This document shows, one piece after another, positions 1 through 43,250 of a DNA stretch of 43,250 nucleotides. The DNA lies in IMG/VR virus record IMGVR_UViG_3300025645_000143, positions 1 through 43,250 of that record. One strand, given 5' to 3'. The number at the start of each line of letters is the position of its first letter. Position 1 is the stretch's first letter. The translations under genes and the position numbers were made by a program. The notes under the pieces are model-generated. The model was not told the origin of the DNA. It searched no databases and worked only from the letters and a program-made list of their open reading frames with translations. The stretch comes from a virus.

Positions 1-140
1 GACCAGATAACGCCTCTGTCGATTGCTCCAATATATAAGAGAGAGCGCCATAGGCAGGTTCCCACAAGACCGAAACAAATTCTGTGATATTTGGAATTGG
101 GAAAACTTCGATTGAAGAGACTACGGGCGCATCAGGTATA
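1..140. repeat. Terminal direct repeat, left copy (assembly overlap)
   Basis: Bases 1-140 match the last 141 bases of the window (43110-43250). The left copy lacks one G after position 14. The repeat lies inside the gpJ-like tail-tip gene, so it is an overlap of a circular or permuted molecule rather than a packaged terminal repeat with its own genes. The right copy keeps the reading frame and is therefore the better version. Confidence 0.93.
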
Positions 141-2551
141 ACTGGCGCTTTTGTTGGTTGATTCAAAGCAGGCGCTGTTCCGTAATCGGTGAATCTTCTC
201 TGATCGTCAACGATAGCTGTGATAGCCACTTGCTCGCTATCTGATGGGTCTAGTTTGGCAATCCTGCAAACTGTTCCAACCCTGTCAGACACTCCGAATA
301 AATAATAAGGGGGTTCTGAATTTGGATCAAAATAGATATTTGAAGAATCAATTGAACCAGACAAAACAACTTCTGAAGACGTTGCGCCTGCTGTCACTGT
401 GTATGGTCCCAAGTCCTGCCCGTAACGCCCTCTGATAGCAAGTTGATGAATTTCCCCTTCTGTGAATTCCACAGGCTCCGACAAGGTTACATTGAAACCA
501 TCAATTGAAATTACAAAACCAGATTGCCCCCATCTGGGAACATCAGAACCGATTCTGCCCAGATCACCATACGAAGGGATGTAACCTTCCAATCCTGTGG
601 TGATTTTAACCTGCGATCTTTCATAGGTTTCTTTTGTCCAAAGATACATGCCAAGATCGTATGCGCGTTGCCTGTCTGTGATCCCTTGCAGTTTCAATTT
701 TTTCAAATTCAAACCATCACTTCCAGACAATAGACACTCTACAATTTCAGGTTTCCAGGTATCGGGGTCTGTATATTCAATTTCCAAACCATCATTTTCC
801 CGAAGCTCAAAAAGTTTTTTCTCAAGCACGAAACTATTTTCAACAGTGTTTTCAGGGTTGATGAAAAAAGTTGGAAGTGTAGCAGGCTTGTCCCTTACCA
901 AAGAGATTCGAGACCCGTTGAGCATCGGGATTGATTTGGCAACAAAACAAGGAAGCTTGATATCTTCCCAGACAGTAGATCTTTGATCATAAATCCAATC
1001 GAAAAAGATACCATCAGAAACGCCTTGTGTTGCCTCATCTGCTAGAAATTCCAAATCGATAAATTCATCTGCCAAGTTTGCGCCGTATTTATTGCGCAGA
1101 ATGTTTACCATTGCCCAGATGTGAGATCTTGTTGCAACTCTGTTTTCTATGTCGTCATAAGCGCCTAGGGTTTTCGTTTCGGAATCCCAAACTGGAAGCT
1201 TTCGAGTTCCAACGACGTTTACTCTGTTGCTCGATTTGTCGTTGAGATTGTTCGTTGCTCTCGAACGAATCGCCAGCATTGTCACATCACCGTAAACGCT
1301 TTTTGATGCAAGAAATGCTCGCATGCCAACCCATTGTATTTTGTCGGAATCCCTTAGAGATTCGCTTGCATCATTTGTTCTAATCGCTCGAACTTCATAA
1401 CGACCTTCAGGAACCTCTTTTGAAAGAGTGATTCTTTGTGGCGTATTTGTGGCAAAAGTCTCGTTAAACAAAGACAAGATGTCCCATCCACTTCCTTCAT
1501 AGATATAAAAGATTTCTGTCTTTCGCGCCTGCACAGGGCCACCTGGCGTGATGTCTCCATAGATGACAGTTTGGTGCGCTTCTGTGTGAGCCTGCTCAAC
1601 AAAGACGTTTGATATTGCAGTCCAAGGCGAGCCAACTTCTTGTAGGTTTCTTGTCTCAAAAATTGTTCTGACATAGAAGGTTTCTCCAATTCCATCAGGA
1701 ACTTCTGGGTCATCGTTGATGTCAATCAATCGATATTCAAAAAGAGCTTCGACAGTTAGAGGGTTGAATCCTCCGTCATCATTTGAGCTGTAAGCGCCTT
1801 GTGGAAGCACAACATCAACTTCTAAACGAGCGGTCAATGTGTTAGCACTGTTGGCCACAAATGGGCCTGTATGCTCAAGGACTTCGGGAAGCTCAATTTC
1901 ATTTGCTCCCAGAAGTTCGATCTGTCCAACCTCAACAGATGTTTCCACATTGTCAGGAAATAGAGTTACCTGTTGATAAGGTTCGTAAATCTCATATGTG
2001 ACTTCCTGGAAATTATCAATTGCAGTGTCTTCAATCCTAACTGCGTCAATGTCCCATGAACCATGACCAAGGCAAAAGAGCTGAAACTGAAACTGATCAT
2101 TGCCGTAAAATTGATTGTATGGTCTTGTGGCGTAACTGGGCCACAATCGCACAAGCCCATATCCGTCTTCTATGGGGTTGCCTAATCTGATTTGATTCTT
2201 TTGACCTTTGAGATCGAAAACAGGATCAGGTTCTGGCGTGTCTGCTACCGTTGGAGGAATGATGGAAAGCGCAACGACAACCGCAGTTACAAGCAACAGA
2301 GCAAAGATGAAAAAGCTTATTGATTCTCCAACGTGAGGCATAAAGTAAACGAAATCACCATCTTTCAATTTCGTCTCTTCCCATTCATGGCGCAAAGGGC
2401 AATATCTTTTCCCGTCGATGTATGCAATACAAAGCCAAGGCTCGTCGATATAATCGCCAAGATCTAAAATAGAACACCCGTCTTCATGTTCTGTTTTTTC
2501 AACCCCGTCACCAGGGTTGCAGGGGTTTGTTATCTTATAAGCCCTTATCAT
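1..2551 (-). CDS. gpJ-like tail-tip / host-specificity protein, N-terminal part (runs off the window start)
   Basis: Translating the minus strand from ATG at 2551 gives an open frame without stops to the window edge, in phase with the frame that ends at 42278. Joined, the protein is about 1,127 aa. The N-terminus has a hydrophobic segment near residues 75-95 (FFIFALLLVTAVVVALSII), as in lambda gpI/gpJ-type assembly proteins. Further in comes the run VRDKPATLP, typical of phage tail protein 3/gpJ, and then fibronectin-III-like strands (VLWEPAYGALSYILEQS) at the join. In siphoviruses this protein forms the central tip and contacts the receptor. The start overlaps the NlpC/P60 gene by 17 bases. 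A one-base deletion near position 14 shifts the last few codons here. Confidence 0.9.
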   Translation of the reverse strand, partial: MIRAYKITNPCNPGDGVEKTEHEDGCSILDLGDYIDEPWLCIAYIDGKRYCPLRHEWEETKLKDGDFVYFMPHVGESISFFIFALLLVTAVVVALSIIPPTVADTPEPDPVFDLKGQKNQIRLGNPIEDGYGLVRLWPSYATRPYNQFYGNDQFQFQLFCLGHGSWDIDAVRIEDTAIDNFQEVTYEIYEPYQQVTLFPDNVETSVEVGQIELLGANEIELPEVLEHTGPFVANSANTLTARLEVDVVLPQGAYSSNDDGGFNPLTVEALFEYRLIDINDDPEVPDGIGETFYVRTIFETRNLQEVGSPWTAISNVFVEQAHTEAHQTVIYGDITPGGPVQARKTEIFYIYEGSGWDILSLFNETFATNTPQRITLSKEVPEGRYEVRAIRTNDASESLRDSDKIQWVGMRAFLASKSVYGDVTMLAIRSRATNNLNDKSSNRVNVVGTRKLPVWDSETKTLGAYDDIENRVATRSHIWAMVNILRNKYGANLADEFIDLEFLADEATQGVSDGIFFDWIYDQRSTVWEDIKLPCFVAKSIPMLNGSRISLVRDKPATLPTFFINPENTVENSFVLEKKLFELRENDGLEIEYTDPDTWKPEIVECLLSGSDGLNLKKLKLQGITDRQRAYDLGMYLWTKETYERSQVKITTGLEGYIPSYGDLGRIGSDVPRWGQSGFVISIDGFNVTLSEPVEFTEGEIHQLAIRGRYGQDLGPYTVTAGATSSEVVLSGSIDSSNIYFDPNSEPPYYLFGVSDRVGTVCRIAKLDPSDSEQVAITAIVDDQRRFTDYGTAPALNQPTKAPVIPDAPVVSSIEVFPIPNITEFVSVLWEPAYGALSYILEQSTEALSG

Positions 2552-2960
2552 AACGGAAGAAAGAAATGCGTTTGAATTGCTCGCTTTTGATACGTTGCAT
2601 ATTCTGGGCAACCACAGATTGCCCGTCCAAGGCATGTAAGCACAAGCCTCCGTCGATGTCCAACCAAACACCGACATGATGGAAGACTCTAGATCTGCTC
2701 ATTGCCACAACATCGCCGTGACGAACTTCTGCAACTTCCTCCCAGTCGCTGCTATGCTCTGCCTCTGTCATCAATTCACCCACTCGTTTTGTGTTGAATG
2801 GGTTTTCGTTTTGATACAGTGGCAAAGATATTTTAAATTGCCGCCAATAGAAATATCGAACTACGCCCCAACAATCAAAAGAGCTTGGTCCTCTTCCTCC
2901 CACCTTGTAAGGCCTTCCGATTATATCAACCACCCAATCCAGGAAAGCGCCGTCTGTCAT
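2535..2960 (-). CDS. NlpC/P60-family tail tip peptidase
   Basis: This 141-aa protein is an NlpC/P60 cysteine peptidase of the lambda gpK type, expected to cut host peptidoglycan peptides during DNA entry or to assist tail-tip assembly. The catalytic Cys is C30 in SSFDCWGVV and the catalytic His is probably in FHHVGVW, with a further polar His in LCLHALDG. Its start lies 35 bases inside the upstream DUF1833 gene, and its end overlaps the gpJ start by 17 bases, giving the order (DUF1833)-NlpC-J that is common in lambda-like tail tips. ATG at 2960 has no strong Shine-Dalgarno. Confidence 0.9.
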   Translation of the reverse strand: MTDGAFLDWVVDIIGRPYKVGGRGPSSFDCWGVVRYFYWRQFKISLPLYQNENPFNTKRVGELMTEAEHSSDWEEVAEVRHGDVVAMSRSRVFHHVGVWLDIDGGLCLHALDGQSVVAQNMQRIKSEQFKRISFFRYDKGL

Positions 2961-3432
2961 AATACTCAGTCAAGTTTTTGAGATTTGTGATATTTGAAAA
3001 GCTCGCTTTACCCGCAACTTCAAAGACGTTTATTTTAACGTCAGTTAGGCTCAAGACAAGCGGGGGGTCAAGTTGTGGCTTTGAAGGATCATCTGATAGA
3101 TAAGGCCTGTATGTCATCACAACAGGCGCTCTTTCACTTTCCACAAGTTCGAGGAAGTCAGATATTCGCCTGTCTACGTTATCAATTGCGATGTTCAATT
3201 CTTGCAATCCATCCTCTCCAGATGTCGGAGGCGTGAGGCGAAAAGGGACTGGTTCAAACTCAACGGTCTCGCCAGTCTCAAGTGTAAAATTTTGCGCGAC
3301 CCTATCCTGAACCATGTAAATGGTTTCTGTCAAAGCAGGATGTGAAAGCTGAAGTGTCACAAGAACAACTCTATCATTTGGCGCGAGAGCATAGACCTCT
3401 TGCATGGCAAGCTCTAGTGATTCGTTGGGCAT
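2926..3432 (-). CDS. DUF1833-family minor tail protein
   Basis: The 168-aa product resembles the DUF1833 family: an N-terminal block of the type LELAMQEVYALAP, a strand-rich middle (MVQDRVAQNFTLETGETVEF), then NVDRRISDFLELVE and a C-terminal YYDRRRFPGL. Such proteins occur next to NlpC/P60 in siphovirus tail-tip operons and correspond in position to lambda gpL-type minor tail proteins. ATG at 3432 overlaps the amidase stop (TAATG), so translation is probably coupled. Biochemical function is unknown; the assignment rests on motif recall plus position. Confidence 0.75.
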   Translation of the reverse strand: MPNESLELAMQEVYALAPNDRVVLVTLQLSHPALTETIYMVQDRVAQNFTLETGETVEFEPVPFRLTPPTSGEDGLQELNIAIDNVDRRISDFLELVESERAPVVMTYRPYLSDDPSKPQLDPPLVLSLTDVKINVFEVAGKASFSNITNLKNLTEYYDRRRFPGLGG

Positions 3433-4178
3433 TATTTTAAGAGTTGTTTAACTTGCCAGATAACGTGATAGCATCTTGTTTTGAATTCATCTCGAGAGCT
3501 TTCATCCATGCCATAAGCATTTTCTCGATACATCGAATCGAGTTGATATTCAACTGCGGCAAGCCTGTCAGATTTTGCAACAGTGGTTTCTTTTTTCTCT
3601 GCAACAAAACTGCGCAACCTTTTCAACTCAACTGCTACCTTATCGATGAACCAAGACTTTGATACCTTTTCACCAGGGCAAGTTTTGTTCGTTCTGGTAC
3701 ACTCACGATGAAACTTTATTGATGAATCATTTGCTTCAAAGCCTTTGACGTAAAGAACGGCAGCAGTGAAGAGAACTCCCATATCCCACACATCGGAACC
3801 TCTGCCGCTCAAATGATCATCGTCCTTGTCATAGTTTCCAAGGAGTTCAAAACCTAAATACTCACTGTTGAAACTTATGGCGTGAACTCCTTTATTGTTA
3901 AGGGGTGTGAGTCCCCATCCTCTTTTGTCATCTATGAATAAATGAGGCGCTGCTGACCAACCCTTTTCTTCACTGTAATATTCTTTGAGAAATCCCATCA
4001 ATCTCTCGTTGAATCCTCCCTCTCTCATTGCGAGATTTGGGAACCCTGTGTGATGTATGCAAACGCCTTTTAAGGAATAATCAAAAGGAGATTTTTCCAT
4101 CTCCCGAAGCTCTTTTATCAAAGCTTTTTGATTTTCGTATTTTTTGCCAGTGTCTGAAAATCCTCCCATGAACTTCAT
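3432..4178 (-). CDS. N-acetylmuramoyl-L-alanine amidase (endolysin)
   Basis: From ATG 4178 the product is 248 aa. It matches the zinc amidase (Amidase_2/PGRP) fold that cuts the MurNAc-L-Ala bond. Visible ligands are H42 in CIHHTGFPN, H157 in IKFHREC and C167 in NKTCPGEK; LGFELLGNYD is the usual central strand region. The C-terminal 70 residues are charged and helical with no recognised wall-binding repeat. A longer TTG start at 4205 would lie inside a strong hairpin, so I prefer ATG 4178. The gene sits between a lipoprotein/holin pair and tail-tip genes, an unusual place for an endolysin. Confidence 0.9.
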   Translation of the reverse strand: MKFMGGFSDTGKKYENQKALIKELREMEKSPFDYSLKGVCIHHTGFPNLAMREGGFNERLMGFLKEYYSEEKGWSAAPHLFIDDKRGWGLTPLNNKGVHAISFNSEYLGFELLGNYDKDDDHLSGRGSDVWDMGVLFTAAVLYVKGFEANDSSIKFHRECTRTNKTCPGEKVSKSWFIDKVAVELKRLRSFVAEKKETTVAKSDRLAAVEYQLDSMYRENAYGMDESSRDEFKTRCYHVIWQVKQLLK

Positions 4179-4186
4179 TGAATAAA

Positions 4187-4219
4187 GAAACCCCCTAGCT
4201 GTCAAGGCTAGAGGGTTTC
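4187..4219 (-). terminator. Strong hairpin, terminator or attenuator, just before the amidase start
   Basis: Two 13-base arms (4187-4199 and 4207-4219) pair at 12 of 13 positions around a 7-base loop. On the minus strand the 3' arm GCTAGGGGGTTTC is followed by TTTATT, a weak U-tract. The hairpin ends 8 bases before the amidase ATG, so it may also hide the initiation region. It would separate the holin/lipoprotein transcript from amidase expression. Confidence 0.7.
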
Positions 4220-4261
4220 GATCACTTTAGGGAGAACATGTAAGAACATGCAGAACGTCTT

Positions 4262-4289
4262 TTTCTATCACAAAGTGATTAAGGGTCAA
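4262..4289 (-). promoter_or_regulatory. Candidate promoter with dyad in spacer upstream of amidase
   Basis: On the minus strand TTGACC (4289-4284) and TAGAAA (4267-4262) are 16 bases apart. The spacer carries the dyad ATCAC-TTT-GTGAT, which resembles TCACTTTGTG just upstream at 4301-4310. This could be a repressible promoter for the amidase. The -10 match is weak, so confidence is low. Confidence 0.3.
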
Positions 4290-4300
4290 TCTTTCATATT

Positions 4301-4420
4301 TCACTTTGTGGCATAAATAACGTATTTCACAATTTCTCCGACAGCATCAACTTGTTTGTCATTGATCTGTGACCCGCAGGAAGTGAGGAGGATAGTGGAG
4401 AGGGCGAGGAGTGTTTTCAT
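4301..4420 (-). CDS. Small lipoprotein, spanin-like
   Basis: A 39-aa open frame starts with Lys, a short hydrophobic stretch and a lipobox: MKTLLALSTILLTSCGS, with Cys15 as the predicted acylated residue. The mature part is only about 25 residues. Rz1-type outer-membrane spanins are short lipoproteins next to lysis genes, so position and signal fit, but Rz1 proteins are usually proline-rich and this is not, and no partner inner-membrane spanin is evident. It begins one base after the holin-like stop and is read in the same direction. Confidence 0.6.
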   Translation of the reverse strand: MKTLLALSTILLTSCGSQINDKQVDAVGEIVKYVIYATK

Positions 4421-4421
4421 A

Positions 4422-4571
4422 CTAATCTTTTTTGGCGATATTAATGAGACCGACGAGAGCTAGTGCTACCGCGATGATGGACTCTGCGAGATCAGGACTG
4501 ATCACCGCACCGCATGCAGCAGCAATGGTGATGAGTCCTCGCCAGGTTGATTCTTGAGCTAGTCGGTTCAT
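4422..4571 (-). CDS. Small holin-like membrane protein
   Basis: A 49-aa frame begins MNRLAQESTWRGLITIAAAC, a form seen in small phage holins of the 'STWRG' kind, and continues with hydrophobic residues to about 45 followed by AKKD. Holins permeabilise the inner membrane and release the endolysin. It starts 4 bases after the tail-fibre stop, is followed directly by the lipoprotein and then the amidase, and so completes a lysis cassette. Confidence 0.7.
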   Translation of the reverse strand: MNRLAQESTWRGLITIAAACGAVISPDLAESIIAVALALVGLINIAKKD

Positions 4572-4575
4572 GATT

Positions 4576-6654
4576 CTATTTTAAGTGATTGGGGAAAATT
4601 GCACTTCCGGCGTGAATGGTTAGGTCGTTAACGTCGGCTGCGTGTTGAGCAAACTGAAGTTCAAACCACCCTGCTGTCGCTCCATTCTCAATATGAAACT
4701 GAAGTGTGGCTATTGACCCAGAATCCGCGCCCGGTGCATTCAGAATAACAAGGGCAGCAGCAGGGACTGCGTTGTCCTCCGCGTAGCCATAACGACCAGT
4801 GCCGCCTACGTTCTTCGTCTCTCCCGATCCGAGGATAGTAGATCCAGTCGGACCACTGAAACCGACCTTAAGACTAGTCGGATTTGTAAGGTGAGAAACT
4901 TTCAGTATAGCAGTAGCTGTGATTGTTTCATTTGCGCCAACCCAGAATCCGAAATCGTCGAATCCCTCCTCAGTCGGATCAATCGCCGGGAAAATCGTTG
5001 AAGCAGATCTTAATGTTGTGGTGTTATTGATTACTAAGTCGGAGTTTAAAACAACTCTGTTAACCTTCGGAGGGAATGTCCCAAGACCACCATTCAATAA
5101 AAGCTTTGATAACTCCTCATTCCCCGAGTCGTTAAGATGCACTTGGTCAACCCATAGCCGGACATCACGATAAGTTCCAGTTGCGGCATCTAGCTCGAAG
5201 AGGGTATCCCAGTATTGAGACCCAGTGCGGACCAGAGCGTTGTAAGCTACACGATTGGCCTCTTTCGTGGCCGAGTAAGTGGTCCCACCTTCTGGGTCGG
5301 TGAAGAGGATGTTTCGCATCCCGAGCTCCCTTCCATTTTCCATGATGGTTTTGACATACCCCCAAATGGTGGAACCTGTGTAAGTTGGTGGTGGACTAGG
5401 TCCATCGGGCCCCACTTGCCAATCGTTCGCGCCAGTCCATATTAGCTGTGCCGCCTCTGTGATACTGGTCCCATTCACGCCGAGGTGGTCCGTTCGCTCG
5501 TCCCAATTATCCCTCATAGCAACAGCGGTCCAGCCACTTTTAGCAACATTGCAAAGGCGAGCTTCCCTCCTCAAGTGAGGGTTACTGACGTATTTATAAG
5601 GCCAATTATCGACACGTCGAGCGATGTCACTAGTGATTTGGCAAGACCGGGAGTCGCCAGTGATGATAATGTTTTTCTTCCGAGGGTCCAAATGACGGAG
5701 TGCTTTTGCTAGGGTTTTGTTTTCTTCATCTGTTAGCACGCGATCAAAAACGAAGAATGAAGCAACAGTCCCCATCATAGGGAGCGCGTGAGTCGATCCC
5801 GTAGTGTTTTGCGCACCAATAGTGACCCTATCGAGGTTTGACGTAGCCTGTTCCAGTCCCACAGTAGAATCGTCAATAATTGGGATTCCATTCACCCATG
5901 CCTTGACATTAGGAGCGGCGGCGTTGTCGGTAGAGTAGGAGCAAATAGTGTCATTATGGTTGTAAATATGGACACTGACGGCTGTTTCTAGATCTCCTAT
6001 GTCGACGGAGTTGAATGATACTCCTGAGTCGGATGTAAAAATTTTACCACGGTTGGGTGGGGCTTGCCCGACCAAAAGAAGTCCCGAGTCGCCTGTCCCA
6101 GTTGTGGTTGCTATGCCAAAAGGCGTTGAAAGGGAAACAGCATCCTCCGAATAGCGGAAATCCCCTGCGAGAGTGAGAGCCGACTGACTTGCGACATCGA
6201 AGCTGATTGTGTTTGCTGTGTCAGCGGTAAATACTGCACCATCGGGACCCGTTGGAACTGCACCACGGGCCACCCCGGTCGTCCCTCGAATGGAGATAGG
6301 GGGAGTTCCAGGAGTTGCGTTGACGTTGAAACCATGACGGAGACAAGCTCCATCGACCATCTCATCAAGAATGCCGCCGTCCTCTAGTTCGGTGAGAGAC
6401 CAGCCGATCTGCTGTAGTGCTGCTGCGGTAACTGTGGGGTTCGCGATTTCATGAGCGTCTACAAGTGCTTGTACAGCGGCGGAATAATCATCCGCCGGGG
6501 TAAATTGAAGTGACATTTTGGCGAGGGTGTCTTGAGTTCCTCCTCCTGATAGAGCGACTTCGGAACCTGCACCGCTTGAAGGTCCATTCACGACATCTTC
6601 AATCGCTTGAACTTCAACATCTAAAGCATCGATTGATTCTTGTAAGGTTGGCAT
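4576..6654 (-). CDS. Tail fibre / receptor-binding protein with LamG-like and SGNH esterase domains
   Basis: From ATG 6654 the product is 692 aa (a TTG at 6687 would overlap the previous gene). Residues 1-30 are a short helical stem. Around 140-320 is a jelly-roll (LamG/concanavalin-like) region ending FFVFDRVLTDEE. A complete SGNH hydrolase follows: block I ITGDSRS (S335), a Gly in AKSGW (G374), block III TGANDW (N410) and block V VDQVHLND (D503, H506). The last 150 residues are strand-rich. Such phage esterases remove acyl groups from host surface glycans. It lies after the distal tail gene and before the lysis genes. Confidence 0.85.
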   Translation of the reverse strand: MPTLQESIDALDVEVQAIEDVVNGPSSGAGSEVALSGGGTQDTLAKMSLQFTPADDYSAAVQALVDAHEIANPTVTAAALQQIGWSLTELEDGGILDEMVDGACLRHGFNVNATPGTPPISIRGTTGVARGAVPTGPDGAVFTADTANTISFDVASQSALTLAGDFRYSEDAVSLSTPFGIATTTGTGDSGLLLVGQAPPNRGKIFTSDSGVSFNSVDIGDLETAVSVHIYNHNDTICSYSTDNAAAPNVKAWVNGIPIIDDSTVGLEQATSNLDRVTIGAQNTTGSTHALPMMGTVASFFVFDRVLTDEENKTLAKALRHLDPRKKNIIITGDSRSCQITSDIARRVDNWPYKYVSNPHLRREARLCNVAKSGWTAVAMRDNWDERTDHLGVNGTSITEAAQLIWTGANDWQVGPDGPSPPPTYTGSTIWGYVKTIMENGRELGMRNILFTDPEGGTTYSATKEANRVAYNALVRTGSQYWDTLFELDAATGTYRDVRLWVDQVHLNDSGNEELSKLLLNGGLGTFPPKVNRVVLNSDLVINNTTTLRSASTIFPAIDPTEEGFDDFGFWVGANETITATAILKVSHLTNPTSLKVGFSGPTGSTILGSGETKNVGGTGRYGYAEDNAVPAAALVILNAPGADSGSIATLQFHIENGATAGWFELQFAQHAADVNDLTIHAGSAIFPNHLK

Positions 6655-6674
6655 TGTATCTTTTTGTTTAGTTT

Positions 6675-7151
6675 TTAAAGCTCCCAATCTTTGGGAAATA
6701 TAGTTTGCAATTGTGCAACCTCATCTTGAAATTGCTGGGGGTCTTCGCCATAAATAATATGTACAGCTAACGCATTCTCTGATATGCTGGCAGGGTCTCT
6801 GTACTCTATAGTCGCTGAGATATCCCAGTTTTCACTCGCTCTATGTTTTGCCACATAGTCAGAGTTAAATCGAACTTCTGAAAGTGTCAGGGTCTCCCCA
6901 TCTGCCAAAGGAAGGCGCATTGTAAACCAATCGGTTCCTTGGCTAATTTCGTGAACCCATACCGCTTTGAAGAAAGAATACTGCGGCTTGTCCAAGTCAA
7001 AACGAACTGAAGAAAGTTCTAACTCTTTTGTGTATCTTGGTCTTTGACGTATTCTGCCAGAGTCCATTTTCGACCTAGCATTCGAAAAATCTGCTTGCAC
7101 ATCAAAATCATGTGATGGAAGCGGGAGAATATTTTCAGGCCAAGTAAACAT
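6675..7151 (-). CDS. Distal tail protein, minor tail component
   Basis: This 158-aa protein overlaps the tape-measure stop by one base (TAATG) and is read from the same transcript. Its pattern of strands with Trp and aromatic residues (HEISQGTDWFTMRLPLADG) and a closing IFPKDWEL fits a small minor or distal tail protein found directly downstream of tape measures. The ending resembles that of the 153-aa neck gene at 12947-13408 (VFPKDWLL), which hints at a shared ancestry between the two or a shared docking tail. The exact family is not identified. Confidence 0.65.
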   Translation of the reverse strand: MFTWPENILPLPSHDFDVQADFSNARSKMDSGRIRQRPRYTKELELSSVRFDLDKPQYSFFKAVWVHEISQGTDWFTMRLPLADGETLTLSEVRFNSDYVAKHRASENWDISATIEYRDPASISENALAVHIIYGEDPQQFQDEVAQLQTIFPKDWEL

Positions 7152-10081
7152 TACGCTGAACCCCTTCTACGTAATAAACCGTTTCGTTGCAAGGCTGGAA
7201 CCACAATTCCAACACCAGTATCTGCCTCATTAGCTATCTCCGCTTTTGTTTGTTTCACCGCTTCTTTGATCAATAAGATCCTTTCCCCTGCCGAATTTCT
7301 TGATTGTTCGACATCTCCAAACTCTGAAGAGGTTTGGTTGATAATTGTGATATTACCATTCCCACCGCTACCTGCCACAGCAGCACCATTAGCAATATTC
7401 AAGAGTCTCCTTTGCTGCTCGAAATTGATGATTGCCTCGCCTCGGTTGCCGTTGAAGCTCACAGAATCACCTGATCCTGATGGGCCTCCTAGAATGCCTC
7501 CAGAAGCGTAGTTGCCTGCGCTTTGAGAGCTAATCGAAATCACATTAGCAAGACCAGTTGCGAGAGACGCTCCAGCCAAAGCAAATCTGACTGGAGTTGG
7601 CATCGGCGTGGGATCGGCAAGAGCATTTGAGAAGCCCAAATAGGCGTTGATTGTGGCTTGCGATATTGCCAAAGCCTTTGCAACCTTAGCGCCTTTTTTT
7701 CCAAACTGTGAAGCAAGATCGCTTAAACCTCCCAAGAGTTCAGCTTGTGCGCTTAGTTCTTCTGATGTTCGAACTTGTCTTATTCTTTTTCTCGTCTGCG
7801 CCTGCTCGTTATTAAGCCTTTCCTCAAGAGCAATCTTCTCATTCTCTGTGAGACTTTCATTTTCCATGATCAACTGTCTTCTTCGATCATAGAAGGTTTG
7901 CAATTTGACCAGACTATCCTCAAGAGATCTTTCATAGATGGAAGATCGATTGATCAAATTGTCTCTGTAAGCTGAGGTTTCTTCGTCTCGCTCGCTCTCA
8001 ATCTTTCTCGTCAATTCAGCTCTAAGATCAGATCCCGCAGCAGTGTTATTTCTAACAAGATCAAGGCGCTTCAAATAGCTAGCTTCAATTGCTGCTTCAG
8101 AGTTCAACAGTTCACTTCTGAGAATTTCAAATTCAGAAGGACCGGAAGCGCCAGAAGGAGAAGGTGAACGTGAACCTCTTGTAACAGGAGTGCCTTTAGA
8201 AGCTGCTTTGATAGCTTCCTTTGGCTTCAAACTTTCAAGAGCTTTATCTCTACCGCTTACAGCTCGATTGCGAGCCTGTGCAATCCTGGCAAGTTCAGCC
8301 TCATCAGTTAATCCGGCCTCTTTCAATGCTTTGGAATATGCGTCGATGTTGGAAATTTGCTTTCTGAAATTTGAGCCGATTCTCTCTTCCTGCGTTTGTA
8401 AATCTGACTCAAGGCTTGAGAATGCTTTACCTGCTGCACTGCTCACAATATCAGACAAATTAGCAGCAACTTTTGCAGCGGCAGCGATGTTTTGATATTG
8501 TTTCACCTGACCACTCAAGGCATCGACTTGTTGAACCAGGAAGCCAAGTCTACGCTTGTCCTCTTCTGTCAATTCTTTCGACGACCCAAACGCAAGTTGA
8601 TATTTGAGATTGATGAATTCTATCTCGCTTCTGTATCTTTGAGAAAGTTGTAATGTCTCTTCCTGCTTTCTAAGTTCTTGATCGTGAAGATTGAGTTTTC
8701 TGATTAAAACATTTTGATTTTCAACCTCTAAAACCTGCCTGTCTCTTAAATTTTTAAGAATCTTTAATGATTTATCAAATTCTTGTGCACTAAATTTGCC
8801 TTGAGATTCTCGATACAATTTTAAATTTTCAAGGTGTTTTAATTGCGCCGCTTCCCTCTGTTCTGTTAATGATTTTACCTTTTGCCTTGCATCAAGCTCT
8901 CTTGCCACAAGTTCCGCAGTGGACTTTGTAGAATCATTGTATTTTTGAAGAACAGATACATTTTCTTCTAGAGACTCTTTTAGTTTGGTCCCTTGTAACA
9001 ATTCAAGGCCAACTCGGAACGCTTCCAATATTTCAGCAGTTCCTTTAGCGATTTCTTTAAGTTTGGCTGACTCAATTATCAGAGTTCCGATAGCGCCAGC
9101 AGTCAATTTGATGTTGTCTTTCAGGGTCGAAACAGAACCGTTGAAAGTTTCGCTTTGGCGCTCCATTGCGCCAAAAGCAAGACCGCCCTCTTCTCCTGTC
9201 TTGCGAAGAACTTTCTGAAGATCGGTGAACGATATCTTTCCTTGCTCGCCAAGTTTGAAAACTTCCGCTGATGTAATGCCGTATTCTTCAGCCAGGAGTC
9301 TAATAATAGGAATTCCTCTTTCAGAGATCTGGTTCAGTTCTTCGGCTTGAACTTTCCCTTTGTTGAATGCTTTTACATAGATCGCTGCAAGCTCTTGAAT
9401 AGGTACTCCCACAGTTGCAGATAGATCGCCTAGTAACTTCAATTCCTCCTTGAGTCCTTGGGTTGATCCTTTTGCCGTGATTAATTGCTTTGCCGCTGCC
9501 GCAACTCCTTCAAGTTGGAAAGGGGTTTTTGCAGTGAAATTTGTTAAGTCTGCCAGGGTTGCTTTCGCTGCCGCAGCACTTCCCGTGACGCTAACAAGCG
9601 ATATTTCAAGAGTCTCCAATTCTGATGCCGCTGCAACAGATCCTTTGATCGCTAACAAAGCCGAAGAGACAAGGCCCACCTGAAAAGCCAATTTGCTATG
9701 ACTTTTAGAGTTTTTATCATTGGCTCTTGTATTTCTTTTAGTTGCTTCTGTGGCTGCTTTTTCAGTTTTGGTCTGCCTCAGTTGCGATTCTGTAAGGTTT
9801 TTGGTTGCTTTAGCTGCCCTAACTTCGGCTCTGGTTAATTTCAACTTTGCCGCTGTAAGTTCTTTTGAACTTTTGGCAGATTTCACAAGCGCAGTAGCAG
9901 ACTTTATCTCCGCTTTTGCTGATTCAAGTTCCGCTTTTGCAAGAGAATCTTTAGACCTTGTTAAAGCATCTGTGGCCCTCTCATTGTCCTTTGAAACTTT
10001 AGTAAGTTTATCAAGTCTATCAGAAGCCTTCTCGATTGAATCAGACTTTACGTTTAAAACCAGGCTAGTTTTCTCAGGCAT
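7151..10081 (-). CDS. Tape measure protein
   Basis: At 976 aa this is the largest single-frame gene wholly inside the window. Residues 1-120 are Lys/Ala/Glu-rich coiled coil. Residues from about 150 to 340 match the lambda-like tape-measure core (KTPFQLEGVAAAAKQLI, QISERGIPIIRLLAEEYG, NGSVSTLKDNI). Long coiled coils follow, and a hydrophobic region near 800-860 (ALAGASLATGLANVISI) may insert in the host membrane. It sets tail length and helps DNA passage. By the usual 0.15 nm per residue rule the tail would be about 145 nm. It follows the two chaperone frames, overlapping the second by 8 bases. Confidence 0.95.
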   Translation of the reverse strand: MPEKTSLVLNVKSDSIEKASDRLDKLTKVSKDNERATDALTRSKDSLAKAELESAKAEIKSATALVKSAKSSKELTAAKLKLTRAEVRAAKATKNLTESQLRQTKTEKAATEATKRNTRANDKNSKSHSKLAFQVGLVSSALLAIKGSVAAASELETLEISLVSVTGSAAAAKATLADLTNFTAKTPFQLEGVAAAAKQLITAKGSTQGLKEELKLLGDLSATVGVPIQELAAIYVKAFNKGKVQAEELNQISERGIPIIRLLAEEYGITSAEVFKLGEQGKISFTDLQKVLRKTGEEGGLAFGAMERQSETFNGSVSTLKDNIKLTAGAIGTLIIESAKLKEIAKGTAEILEAFRVGLELLQGTKLKESLEENVSVLQKYNDSTKSTAELVARELDARQKVKSLTEQREAAQLKHLENLKLYRESQGKFSAQEFDKSLKILKNLRDRQVLEVENQNVLIRKLNLHDQELRKQEETLQLSQRYRSEIEFINLKYQLAFGSSKELTEEDKRRLGFLVQQVDALSGQVKQYQNIAAAAKVAANLSDIVSSAAGKAFSSLESDLQTQEERIGSNFRKQISNIDAYSKALKEAGLTDEAELARIAQARNRAVSGRDKALESLKPKEAIKAASKGTPVTRGSRSPSPSGASGPSEFEILRSELLNSEAAIEASYLKRLDLVRNNTAAGSDLRAELTRKIESERDEETSAYRDNLINRSSIYERSLEDSLVKLQTFYDRRRQLIMENESLTENEKIALEERLNNEQAQTRKRIRQVRTSEELSAQAELLGGLSDLASQFGKKGAKVAKALAISQATINAYLGFSNALADPTPMPTPVRFALAGASLATGLANVISISSQSAGNYASGGILGGPSGSGDSVSFNGNRGEAIINFEQQRRLLNIANGAAVAGSGGNGNITIINQTSSEFGDVEQSRNSAGERILLIKEAVKQTKAEIANEADTGVGIVVPALQRNGLLRRRGSA

Positions 10082-10361
10082 TGTTTTGGGCTTCTATGAA
10101 TACAGAATCCAAGCGCATCAAAATATCAATCTCTTTGCAATTGGGGGATTTGTTTGTGAGTCTCGACCAGCTCTCAATCTCTGAAAATTTCAAAGGCCCG
10201 TCTGATTTTAATTGATGGAACCATTTGAGCAAATAGAGATATTCGGGTTTTATTTTGGGGAGATCATATAAAGCAAGAGGATCTTTTTTGAGTTGTTTCG
10301 CAGCTCTATCAAAACTCTCTTTGTTCGTTATTTTTGAATCCCCGCCAACAGGTTTTGACAA
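10074..10361 (-). CDS. Tail assembly chaperone, second frame (possible frameshift extension)
   Basis: The 95-aa frame lies between the first chaperone and the tape measure, where lambda gpT-type extensions occur. A TTG at 10361 is the only nearby start in this frame. The frame is open further upstream to 10415, so the protein may be made mainly by a -1 shift from the upstream gene, giving the in-frame run FYQAANELIPYAKRVFW. Content is helical and basic (YLYLLKWFHQL, SRLTNKSPN). If translated alone it would need TTG initiation. Confidence 0.65.
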   Translation of the reverse strand: MSKPVGGDSKITNKESFDRAAKQLKKDPLALYDLPKIKPEYLYLLKWFHQLKSDGPLKFSEIESWSRLTNKSPNCKEIDILMRLDSVFIEAQNNA

Positions 10362-10387
10362 CCAAAATACTCGTTTAGCATAGGGTA

Positions 10388-10816
10388 TTAACTCGTTGGC
10401 GGCTTGATAAAAGAATCATCACCGAAGTGCCGATCTTGCGTTGCAAAGTTATCAACTTCCCGTTGGATCTGCGGAGCGCCTTTGAAAAATTCAATGACGT
10501 TATCGACAGTGCAGGGTTTGTCTTTCTGTGACCAACCGACAACCAAAGAAGCCAGCATGCGCCTTGTGATATCTCTTCTACCAGCGGTGAAGTCTTCAGG
10601 ACTCATTTTGCTTTCTTTGCCCACAAGCTCAAGCTGCTCTCTGTCAGCAACTCCGACAGCAGATTCGAACGATGGGGAATTGACTCCTCGAAGGCGTAGC
10701 CAATTTTTTGTCTTTTGACCATTAGGTAAGTAGAGTGCCATCTCTACGCCCTCTTCGGATTTATTTACAATATTGAAAGCCTCGAAAGGCGCTTCAATAG
10801 GTGTTTCTTTTTGCAT
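10388..10816 (-). CDS. Tail assembly chaperone (gpG-like)
   Basis: This 142-aa protein sits between the tail tube and tape-measure genes, the fixed place of the gpG-like chaperone. It has an N-terminal strand region (EMALYLPNGQKTKNWLRLRG) and a C-terminal helical part with RRMLASLVVGWS and VIEFFKGAPQIQREVDNFA, the pattern common to siphovirus chaperones (DUF-type with a closing helix bundle). It coats the tape measure before tube assembly. The gene ends KPPTS in frame 0, and a possible slip site precedes the stop. Confidence 0.75.
   Translation of the reverse strand: MQKETPIEAPFEAFNIVNKSEEGVEMALYLPNGQKTKNWLRLRGVNSPSFESAVGVADREQLELVGKESKMSPEDFTAGRRDITRRMLASLVVGWSQKDKPCTVDNVIEFFKGAPQIQREVDNFATQDRHFGDDSFIKPPTS
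10408..10413 (-). promoter_or_regulatory. Candidate -1 ribosomal frameshift site in tail chaperone
   Basis: On the minus strand the frame-0 codons TCT TTT ATC contain CTTTTA. A Phe tRNA on TTT can slip back one base and re-pair fully. In the -1 frame two TGA stops end immediately upstream, then the frame is open through 10074. It is not a canonical X XXY YYZ heptamer, so this is a suggestion only. Confidence 0.4.
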
Positions 10817-10839
10817 GGTTCCTTTTTTTTTATTTGTTG

Positions 10840-12033
10840 TTAGACTGGGCGAATTCTCTGGACTGAAATGTGACTGCCCAAAGTATCATCTTTGTGAGCG
10901 GTGAAATTGATTGGGATAGTGATTGATCCATCGCCAGTCACATCAGGCTGAGTTCCTGAACCAATTTTCAGATTTGGAAGATAGATTATCATTTGATCAC
11001 CGTCGGAATCTTCAAGAGTCAATTTGAGTGTCAAAGTCTCCTCATCGACGAACTTTGAATAAATGACAGCATCTTCGAAATAGACTGTGATGGAACCATC
11101 GATAAGCGATTGTCCTACCATCGGGTCGGAAGATGTGGAGCAACCAACTGCATATTTTGCAGCGTGCCCGTTATTCACAGTAAGATTGTAATCTGTAACC
11201 AGGCAACCCGCCACGCCGTCAATCTCCATTGTTCCACTGAAAGTATCAAATGGCTCAGTATCAAGAGCAGGTGCATAGCTTGTATTTGTGGGAGCTGCTG
11301 CCGATGGTCCCACCATATCGCGACCGAAGAAGGTGAAATTTGACTTTGCCAATCCGTTAGCCGATGCACTCAAATTCCAAGATGATACTTCACAACCTGA
11401 GTAAACGAGGAAGGGTTCACCTCCGTCAAAGTCTGAAAACTCGCGAATGATTGAGAACGATTTGCGAGTATCACCAGCAACGGCGGTTGCACTCTGAAGG
11501 ACATCTTGATATGCCATGGCAACAAATTCGTCCCCGTCAATTGTTGCAATTGCAGCCCCCACAATTACGCCGTTCAGTGTATAGCTGACGGGTGGGTTGG
11601 ACCCTTCAAGGTAAAGCAAAACAACCTTTTGCGCTTTGGAATCAATACTTTCAATTTCTACCGTCCCGCTGGTGGTTGCAAAAGAATCCCCAATGGTAGC
11701 GAAAGCCGAAGTAACACCTTCAACCCGTATGTCAAAAGTGTCAGGCCCCGCCCCCGCATCATCAACCCATGTGCCTTGCAGTGCAGAAGCGATGAAGTCG
11801 TCGTAAGTCTGACTTGATAGATCCGCAGGAATATCACCTCCCACAAGACTTGCGCCCGTTCTAGGTTCTGCGGGGAATCTGCTACCTGTCAGTCGCTCAG
11901 TTGCAAGTGTCTCTTTGGTAAGTGCCAGAGTTGTCCTTGTGTCGGGTAGATATCTAAATCTAGGATCTGTCGGAATTGTGCCTCTGGTCGATTCGACCAC
12001 ATAGGCGAGTTTGTGGGCTGATGCTTCACTCAT
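10840..12033 (-). CDS. Major tail tube protein
   Basis: The 397-aa product opens with SEASAHKLAYVVESTRGTIP, typical of phage tail tube proteins of the TTP_13-like class, followed by alternating strands and a region DDFIASALQGTW. Its middle (VEIESIDSKAQKVVLLYLEG) and end (GDGSITIPINFTAHKDDTL) fit a tube fold with an inserted domain. It forms the tail tube around the tape measure. Position between the tail terminator and the chaperone supports the call. ATG at 12033 is unambiguous. Confidence 0.85.
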   Translation of the reverse strand: MSEASAHKLAYVVESTRGTIPTDPRFRYLPDTRTTLALTKETLATERLTGSRFPAEPRTGASLVGGDIPADLSSQTYDDFIASALQGTWVDDAGAGPDTFDIRVEGVTSAFATIGDSFATTSGTVEIESIDSKAQKVVLLYLEGSNPPVSYTLNGVIVGAAIATIDGDEFVAMAYQDVLQSATAVAGDTRKSFSIIREFSDFDGGEPFLVYSGCEVSSWNLSASANGLAKSNFTFFGRDMVGPSAAAPTNTSYAPALDTEPFDTFSGTMEIDGVAGCLVTDYNLTVNNGHAAKYAVGCSTSSDPMVGQSLIDGSITVYFEDAVIYSKFVDEETLTLKLTLEDSDGDQMIIYLPNLKIGSGTQPDVTGDGSITIPINFTAHKDDTLGSHISVQRIRPV

Positions 12034-12042
12034 GATTTTTTT

Positions 12043-12489
12043 CTATATGTTTGGTTGTCTTTTTAATTGAGCTTTGAAAGCTATTTCCAGAGACTTTCGA
12101 AAATTATTTTCAACTCGTCTACCTTGAGTCATTCCGACGCTTATGACAAGGACAGAGGTTGATTCGAGAGAAAACCTATTGCCTGCTGAGAAGTATTCTC
12201 TTCCCTTGTTCTCCCATTTGTTTAACTCACTTTCACCTTTGTCTTGAGGCGCGTTGAAATCAATTTGCAAGAATCCTGTTTGTTCATCGATCCCGCCTCT
12301 TCCTATCGTGCGAGCTTCTGGAGTGTTGGGTCTGTAAAATACAGAAGCCCACATTCCAACATTTTGGAAAACTTTCAAATTGCGATTTTCCCAAGCAATC
12401 GCACTTGATAAAAGAACAGGATCTCCAACTGTCAAAAAATCATTTGCAGCATTGATAAGCGCACCTCTAACATTTGTATCTGTGTTCAT
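12043..12489 (-). CDS. Tail terminator / DUF4128-like protein
   Basis: The 148-aa protein contains the run ENRNLKVFQNVGMWASVFYRP and a C-terminal basic helix (NNFRKSLEIAFKAQLKRQ), similar to DUF4128 tail-terminator-like proteins that cap the tube and join it to the head. It lies directly upstream of the tail tube gene and 2 bases after the gp10-like neck gene, as expected in siphovirus operons. The family call is from memory of pattern and order. Confidence 0.7.
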   Translation of the reverse strand: MNTDTNVRGALINAANDFLTVGDPVLLSSAIAWENRNLKVFQNVGMWASVFYRPNTPEARTIGRGGIDEQTGFLQIDFNAPQDKGESELNKWENKGREYFSAGNRFSLESTSVLVISVGMTQGRRVENNFRKSLEIAFKAQLKRQPNI

Positions 12490-12491
12490 AA

Positions 12492-12950
12492 TTATGCTTT
12501 CAAATTGTTTGAAATTCGAATGAGATTCTTTCGAACCATTCCTTCAGGGGCTTGTTTAGAGTGGCCCCCGTATTCGATACGATAAGCATATGGTAAATTG
12601 TTCGTTAAAAAAACGTCAAAGTCTTTTTCGAAATTGAGCGCCAGGACCATTTGTTGCATGTTGGCCACAGTTTTATTTCCTTCAGGATCTATCACATCGA
12701 GTTCACCAGATTTTGGACTATCAGATGAAAACTGCCAATTACCTCGAAGTCTTCCTCCAATATAACCTTCTGGCGGGTTGACTGCTCTCCCCTCGCTGTC
12801 TTTCCACAAGCTTTCCCATTTATCAGGATTGCCAACAGGAGTTTGCAGAATGACGGTAGAGAATAGTTTAAGAATGGCGAGTTGATGAAGTTCCGCCATG
12901 TCTTGAGTCGAGTCTCTCGCCCATTTAGCAACTTCAATTCCAAAACTCAT
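12492..12950 (-). CDS. HK97 gp10-like neck / tail completion protein
   Basis: The 152-aa product carries signatures of the HK97-gp10 family: an N-terminal helix, then a GGRLRGNW segment, and near the end LTNNLPYAYRIEYGGHSKQ followed by PEGMVRKNL. These proteins complete the head-tail interface. It overlaps the upstream neck gene by 4 bases (ATG at 12950) and leads into the tail terminator. Confidence 0.85.
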   Translation of the reverse strand: MSFGIEVAKWARDSTQDMAELHQLAILKLFSTVILQTPVGNPDKWESLWKDSEGRAVNPPEGYIGGRLRGNWQFSSDSPKSGELDVIDPEGNKTVANMQQMVLALNFEKDFDVFLTNNLPYAYRIEYGGHSKQAPEGMVRKNLIRISNNLKA

Positions 12951-13408
12951 AACAACCAGTCTTTCGGGAAAACTTCTTCAAGGTTTGCAACTGCCTCCCT
13001 CAACTCAATGATATTTATCTTTTGACTGATCCTACCCGCCATTGTGTAAAGAACAGGAATTCCTGCGGGATTGAGAGGTGTGGTTCCAGCCATATCCCAG
13101 ACTTTATCTTCATAAATGAAAGTGTCGCCTGGTCCTGGTTCAAACGCCAAACTTTTTGCAGATACATAAAAGAATCGAATCTTCCCGCTTTTAAAGTCTT
13201 CCTTGAATCGGTTGTCAAAGGCTTGAATTGTTCCAGAAGAAGCTGGAAGATTAACCACAGTTGCGCTTTGAATTTCTGCAATTGTGTTTGTCTCAAGACC
13301 CTCGACAGGATCGTAGTCTGAGGAGAATCGAACTATTGGCATTTCAAAGCCAAACTCTTCGATCAAATCGAAAGCGTCCTGCTGTGCCTCTGTATAGTTA
13401 AATGCCAT
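12947..13408 (-). CDS. Neck or head-tail joining protein
   Basis: This 153-aa protein is flanked by a connector gene and the gp10-like neck gene and starts in TGATG with the former, so it is a head-tail joining component by position. It holds strands with FKSGKIRFFYVSAKSLAFEPG and FIYEDKVWDMAGT, like small phage stopper proteins that present a central loop in the portal channel. The closing VFPKDWLL is close to that of the distal tail gene at 6675-7151. No specific family is identified. Confidence 0.6.
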   Translation of the reverse strand: MAFNYTEAQQDAFDLIEEFGFEMPIVRFSSDYDPVEGLETNTIAEIQSATVVNLPASSGTIQAFDNRFKEDFKSGKIRFFYVSAKSLAFEPGPGDTFIYEDKVWDMAGTTPLNPAGIPVLYTMAGRISQKINIIELREAVANLEEVFPKDWLL

Positions 13409-13911
13409 CAGATTCTAACTGAAGAAAGAGCGCCAGGAGATCCACTCATGTATGGCGCAAATAATGATGAAGCAGCGTGAAAGAGTTGCGTTCCACTTTC
13501 CGAACTGCGATCTGAAAATGTGGTTTCCAAAGGACCAACCTTTTTCTTCGTCACAATTTGACCTTGTGTCGTTACTTGTAAGTCTGTGCCATTTGCCGAT
13601 TCAATAGCAAGTTGACAGTTTGCGTCTTTGATACCTTGTGGAACTTCATCAGATGGAAGCTCGAAACCATTGACCACAAGATAGATTCTTGGAAAAGGCA
13701 GAGCTTGTTCGATCACAATTTCATCACCTTTGAATCTATCACGAAGCCCTTTCGTATAGTCTGCAGCTTTGATTGCTGCTGCTTCAATTGCAGCGTCTGC
13801 AAACGCGCTGAGATCAGAGGCCCGAGCGGTGGCATATGCTCGAACCTCTGCAACTGAGACAAATGAATTGGCCCCATCAACAAGGGAACCATCTTCTAAA
13901 ACTAGGGCCAT
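13408..13911 (-). CDS. DnaT-like head-tail adaptor protein
   Basis: The 167-aa protein begins with a variant of the phage 'DnaT-like ssDNA-binding' family: LEDGSLVDGANSFVSVAEVR, then AAAIKAADYTKGLRDRFKG and a Pro-rich strand ALPFPRIYLVVNG. Members of this family sit in the connector region and act as the first head-tail adaptor. The DnaT name is historical and does not imply primosome function here. ATG at 13911 is followed within the operon by the joining protein. Confidence 0.8.
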   Translation of the reverse strand: MALVLEDGSLVDGANSFVSVAEVRAYATARASDLSAFADAAIEAAAIKAADYTKGLRDRFKGDEIVIEQALPFPRIYLVVNGFELPSDEVPQGIKDANCQLAIESANGTDLQVTTQGQIVTKKKVGPLETTFSDRSSESGTQLFHAASSLFAPYMSGSPGALSSVRI

Positions 13912-13931
13912 ATTGAATCAGTTGTGATTTT

Positions 13932-14225
13932 TTACTCAGAAGATTCACCGAGAACTTCGCTTCTATAAAGATCGACTAGCACTGGTGTTTTGGCCTTAAG
14001 ATGGAATTGAACCTTGTTCTCCACAAGGGCCTTCTTCAACTCAACGCGACCTGATGGAGCGCCAATAGGCAAGCCCAGCGCATTGATCGTGGTAGACTCT
14101 TTAACTTCAGGAACTGCTTCGGGATCGTAAGGATCGGAAGCTGTCTTGTTGTGCTCTTCAATGGCTTCTTTGATGGAAAGTCCTTTTGAGCATCGGTTCA
14201 GAATTGCAAGTGGTAATTCGTTCAT
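13932..14225 (-). CDS. Small head-associated protein of unknown function
   Basis: A 97-aa frame begins directly downstream of a terminator that follows the capsid gene. It has an N-terminal helix region and ends in VPVLVDLYRSEVLGE-like strand sequence (KTPVLVDLYRSEVLG). It could be a head fibre, decoration or connector protein. I do not recognise a family. Being beyond the terminator, it should be made at a lower level than capsid protein. Confidence 0.6.
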   Translation of the reverse strand: MNELPLAILNRCSKGLSIKEAIEEHNKTASDPYDPEAVPEVKESTTINALGLPIGAPSGRVELKKALVENKVQFHLKAKTPVLVDLYRSEVLGESSE

Positions 14226-14245
14226 GATTTTAATTTGTAATTAAA

Positions 14246-14277
14246 AAGCCCACCCTGCACAGGGCAAAGGTGGGCTT
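14246..14277 (-). terminator. Rho-independent terminator after the capsid gene
   Basis: AAGCCCACC (14246-14254) pairs with GGTGGGCTT (14269-14277) over a 14-base loop. On the minus strand the 3' arm runs into TTTTTAATT. It lies 19 bases after the capsid stop, so partial readthrough would supply the connector and tail genes while capsid mRNA stays abundant. Confidence 0.85.
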
Positions 14278-14295
14278 AAAAAATCACCTTTGCGA

Positions 14296-15306
14296 TTAGT
14301 TGGTTTCCAAAAATGCAATAGGCACATTCTTGCGATCCACAACACGATCCCATCGCGCAGCAGTAGCAAGTTCGGCGTAGCTATTTGCAACTTTGGTAGA
14401 ACCTGCGAGAAGGTTCTGGAATCCGTAGGGATGGATCACATCGTTGACTCGACTTGTGATAATTGTCTGTCCTCCACCATCACCCGTAAGAGCTTCACGG
14501 GTAAGTTCAGAAGGCATATCAACTGGTCCTGGCGCAGTTCCAATAGATCCAGCACCGAAGAGAATAGTTGTATACTTTGGCGAGTTGCTGCCAGCAGTCA
14601 CAGTCATTTCGTCGTCAATGATGACACGATAGCCAAGATAAGTTTGGTAACGAACTGCATTGGTTGCAGGGTCAAAGTTATCTTTCAAAACTCCCAGCTT
14701 CTGAATATCAGAATAAACTTTCGAGTGCATTGCAATTGCGCTAATGCTGGTCGAGTGATCACCGAGAGTTTGCGCTGCGTCAACTACTGCGTTTTCGCTG
14801 ATTTTCATAGCAGCAGTGATGGAACCTCCTACAACATCGCTATAGGTAGTTTCCAGCATGTCGCTTGAATCATTGGCTACGTTGTCGGCAAGAATTCCAA
14901 GCATGGAATTGATAACGCGCTTTTGGTAATCAACAGCCCAATACTTTCCTTGGCGAGTTGTGATCGCTGAAACAGGCTTATTGAGAGCGAGTTCATTGGC
15001 GAGATTCATGACTGACCATGACTTATTGCGAGGAGCAACCCGTGCAATCTGCTTCTTGCTATCAACATTCGCAGGAGTTGAAGAACTCGCGGGATTGTCA
15101 GAGGAATAGTCAGGCTCGTCGTTGGTCAATCCGTTGAACTGTGGGAGTTCCAGAGTGGACCCGCCGCCGGAAACTTGTTGCGCGATGAGAGCATCGTTAA
15201 CGACAATTCCAGAGTTTAGGAATGCGTTTAATTCAGTTGCAGATTCTTGAGCGAATCGAGCGAATAGGAGCGGGTCGTAAATGTCCGCGATTTGTACAGT
15301 GGCCAT
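14296..15306 (-). CDS. Major capsid protein
   Basis: This 336-aa protein starts MATVQIADIYDPLLFARFAQ, then has an N-arm region and core pieces such as NKSWSVMNLANELALNKPVS, GKYWAVDYQKRVINSMLG and AMHSKVYSDIQKLGVLK, which match coat proteins with the HK97 fold of the P22-coat-like/DUF5309-like sort. It is placed after the scaffold gene and before a terminator, as usual for a capsid gene. It forms the icosahedral shell. A 7-bp hairpin (15327-15344) lies 20 bases upstream of its start in the leader. Confidence 0.88.
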   Translation of the reverse strand: MATVQIADIYDPLLFARFAQESATELNAFLNSGIVVNDALIAQQVSGGGSTLELPQFNGLTNDEPDYSSDNPASSSTPANVDSKKQIARVAPRNKSWSVMNLANELALNKPVSAITTRQGKYWAVDYQKRVINSMLGILADNVANDSSDMLETTYSDVVGGSITAAMKISENAVVDAAQTLGDHSTSISAIAMHSKVYSDIQKLGVLKDNFDPATNAVRYQTYLGYRVIIDDEMTVTAGSNSPKYTTILFGAGSIGTAPGPVDMPSELTREALTGDGGGQTIITSRVNDVIHPYGFQNLLAGSTKVANSYAELATAARWDRVVDRKNVPIAFLETN

Positions 15307-15353
15307 GATGTATTATTTTTTCAGGTTTGATTTCTTTAAATCAACGCCGCCAA

Positions 15354-16061
15354 TCAATCAATTTGTTGGGCGGCATATTGTTCAGGTTGCTCTCTTTTAA
15401 ATGCCAGAGTTTCGTCTGCATCCATCTCAGAAAGTTTTTTAACTGTGGACTCGCCGCCAGCTTTTGACCCTGTGGCACCGCCGCCAGACCCTTTTCCTGC
15501 TGCCAAGATTGCTTTAAACTCCGAATTGTCAATAATTTCTTTTTTCAAATCATCAATTGATGCTGCTGTCGGATTGCCAGATTGATCTAAAACGCGAGTT
15601 GTGACAGAGCCATCTTCTGCAACTTGAGTCTTCAATCTACTCTTGAGATAAGAAGACATCGCAGTCGGAGCAACAAACACTTTCCCAAGATCATCAATGA
15701 TTTTCCCCTGTGCGTTCTCCACAAGTTGAGAGTTTGCTCTTTCAGTCGCCAGGTTAATCTTCTCTTCTGCCGCTGCCAACTTCGCTTGATAGTCTTTTTC
15801 GATAGCTGCGAAATCTCCCTTTTCCCGAGCTTCTTTCAAAGCCTCTTCGATAGCTTCCTGCGTTTTGAGATCGTTAGAACTTTTCAATTCGTCGCGTTCT
15901 TTAGCTGCTTTTTTCTTCGCTGCCTTTTCAGATTCAAGCGCATTTTTCAAAGCTCCTGCGTCTTCCTCGTTGTTGGAATATTCCTCTGTGCCATCAATAA
16001 TATTGAAAGCTGCCTTCATGCCTTCGGGCAATGTCTCATAATCTGCTTTGCTGATTTTCAT
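15354..16061 (-). CDS. Capsid scaffolding protein
   Basis: The 235-aa protein is dominated by a long charged coiled coil from about residue 35 to 125 (ALESEKAAKKKAAKERDELK, YQAKLAAAEEKINLATERAN), with a Gly-rich hinge (GKGSGGGATGSKAGG) and a basic-acidic C-terminal helix. This is the pattern of DUF4355-like scaffolds directly upstream of capsid genes. It would nucleate procapsid assembly and leave before packaging. It starts at ATG 16061 just after the MuF gene. Confidence 0.85.
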   Translation of the reverse strand: MKISKADYETLPEGMKAAFNIIDGTEEYSNNEEDAGALKNALESEKAAKKKAAKERDELKSSNDLKTQEAIEEALKEAREKGDFAAIEKDYQAKLAAAEEKINLATERANSQLVENAQGKIIDDLGKVFVAPTAMSSYLKSRLKTQVAEDGSVTTRVLDQSGNPTAASIDDLKKEIIDNSEFKAILAAGKGSGGGATGSKAGGESTVKKLSEMDADETLAFKREQPEQYAAQQID

Positions 16062-16088
16062 TTTTTCTTTTGGTTCCTTTGTGGATTT

Positions 16089-17186
16089 TTATAAACCCGC
16101 AGCTTTGAAAGCTTCAGGCGCAATTTTTTTCATTTCCTTAAGAGTGAGAGGTTTGAAATTTCTATCTAGATTTAGTTCTGCAAATCTCTTTGCACTCAGT
16201 CCTCCTTTTCTGAAAAGTTGCGCTCTTTCTTTTCCGAGTGCGATGTTTTGAAATTTTGCTGGCTGATTTTGCAACCATGAAAAGTAAGTCAACTTTGCAT
16301 CAACTTCTTTGTTTGAAGTTCCAGAACTAGCGCGGGTTGCGCCCTCATCCAAAAAATCATATTTACTATCGAATTTAGGTGCCGTTGCAGATCTGCAATT
16401 CGGATGTATCGGAGGCAATGGGCCTTGGCCTGGCTTGAAGTAATCTTTCCCAACACCATACAATTCTTCCAGTGATTTACATTGGTTTGTAGTCCTTCTG
16501 TCGAGAGTCGCGACCCAGTGATAGCCTTTCACAAGGTTACTGTTCTTCTCCCAAACTTCCTGCCTTGAAGATTCTGCTACATGCTGCGTAGCTGTGTGGA
16601 TTGTCGTTGAAGCATGTCTTTTCGATGTATTAATTTGCCCATCTAGAAAATCATTCTTCTTGGTTCCCACAATCTCCCGAACAACTTGCGCAGTCGGTTT
16701 GCCTTGTGACCAGGCAACCCTAACAGCTTTGTTTAATCTCAAACTGTCAGCCTTTGGCCAATTCTCAACGAATGGTTTCAGAACGTCACCTGTGGCTTGT
16801 AATGGTTGGCGCAATGCTCGCCTGTAAGCAGCTCCTGCCGATGGTTCTGCAAATTTGATAGCAGGCAAAGCGCCTGTTGCAAGAGTGGCAGCTTGTGAGA
16901 TTTCAAGACCTTGTGCAAAACTGGCAATATCAGAAAGACTGCTCATGAACTCTTTCATATGAGGGAGAGTTATTGAGAGATGCGCATTCCTTAATTCCAC
17001 AAGTAAGACGTTCAGTTCTCTCAGGCTTAATTCATCGAAAGTCTCAATTTCAAGTTGATTTAAAACTGATCGAATCTTTCGGCGCAACGTCACTGCAACG
17101 CCTGCGAAATCTCTATCAAAACCAGCTTTCAGCCTCTCAAGGTAAACCTGCTGTCTTGTCGCCAAATCTGAAATCGAGTCCGCCAT
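16089..17186 (-). CDS. MuF / SPP1 gp7-like minor head protein
   Basis: The 365-aa protein carries the phage Mu F-like C-terminal motif: HWVATLDRRTTNQCKSLE, then a linker and PPIHPNCRSATAP, with conserved Asp, Cys, His and Cys. The N-terminal 170 residues are helical. It binds the portal in procapsids and may be ejected. It is coupled to the portal stop by TAATG and precedes the scaffold, the standard portal-MuF-scaffold-capsid order. Confidence 0.9.
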   Translation of the reverse strand: MADSISDLATRQQVYLERLKAGFDRDFAGVAVTLRRKIRSVLNQLEIETFDELSLRELNVLLVELRNAHLSITLPHMKEFMSSLSDIASFAQGLEISQAATLATGALPAIKFAEPSAGAAYRRALRQPLQATGDVLKPFVENWPKADSLRLNKAVRVAWSQGKPTAQVVREIVGTKKNDFLDGQINTSKRHASTTIHTATQHVAESSRQEVWEKNSNLVKGYHWVATLDRRTTNQCKSLEELYGVGKDYFKPGQGPLPPIHPNCRSATAPKFDSKYDFLDEGATRASSGTSNKEVDAKLTYFSWLQNQPAKFQNIALGKERAQLFRKGGLSAKRFAELNLDRNFKPLTLKEMKKIAPEAFKAAGL

Positions 17187-18673
17187 TACTCCTCAACTTG
17201 ATTGTTCGATTGTTGGGCGAATGCTTCTTGCGCTTTCATGAAATCAGCATCCGCTTTCTCTTCATGATAATCTTTCACATCTTCATCTTCCTTGTATGCC
17301 ACTCCTCCCGATTTGAGATTGTCTCGCGCTTCCTCGAAATCAATAAGTCCGGTATTGTAATCTTCTCTATTTGCTGCGCGTTCTTCGGATGAAATTCTAT
17401 TAACGGCAAACTCTGTATTGAGACTATAAGAAGCGCCATTTTCATAGCCTTGTCCTGAGTTTTCAATACCCATGAAACGAGTCGCCCAGCTCAAAGATCT
17501 AGCATAGGCTTGAGATACATTTGAACAAACTCCCGACAAAATGCTTGATCGACTCGCTTCTGTTAGAGTCTTCTCAGTTGCCGTTTGAACCACTTCCTGC
17601 TTCTCGACAATCTTCGCGCCAAGCTTCACGATAAGCTCTTCCTTGTGCTTCATAGATTCTTTTGTCATCGTGTTAGGACTCGCTTGCAAAAGACCGACAG
17701 AACCACCTTCAGGAAGAGGAATCACAGCTCTGCTGCCAAGTGTAAGTTTCCCTTTCATCTGGTTTTCAATCCAACCCGCAGAGAGGCCGGAAGCCCATGG
17801 AGTTGCCTGGCCTGTGATGTGGACAGATTCTTGATCGTCTGCGCTGTCTACATAATGAGCGATTGTCAGATCTGCGATATCTAAAAGAAGAGGTTTCTCA
17901 ACAAGAGAATTATTTGTTTCAGCTCCTATGAAATCGAAAGGAATTTCATCAAAATAAAGTCCTGCGCTGTCGGTTGGGTAAGCTTCCGAGAAAACGAAAA
18001 AGCCTTCATCGCCCTGCCTCCAAATTCGAACAACATAAGTGAGATCATCTTCAAGCCGAAGTTCTCGCCATTGAAGCGCAAACTCTTTTTTGTATCCGTC
18101 ATCTTCATCAACGTATGGCTCTTCGATCATCACAAAAGAAAGCAATGTGCGAGCGCCTCTCTGAATAGTGTCCCAATTGATAATTTGCCTTGGGTCATAC
18201 AAAATAGACTTTGGCGCAATGTTTCCAGACTCAACGTCAGCCCTTGATGTGACTCCAGAAGTCACAGGATAATCTGTGAAGATGCCAGCTCTTGAAAATG
18301 CCAATACCATGCCAAGAGCGCACTTGCTTTGCTGCTCTGCTGTCACTCCTGCGCCATCAATTGAAGACAGGTAAGGCTCAAGATCTTCAGGCCCAGAAAA
18401 GACTGGAGGGATTGCAAAACATTGCCCGACAGAGTTTTTTTGAGTTTCTCCCACAAAGTTTACAAATACAGATCTCTGTTTATAAGAGTTGTATCGTTCA
18501 GGATCATCGCTCTCGCTTGTGGCTCCAGGTCTCGGAAGGTATTTGATACCCTGCTCTTTGATCTTTCTTTGTCCTTCGATGCAATCGCTGATCCTTTCCC
18601 AGTCGGGTAACCTCTCTTCATAGTGAGGATGTCTTGCATCAATTTTAGGGCTGTGAATATCAAGAGTTTTCAT
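17186..18673 (-). CDS. Portal protein (DUF4055-like)
   Basis: This 495-aa protein resembles DUF4055 portal proteins: early DARHPHYEERLPDWERISDC, then PRPGATSES, YNSYKQRSVFVNFVGETQ, and the region YDPRQIINWDTI. The C-terminal third has LGAKIVEKQEVVQTATEKT and a helical barrel-like end. The dodecameric ring forms the DNA gate at one capsid vertex. It overlaps the large terminase stop by one base (TAATG). Confidence 0.88.
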   Translation of the reverse strand: MKTLDIHSPKIDARHPHYEERLPDWERISDCIEGQRKIKEQGIKYLPRPGATSESDDPERYNSYKQRSVFVNFVGETQKNSVGQCFAIPPVFSGPEDLEPYLSSIDGAGVTAEQQSKCALGMVLAFSRAGIFTDYPVTSGVTSRADVESGNIAPKSILYDPRQIINWDTIQRGARTLLSFVMIEEPYVDEDDGYKKEFALQWRELRLEDDLTYVVRIWRQGDEGFFVFSEAYPTDSAGLYFDEIPFDFIGAETNNSLVEKPLLLDIADLTIAHYVDSADDQESVHITGQATPWASGLSAGWIENQMKGKLTLGSRAVIPLPEGGSVGLLQASPNTMTKESMKHKEELIVKLGAKIVEKQEVVQTATEKTLTEASRSSILSGVCSNVSQAYARSLSWATRFMGIENSGQGYENGASYSLNTEFAVNRISSEERAANREDYNTGLIDFEEARDNLKSGGVAYKEDEDVKDYHEEKADADFMKAQEAFAQQSNNQVEE

Positions 18674-20226
18674 TATTTGGGAAATTCAAATTTGAGATGT
18701 GCTGGCCATTTTTGAGTAGCGTCCTGGCACTTATACCTAATTTCATCATACACATGATCTTCTGCAAGTGTATCAACGTCATCAGGGTCGTTTTCATCTC
18801 TTGGAAGCATTGGCAGCAAACTAATAGCAGATTGAGATCTTCTTGTAAAGTATAGACCAGGCCCTTCCTTCGTCTTCGAATTTCGCAACATTACACGCAT
18901 GATTTCAAGACCTGCTTTTCGAGATCCTCGACCTTTAGATACTTTAGTCCATTCTATCCCTTCGTCATCCATCACTTGCGCAATTGTCTTTTGGCTCTTG
19001 TCGTCAGTCGAATAAATTGCCGAATCTGCTGGGCCTGGCGCTGGAATCTTCAAGCAATCTTTTCTTTTCAGCATTGCCATTTCTCGCAAAATGATACCTT
19101 CGGCCACTTCGTCAGAACCCAATCTCAATCCTTGATTGTCGCCGATACTTTCCGATCCATACCATTCGTTAAAACGTATTAGCGAGCCTTTGACGGGGCA
19201 AAACTCCCGCCCATCAGGGAGTTCCACAGAATTGCCATCTGCTTCTGCATACCATCCAACCGAGAACGGCGCAGAAGATCCCCAGTCCATTGCTCTATCA
19301 ACTTTCCATTCTTTTGGAATTTTGAAATCTGGCAATACATGAATTTCAGTTTTCCATACATCGTCGAGCGCGCCGCCTGCCACAATATCCCAATCACCAT
19401 ACAACCACGCCTTCCTTCTGTTAGGGTCGCTGATGTTCTCAAGAGAGGCCACATAGATCGGATCGAGATAGATGTTTTCTTTGTAACTTCCAAAAAGCCG
19501 AACCTGCGAAGTGACAATATCTTCTCTTTCCCCCTTCCTAGGATTGAAGACATTTGTGGTCTTTGTTTTTACTTCGCCTGCTGGCACAGGATCAATGTAT
19601 CTTTTCTTGACCCACATATGGCCAGGCCCATATGGGTTTGTTGTTAGAAACTGACGAAGCGGAATGTCAGGCAAAGGCAAACCGTTGGGAGTGTCGTAAC
19701 TTCCATCTTGTTTCTTCGGCGTGTGAACTTCAGGAATGAAACTTGATCTATTGCAGGAAGTCATCATATCGATGGGTTTGCTAGTTGCAAACTTCGTTAC
19801 CTCGTTCCATCCAATAAAGCAAAACTCCTGGCCGTGATACTTCCAATAATCATTGGGTTTATCATAAGCACGAAATAGCAACTCTTCGCCTGTTGGCCAG
19901 ACCCACTTATATTCCCCTTTTGATCTCAGGAATCTTGCACCATCCTCAAACTCATTGAACCATCTTTCAGCTTTTGATACTATGTCATCGAGGTTTGAAT
20001 ACTGCCTGTCGAAAATGATACCTCGCCAGAACCTCCCATAACCTTTGCCAACCATTGAACGGAAAGCCATCAATTGACAATCCGTTTTGCCTGGTCCTCT
20101 GGAGCCTTCGTAAAGTATCACATTGCAATCACAAGAGATTGCGAGAGCTTGTGATGATGATTTTCCGTTGAAGTCCGGCAAAGGTTGCCATGTCAAATTT
20201 GAATCATCCGATTCTAGGAAACTCAT
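18673..20226 (-). CDS. terL: Terminase large subunit
   Basis: The 517-aa product has an ATPase with Walker A GSRGPGKTD (41-49), Walker B-like FCFIGWNEVTKF, and a coupling region FLTTNPYGPGHMW. A C-terminal RNase H-fold nuclease follows: AMDWGSSAPFSVGW supplies the first acidic residue, AEDHVYDEIRY a distal one. It cuts and pumps DNA into the head. It starts inside the TerS stop (ATGA overlap). The nearest classes are P22/Sf6-like terminases, suggesting headful packaging, but that is not proven. Confidence 0.93.
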   Translation of the reverse strand: MSFLESDDSNLTWQPLPDFNGKSSSQALAISCDCNVILYEGSRGPGKTDCQLMAFRSMVGKGYGRFWRGIIFDRQYSNLDDIVSKAERWFNEFEDGARFLRSKGEYKWVWPTGEELLFRAYDKPNDYWKYHGQEFCFIGWNEVTKFATSKPIDMMTSCNRSSFIPEVHTPKKQDGSYDTPNGLPLPDIPLRQFLTTNPYGPGHMWVKKRYIDPVPAGEVKTKTTNVFNPRKGEREDIVTSQVRLFGSYKENIYLDPIYVASLENISDPNRRKAWLYGDWDIVAGGALDDVWKTEIHVLPDFKIPKEWKVDRAMDWGSSAPFSVGWYAEADGNSVELPDGREFCPVKGSLIRFNEWYGSESIGDNQGLRLGSDEVAEGIILREMAMLKRKDCLKIPAPGPADSAIYSTDDKSQKTIAQVMDDEGIEWTKVSKGRGSRKAGLEIMRVMLRNSKTKEGPGLYFTRRSQSAISLLPMLPRDENDPDDVDTLAEDHVYDEIRYKCQDATQKWPAHLKFEFPK

Positions 20227-20930
20227 ATATCAATTGAACCTTCCTTAAGAGCTGCCTGAGAAGCCTTGGCCTTTTCTTCCCATGATTCAATGCCTCCGAA
20301 ATCAGGGACAATCATAATGTTAGGCAATTTAATTTCTATCGCTTGAGTGGCCACAGCCCCAAGCTGATAGATTCTTGCCAGTTCCTTCAAAGCTGAAACT
20401 CTGACACTGGAATTCTCTGAACATTTTCCGAGATTACTTTCTTTCCATAACCGCGCTTTGATTTGATTGCCGCTCACAATCGAATCGCCTTCCATCTTTT
20501 CGACAACTTCAGAAAGTCGAAGTTGCGTGTATGATCTATTAAATAAAGTTTTGCCGATACCTTTGGCAGTTGCAAGATCGTATCCCATACGAACCGCCGC
20601 CATCGTTACATCGAAATCTTTGATATACTCGAACACAAACTGACGCATTTTAAAAACGTCTTCTTCGGCAATGTCATATTTAAAAGCCAGATCTTCCGAA
20701 GTGATACCTGGGTCATCAGACTTTGCCATCGCAAGAAATCTATCTTGTCTTGCGCGGCCTTCATCTTTCACAGTAGGCTTCTTCTTCTTCGCAGCTTTCT
20801 TTCGAGCTGCTTTCTTCATCGCAGATTTTACGGCAATTGCTTTATCATTGCGTACACGTTTACGAACAGCTTTCTTAGCTACTTTCTTCTTTGTTACAGT
20901 GGTCCCTGTCTGCCGTTTTGCCGTTGGCAT
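20223..20930 (-). CDS. terS: Terminase small subunit with Lys/Ala-rich N-terminal tail
   Basis: The 235-aa protein has a basic histone-H1-like tail over residues 1-55 (KKVAKKAVRKRVRNDKAIAV, KKAARKKAAKKKK), unusual for TerS. A helix-turn-helix part follows (ITSEDLAFKYDIAEEDVF, then DVTMAAVRMGYDLATAKGIG and FNRSYTQLRLSEVV), the Terminase_2 pattern. It recognises the packaging start on phage DNA. Direct overlap with TerL supports the call. The basic tail may add non-specific DNA binding. Confidence 0.85.
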   Translation of the reverse strand: MPTAKRQTGTTVTKKKVAKKAVRKRVRNDKAIAVKSAMKKAARKKAAKKKKPTVKDEGRARQDRFLAMAKSDDPGITSEDLAFKYDIAEEDVFKMRQFVFEYIKDFDVTMAAVRMGYDLATAKGIGKTLFNRSYTQLRLSEVVEKMEGDSIVSGNQIKARLWKESNLGKCSENSSVRVSALKELARIYQLGAVATQAIEIKLPNIMIVPDFGGIESWEEKAKASQAALKEGSIDI

Positions 20931-20988
20931 AAAAAACCTCTATCAATGAAATGATACAGGCGCAAGAATTTTGATTATTGTTGATTGC

Positions 20989-21426
20989 TCAGGGAGTTAA
21001 ATACTCACTGAGAATTTTTGAAGCTTCCAGCCATCCGTAACAAACCACAACACCGTAGCCATCAGCTCGAACTTGCTCGATGAATTCAGACTGCACTTGA
21101 GAGACTCCTCCCTTTGACCTCTCAGTCTTCGGCTTGAGCTTTGTTTGTTTCATCTCAATAAAAAGCCCATAAACGCCATGGCGAGCCACTGGGAGAAACA
21201 AATCGCAAACGCCAGCCTTAACGCCAGCCTGTTTCGCCATCATTCCGCGCGTAGCGCCTTTTTTCTTATCGCCCATTCCGGCATTATTATTGATCGCGAA
21301 AATCTTCCTGGCATCAGGATAAACTTCCTGAACTTCAGGTAGTCCGGCCCAGCAAATTAAAGCTCGTTGTTCAGAAAACTCCGTTCCACTTTTACACAAA
21401 TCTTTCGGTTGAATTTGGTTTACCAT
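20989..21426 (-). CDS. VRR-NUC domain nuclease
   Basis: The 145-aa protein shows the VRR-NUC core of the PD-(D/E)XK superfamily: KIFAINNNAGMG, then GVCDLFLPVARHGVYGLFIE followed by MKQTK (the D...E-x-K motif), and SQVQSEFIEQVRADGYGVVV near the end. Members are structure-specific nucleases. Just upstream of the terminases it may resolve branched DNA before packaging, in the place often held by Holliday junction or HNH nucleases. ATG at 21426 overlaps no other gene; 1 base separates it from the upstream stop. Confidence 0.9.
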   Translation of the reverse strand: MVNQIQPKDLCKSGTEFSEQRALICWAGLPEVQEVYPDARKIFAINNNAGMGDKKKGATRGMMAKQAGVKAGVCDLFLPVARHGVYGLFIEMKQTKLKPKTERSKGGVSQVQSEFIEQVRADGYGVVVCYGWLEASKILSEYLTP

Positions 21427-21427
21427 G

Positions 21428-21670
21428 TCAATGATCAGCTAGGTGCATTAAAGCCGCTGTCTCGCCGTTGACGGTCAACGACGGTCTTAAACCTGATGGC
21501 GTGTGTAAAAGCTCAATAAATCCAACGTCATCGTTATATGGATCAACCTGCCAGGCGGCAGTTGCAACAGGCGGCAGATCGTCGGGATGTTCGAAAATCT
21601 CGATATCCCATTTTGGAGTTTCGTATAGATCCGCGCAATATTCTTTAATTTCCTCAATTGTGATTTCCAT
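21428..21670 (-). CDS. Small hypothetical protein
   Basis: An 80-aa acidic protein (WDIEIFEHPDDLPPVATAAW, ending TAALMHLADH) is packed between the VRR-NUC gene and a membrane protein gene with only 1-2 base gaps, so it is co-transcribed. I do not recognise a family. The tight packing and clean start at ATG 21670 support it as real. Confidence 0.65.
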   Translation of the reverse strand: MEITIEEIKEYCADLYETPKWDIEIFEHPDDLPPVATAAWQVDPYNDDVGFIELLHTPSGLRPSLTVNGETAALMHLADH

Positions 21671-21671
21671 T

Positions 21672-22106
21672 TTAGTTCTTTTTTAGTTCGTCGATCAACC
21701 CTCTCATCTCTTTCATTGCGCCGCGCGTTTCTGCTGCAAATTCGACCATCTGGATTCTAAATTGATCTTGCTCATGAATCCATATTTGACGGCGGTCTAG
21801 TTCGCGTTGGAACATCTCGTCGCGGACTGCCTGCTCTCGACCATAACGTGCCCAGTCCTCTTCCCTGATGGCGTTGTCGTCTTCTTTTGTATAGCGTGGA
21901 GCGGCAAGTTTGATCTGATTTGAATCAACCGTCTGCGCGATGTCGCTCAGGAGCGAGACGCCGACCCCGAGAGCTGCCAGGATGAAGAATGAGAGGACAG
22001 ATAAGCCACCTGCCCAGCGGGAAGTCCGGCCTGCAATGCGACTGACTTCTTCTTTCATGTCATCCCACTCCTTTTGAGTGACGTGGTTGAGTTCCTCGTT
22101 GCTCAT
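21672..22106 (-). CDS. Single-pass membrane protein with coiled-coil tail
   Basis: From ATG 22106 the product is 144 aa (a TTG at 22142, overlapping the upstream stop as TTGA, would add 12 residues). An N-terminal helix leads to a transmembrane segment around residues 33-55 (LSVLSFFILAALGVGVSLL). The rest is a highly charged coiled coil (YGREQAVRDEMFQRELDRR, FAAETRGAMKEMRGLIDEL). It could be an inner-membrane spanin, holin partner or superinfection factor. No family is identified and it is far from the lysis cassette. Confidence 0.65.
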   Translation of the reverse strand: MSNEELNHVTQKEWDDMKEEVSRIAGRTSRWAGGLSVLSFFILAALGVGVSLLSDIAQTVDSNQIKLAAPRYTKEDDNAIREEDWARYGREQAVRDEMFQRELDRRQIWIHEQDQFRIQMVEFAAETRGAMKEMRGLIDELKKN

Positions 22107-22138
22107 CAAAGTTTTGCTAATAAAACAGATCGGAAAAG

Positions 22139-22330
22139 TCAAGATTCGAGATTCTCGATCATCTCAGAGATGAACTTTGACCTTGATTGATTTCTCCGTA
22201 ACTCATCAAGTTTGGCCCACAAATCAGGCCTGAGATTGATCGAGCTGGTCTTGACAGTCCGACCTTTGCCGGAACCTTTAGGCCTTCCAGCGCCCTTTCG
22301 TTTTCCTCCTCGGTTTTCTTTTTTGTTCAT
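22139..22330 (-). CDS. Ribbon-helix-helix DNA-binding protein with basic GGKRKGAGRPKG arm
   Basis: From ATG 22330 the product is 63 aa. The N-terminal GGKRKGAGRPKGSGKGR arm resembles an AT-hook. The rest, INLRPDLWAKLDELRRNQSR plus SKFISEMIENLE, is a small ribbon-helix-helix type fold. Such proteins are phage regulators. The start overlaps the 66-aa gene stop (ATGA). It has two shortened or diverged paralogues upstream at 22592-22693 and 23020-23214. Confidence 0.75.
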   Translation of the reverse strand: MNKKENRGGKRKGAGRPKGSGKGRTVKTSSINLRPDLWAKLDELRRNQSRSKFISEMIENLES

Positions 22331-22527
22331 GCTTGTTCTTTCATCTTGTTGGTAATTTTTCGCTTCATGTTCTGGATTGCTGCTTTTCTGCTTTTGTCTG
22401 AATAGCTTACGCAAATCCAGCGGTAATTCGTTGTCGCTGACCAGTGGCCCCACTGCTTTTCAAATTGGCTTGTGATTTCAAATCCTTTGAATTGGATTGT
22501 TTCGGTTTTTTGTTCGCTCTCAGTCAT
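22327..22527 (-). CDS. Small hypothetical protein with conserved upstream leader
   Basis: The 66-aa protein (FEKQWGHWSATTNYRWICVS, then a Lys-rich end) is supported by its leader: the 60 or so bases before its ATG recur before the 78-aa Cys-rich gene at 23214. An AGAGGAAGC ribosome-binding sequence lies 9 bases upstream. The stop overlaps the RHH start. Function is unknown; the Trp/Tyr-rich core suggests a compact fold such as a small nucleic-acid binder. Confidence 0.6.
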   Translation of the reverse strand: MTESEQKTETIQFKGFEITSQFEKQWGHWSATTNYRWICVSYSDKSRKAAIQNMKRKITNKMKEQA

Positions 22528-22592
22528 GTGCGTAGCTTCCTCTATTCTGTGATTAACGTCAACACCCTTTTCATATTTCTCACTTTTATTTT
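22528..22592 (-). repeat. Duplicated leader / regulatory repeat, copy 1
   Basis: Read on the minus strand, the segment contains GTTGACG, then ATCACAGAATAGAGGAAGC and CGCACATGA, followed by the 66-aa gene. The same arrangement precedes the 78-aa gene at 23451-23515, and a diverged plus-strand form (GTTGACGGGAAACA, then AATGAGGATA) precedes the gene at 40589. It includes the ribosome-binding site and perhaps a -35 (TTGACG) or operator. Confidence 0.7.
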
Positions 22593-22693
22593 TAGAGCAG
22601 GGGATTGAACCCTCTGGTTTCCGGTTTAGATCTGCTTCCCTTTGGACGGCCAGCGCCCTCGCTCTTTCCTCCTCGGTTTTCTTTCTTGTTCAT
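22592..22693 (-). CDS. Truncated paralogue of the GGKRKGAGRP protein
   Basis: A 33-aa frame starts in ATGA overlap with the 105-aa gene. It begins MNKKENRGGKSEGAGRPKGS, nearly the same as the RHH gene at 22139-22330 (MNKKENRGGKRKGAGRPKGS). After that it diverges to RSKPETRGFNPLL and stops, losing the ribbon-helix-helix part. It may be a decayed duplicate. Its last 40 bases resemble the 3' half of a tRNA (see findings). Confidence 0.5.
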   Translation of the reverse strand: MNKKENRGGKSEGAGRPKGSRSKPETRGFNPLL

Positions 22694-23007
22694 GGCTTGG
22701 CTAATTCAAGGTGAAATCTCTTTGGCACTCTTGCGCCGCCGTCGAATTCTTCCGGCAGCTTTCCCTGCTCTGTTTCACCGTCTCCGAGGTAAGCCCACTG
22801 ACGATCTAGCAAATCCCCATCGACTGCGAATACGTCACGAATCAAGACGAGCCGCGAGTCGTTCGCGTCTTCGATTGCAAGCGCATCCTCATGACTCCAA
22901 ACGTCTTTTAGTTTGTCGGCATGAAAATGCTCAATGATATCGACCTCCCCGCAATCATGCCTTTGGATTGCTTCCCTATCCCATTCGTATTTTGTTTTCG
23001 TTCTCAT
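22690..23007 (-). CDS. Hypothetical protein
   Basis: The 105-aa acidic protein contains VWSHEDALAIEDANDSRLVL and LLDRQWAYLGDGETEQGKLP. It lies between two GGKRKGAGR-type small DNA-binding genes and couples to the downstream one by ATGA. I do not recognise a family. The clean ATG at 23007 and operon packing support it. Confidence 0.6.
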   Translation of the reverse strand: MRTKTKYEWDREAIQRHDCGEVDIIEHFHADKLKDVWSHEDALAIEDANDSRLVLIRDVFAVDGDLLDRQWAYLGDGETEQGKLPEEFDGGARVPKRFHLELAKP

Positions 23008-23019
23008 TACGTCCCTATA

Positions 23020-23214
23020 CTAAGATTCATTGGCTCGTACGATCATCGCTTCGATTCGATCTCTCCCCAGTCGCTTCGCCTTTTCGATTGCGCTTGTCTT
23101 GAGTCGGAACGGGAGCGGAATACGGGGATCGTCCTCCGGTTTCCGTCCCGCGCCCTTTCGTTTTCCTCCTCGATTAGTCATCCGCGATTTCCATTCGTTG
23201 GAAGATTCACTCAT
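23020..23214 (-). CDS. Small basic DNA-binding protein, GGKRKGAGRK paralogue
   Basis: This 64-aa protein has the same GGKRKGAGRK arm as its neighbours, then PLPFRLKTSAIEKAKRLGRD and RIEAMIVRANES, a plausible short ribbon-helix-helix or helix pair. It directly follows the 78-aa Cys-rich gene (stop and start share base 23214). It is probably a regulator of early genes or a DNA-binding accessory. Confidence 0.65.
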   Translation of the reverse strand: MSESSNEWKSRMTNRGGKRKGAGRKPEDDPRIPLPFRLKTSAIEKAKRLGRDRIEAMIVRANES

Positions 23215-23450
23215 TACACAGCAACAAGGTTTGCGTTTTTCCCCTTCATCATTAACTCAACCTTGTTGAATTGCTTTTCCCATCCGAACCACATTGACCC
23301 TTTAGGGTTGCTGTCCTGCTCATAGAGTTTGATGTGTTCCGCGCAAGTTTTACCAACCCAGCCGTATTTGGTAAGGTAAAGCTTGCGGTGTGTTCTTCCG
23401 CAGCAAGCGCATGATTCGTCGATGTCAGCTTCTCTCACTTGGTGTCTCAT
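23214..23450 (-). CDS. Small Cys-rich zinc-binding-like protein
   Basis: From the ATG at 23450 the product is 78 aa. It has CACCGRTHRKLYLTKYGWVG followed by KTCAEH, that is C-x2-C with a later C-x2-H, a likely zinc site. I chose this start rather than the longer frame to 23594 because it directly follows a leader repeat shared with the 66-aa gene. Function is unknown. Confidence 0.6.
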   Translation of the reverse strand: MRHQVREADIDESCACCGRTHRKLYLTKYGWVGKTCAEHIKLYEQDSNPKGSMWFGWEKQFNKVELMMKGKNANLVAV

Positions 23451-23515
23451 GTGCGAAGCTTCCTCTATTCTGTGATTCCCGTCAACTTCCTTTTTCATAT
23501 TTCTCAATTTATTTT
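23451..23515 (-). repeat. Duplicated leader / regulatory repeat, copy 2
   Basis: It matches copy 1 at 22528-22592 over most of its length: TATGAAAAAGG, GTTGACGGGAATCACAGAAT and AGAGGAAGCTTCGCACATGA on the minus strand. It sits directly before the Cys-rich gene. Conservation of non-coding bases between the two copies suggests a promoter/operator and ribosome-binding unit that was duplicated with its gene. Confidence 0.7.
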
Positions 23516-23915
23516 CCTGGCAGTGATTTTGTGCCACAAATCCGGCAATATCGAAAAGCTCCATATTTGCGATCTGAGAGGGGTTTCTTCTCAAATCATC
23601 ACAGGATAGCTCTTTTGATTAAAACGCTCTCAGATCGAATCCTAGTGCGTTTAAACGGCAATTCTGTGAGCCACAGTCTCACAATGAAAGGGCAAAAAGT
23701 GCCAGTGATAGCCAACTCGACAGAGCCAAGAGAATGAGTAAAGTTCGATCTGAAGGAATTTTTTTTCTGTTTTTCATGTCGAGCGAGATTGGGCCACAAA
23801 TTACGATTCCGGTCAACTCTCAAAATCCTTTATTTAAGAATGGTGTTCAAGATAACAATCTAACAGAAAAAGACTGTTCAGAGTTGAGCGGATTGAAAAA
23901 TAAATATTAAATGCG

Positions 23916-24007
23916 GATGAGATACCTACAAGGATTCCAGCTCCTTTTGAACTTTTTAAACCAATTTTTAACTTGAATTGGTTAAAAATTAGATGAGATA
24001 CCTACAA
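23916..24007 (+). repeat. Direct repeat pair GATGAGATACCTACAA
   Basis: The same 16 bases occur at 23916-23931 and 23992-24007, 76 bases apart. A related sequence, ATGAGGAGATACCTATA, is found on the minus strand in the divergent promoter at 30464-30482. The shared core GATACCTA suggests an operator for a phage regulator. Confidence 0.8.
23959..23990. repeat. Two overlapping, mutually exclusive inverted repeats
   Basis: AACCAATT (23959-23966) pairs with AATTGGTT (23976-23983), while AATTTTTAAC (23963-23972) pairs with GTTAAAAATT (23981-23990). The arms overlap, so only one hairpin can form at a time. It lies directly upstream of the second GATGAGATACCTACAA copy. Confidence 0.75.
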
Positions 24008-24172
24008 CAAAAAAACAAGTATTCTCTCTAACATAAGGTAAAATAAACCCATATAGAGAAAAAAAATCCTTATGCCTCATGCGCGCGAGGCTTATTGAAT
24101 AAGAAAATCTATTCAATTAGATTTGCCTCTTTAGGTAGAGATGGGGGTCAAAATTTATTTTGAGGTTTTTTT

Positions 24173-24264
24173 GGCTGTATCCCTAGAGCCATATAGGATA
24201 CAGCCGTAAACCAGAGCGTTGTGGAAAATCAATTGAATAGAGCGCTAGCCTATATGGCTCTAGG
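24173..24264. repeat. Hairpin whose loop is complementary to a downstream segment
   Basis: GGCTGTATCC (24173-24182) pairs with GGATACAGCC (24196-24205). The segment CCTAGAGCCATATAGG (24182-24197), which covers the loop, is the exact reverse complement of 24249-24264. Both structures cannot form fully together. Confidence 0.85.
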
Positions 24265-24363
24265 CACAGGGCAATAAACCGAAATAAACTTTTAAACCAG
24301 CACTCTCTATTAATGAGCAGCTAACTCGACATTTAATTCAATAAGAATTAAATGAATTAAAAT

Positions 24364-24415
24364 CTATTGAACAAGAAAATCCAGTTGAACTGAAAAACTA
24401 TTGAACTGAAAAACG
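24364..24415 (+). repeat. Iteron-like direct repeats
   Basis: The 14-mer TTGAACTGAAAAAC occurs twice with a 3-base spacer (about 24385-24415). Just before it, TATTGAACAAGAAAATC is nearly the same as TATTGAATAAGAAAATC near 24093. Short AT-rich tandem repeats of this kind are found in replication origins. Confidence 0.65.
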
Positions 24416-24522
24416 CTAGTTAAATCGAACCTTTGGCAAAATGGCTGCCTGGCGACTGTGGATCTGTGGAGCTGTTTTTTTTTGTGGACAAAAAAAGCGC
24501 ATCCCTTTAACGTGCCTCCATC

Positions 24523-25377
24523 ATGAAAGAGATGATGAAAACAGAGGATGAAGGGACGCGCTACGGCTCGTTGGTATCGGTTGGCGAGTATCATGTCAAC
24601 GACGAATGTTGGACTGTATGCGAATGTGATTGCGGCAGAACCGTCGAAATCAAACGAATATGGCTCCTTGACGATCTCCCAAGGTTTTACGCTGAGAGGG
24701 ATAGAAACCCTTGTCATTGCGTAGGGCAGAGGCTTGCTGAGGAAGATGACTTGAAATTCATCCCAAACAGAAATGTAATCGATGGCTATGTTCGTCGTAG
24801 GCATCCTATGCTTTCAATGTGGAAAGAAATTAAAAGCATCTGTGCAGACGAAGAGCGCAAGGGCTTTCCTTCATCATGTGGAAAATGGTTTAAGATGTGC
24901 GACCGCTGGCGCATCTCTTTTGCTGCCTTTGTGGTGGACATGGGGCCAAGGCCAAGCCGAGAGCATAAAGTCCACAGAATTGATCCCAATGGGCATTGGA
25001 GTCCGCGCAACTGCCAATGGATGACACAGCTTGATATTGATAGAGAGAAATTCGGAAAGATCATGTTAGAACACAACGGAGAAAATCTCTCTCTTTTGGA
25101 ATGGTCCCCCCGAGTTGGTTTGAGTCCGCAGGCCTTGAATAGTCGCCTCAATAACGGTTGGTCAGTTGAGAAGACACTGACGCAAATGCCGCGAAAGAAG
25201 AAGATCCGTGGAGGATGCCAGACCGTTACATTTCACGACGAAACACTTCCAATTTCACATTGGAGTGAAATCTTCGGGATAAGTCCTCAGGCATTGAGCA
25301 GAAGACTGAAAAGAGGCTGGTCAGTCGAAGAAGCACTGACAACTCCGGTTAACTCCGGTTTGATCACTCCCTTTTAA
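24523..25377 (+). CDS. HNH-like phage endonuclease with two C-terminal HTH-type repeats
   Basis: The 284-aa protein starts with a Cys-rich strand region CWTVCECDCGRTVEIK (29-44) and CHCVG (64-68). The middle has WKEIKSIC and MGPRPSREHKVHRIDPNGHW (140-159) followed by PRNCQWMT, the core pattern of a large group of phage HNH/homing-type proteins. Two related modules follow at 188-220 and 240-273 (LSPQALNSRLNNGWSVEKTL; ISPQALSRRLKRGWSVEEAL), each like a small helix-turn-helix. ATG at 24523 lies in a loop between long complementary arms; ATG 24532 or 24535 are alternatives. It is the only plus-strand gene among minus-strand genes and is isolated by a terminator, as expected for a mobile endonuclease. 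Confidence 0.75.
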   Translation: MKEMMKTEDEGTRYGSLVSVGEYHVNDECWTVCECDCGRTVEIKRIWLLDDLPRFYAERDRNPCHCVGQRLAEEDDLKFIPNRNVIDGYVRRRHPMLSMWKEIKSICADEERKGFPSSCGKWFKMCDRWRISFAAFVVDMGPRPSREHKVHRIDPNGHWSPRNCQWMTQLDIDREKFGKIMLEHNGENLSLLEWSPRVGLSPQALNSRLNNGWSVEKTLTQMPRKKKIRGGCQTVTFHDETLPISHWSEIFGISPQALSRRLKRGWSVEEALTTPVNSGLITPF

Positions 25378-25402
25378 AACTCCAGTTTGATCAGGACACA
25401 AA

Positions 25403-25435
25403 AAAGCCTCTCCTTGAAAATCAAAGAGAGGCTTT
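25403..25435. terminator. Bidirectional terminator
   Basis: AAGCCTCTC (25404-25412) pairs with GAGAGGCTT (25426-25434) with A-run before and T-run after. It lies between the rightward HNH-like gene and the leftward small membrane protein gene and can stop transcripts from both sides. Confidence 0.85.
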
Positions 25436-25511
25436 CTTCTGACTATGTGGAAAAACAAAAACCACCTATGAACTTATGTCCACAGAGGGATATTGTTTTT
25501 CTGGATCTGGG

Positions 25512-25724
25512 TCAACGGAAAAATGTCAGATAGATCGCGCATGTTCCCAAGACCACGAACCACGACATTGCCATCACAAGGACGATTTTTATCATGTCGC
25601 TGCGCTCTCGCTCTCGACGCTCCCACTTATCAAGCTCGTCTCGATAGCTGTCAATGTGCTGGTGCTTTGCGTAGTCTTGTGGGTTGTATGTTGCCCCTGG
25701 CTTTGGTGTTTTTTTATTTTTCAT
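25512..25724 (-). CDS. Small membrane protein, C-terminal anchor
   Basis: The 70-aa protein has a polar N-terminus (KNKKTPKPGATYNPQDYAKH), a charged helix (DELDKWERRERERSD) and a transmembrane segment near residues 44-68 (IVLVMAMSWFVVLGTCAIYL). It is the last gene of the minus-strand run before the terminator at 25403. I do not recognise a family; membrane location is a prediction. Confidence 0.6.
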   Translation of the reverse strand: MKNKKTPKPGATYNPQDYAKHQHIDSYRDELDKWERRERERSDMIKIVLVMAMSWFVVLGTCAIYLTFFR

Positions 25725-25746
25725 GGATTTGGTGCCCGTATTAAGC

Positions 25747-25799
25747 GACGGGTGGCACTTGGTGAGGTTAACGGTAGTTGGGGCGATCAGGACGGGTTG
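25747..25799. repeat. 53-base direct repeat, copy 1
   Basis: It is identical to 27598-27650. Here it overlaps the stop codon region of the PAPS-reductase-like gene (last codons AAC CCG TCC TGA), while the other copy covers the natural end of the 80-aa gene in a different frame. This suggests recombination between the two sites or a duplicated gene end. Confidence 0.92.
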
Positions 25800-26566
25800 A
25801 CGCTGGGGCTAGTTCCGCAGAAGATCCCGCACTCAAAACTCTCCACCTTCATGGGGTTCCCTTTAGCGTTTGGGTCAAGTTCATCTAAGAATATCCGTTG
25901 ACCCTTCACCCGTGTTAACCTAGCCCCAATCCTACGTGACTGCTCCGCACGCTCTTGGAATATTTCAGGGAATGTGTTCCGCACATGGTTCCAATATGTT
26001 GGACTTGTGGCTTTGACACAGCCTATGCAATTGGCGTTTGGGTAGTGGTGTTGGGTGTAAATTTCGGGGAGCTTCAGACCGGCTTGCTGTATGATGTCAA
26101 AGCAATCTGCCTTAGTGGTTCCTGCATCAATAAGGACTGGCAGCAAGTTCTCTCGTTCAAATTTCTTAAATTGGTCACTTCGCTTTTTCTCTTCCGCAGT
26201 GAAACCAAGGACGAGGAAATCATGCCTATTATTTTTCTCCCATTCCTGCCGTGCTTTCTTCTTCAGCTCCAGTGTACATGGTGCGCCAGCGACCCCAGAC
26301 ATGAATTTCCGCTTTTCCCAAACATCGACGCATGACTGTGATGGGTATTTATTGTTGACCACTGGTTCAATATACACTTCCAACCATTTCTCTACATCCC
26401 GAAGGAATCTTTGGTTGTCGGGATGCTCCTCTTTGATTGGGTTGTTCATAATGCGTATGTCTGCAATGTCCCCATAAAGCTCAATGGTCTTTTTCGCTGC
26501 CACTGCGCTCGCAGCCCCACACGAGAACCACACTGCAATGGTGTCCCCTAATTCAACATTTTTCAT
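25787..26566 (-). CDS. PAPS reductase-like PP-loop protein
   Basis: From ATG 26566 it is 259 aa; an upstream ATG at 26620 (277 aa) overlaps the DnaA-like stop. I prefer 26566 since the AAATCGAAAAAATGAA leader recurs before the 80-aa gene. A PP-loop is at the start (AVWFSCGAASAVAA), followed by GVAGAPCTLELKKKARQ and a Cys pair in NANCIGCVKATSPTYWNHVR, the pattern of phage phosphoadenosine-phosphosulfate reductase family proteins. In phages the role is unclear: sulfur metabolism, a DNA-sulfur modification step of the DndC sort, or base modification. No other dnd genes are seen. Confidence 0.8.
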   Translation of the reverse strand: MKNVELGDTIAVWFSCGAASAVAAKKTIELYGDIADIRIMNNPIKEEHPDNQRFLRDVEKWLEVYIEPVVNNKYPSQSCVDVWEKRKFMSGVAGAPCTLELKKKARQEWEKNNRHDFLVLGFTAEEKKRSDQFKKFERENLLPVLIDAGTTKADCFDIIQQAGLKLPEIYTQHHYPNANCIGCVKATSPTYWNHVRNTFPEIFQERAEQSRRIGARLTRVKGQRIFLDELDPNAKGNPMKVESFECGIFCGTSPSVNPS

Positions 26567-26616
26567 TTTTTCGATTTGGTTTGGGTTCATTGGTTGTTTG
26601 TGGTTGGTATTTTGGT

Positions 26617-26910
26617 TCATGATAAAATTGCTTTTTTCATAGCGGCAATGAGTTTTTTATTTCCCTTCGGATTCTCAATGGCCTTGCAAGCCTTGTACGC
26701 CGTGCCAGCTCCTGATCGGTTAAACATGCGCCCGATGTCGGTGAGCGATAGTGTCGTGCGTTGCTTGAGCAAATACATTGCAATCATGCGCGGGTAGGCG
26801 ACTCGATCTTTTCTAAATGGCTCACTGAGCTGTTCCGGTTTTAGGTCGAATTTATCGCAGACCCATTTAATGATCTGGTCAGCCTGGAAATGCCTGTGGA
26901 GGTCTTTCAT
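26617..26910 (-). CDS. Stand-alone DnaA domain IV-like DNA-binding protein
   Basis: From ATG 26910 the product is 97 aa. Residues 36-78 match the DnaA C-terminal domain: RVAYPRMIAMYLLKQRTTLS, LTDIGRMFNRSGAG and TAYKACKAI, which in DnaA binds 9-mer boxes. There is no ATPase domain. I chose ATG 26910 since a longer frame to 27012 overlaps the upstream gene fully. It could bind DnaA boxes on host or phage DNA, as an initiator adaptor or as a competitor of host DnaA. TGTGGAAAA-like boxes occur in the non-coding region at about 24220 and 24457. Confidence 0.8.
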   Translation of the reverse strand: MKDLHRHFQADQIIKWVCDKFDLKPEQLSEPFRKDRVAYPRMIAMYLLKQRTTLSLTDIGRMFNRSGAGTAYKACKAIENPKGNKKLIAAMKKAILS

Positions 26911-26915
26911 TTGTT

Positions 26916-27305
26916 TTAGATTTGCGAGGCAGACGCAACCGCCTTGTTTTCGATAATTGCTTTTTCTGACTCGGAGAATTTGAAAAATGTCCGCCCGCCG
27001 TCCTTTTCCCAAAGGTCAACTTTTGCCATGGATGTTATGAAAACATCACCTTTTGCGTTTAGCACAAAATTAGCCTCATTTCCAACTCTGACGTATTTGT
27101 AAGCCCGTGCCACTGGCGAGGATGACTCCATCATTCCAGTGATGCCTTTCATTTCGGCCAGGGTGAACCACTGAGAGAGATGTTTTCTGATCTTCTCCGC
27201 AACAGTGGCGATCTGTGGCCCTGTGAAAACGTGCGAGTCTGCCCGTCCATTGATGGAGTCGAGAGTTTCGTTCAGTTTCTTGTAATTGTTCGATTTGATT
27301 TTCAT
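26916..27305 (-). CDS. Hypothetical protein
   Basis: The 129-aa protein has a central region QWFTLAEMKGITGMMESSSP and ARAYKYVRVGNEANFVLNAK that could be a small winged-helix-like fold. It ends 5 bases before the DnaA-like start. It shares its leader sequence (23 bases, 27311-27333 versus 27570-27592) with the 76-aa gene. No family is identified. Confidence 0.65.
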   Translation of the reverse strand: MKIKSNNYKKLNETLDSINGRADSHVFTGPQIATVAEKIRKHLSQWFTLAEMKGITGMMESSSPVARAYKYVRVGNEANFVLNAKGDVFITSMAKVDLWEKDGGRTFFKFSESEKAIIENKAVASASQI

Positions 27306-27326
27306 TTTGTTTTTTAGTTAGAATTT

Positions 27327-27346
27327 ACCCGTATTAAGTGACGTGT
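27327..27346. repeat. Intergenic inverted repeat ACCCGT-N8-ACGTGT
   Basis: It is one of three related small hairpins; the others are ACCCGT-N7-ACGGGT at 27586-27604 and CCCGT-N8-ACGGG at 25735-25752. Here the stop codon of the 76-aa gene lies in the loop. They mark junctions between small gene cassettes. Confidence 0.6.
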
Positions 27347-27564
27347 GGCTTGCCAAGGGAGAGAGATTCAATCTTTGCGTCCAGCCCCCAGCTTGATAGG
27401 AGGTGCTGATGCTGGCGGGCTGACTCTGGAGTCATGTGCAGTGCATTGGCGCGACTGACTGTCACAGGCCTTTTCCCGCTCATTGTGCCGCCGAAATAGC
27501 GGCCATTACCCAGATTGAGGATTTGCGTTCTGGCCGCTCGTTTTGCTTTCGTTATATTTTTCAT
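27334..27564 (-). CDS. Small basic hypothetical protein
   Basis: The 76-aa protein is basic at the N-terminus (KNITKAKRAARTQILNLGNG) with RPVTVSRANALHMTPESARQ following. It has a leader nearly identical to that of the 129-aa gene downstream. Possibly a small nucleic-acid binding protein. No family is recognised. Confidence 0.6.
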   Translation of the reverse strand: MKNITKAKRAARTQILNLGNGRYFGGTMSGKRPVTVSRANALHMTPESARQHQHLLSSWGLDAKIESLSLGKPHVT

Positions 27565-27597
27565 TGCTTTTTTTAGTTAGAATTTACCCGTAGATGT

Positions 27598-27650
27598 GAC
27601 GGGTGGCACTTGGTGAGGTTAACGGTAGTTGGGGCGATCAGGACGGGTTG
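27598..27650. repeat. 53-base direct repeat, copy 2
   Basis: Identical to 25747-25799. It covers the last codons of the 80-aa gene (ending RPDRPNYR, stop TAA) and the downstream spacer. Since it is in frame with a natural gene end here, this copy is likely the source. Confidence 0.92.
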
Positions 27651-27861
27651 CAATTTCTGCCATGAGGGCAGTGTGTGCAATGTTGGAAGCGAAACGCTCA
27701 ATCATGCAGCCGTATGACCAAGCAACGAGCGCCTCGAAGCTGGTCATGTTGTCGCCATTCGTTTGGCGAGTGGAGGTCATTGCGGCGCGAGTCTTGAAAG
27801 CGCCAGTGTGAGCCACTGTTCCTCCTCCGACGATGTCTAGTGATGTCTGAATGTTGTTCAT
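27619..27861 (-). CDS. Small hypothetical protein
   Basis: An 80-aa protein with NMTSFEALVAWSYGCMIERF and ASNIAHTALMAEIATRP; the middle could form a helix pair. Its leader AAATCGAAAAAATGAA is shared with the PAPS-reductase-like gene. A 16-bp palindrome lies 73 bases upstream. Function unknown. Confidence 0.6.
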   Translation of the reverse strand: MNNIQTSLDIVGGGTVAHTGAFKTRAAMTSTRQTNGDNMTSFEALVAWSYGCMIERFASNIAHTALMAEIATRPDRPNYR

Positions 27862-27933
27862 TTTTTCGATTTAGTTTGTCGTTGTGGTTAATTCCCTCCG
27901 ACACCAAGAACCTACTCAGAATTTATATTGTGG

Positions 27934-27949
27934 TCAACATATATGTTGA
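27934..27949. promoter_or_regulatory. Perfect 16-bp palindrome, operator candidate
   Basis: TCAACATATATGTTGA reads the same on both strands. It lies in the 130-base gap between the primase-helicase gene end and the 80-aa gene start. A partial copy (CAACATATATG) is found at about 37668-37678, just before the 103-aa gene on the plus strand. Confidence 0.7.
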
Positions 27950-27991
27950 TTATTTTCAAAGAAACCTCTGGAACCCTTATAGAATAAGGAA

Positions 27992-30220
27992 TTAAAATGC
28001 TGGGCCTTTGGAATAAAAAACGGCTCTGGTTCCAAATTCGCTCCGCATTTGCTCCGAAGAGAACGTACCAAGAACCTCTTTTTTGAGCATTTCGTCCAGA
28101 GTCTCTTTAAGTGCTTTAGTCGGGCCTCGCCTGTCCTCGTTAAAACAAGGGAGTTTACGGCAATACGTAGACAAGTAAGAGTAAGGCGCAACGTCGCTCT
28201 CTAGGAGCTTGGTTGGACATCGCCAGGACTCCGCTTTTTGGTTTGGGGTAAATTTTTGGAAATGCTCAAACATCCGTTTGACCTCAAATTCTTGTTTGAG
28301 TTCTCCAGACCCAACCCCCTCGGTTTTAAATTTGTCCATCATTCCATTGATTTCCCGCCTCACAAAATCAACTGCCCATTGAGCATCCTGTTTTGAGATT
28401 TCCGGCGCAATAGGGTTGTTGCCGACTGCAATAAGCGCTGCCAGCTTCAGACCCTTCAAATGCGCTCTATTCCACAGCTCCGACTCAGCCTCAATTCTTG
28501 CGCTATTAATAATCTCATCAGCCTCATCATTGAGACTGTCGAGAATCAATAGGGCTTTTTCGCTGACTAATACATTTGTGACTGTGCTGGCATCTTGCGC
28601 AACAATAGCTGCGTTAATCAGTTGGATGATTTTAGAAATCAATTGCGCAGAAGGTGGGGCAAAAGGATCTTTGTTTGCTTTAGGCCTTTTGCCTTTGTAT
28701 TCGATGACTGAAAATCTGGGTATCAATCCTTCTGAAATATGACTGTAGTCCAATTTCTTGAAGAAGTTTGTGGGAGTCGATTCACCAAGCAAGGTTACGT
28801 TTGGCGCTTGTATCACTTTGGTATTTTTCTCCACATCAGAATATGAAGTAGACCTCAAAAGTTTACTGTGTCCACTTTTTGCGTAGATATCTAAGAGAAC
28901 TTTTTTTAGCATCACATCGGCAGAGGATGCCCTGGCGTCACAGATCTGTTGTAATGTGAGGCCGAACTCACCAAGGACCGAAACGAAGCAAGGCCTTGTA
29001 TCAAGAGATTTAATCAAGCCTTGGCCTGATGCGAAACTAGCAGGCCCGATAAACTCATCAGCTCTCGGAACTGTCACTCGAATTGCTGCTATCAAATTGT
29101 CTATACCCGTCGCAGCCCCTTCTTTTCCTCTGCCAGATTTAGCCAGCAAAATGATGTATTGATTAAGGCCTGTTCCTGAGATGTTAAAAGCCCTTCCAAC
29201 GATACCCGCGCACAAACCCAATGCGCCAGCTAAAGAGACCTCTAGGATGGGTCTGGTAGAAGTATCATAAATGTATTGTGCTATTTCTCCCACAAGACCC
29301 GAAGGAAATGTATGCCCCGATTCCAAGGCAAGTTCTTCCTTTTCTTCCGCAATCGATTTCGAAAGTTTCAATTGTGAAATGTCAACTAATGGCAATTCTT
29401 CTGAGCGAATCTTTTTAATTGCTCTGTTTAGATATCTGTCATTTTTAGCCTTCGGTCGCTCGCCAAGTTTGGTTTCTCGGAACATTTCCCGAACTTGTCG
29501 ATTGCTCTTTGTAAAAAAGCAAAGCCTGCTTATCAAAGAAAAGTCAGCTTCCGATTGTGATGGATGCTTTCCCCAGTGGCCTTCACACAGAGAGATGAAC
29601 TCGTCACAGTTGCTTGCATTGATCGCCGTTTTCCAAATCTCCCGATTAGGAACAAGAGGTTCGATTTCAATAAGATTTCCCGTATTATCAAATGAGCTTC
29701 CTATCTCTTCATAGAGTCGATTGAGCATTGTTTGACAATCATTTATAGGTTTCTTTTTCCCGATAAAGTTACCCGTGAAAATCATGTACCGTTGATCTGA
29801 ATAAACTTCCACTCTGTCACGCCTGCTCCCTGTAATGACAGATCCTCGACAGACAATGTGAGCGCCTTTCTTTGATTGCGAAAGCTCTGCGTATGTATCA
29901 AAATGCTCCATAATTGACTTATGCCGCTCTGCAATTTTCAAGCAATTTGGAAACATCACATGAGTCTCATCAATGGTTTCCCCGTTCACATCAAACGGGT
30001 CGTCGAGATCCACAATTGCATAGGGGTCTTGATTTGATAGAATAAATCCTATGTGGTCCATGTTCATCAGAACAGCCTCTTCAAATGTTCCTCCTGTTGA
30101 CGGATCTGCTGGATTGGCCAGCCTACCCGTCTTCGGATTAATTGGTTTTTTGTCTCCTCCCGCAGCAACCCAGTGAGGGATTGTGCGCAGCTCTTCAGGT
30201 ATGTTCTCCCAAGTTTTCAT
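27992..30220 (-). CDS. PrimPol-like / DUF3987 primase-helicase
   Basis: The 742-aa protein has an N-terminal primase-polymerase (NrS-1/D5-type) domain: PHWVAAGGDKKPINPKTG, AIVDLDDPFD (acidic pair at 71-74), YAELSQSKKGAHIVCRG (110-126) and VEVYSDQRYMIFTG. A PriCT-like helical part spans 205-272. The C-terminal DUF3987 helicase begins near 300 with Walker A AKSGRGKEG (360-368) and a region GEFGLTLQQICDARASSADV. It would prime and unwind DNA for the phage polymerase. It is second in the leftward operon after the HTH gene. Confidence 0.88.
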   Translation of the reverse strand: MKTWENIPEELRTIPHWVAAGGDKKPINPKTGRLANPADPSTGGTFEEAVLMNMDHIGFILSNQDPYAIVDLDDPFDVNGETIDETHVMFPNCLKIAERHKSIMEHFDTYAELSQSKKGAHIVCRGSVITGSRRDRVEVYSDQRYMIFTGNFIGKKKPINDCQTMLNRLYEEIGSSFDNTGNLIEIEPLVPNREIWKTAINASNCDEFISLCEGHWGKHPSQSEADFSLISRLCFFTKSNRQVREMFRETKLGERPKAKNDRYLNRAIKKIRSEELPLVDISQLKLSKSIAEEKEELALESGHTFPSGLVGEIAQYIYDTSTRPILEVSLAGALGLCAGIVGRAFNISGTGLNQYIILLAKSGRGKEGAATGIDNLIAAIRVTVPRADEFIGPASFASGQGLIKSLDTRPCFVSVLGEFGLTLQQICDARASSADVMLKKVLLDIYAKSGHSKLLRSTSYSDVEKNTKVIQAPNVTLLGESTPTNFFKKLDYSHISEGLIPRFSVIEYKGKRPKANKDPFAPPSAQLISKIIQLINAAIVAQDASTVTNVLVSEKALLILDSLNDEADEIINSARIEAESELWNRAHLKGLKLAALIAVGNNPIAPEISKQDAQWAVDFVRREINGMMDKFKTEGVGSGELKQEFEVKRMFEHFQKFTPNQKAESWRCPTKLLESDVAPYSYLSTYCRKLPCFNEDRRGPTKALKETLDEMLKKEVLGTFSSEQMRSEFGTRAVFYSKGPAF

Positions 30221-30221
30221 T

Positions 30222-30455
30222 TTACTCTGATTCGGCTTTAGCTTCTCCCGTCATTCTCATCAAAATCGTTTCGACCCTGTGGACGGATGGCGACTCTATG
30301 TAGCCTGATCGGAACTTTCTCAGATAAGAAATAGGGAGGCCTGTTGCGTCATACAGCTCTTCCAGGCTATGATCTCTGGCGACTTTTAGAGCTTGTCGAT
30401 AAAGGGAATTGCAACAAATTTGTTTTTTTTCTTTTTTGGGCTTGTGTTTGTCCAT
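30222..30455 (-). CDS. Small helix-turn-helix regulator
   Basis: The 77-aa protein contains HSLEELYDATGLPISYLRKF followed by RSGYIESPSVHRVETILMRM, a Cro/XRE-type helix-turn-helix with recognition helix around ISYLRKFR. It is the first leftward gene at the divergent promoter and ends one base before the primase gene start codon. It may bind the GATACCTA sites in the divergent region and at 23916-24007. Confidence 0.8.
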   Translation of the reverse strand: MDKHKPKKEKKQICCNSLYRQALKVARDHSLEELYDATGLPISYLRKFRSGYIESPSVHRVETILMRMTGEAKAESE

Positions 30456-30502
30456 GTGCAGGAATATAGGTATCTCCTCATTGGGAACGCAAGAAAAAAA
30501 TC
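30456..30502. promoter_or_regulatory. Divergent promoter region
   Basis: Only 47 bases separate the leftward HTH gene and the rightward 185-aa gene. A minus-strand TATATT lies 10 bases before the HTH start, with TTGCGT 18 bases further up, giving an almost leaderless transcript. A plus-strand TATAGG has TTGTGT 17 bases upstream, inside the HTH gene. Both -10 elements overlap GATACCTATA, so one regulator could control both directions. Confidence 0.5.
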
Positions 30503-31060
30503 ATGAGCGAAAAAAACAAAAACAAAATCAAAATCTCTGAAGTACGAGATCTCTACGAAGAGTTGGTCGAGATAAACAAGAATTTAAAACCGCCAGCGCC
30601 TGACCCTGCTGTCTGGCCGCCTATTGGCTGGGCGGTTCATCAGGCTGATGAAACACTACTTTACCAAGTGGTAGATGCAGAAGTTCTTCGAGCTGATCTT
30701 TTCGGATCGCCTGAAAAAGATTTGTGGATCAAGGAAGCGAAGCAACGGGTAGCGCAAATCGAAAAGATCTTGATCGGCTATTTTTACCCTGAGCCAAAAG
30801 AGGAGGGAACACAGAGAAAAGTAAAATTAGGCTTTGTTTGCATGCTGAAAACAGGAATTAAGAGAGTGGTCGAAAGCGAAATCGTTGAGGAAATTTTGGA
30901 GAAATGTGGAGGCAAAGCAAAAGACGTTATTAACTGGGAGGCAAAACTCGACCTTCGAGAATATCGAAAACTCGAACCAGAGATTCAAGAAATTTTCAAT
31001 TCTTGTCTGGTTGAAGAACCAACAAAACCAAGTTTCGAAATCACTCAAATTGAAAATTAA
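30503..31060 (+). CDS. Hypothetical early protein
   Basis: The 185-aa protein is charged with a long N-terminal helix (ISEVRDLYEELVEINKNLKP), a region VWPPIGWAVHQADETLLYQV, and a C-terminal part on VVESEIVEEILEKCGGKAKD. It is the first rightward gene, 4 bases ahead of the AAA ATPase. Its length and place match small unknown proteins that precede ATPase/DUF669 pairs in phage replication modules. No domain is identified. Confidence 0.65.
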   Translation: MSEKNKNKIKISEVRDLYEELVEINKNLKPPAPDPAVWPPIGWAVHQADETLLYQVVDAEVLRADLFGSPEKDLWIKEAKQRVAQIEKILIGYFYPEPKEEGTQRKVKLGFVCMLKTGIKRVVESEIVEEILEKCGGKAKDVINWEAKLDLREYRKLEPEIQEIFNSCLVEEPTKPSFEITQIEN

Positions 31061-31064
31061 AATT

Positions 31065-31775
31065 ATGTCAATTCCATACACTACCACAGCGTCAATGCCT
31101 CTTTCATCGGGCGTAAAAGTCCTCGTTTATTCAAATGCTGGAATCGGCAAAACAATGCTCTGCGCAACCGCTCCCTGCCCTCTCATCATATCGGCAGAGT
31201 CAGGTCTTCTGTCACTGACTCCCAAAAATATCGAAAGAGTATTTGGAGCGAATACGCCTGGCATTTGTTACGATATCCCTGTGGCTCCGATTTCATCAAT
31301 TAGAGATCTTGAGGAGGTTTACAACATGCTCAAGGCTGGAACTCAAATCAAAACAGCATGTTTGGATTCTCTCAGCGAAATTGCAGAGGTTTGTCTGAGA
31401 AATGCAATGGCGACAAATAACGATGGGCGAGCAGCCTATGGCGACATGTCAACCGAGATCATTTCATGGTGTAAAAAGTTTCGAGACTTGCCGAACATTC
31501 ATTGCTATTTTTCTTCCAAACAAGGATTCTCGGAGGATTCGCGAAAAAACGGACCGTCACTACCTGGCAGAGTCCTCGACAGAGAGCTGCCTTATTTGTT
31601 CGATGAAGTTCTTCAACTCGATCTTTATGAACAAGAAGGAAGCTTACCACAAAGATTTTTGAGGACTTCGCCGGACCTTAAAAACTACGCGAAAGACCGT
31701 TCTGGCGCACTCGACCCGAACGGCGAGCGAGCAAATTTAACATATTTGTTTGACAAAATCTCAAACCCGAATTAA
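31065..31775 (+). CDS. AAA_24-type phage nucleotide-binding protein
   Basis: From ATG 31065 the product is 236 aa. It has Walker A VYSNAGIGKTMLCATAP (21-37), a Walker B-like KTACLDSLSEIAE and a sensor region IHCYFSSKQGF. This is the 'phage nucleotide-binding protein' family (RecA-like AAA_24), commonly found with a DUF669 partner. It may load or remodel single-strand binding or recombination proteins. The start was placed at 31065 because the longer frame overlaps the upstream gene by 170 bases. Confidence 0.9.
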   Translation: MSIPYTTTASMPLSSGVKVLVYSNAGIGKTMLCATAPCPLIISAESGLLSLTPKNIERVFGANTPGICYDIPVAPISSIRDLEEVYNMLKAGTQIKTACLDSLSEIAEVCLRNAMATNNDGRAAYGDMSTEIISWCKKFRDLPNIHCYFSSKQGFSEDSRKNGPSLPGRVLDRELPYLFDEVLQLDLYEQEGSLPQRFLRTSPDLKNYAKDRSGALDPNGERANLTYLFDKISNPN

Positions 31776-31828
31776 TTCTCCAACGTCAACAAGACGACAA
31801 CCAAAAACCAAAACCAAAACTAAAAAAT

Positions 31829-32587
31829 ATGAATTCACTTCAAAATTTTAATCCTGCGGAGATCACTCCGACAGTCATGGACCTAATCCCGAACGGGTGG
31901 TATGATTGCGAAATTGTGGAAGTAAACCTCAAGCCGACAAAAGGACCAGGCGACAACGAGCGCCTGTCCTTCCGTTTTAAAATCATCGGCGAGCAGTTCA
32001 CGAACCGACAATTTTATTCCGGCCTGAACGTCAAAAATTCCAACGCTCAGGCGCAGGAATATGCGCAGAAGGATTTATCGGCGATCTGCCACGCGACTGG
32101 CGTAATGTCATTCGCAAATGCAGGAGTTGAGCAGTTTGTCGGCAAAAATTTGCAGGTTCTCGTTGGGACTGGGAAAACATCAAAAGCATATCCCGATCCT
32201 CAAAATGAGGGCAAAGGTTACAAGGCGATTAAAGGCGCTGGGGTTGCAGTGGTTCCTCCTGCATTTGCCGCTCCTGCTCCTGTGGTAGCCGCTCCTGCGA
32301 CTCCTGTGGCGGCTCCTGTGGCTCCTCCTGTTGTTACGGCTAGCCCTATCGACTCAGCAATTGCTGATGGATGGCTGGCTCACCCGCAATCACCTGGTTA
32401 TTTTTACAAAGGTTCGGATGTTATTTTAGAGGCTGATCTTGTGGCTCGTTATCCTGCGGTTCCTGCGGTTCCTGTTGCTCCTGCCGCTCCAGAAGTCCCT
32501 GTTGTTCCACCTGCGCCACCTGCTCCAGAAGTCCCTGTTGTTCCAGCAGAGACGACAGGAGCCAAACCACCTTGGGTCAATCCATAA
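31829..32587 (+). CDS. DUF669-like ssDNA-binding protein with Pro/Ala/Val-rich linkers
   Basis: The 252-aa protein has an N-terminal OB-like DUF669 domain (PNGWYDCEIVEVNLKPTKGP, LSFRFKIIGEQFTNRQFY and DLSAICHATGV). Residues 145-180 and 205-245 are Pro/Ala/Val repeats (APVVAAPATPVAAPVAPP). Between them is a short module IADGWLAHPQSPGYFYKGS, a GYF-like or similar mini-domain. A 24-base segment encoding APEVPVVP is directly repeated in the DNA. It probably binds DNA with the AAA ATPase next to it. A terminator follows at 32622. Confidence 0.8.
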   Translation: MNSLQNFNPAEITPTVMDLIPNGWYDCEIVEVNLKPTKGPGDNERLSFRFKIIGEQFTNRQFYSGLNVKNSNAQAQEYAQKDLSAICHATGVMSFANAGVEQFVGKNLQVLVGTGKTSKAYPDPQNEGKGYKAIKGAGVAVVPPAFAAPAPVVAAPATPVAAPVAPPVVTASPIDSAIADGWLAHPQSPGYFYKGSDVILEADLVARYPAVPAVPVAPAAPEVPVVPPAPPAPEVPVVPAETTGAKPPWVNP

Positions 32588-32621
32588 GTTTTTATCGCTA
32601 CTGCTAAACAGTTGATAAAAC

Positions 32622-32651
32622 AAGCCTGTCCTTTGAAAAGAGGACGGGCTT
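32622..32651 (+). terminator. Hairpin terminator after the DUF669 gene
   Basis: AAGCCTGTCCT (32622-32632) pairs with AGGACGGGCTT (32641-32651) with one T-G wobble and an 8-base loop. The following bases TTTCT form a short U-tract. It would reduce expression of the downstream recombination genes relative to the ATPase/DUF669 pair. Confidence 0.75.
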
Positions 32652-32674
32652 TCTGGGCGTAACCACTTAAAATT

Positions 32675-32887
32675 ATGGAAAACATGAACACAATCCACAT
32701 ACCAACAATCGAAGGCGAAACTGAGCAAGAGCAACGCCGTCGCGCTGCTCTTGCCATCACGCACGCTTTGGCCGAAAATGAAAATCTTCGCTGCGAAGTT
32801 GCTGCGCTCCTTGGCGTTGAGTCAGACAGGCTTATGTGGCGCAATCAATCAGCCCCTCAGACGATCCAATGCTTCACTGCACTCTAG
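32675..32887 (+). CDS. Small hypothetical protein
   Basis: The 70-aa acidic protein has IEGETEQEQRRRAALAITHA and NLRCEVAALLGVE, mostly helical. It lies after the terminator and before the winged-helix gene. The A-rich leader (ACTTAAAATT before ATG) matches those of nearby genes. Function unknown. Confidence 0.6.
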   Translation: MENMNTIHIPTIEGETEQEQRRRAALAITHALAENENLRCEVAALLGVESDRLMWRNQSAPQTIQCFTAL

Positions 32888-32889
32888 AG

Positions 32890-33195
32890 ATGAGCGATCA
32901 GAAAAAGAAAGATGCCTTGCTAATCATTGAAACGCTCAAAAGAGCTGAGATCGCAGGCATATCAACTCTTTCTCAAATGACAGTTCTCTCATGGATCGCT
33001 GCGAAGGGAGGCTTGAGGAATAAAGAGCTTTTGAGATGCACAGGTATTAAAAAGCAATCGATTTCCACAATCTGCGACAGGTTGGCAATGTTGGGTTTGA
33101 TATCATCAGACAAAATTTACAGCCACAAAAGATTTGAGATGTTTTTAAATCTCACGCCAGCAGGCAGAGAGGCTACTGAAAGAATTTGTTTATGA
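32890..33195 (+). CDS. MarR-like winged-helix protein
   Basis: From ATG 32890 (101 aa) it contains QMTVLSWIAAKGGLRNKELL, RCTGIKKQSISTICDRLAML and GLISSDKIYSHKRFEMFLNL, a winged helix-turn-helix with a recognition helix in QSISTICDRL and a wing that ends LTPAGRE, as in MarR/PadR-type regulators. The earlier GTG start at 32836 would overlap the upstream gene. It may regulate the recombination/modification operon that follows it with ATGA couplings. Confidence 0.78.
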   Translation: MSDQKKKDALLIIETLKRAEIAGISTLSQMTVLSWIAAKGGLRNKELLRCTGIKKQSISTICDRLAMLGLISSDKIYSHKRFEMFLNLTPAGREATERICL

Positions 33196-33542
33196 ATCCT
33201 AAAGAACAACGAATTGCGATTGCTGACGCTTGTGGTTGGAAAGGACCAGAACACAAGGAAGTCAAAAAGCATGTCGCTACTTGGACCAAGCCTGAAATTT
33301 GGTTCATGCACCCTAATGGGTTATTGAAATGGATAAACGACATCCCCGACTACCTCAACGACCTCAACGCCATGCACGAAGCGGAGAAGCTGCTGCGTAA
33401 AGTGATTTATCCAACTGACACGGACACCATCATCGGTGACAGGATGCACAATTACGTGGAACTACTAAACTACGAGTTAGACGCAACCGCCGCCCGACGC
33501 GCCGAGGCATTCCTTAAAACTTTGAACCTCTGGAAAGAATGA
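33192..33542 (+). CDS. Phage ABA sandwich domain protein
   Basis: From ATG 33192 (overlapping the upstream stop as ATGA) the product is 116 aa. It carries the typical signature of the Phage_ABA_S family: IADACGWK early, IPDYLNDLNAMHEAEKLL in the middle and ATAARRAEAFLKTLNLW at the end. The family is widespread in phages next to nucleases and helicases. Its role is not known. Confidence 0.85.
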   Translation: MNPKEQRIAIADACGWKGPEHKEVKKHVATWTKPEIWFMHPNGLLKWINDIPDYLNDLNAMHEAEKLLRKVIYPTDTDTIIGDRMHNYVELLNYELDATAARRAEAFLKTLNLWKE

Positions 33543-34381
33543 TTGCCATAAAAACACTTCAAGCTATCGACGAAGCAATCCAGGATCAAACTGATACCGA
33601 ACATCGTGGGCATCTCGGCGCGTCTGGCATCGGTGAAGAATGTAAAAGAAAAACTTGGTACCAATGGCGCTGGGCAAAGAAACAATCATTTTGTTCACGC
33701 ATGCTGCGCCTTTTCTCCCGTGGACATTATGAGGAACCTCGATTTGTGGAATATCTCAAAATGATCGGTTGCGAGTATTGGGACACTGACCCAGCGACAG
33801 GGAAGCAATGGAAAATCTCAGGTCACAAAGGCCACTTTGGTGGAAGCTGCGACGGCATCGGAGTGGGACTTCCCGAACTCCCGCCAGGTGAGAAATTCTT
33901 AGGTGAGTTCAAAACGAAATCATATAAATACTGGAAAGGACTTTTAGAGAATGGGATGGTCAGCGAGGAACCCAAGCACTATGCACAGATGCAAGTTTAC
34001 ATGGGTAAGCTTGGTTTGAAATACGGGCTTTATATGGTTGTGAATAAAAACACAGATGCTCTCTATGCTGAGATAGTGCAATTTGACGAAAGGGAATTTG
34101 ATAAGCAAATTGAAACATCAATTGAAATTATCGATTCAAAGTTGCCTCCACAAAGAATTTCAATTCGACCTTCACGAATGAAATGTGGCCCCAAATGGTG
34201 TGCCTATCGAGACGTTTGCCACTTTGAAGCAATCCCAGACAAGAACTGTCGAACTTGCGAACACTCAAAACCGATTGATGGCGGGATCTGGTTGTGTGAA
34301 AAATACAATTATCAATTGGCAAAAGAAGAGCAGTTAAAAGGCTGTGCAAGTTATGAGATGAAGAAAGGATTTAACGAATGA
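33539..34381 (+). CDS. PD-(D/E)XK nuclease with Fe-S-like cysteines and a C-terminal Cys module
   Basis: The 280-aa protein is a Cas4/RecB-type nuclease: GSCDGIG (D105), GEFKTK (E123-x-K125), HYAQMQVYM (Q-x-x-x-Y motif near 147-155). One early Cys (C35 in EECKRKTWYQW) plus C216, C221 and C227 (KCGPKWCAYRDVC) fit the four ligands of an Fe-S cluster that staples the fold. The last 50 residues add C237-x2-C240-x12-C253-x15-C269, almost identical in spacing to the end of the Mom-like protein downstream. Expected role: end resection or recombination. It is coupled by ATGA to both neighbours. Confidence 0.88.
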   Translation: MIAIKTLQAIDEAIQDQTDTEHRGHLGASGIGEECKRKTWYQWRWAKKQSFCSRMLRLFSRGHYEEPRFVEYLKMIGCEYWDTDPATGKQWKISGHKGHFGGSCDGIGVGLPELPPGEKFLGEFKTKSYKYWKGLLENGMVSEEPKHYAQMQVYMGKLGLKYGLYMVVNKNTDALYAEIVQFDEREFDKQIETSIEIIDSKLPPQRISIRPSRMKCGPKWCAYRDVCHFEAIPDKNCRTCEHSKPIDGGIWLCEKYNYQLAKEEQLKGCASYEMKKGFNE

Positions 34382-35124
34382 ACAATAAAGAAAAATTTGA
34401 ACCATGGCTGATGCAAGGTGATTGCATTGAAAAGATGAAAGAGATTCCTGATGGATTGGTTGATATGGTTTTGACTGATCCACCCTATGGAACGACTGCT
34501 TGCAAGTGGGATAGTGTGATTCCTTTCGAGCCTATGTGGGAGCAGCTTAAGCGGGTGATAAAGCCTAACGGGGCTATTGTTATGACTGCTTCTCAGCCGT
34601 TTACTTCAGCTCTTGTTATGTCAAATGTGAAGCAGTTTAGGTATTGCTGGGTTTGGGAGAAAAACAAGGCCACGGGACACTTAAACGCAAAGAAGAGGCC
34701 AATGGTCGCGCATGAAGATATTGTTGTGTTTTGCGAAATACCAGCAACATATTACCCGCAGGGGCTTGTTAAGAAAAAACAGCCTACAATCTCAAAAGGC
34801 GGCAGGGGAAAAAAGGGGCTCGGAAGTAGCGGGGATGTTTATGGGCTTGCGGTAAAGGACGCGATACAGACTCATTCTGGATACCCAAGATCAGTGATTA
34901 ACATTGGTGTTGATATGAAGGCTGAATATCACCCAACACAAAAGCCAGTCGCCCTAATGGAGTATCTAATCAAGACCTACACCAACGAAGGTGAGATAGT
35001 CTTAGATTTCACAATGGGATCTGGGACTACTGGCGTTGCTTGTAAGAATCTCTCAAGAAAATTCATAGGTATCGAAAGAGATGAAACCTATTTCAAACTC
35101 GCATCTGATAGAATCAACGAATGA
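34378..35124 (+). CDS. DNA methyltransferase, beta-type N6-adenine/N4-cytosine
   Basis: The 248-aa protein has catalytic DPPYGTTACKWD (DPPY at 34-37) first and the SAM-binding motif DFTMGSGTTGVAC near 215-228, the order of beta-class methyltransferases. It lacks an obvious restriction partner, so it is probably an orphan enzyme protecting phage DNA or changing regulation. It is joined by ATGA overlaps to the nuclease upstream and the helicase downstream. Confidence 0.92.
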   Translation: MNNKEKFEPWLMQGDCIEKMKEIPDGLVDMVLTDPPYGTTACKWDSVIPFEPMWEQLKRVIKPNGAIVMTASQPFTSALVMSNVKQFRYCWVWEKNKATGHLNAKKRPMVAHEDIVVFCEIPATYYPQGLVKKKQPTISKGGRGKKGLGSSGDVYGLAVKDAIQTHSGYPRSVINIGVDMKAEYHPTQKPVALMEYLIKTYTNEGEIVLDFTMGSGTTGVACKNLSRKFIGIERDETYFKLASDRINE

Positions 35125-36809
35125 CCCCAAGAGACTATCAGATCGAAGCAATTGATTCTCTTTTTTCCTACTGGGCAGAGCATACGGGAAACCCTGTCAT
35201 CTGTCAGCCCACAGGCACCGGGAAAAGTATTGTGATCGCTGGCTTCTGCTGTAAGGCCTTGAAGCAGTTCCCATTCACAAGAATTCTTGTGCTTACTCAT
35301 GTGAAGGAATTGATTCAGCAGAATTATGAAAAACTCCTGGCAATGTGGCCACAAGCGCCAGCAGGGATCTATTCGGCAGGGTTGAAACGTAAAGACATTG
35401 GGAAAAATATCATCTTCGGCGGTATCGGTTCAGTCTGCAATAACGAGCAAAATTTTGGTCATGTCGATCTCATTCTTATTGATGAATGCCACACAGTCAG
35501 CCCGAAACAGCAAACGCAATATCGAAAGACAATTGCAAGACTCACAGAAGTGAATCCTTCTTTGAAAGTCGCAGGTCTAACAGCAACCCCTTATCGACTA
35601 GGCCAAGGTATGATTATTGAAGAGGACGGGATTTTCACAGACATCTGTTGTGAGCAAACAAGCCTCGAAAGATTCAATGAGTTTTTTGATGAGGGATATC
35701 TATGTCCACTTATCCCTCGCGCAACTGAAACCCAAATTGATACCTCAAAAGTCAAATTGACGGCAGGCGATTTTAATAAAAAGCAACTTGTTGAAGCTGT
35801 CGATAAGGAATCAATCACCCGTGCAGCAGTTGAAGAAATGATCAAATCTGGGAGAGATAGAAACAGTTGGTTGATCTTTGCGGCAGGTATTGAGCATACC
35901 GAACACATTGCAGAAATGTTGAATGAAAGCGGAATTGATGCTGTGGCAGTTCATTCAAAGAGCGGCGATGCTGTTAGGGATGAAGCAACGGCAGCTTTCA
36001 AAGCAGGCGATATTCGCGCACTTGTAAACAACGGAGTTTTCACAACAGGTTTCGATCATCCTGGCCTTGATTTGATAGGAGTTCTAAGGCCAACTCAATC
36101 GCCTGGTTTATGGGTTCAAATCTTAGGAAGAGGAACCCGCACCGATTACGCTCAAGGATTCGATCTATCAACAAAAGAAGGAAGACTAAGCGCGATTGCT
36201 GCCAGTCCAAAAAAGAATTGCTTAGTTCTCGATTTCGCAGGCAACACAAAACGACTTGGGCCAATTAATGACCCGCAGAAGCCGAAAAAAAGAGGGAAAG
36301 GACCACCAGGTGAGATGCCTGCAAAACTTTGCGAATGCGGAACTTTTAACTATTGCTCTGCTAGAGTTTGTGTCGCTTGCGGTAAGGCTTTTGAGATCTC
36401 TGTGAAGTTTGGCTCACAAGCTGGCAGCGATGCTTTGATCGCCAAGCTGGGAGCATCTGAAACAGAGGATCAACCTGTGACAGAATGGTTTGATGTTGAA
36501 AATACAACCTATTCAAAATTCACTCCTTGGAATAGAAGGCCAACTCTCAGAGGATTAAAAGCTTCCAATCTTAGAGTGGCATATAATTGCGGCTTACGAT
36601 CATTTTCCGAACACATTCGGCTTGAGCAAGACAAGTGCAAACCTTTCGCTAGAAGATGGTGGAATGATTCTTGCGAGGATGAAACGCCTTTGCCTGAGAC
36701 AGTTGATGAAGCCTGCGCCTATTCTCCGAAACTGAAAGAAGTAAAAAGAATAAAGGTTTGGATCAATCGGAAACACCCAGAAATTTTACACAGAGAATTT
36801 AAAGAATGA
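35121..36809 (+). CDS. DEAD/H-box (SF2) helicase with C-terminal zinc ribbon
   Basis: The 562-aa protein has Q-motif-like RDYQIEAI, Walker A CQPTGTGKSIV (29-39), DECH (LILIDECHTV), motif III AGLTATPYRLG and motif VI QILGRGTRTDYA. After the helicase core there is a zinc ribbon CECG...CSARVCVACG near 390-415. Similar SF2 helicases occur in phage replication or recombination modules. It lies between the methyltransferase and Mom-like genes, all with ATGA couplings. Confidence 0.92.
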   Translation: MTPRDYQIEAIDSLFSYWAEHTGNPVICQPTGTGKSIVIAGFCCKALKQFPFTRILVLTHVKELIQQNYEKLLAMWPQAPAGIYSAGLKRKDIGKNIIFGGIGSVCNNEQNFGHVDLILIDECHTVSPKQQTQYRKTIARLTEVNPSLKVAGLTATPYRLGQGMIIEEDGIFTDICCEQTSLERFNEFFDEGYLCPLIPRATETQIDTSKVKLTAGDFNKKQLVEAVDKESITRAAVEEMIKSGRDRNSWLIFAAGIEHTEHIAEMLNESGIDAVAVHSKSGDAVRDEATAAFKAGDIRALVNNGVFTTGFDHPGLDLIGVLRPTQSPGLWVQILGRGTRTDYAQGFDLSTKEGRLSAIAASPKKNCLVLDFAGNTKRLGPINDPQKPKKRGKGPPGEMPAKLCECGTFNYCSARVCVACGKAFEISVKFGSQAGSDALIAKLGASETEDQPVTEWFDVENTTYSKFTPWNRRPTLRGLKASNLRVAYNCGLRSFSEHIRLEQDKCKPFARRWWNDSCEDETPLPETVDEACAYSPKLKEVKRIKVWINRKHPEILHREFKE

Positions 36810-37654
36810 AAAAAGATTACACAGTCCGACAGATTACCCGGGCAGATTGTGAGCGATTCATCCTCCACATCCACTACGCGAAGCGATGGCCCAGTATCAG
36901 CTACGCTTATGGACTCTTCCATTGTGAAGACCTTGTTGGGTGCATCACCTATGGGTCTCCTGCAAGCCCTCCGGCACGCACTGGACTTGCAGGGCCAGAG
37001 ATGGCAAAACACGTCTTGGAACTCAACAGGCTTTGCCTTGGGGCAAACCTCAAAAATGAAGCAAGTTTCCTCATCTCCAAAAGTCTGAAACTTCTCCCAC
37101 CAGAAAGAATTATTCTGAGCTTCGCGGATAAATCCAAGGGGCACACCGGCACATTCTACCAAGCGGCAAATTTTCTCTACCTTGGCCTATCCGCTAAACG
37201 GACTGATTGGGCTATCAAAGGGAAAGAACACCTCCACGGTATCACAATCGCGGATGAGTTCCGAGGAGTCCCAAACCGTGCTGCCGCCGTTCGTGAGAAA
37301 TATGGAGATGACTTCTATCTGAAACCGAGACCCAGAAAACACCGATACATTTATCTTGTGGGTTCTAAAAAATGGAAGCGCGACACAAAGAAGCTTATCA
37401 GATACAAAGAAGAGAAATATCCAAAAACAAACAAAATGAAAAAAACACTTACAGAAGAACAACTAGAAAGCCTTGAGAACGTATTCCAAACAACTTTATC
37501 TTTGGCGATTGAGAAGATGGGCTTGAACAGATCTTGCCTTTCCTGCGCCAATTTTGACGAAGGAAAAGAGCTTTGCGACCTTGCAAACAAAAGGCCTCCA
37601 GCTCGCACCATCGTTGAAGGATGTGATTCATTCACGACCAACGAGCCTTTTTAA
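36806..37654 (+). CDS. mom: Mom-like DNA hypermodification protein fused to a C-terminal Cys module
   Basis: The 282-aa protein resembles phage Mu Mom, a GNAT-fold enzyme that converts adenine to N6-methylcarbamoyl adenine and blocks restriction. Visible traits: H23-Y24 in ILHIHYAKRWPS, LVGCITYGSP, HVLELNRLCLG and SFADKSKGHTGTFYQAANF (D108 and GHTG 112-115). Residues 211-282 form an extra domain with C244-x2-C247-x9-C257-x15-C273, absent from Mu Mom (231 aa). This domain begins with Met211, so it could have been a separate gene. It ends the ATGA-linked nuclease-methyltransferase-helicase run. No Com-like activator is seen. Confidence 0.85.
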   Translation: MKKDYTVRQITRADCERFILHIHYAKRWPSISYAYGLFHCEDLVGCITYGSPASPPARTGLAGPEMAKHVLELNRLCLGANLKNEASFLISKSLKLLPPERIILSFADKSKGHTGTFYQAANFLYLGLSAKRTDWAIKGKEHLHGITIADEFRGVPNRAAAVREKYGDDFYLKPRPRKHRYIYLVGSKKWKRDTKKLIRYKEEKYPKTNKMKKTLTEEQLESLENVFQTTLSLAIEKMGLNRSCLSCANFDEGKELCDLANKRPPARTIVEGCDSFTTNEPF

Positions 37655-37693
37655 TTTGACCTATGGCAACATATATGAAAGAAATCACCTGAC

Positions 37694-38005
37694 ATGAAAA
37701 AGGAAAAAGAACGAAAGCTTAAGAATGGTGTTTTGCATCCTGCTGAAAAATCTATCTCTGGCGAGCTATGGCTCGTCGCTGACAAGCTCAAGAAACGTCT
37801 GCGCAGGAATCCTGCGAGATTTGAATTCAGGGCAGCAGTTGCGAAAGAGAAAAGAGATTTCAACCATGAGAGCGTTTCTTATCAATGGTTTTTATGGAGG
37901 AAATTTCACGGCATTATAGGCCACTCTTCAAATAGATATCCGAAAAGGGGAACCTTTAAACCATCTGCCAAAACTGTCGAAAGACTTAAGACAAAAAAGA
38001 AATAA
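37694..38005 (+). CDS. Basic hypothetical protein
   Basis: The 103-aa protein is strongly basic (MKKEKERKLKNGVLHPAEKS, ELWLVADKLKKRLRRNPARF, TVERLKTKKK) with SVSYQWFLWRKFHGIIGHSS in the middle. It may bind nucleic acid. It lies 39 bases after the Mom-like gene and before the structured polymerase leader. A CAACATATATG half-palindrome lies 16-26 bases upstream. No family is identified. Confidence 0.65.
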   Translation: MKKEKERKLKNGVLHPAEKSISGELWLVADKLKKRLRRNPARFEFRAAVAKEKRDFNHESVSYQWFLWRKFHGIIGHSSNRYPKRGTFKPSAKTVERLKTKKK

Positions 38006-38011
38006 CTTTTT

Positions 38012-38082
38012 CCCGCTTGTGAAAGTTGACTCAGGCCTGGCAGCTTGAGAAGAGAACCCAACCGAATCAAGCGGGATTTTTT
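38012..38082 (+). ncRNA. Structured leader RNA before the DNA polymerase gene (candidate attenuator)
   Basis: CCCGCTTG (38012-38019) pairs with CAAGCGGG (38068-38075), closing a 48-base region that holds an inner hairpin CTCAGGC (38030-38036) / GCTTGAG (38043-38049) with loop CTGGCA. The outer 3' arm is followed by A and six T (38077-38082), and ATG 38086 follows at once. This is the layout of a terminator/attenuator or a small cis-regulatory RNA. Its class is not recognised. Confidence 0.65.
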
Positions 38083-38085
38083 ACG

Positions 38086-40209
38086 ATGAAAAACATAATC
38101 AAATTTTTTGAATTGCAAATGAAGCAAGGCCTCTTTTGGGAGATGCCCGATATTTCAAAAAACGGGAAAACAAAACCACCTGATCCCGTATGGCTCGCTT
38201 CTGACTACCTGCCAGGACTTGAGGCAGCGAAAGCGTTTAACGTGCCTTTGATGTCCGACGATGAGATATTAAAAGCAGCAGCTAACAAAGAAGAGCTTGT
38301 CTGTGATATCGAAATTTATGGGAATTATTTTCTCTGTGCTTTCATGTCGATGGAAACTGGCAAGAGTGCATTTGTGGAAATGATCGGTGAAGCGCCGATG
38401 AGTGAGAGCGATTTGCAAAAACTCAATTGGATTCTTGGGAACTTCAAAATTATCACTTTTAACGGCATCAACTTCGATCTTCCCATCTTATCTCTTGCCG
38501 TGAAAAAAAGAGGTTGTCGGGAATTGAAACATGCTTGTGACATGATTATTCAGCAAGAGATCAAACCTAATCAGGTTTTAAAATCTCTCAAATGCGAGCT
38601 GTTGAAAATAGACCATATTGATCTTATACAAGTTGCGCCACTCGCAGGCTCATTGAAAATTTATGGGGGGCGCTTGCACGTTCCAAAAATGCAAGACCTT
38701 CCTTTTCCTCCAGAAATAGATCTTTCGCCAGATCAGATTTCAATCATGCGATTTTATTGCATCAACGATCTTACCACAACAGCATTTCTCAATGCTAATC
38801 TGAAAGATCAAATTGCAATCAGAGTTTCGATGTCGGCAAAATATGGCATTGATCTCAGATCAAAATCAGATGCGCAAATAGCCGAAGCAGTTATCAAAAA
38901 CGAGATTAAGAATCTTACAGGGGTCGAACCGAAAAGACCTTCGATTCCAGAAGGAACTTCTTTTAGATATACAGCGCCCAGCTTTGTAAAATTTGAAATG
39001 CCTGTTTTGAAAGATCTATTGCAAAAGGTTCTTTGTGGTGATTTTGTGATATCTGAAAAAGGTTCCGTCATCACCCCCGCAACTTTGAGAGATGGCGATA
39101 AACCTTTGCATGTCAAAGTAGGAAAGATGTCGTACAAAGTAGGGATTGGCGGTCTGCACTCGACTGAAGAAGTCACTAGCCACAAAGTCACGCCAGATTT
39201 CAAACTGGCAGATCGTGACGTTGCTTCATATTACCCCATGGTAATTTTGAATCAGCAACTTTACCCCAAGCACCTTGGAACGCATTTCTTGCAGGTTTAC
39301 GAAACACTTGTGAAGACACGTTTAGCTGCGAAAAGGAGAGCGCAAGAAATATCCGTTGAGATTGAATCTTTGAAAAAGCTTTTCAAAATGAACAAAGCTG
39401 AAATAGAACAGAAAATAAAAGATCTTGAGAAAGAGAGGCATCAATGTTCCGTTCTTGCAGATTCAAAAAAAATTGAAATCAACGGAAGCTTTGGAAAGCT
39501 GGGGTCAAAGTGGTCTTTTCTCTATGCTCCCGATCTGATGATTCAAGTAACTGTGACGGGTCAATTGGCGCTCTTGATGCTCATTGAACGTCTTGAGCTT
39601 GCAGGCGTTGAAGTAGTGAGCGCAAACACCGATGGGATCGTCTTCAAGCATCCTCGCATCATGCAAGATGTGATTGATCAAGTGGTCGCCCAATGGGAAG
39701 AAGATACAAGTTTTGAAACTGAAGAAACTGAATATTCTGCTTTGTATAGTCGCGACGTGAACAACTACATTGCAGTGAAACCCAACGGCAAGACCAAAAC
39801 CAAAGGAGCGTATTCGAACCCCTGGAACGATCCTTACGCCGCAATTTTCCGATTCCACAAGAACCCTACAAATTCAATTTGCGTTGAAGCTGTGACCGAA
39901 TATCTCACAAAAGGAATTCCGATATCTGACACAATCAACGCTTGCAGAGATCTTGCGAAATTCCTCACAGTGCGAGCTGTTAAAGGTGGCGCTGTAAAAG
40001 ATGGAATCTTTTTGGGCAAAGCGATTCGTTGGTATTATTCGAAGAACGCAGGTGGAATTATCATTTACGCCAAGAGTGGAAACAAGGTTCCAAAATCCGA
40101 TGATGCAAGACCTTGCATGGAAATGCCTGATTCCTTTCCTATAGATCTCGACTTTGATAGATATGAGATGGAATCGAGTGAGATTCTAAAAGACATCGGA
40201 GCAATTTAA
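38086..40209 (+). CDS. Compact family-B-like DNA polymerase with 3'-5' exonuclease
   Basis: From ATG 38086 the product is 707 aa; a TTG start at 38026 would lie inside the structured leader. The exonuclease has CDIEIYG (D74, E76), FNGINFDLPIL (N126, D131) and FYCINDLTTT (Y224, D228). The polymerase has motif A DRDVASYYPMVIL (D378), a motif-B region KKIEINGSFGKLGS with coiled coil 418-455 ahead of it, and motif C SANTDGIVF (D516). The single Asp in motif C and the short length resemble compact phage PolB-like enzymes. It is the replicative polymerase of the phage, with the PrimPol helicase coded on the other strand. Confidence 0.88.
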   Translation: MKNIIKFFELQMKQGLFWEMPDISKNGKTKPPDPVWLASDYLPGLEAAKAFNVPLMSDDEILKAAANKEELVCDIEIYGNYFLCAFMSMETGKSAFVEMIGEAPMSESDLQKLNWILGNFKIITFNGINFDLPILSLAVKKRGCRELKHACDMIIQQEIKPNQVLKSLKCELLKIDHIDLIQVAPLAGSLKIYGGRLHVPKMQDLPFPPEIDLSPDQISIMRFYCINDLTTTAFLNANLKDQIAIRVSMSAKYGIDLRSKSDAQIAEAVIKNEIKNLTGVEPKRPSIPEGTSFRYTAPSFVKFEMPVLKDLLQKVLCGDFVISEKGSVITPATLRDGDKPLHVKVGKMSYKVGIGGLHSTEEVTSHKVTPDFKLADRDVASYYPMVILNQQLYPKHLGTHFLQVYETLVKTRLAAKRRAQEISVEIESLKKLFKMNKAEIEQKIKDLEKERHQCSVLADSKKIEINGSFGKLGSKWSFLYAPDLMIQVTVTGQLALLMLIERLELAGVEVVSANTDGIVFKHPRIMQDVIDQVVAQWEEDTSFETEETEYSALYSRDVNNYIAVKPNGKTKTKGAYSNPWNDPYAAIFRFHKNPTNSICVEAVTEYLTKGIPISDTINACRDLAKFLTVRAVKGGAVKDGIFLGKAIRWYYSKNAGGIIIYAKSGNKVPKSDDARPCMEMPDSFPIDLDFDRYEMESSEILKDIGAI

Positions 40210-40265
40210 GACAATGAACAAAAAAAATTGAAACCAATCCCCCTACCGAACTGAAAAGCGCGGTA

Positions 40266-40466
40266 ATGGGCCGCGATAACTCCCGAAAGGGTTCTCCTGC
40301 ATCGTCTTGTTCTCCTAAGATTATCCAAATCCTGATCGCGCCGAATGATGCTCTCTGGCAGGGTATGCTGATTGGGCTAGACGATGCCGGGGTAACTTAC
40401 CACGCAGGGACAAAGAGCGTATGGGAACCACTAATATCACCTCTTAGTTTTCAGGCGAACGCCTAG
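40266..40466 (+). CDS. Small phage protein, KIIQI-type
   Basis: The 66-aa protein has SPKIIQILIAPNDALWQGML and IGLDDAGVTYHAG plus WEPLISPL, which recalls small beta-propeller-like blade proteins found in many phages and bacteria. The ATG has no clear ribosome-binding site, and the first 16 codons include a recurrent CCCGAAAGGGTT motif also found at 40480 and 41638, so the start is uncertain. It ends FQANA with the recurring GCGAACG junction. Confidence 0.6.
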   Translation: MGRDNSRKGSPASSCSPKIIQILIAPNDALWQGMLIGLDDAGVTYHAGTKSVWEPLISPLSFQANA

Positions 40467-40588
40467 TTCTCCCACCCTGAAAGGGTTGGCAGCAACGCCG
40501 TGTTCTGCTTTCCCTGCCCGCTAGAAAAAACTTACGAATAAATGAAAATAGGTGTTGACGGGAAACAAAATGAGGATATTTTGAACGT

Positions 40589-40870
40589 ATGACCAACCAA
40601 GACCACCAAGTGAACGTAACGAAAACAACAAAAACTGAATTAACTACTATGAAATGGAAAACATATCCAATGGGAGCGGCGGCGGCTGAACGAATGGAAA
40701 TTAGGGGCTTATCGGCTCATCTCGATCATGCGGTAAAAGAACCGTGTGACTTGCAATCAAAGGCGCTTTGCGGAGTTAAAACTTTTTCATTATGCCTGGA
40801 TAGTTCTCTTGCAACCGAAGAAATGCCAGAATGTACTCGATGCCAGAAAATCATTAAAGCGAACGCATGA
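40589..40870 (+). CDS. Small Cys-containing hypothetical protein
   Basis: The 93-aa protein has C-terminal cysteines in VKEPCDLQSKALCGVKTFSL and MPECTRCQKIIKANA, a possible zinc site. The leader has a GTTGACG motif and GAGGA, resembling the duplicated leaders at 22528 and 23451. An internal ATG at 40649 is an alternative start. It ends KANA at the GCGAACGCATGA junction. Confidence 0.6.
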   Translation: MTNQDHQVNVTKTTKTELTTMKWKTYPMGAAAAERMEIRGLSAHLDHAVKEPCDLQSKALCGVKTFSLCLDSSLATEEMPECTRCQKIIKANA

Positions 40871-40914
40871 GCTGAGGCATCGCCCCGACAAGAAACCACC
40901 AACGAAACCGAGAA

Positions 40915-41205
40915 GTGAACGAACCAGAAATGACCATCGAAACACCAGAACATGAGGGCGATTGCTCTCCAGCGACTTGTTCGCTTTGTTTTGTCGTTCT
41001 CGCGTTTCGCTACGGAGGTCACATCAACACATTCCCGATTGGAGTATTCCCTACCCGTGAGGACGCAGAAGCCGCTGCCCGTGACCACCGATACTTTAGG
41101 GGCGGGAAATACGACCACCGAGTATATGAGTTTGAAGCGGGGAAAGCGAATGACGATGTAGGTCATGCCGCCAACAACCGTCCCTGTATTGAAGCGAACG
41201 TATGA
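40915..41205 (+). CDS. Small hypothetical protein
   Basis: The 96-aa frame starts GTG at 40915 (ATG 40930 is an alternative). It contains CSPATCSLCFVVLAFRYGGH and FPTREDAEAAARDHRYFRGG. It overlaps the next gene by ATGA and ends IEANV at a GCGAACGTATGA junction. No family is identified. Confidence 0.6.
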   Translation: MNEPEMTIETPEHEGDCSPATCSLCFVVLAFRYGGHINTFPIGVFPTREDAEAAARDHRYFRGGKYDHRVYEFEAGKANDDVGHAANNRPCIEANV

Positions 41206-41618
41206 AAACAAAAGACAAAATCGAAGCGAAAGACTCGCCGAAAACTGAAGATGTAGCCCTTGATGTGCCGCGACTTGTTTTACCTATCCCGGCTCCATCT
41301 TATCCGTGTATGAATTGCTCGGATGACTACTCATGGCCATCTGGAGATCTCTGGTGGTCAGACCGCGAAAAGAATTGGGTGTGCGCGATATGCTGGGACG
41401 AAAGAGATTGTTTTTATGATGATGACGGGGAACCTCTGGAATCTGAACCGAAGGGGATCAGCCTGGCAGAAGAAATAATCAGCCAGATTCCGTGTAAATG
41501 CGAGTGCGGAGAAGATTCAACTGGATGGGTAAATATCAACTGTTGCAACATCTGCGGGCTTCCGCATGAGGATGAAAAATTGAACTGGAAGTTTCAACAC
41601 AAGAATTTTTCCCGGTAG
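41202..41618 (+). CDS. Cys-rich zinc-ribbon-like protein
   Basis: The 138-aa acidic protein has several Cys pairs: PCMNCSDDYSW, WVCAICWDERDCFYDDDG, IPCKCECGEDS and NCCNICGLPHEDEK. These fit two zinc-binding modules. It is the last rightward gene, facing the leftward tail gene at 41676. It may be a regulatory or nucleic-acid binding protein; the family is not known. Confidence 0.65.
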   Translation: MKTKDKIEAKDSPKTEDVALDVPRLVLPIPAPSYPCMNCSDDYSWPSGDLWWSDREKNWVCAICWDERDCFYDDDGEPLESEPKGISLAEEIISQIPCKCECGEDSTGWVNINCCNICGLPHEDEKLNWKFQHKNFSR

Positions 41619-41675
41619 AACACCCCGATCAGTCGCCCGAAGGGTTGACTGCATCAGAATGTTCAATTTCCAAAT
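41619..41675. other. Convergent gap between the rightward and leftward transcription units
   Basis: This short gap holds CCCGAAGGGTT, similar to motifs at 40283 and 40480. No clear terminator with a U-tract is seen, so read-through between the two units could occur. Confidence 0.5.
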
Positions 41676-42272
41676 CTAAAGCCCCACATATTTGCGATAA
41701 ACAAGGAATTTGATATCCCAGATATCCATGTCTGTGGATGAATTAGCTGTTGAAACATTTATCGTTCCACCGTTGGCCAAGAATGTTGATCCTGTGAAGA
41801 ATTCAGATGAAACTTCAACTGCTGTTTCAACGCTCGCACCTTTTGAAACTCCGACCGAGCGTCTGGAGATGTCGCCAATAGTGCCCCCGATGTTGATTGT
41901 GATATCGATCAGAGCTGAGCTTGCCCCGTCTTTTGCAAGAAATGAAAGACGATAATCAAACATGTCCCCTTCGTTAATTCCAACAAGTTTGTTTGTGCTT
42001 GTGTTCCAGACTTCTGTAACTCCTGTTGGCCATTGCGCAGTGGTGGAGCCTGTTGCCAGACCATCAATTGTAATCTGAGCAGTATAAGAATTTCCAGAAT
42101 CGAGCTGAAGAGGCGATCCCGAAGTGTAAACACTGTCGGCGTAATTCGCCCAGCCGACTCCTGAAACAACTCTTGCAAGGTCTGCTGTCCCGTAAGTCGA
42201 TGAGGCTGTCGGTTGCTCTCCTCCTGATGGCGCTCCATCAGGAATGATGAATTTTCCTGTCGTTAATGGCAT
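41676..42272 (-). CDS. Tail-tip associated protein downstream of gpJ
   Basis: The 198-aa protein is Ser/Thr/Gly-rich with strands (NYADSVYTSGSPLQLDSGNS, YTAQITIDGLATGSTT and WDIKFLVYRKYVGL). It starts 6 bases after the gpJ stop. Such proteins after gpJ are usually side fibre, tip or decoration proteins. No family is recognised. It is the last gene of the leftward unit. Confidence 0.65.
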   Translation of the reverse strand: MPLTTGKFIIPDGAPSGGEQPTASSTYGTADLARVVSGVGWANYADSVYTSGSPLQLDSGNSYTAQITIDGLATGSTTAQWPTGVTEVWNTSTNKLVGINEGDMFDYRLSFLAKDGASSALIDITINIGGTIGDISRRSVGVSKGASVETAVEVSSEFFTGSTFLANGGTINVSTANSSTDMDIWDIKFLVYRKYVGL

Positions 42273-42277
42273 GGTAT

Positions 42278-43250
42278 TTAATAGATAAGTTTGTTTCCTG
42301 AGTTGGTCAAATCGTTGGAAGCATCGTCAATGAGATCAGTTTGGGTTCCTTCGATGAAGTATTCGGTTGTGGTCAGAATCTCATCTGTCCAAACGTCAAT
42401 TTCAGCAACGTGCCAATACACTGAAGGCGTGTTTCCTCTGCTGTTTTTATCAATTTGAATGTAAAGCTCTGGCTCAGTTCCTTGGTAAAATAAGTATGCT
42501 GGCGCAGGTGTGAATGATTCATTGTTTTTCCACAATCTGAAGTATTTGTGATCTGCTTCAATTGCCGGACTCCATGAAAGATACCATGTTTCATATCCTG
42601 TGCCAAATGCCCCGCCGGAGTCTGAGTCATCAAATTGGATTGCTCCCGCTGATACAATTTGAGGGATTGGATTGCTTGCCGCTAGAGCTGTGGGAGTTTC
42701 GCTGTTCCCAATATCATTGCATGCCACAACATCAAAAGTGAAATCCCGATCATCAGCACCGTCAGAGTTTGCATCCTCTGCGTTGTAAATATAAGTCAGA
42801 GCGGATGTTGTGATTTCGCGAAGTGGCGCAATGACTTGAGGGATTGCAATATCGGAAGTTCTATAAATTTTGACTTTGTATTCGGTTGCTGATGCAACTG
42901 CATTCCAAGAAAAATCAAGATATGATCCGATGAATGGATCAACAAGAGCGAGGTTTTGCACATTGCCTGGAGGAGAAGTCGCAGCTCCCACAGTGCCTGA
43001 CCAAGATACAAAAGGACCAATGCCGATATTAACGGCAGCGACTCGCACATAGAGAGTGCCAGGAACCACTGGCAGAGTGTAATTTGTCCTTGTGACGTTA
43101 TCAACTTGTGACCAGATAACGCCGTCTGTCGATTGCTCCAATATATAAGAGAGAGCGCCATAGGCAGGTTCCCACAAGACCGAAACAAATTCTGTGATAT
43201 TTGGAATTGGGAAAACTTCGATTGAAGAGACTACGGGCGCATCAGGTATA
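42278..43250 (-). CDS. gpJ-like tail-tip protein, C-terminal part (continues from window start)
   Basis: The frame runs from the window end to a TAA at 42278 and is the C-terminal 299-324 residues of the protein that begins at 2551. It shows at least two fibronectin-III-like repeats (TDGVIWSQVDNVTRTNYTLP, VAAVNIGIGPFVSW; NLALVDPFIGSYLDFSWNAV). The apparent ATG at 43177 is internal, not a true start. The far C-terminus is the likely receptor-contact region. This right-hand copy keeps the frame across the terminal repeat. Confidence 0.9.
   Translation of the reverse strand, partial: IPDAPVVSSIEVFPIPNITEFVSVLWEPAYGALSYILEQSTDGVIWSQVDNVTRTNYTLPVVPGTLYVRVAAVNIGIGPFVSWSGTVGAATSPPGNVQNLALVDPFIGSYLDFSWNAVASATEYKVKIYRTSDIAIPQVIAPLREITTSALTYIYNAEDANSDGADDRDFTFDVVACNDIGNSETPTALAASNPIPQIVSAGAIQFDDSDSGGAFGTGYETWYLSWSPAIEADHKYFRLWKNNESFTPAPAYLFYQGTEPELYIQIDKNSRGNTPSVYWHVAEIDVWTDEILTTTEYFIEGTQTDLIDDASNDLTNSGNKLIY
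43110..43250. repeat. Terminal direct repeat, right copy (assembly overlap)
   Basis: These 141 bases match 1-140 except for one extra G (the run GCCGTCTG here against GCCTCTG at the left end). This copy keeps the gpJ frame, so the left copy probably holds a sequencing or assembly error. Confidence 0.93.

Follow-up and report, generated by a model that had tools for sequence, protein, structure and literature searches.

In phages T4 and RB69, the family-B DNA polymerase gp43 is regulated through an autogenous translational operator upstream of gene 43, consisting of a hairpin of 16–18 nt with a conserved UAAC-type loop, together with sequence over the ribosome-binding site (PMC3014915). Rho-independent terminators and intercistronic attenuators are built from a stable GC-rich stem with a short loop and a U-tract directly 3′ of the stem. 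The terminators mapped by Term-seq have a median loop of 4, and the TransTermHP criteria allow loops of up to 13 and stem-loops of up to 59 (PMC12207403). At the λ tR2 terminator in E. coli, a stop codon 5 bp before the terminator lowers termination from ~90% to <10%, and this masking is gone when the distance between stop codon and terminator exceeds 27 nt (PMC4824070).

The locus studied here is part of the 43,250-base IMG/VR virus genome IMGVR_UViG_3300025645_000143, the whole of which is referred to as the window. A terminal direct repeat of 126 nt (15-140 and 43125-43250) suggests that the genome is complete. Upstream of the polymerase gene the plus strand encodes a Cas4-type exonuclease, a DNA methyltransferase, a helicase, a Mom-like protein and a small, DNA-binding-like protein of 103 aa with a phrog_18634-like domain (37694..38005, stop codon TAA at 38003-38005). 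The Mom-like DNA modification protein (36806-37654) carries a C-terminal fusion to a small cysteine-containing domain (phrog_23504), which in relatives is a separate gene of 74–79 aa. The family-B DNA polymerase (phrog_1252, E 4.7e-199 when scanned from 38086) is encoded on the plus strand at 38119..40209, and its nearest counterparts in named phages, those of Queuovirinae and similar phages, are ~50% identical. An ATG at 38086..38088 is a possible start, adding the 11 residues MKNIIKFFELQ; because homologues lack this extension, the ATG at 38119..38121 is preferred, from which the protein begins MKQGLFW, in line with MELQGLFW and MRADALGLFW of the homologues. Gene starts in the window are mostly without a Shine-Dalgarno (SD) sequence and A-rich, with 62% A at position −3, a pattern reminiscent of Bacteroidota (PMC6847099). 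The plus strand from ~37505 to 38119 contains no sigma-70-like or TAnnTTTG promoter site, a sigma-70 promoter from TTGACT at 38027 having been dropped for want of a −10 element.

Some further features of the window lie outside this region. The segment 24165-24285 has strong non-coding structure (z −4.5 on the plus strand), including a 16-bp inverted repeat, CCTAGAGCCATATAGG..CCTATATGGCTCTAGG, of which the 5′ arm overlaps a 10-bp hairpin, GGCTGTATCC..GGATACAGCC, so that the two folds are mutually exclusive; it may function as an origin or as a regulatory RNA. An exact direct repeat of 53 nt is found at 25747-25799 and 27598-27650, 1.85 kb apart, and near-identical leaders (84%, GGGTAAATTCTAACTAAAAAA) at 27289-27333 and 27548-27592 precede two adjacent minus-strand genes.

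The element between the 103-aa gene and the polymerase gene occupies positions 38011-38082 of the plus strand and is composed of TCCCGCTTG, 48 nt, CAAGCGGGA and TTTTTT, followed by ACG and the ATG at 38086. A sequence-only reading of the window had described an 8-bp outer stem, CCCGCTTG/CAAGCGGG, around a 7-bp inner hairpin. The outer stem is present and gains one more pair, T38011-A38076, giving 9 bp with 6 G-C pairs and arms at 38011..38019 and 38068..38076. The inner hairpin (38030..38049) is reproduced by the predicted fold, with CTCAGGC (38030-38036) pairing to GCTTGAG (38043-38049), including one G-U, around the loop CUGGCA. In addition a weak 4-bp helix is predicted between GTTG (38025..38028) and CAAC (38059-38062), to which the relatives lend no support. 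The stem is separated from the stop codon by the 5-nt spacer CTTTT (38006..38010), and the six T residues noted earlier adjoin it at 38077..38082 (nT 4.28), where the predicted release or pause site is located; the ATG at 38086 follows the tract after three bases (ACG), not the four previously counted. The element totals 66 nt, and the inner hairpin brings the outer arms closer across the 48-nt insert. Identity as a tRNA or tmRNA was considered and dropped, as were a small ORF through the element, the frame being open from 38023 only, and sequestration of an SD sequence by the 3′ arm (GCGGGA), SD use being weak in this phage.

The predicted folding energy of the whole element is −24.7 kcal/mol (−24.7 to −25.5 kcal/mol across calculations), with a z-score of −3.06 and equally good folds in 3 of 200 shuffles. 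The insert alone (inner 50 nt) folds ordinarily, without significance (z −0.58; 53 of 200 shuffles), and the folding signal is therefore carried by the outer stem. Folding is as good on the minus strand of the element (z −3.64), where the 3′ arm lacks a following T-run, so that the choice of strand rests on the T-run and the gene direction. The exact outer stem with a loop of 20–50 nt occurs once in the window and in none of 100 shuffles. Terminator-like 8-bp stems (perfect stem, at least 5 G-C pairs, loop ≤60, T-run after) are found at three places in the 43 kb, 14247 (minus strand), 25405 (both strands) and 38012 (plus strand), as compared with a total of 5 across 15 shuffled windows, 2 of these having at least 6 G-C pairs. 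The hairpins at 14247 and 25405 suggest that the phage uses such signals.

Relatives were identified by alignment-based searches, among the matches listed, and a closer relative may exist; one of them, L118, is 81% identical over the polymerase C-terminus, in a record without upstream sequence. Homologues of the 103-aa protein with 45–51% identity are encoded in L095, L096, L253, L254 and L394, the closest among the matches listed that have the region sequenced. All five contain a strong hairpin between the 103-aa homologue and the gene of the sliding clamp (processivity clamp), with stems of 15 bp in L253, L254 and L095, 12 bp in L096 and 11–12 bp in L394. Elsewhere in these loci, stems of 11 bp or more number 7 in ~50 kb, which corresponds to ~0.1 expected in the five gaps (~870 nt) where five are seen. 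The distance from stop codon to stem is 18, 25, 37, 41 or 181 nt in the relatives and 5 nt in the window. The sequence GGAACC, present in the hairpins of all five, was dropped as a defining loop motif, as it is above simple expectation elsewhere too, including before starts. At 298-339 of L256, on the same contig as L253, a strong 12-bp hairpin is followed by TTTT and shortly after by an ATG, which suggests that intercistronic hairpins recur in this clade.

In the window no sliding-clamp gene was found, either by tblastn or with a clamp profile HMM on six-frame translations, and it is because of this absence that the hairpin abuts the polymerase gene; presumably a clamp gene once present was lost. 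Across these genomes the hairpin stays behind the upstream gene and meets the polymerase gene only where a clamp gene is missing. The clamp gene is followed in L253 by a methyltransferase gene and in L254 by a gene for a family-A polymerase (PF00476; 5515-7551), which starts with the similar motif MRKDALGLLW, as if polymerases had been swapped behind the same clamp. The N-terminal QGLFW of the window polymerase appears to resemble clamp-binding motifs, and its retention in a genome where no clamp was found suggests that the clamp of the host is used.

In three of the relatives the hairpin is a conserved RNA, here called R1, of 77 nt and 27 consensus pairs (L095, 915-991; L253, 4675-4751; L254, 4341-4417), located between the 103-aa homologue and the clamp gene, with a small ORF intervening in L095. 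R1 has a 15-bp outer stem and the conserved inner sequence CCATTGC..GGGACAWGTAAGG..GGAACCGGGAACC, and its copies are 80–90% identical, versus 65–78% for the adjacent clamp DNA. Pairing is found in 98.8% of cells, compared with 33–61% in slid controls, which show no double change. Three pairs are changed on both sides, one inner pair being U-A, G-C and C-G, and the covariation score is reached by 7 of 500 shuffles; coming from three sequences, this covariation is supportive, not conclusive. Two other relatives, L096 and L394, score 22–24 bits locally against the R1 model, chiefly through the outer stem, and are unreported in a whole-record search. R1 has no Rfam match in the relatives' loci (one sub-threshold match lies elsewhere on L254) and no match among named phages, while plasmids give only weak partial matches; it is an undescribed RNA element, new here. 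In a pattern scan of IMG/VR it was found only in the records of L095, L253 and L254, in one copy each, the weaker opposite-strand second match in each record being the same palindrome. The pattern applied to the genome collection lacked specificity, giving scattered chance matches.

We somewhat favour the interpretation, drawn from sequence and predicted folds, that the window element, lying between two cistrons at the 3′ end of the 103-aa gene, is an attenuator resembling an intrinsic terminator and acting on the plus strand of the replication operon. RNA polymerase would copy the 9-bp stem and T6, the hairpin would fold, and some transcripts would end near 38077-38083, so that fewer would extend into the polymerase gene. 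Because there is no promoter-like site between the element and the polymerase gene, read-through must occur, and the brake would be partial or conditional. With the stop codon only 5 nt before the stem, masking by ribosomes is expected: a ribosome finishing the 103-aa gene would cover the 5′ arm and RNA polymerase would pass, the brake thus acting mainly when the 103-aa gene is poorly translated. We infer termination itself, its partial nature and the masking from this arrangement; any such masking may be peculiar to this phage, given the gaps of 18–181 nt in the relatives. An attenuator had also been suggested by the sequence-only reading, and the anatomy fits (9-bp stem, T6, same-strand operon, no promoter between), termination being the predicted part of that claim. 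The GC-rich stem stands directly before a T6 on the coding strand only.

Terminator scores (d'Aubenton-type) vary widely between the genomes. The window element has a borderline score of −1.8, owing to the length of its hairpin, and the 48-nt insert may lower termination efficiency; the terminator rules of the host may differ from those used in this scoring. In L254, T5 directly follows the stem and the score is 24.0. The T-runs of L253, L095 and L394 lie a few nt beyond the stem, and the scores of L095 (−46.7), L096 (−49.3), L253 (−20.5) and L394 (−18.8) are poor, so that the hairpin in relatives may do something other than terminate.

These poor scores bear on the main rival to an attenuator, namely an mRNA processing or stabilising hairpin, whose stem would shield the upstream message at its 3′ end, or would stop exonucleases once the RNA has been cleaved. 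Such a hairpin would yield unequal amounts of the upstream and replisome proteins without true termination. In L095, L096, L253 and L394 the hairpin keeps its position despite a weak or displaced T-run, and with −24 to −44 kcal/mol the stems are highly stable, but in the window and in L254 the T-run directly adjoins the stem, in the manner of a terminator; we regard a processing role as rather unlikely, both in its protective function and as the source of unequal protein amounts. An autogenous translational operator of the polymerase, corresponding to the autoregulatory site as in T4 put forward in the sequence-only reading, is suggested by a hairpin just 5′ of a family-B polymerase start but appears very improbable. 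Related PolB genes were compared in roughly 115 distinct loci among the matches listed, none with a comparable T-tailed hairpin directly before the polymerase, and the hairpin of the relatives precedes the clamp gene instead, with a family-A polymerase after the clamp in L254; a link between hairpin and polymerase gene across relatives, as would be expected of an operator of the gp43 type, is thus not observed. Furthermore, few genes of this phage have SD sites, and the 66-nt element with its loop CUGGCA is unlike a 16–18 nt hairpin with a loop of the UAAC, CAAC or UAAA type. A riboswitch or other metabolite-sensing leader, also raised earlier, could be imagined from a terminator-like stem with a structured insert. 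Nothing in the window reached the gathering score in Rfam, however, and a relaxed threshold around the element gave chance-level snoRNA matches only; the fold of the insert is not significant, no alternative antiterminator pairing was identified, and metabolite sensing is extremely improbable. Inverted repeats are in themselves not rare, with about ten 9-bp stems with loops ≤70 in the window, but a T-run is present as well at only three places and the position is common to the relatives, which makes a chance repeat beside a T-run scarcely credible.

A different alternative links the window element to R1. Both lie after the 103-aa gene and before the gene that comes next in the replication operon, with inserts of 48 and 47 nt, respectively, and the same order of outer stem, inner hairpin, GAGAACC-like stretch, 3′ arm, T-run and ATG. 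R1 is itself conserved in sequence and structure, and at the stop codon 14 nt, AAGAAATAACTTTT, are common to the window and L254. Against this, the window element scores only 8.4 bits (E 1.9) with the R1 covariance model and ranks tenth of the weak matches in the window, a pairwise alignment with L254 has a score reached by 10 of 300 shuffles, the others being no better than chance, and the resemblance of GAGAACC to GGAACC is too short to carry weight. Searches with the leader DNA for similarity to phages gave chance matches only, and an exact scan of IMG/VR for the inner sequence found none. Covariation in homologous phages, the check proposed in the sequence-only reading, is seen for a same-site element in three relatives; it could not be shown for the window sequence, which the model does not recognise. 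Shared descent of the window element and R1 is plausible. That the element is a diverged R1 member of which the insert binds a protein, for instance the 103-aa protein or a clamp, and thereby controls translation of, or read-through into, the replisome genes, is quite unlikely. It is possible, though doubtful, that the element is a fast-diverging member of R1, that R1 controls the step from the DNA-binding-protein gene to those of the replisome across a clade of uncultured phages, and that clamp loss put the polymerase of this phage under this control.

The element resembles the gene 43 operators of T4 and RB69 in being a hairpin that precedes the gene of a phage family-B DNA polymerase, but it is much larger, has no UAAC-type loop, belongs to a phage with little SD use and is not linked to PolB in relatives. 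With R1 it has in common the site after a homologous upstream gene, the size of the insert, the layout and the T-run and ATG that follow, whereas R1 has a 15-bp outer stem and a conserved inner sequence, precedes the clamp gene and shows no detectable sequence match to it. Rho-independent terminators and intercistronic attenuators correspond to it in the GC-rich stem and immediate T-run, which follow a stop codon inside an operon. Such terminators have a short loop, while here a structured insert of 48 nt separates the outer arms in a 66-nt element, and for this reason we call the element terminator-like; its kind is ordinary, though the insert is unusual and the comparison with relatives makes the setting interesting. 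If the attenuator interpretation is right, the phage would have a simple means of setting replisome dose, with read-through by RNA polymerase coupled to translation of the 103-aa gene. Only 5 nt separate the stem from the stop codon, and at this spacing λ tR2 was suppressed when the preceding gene was translated (PMC4824070).
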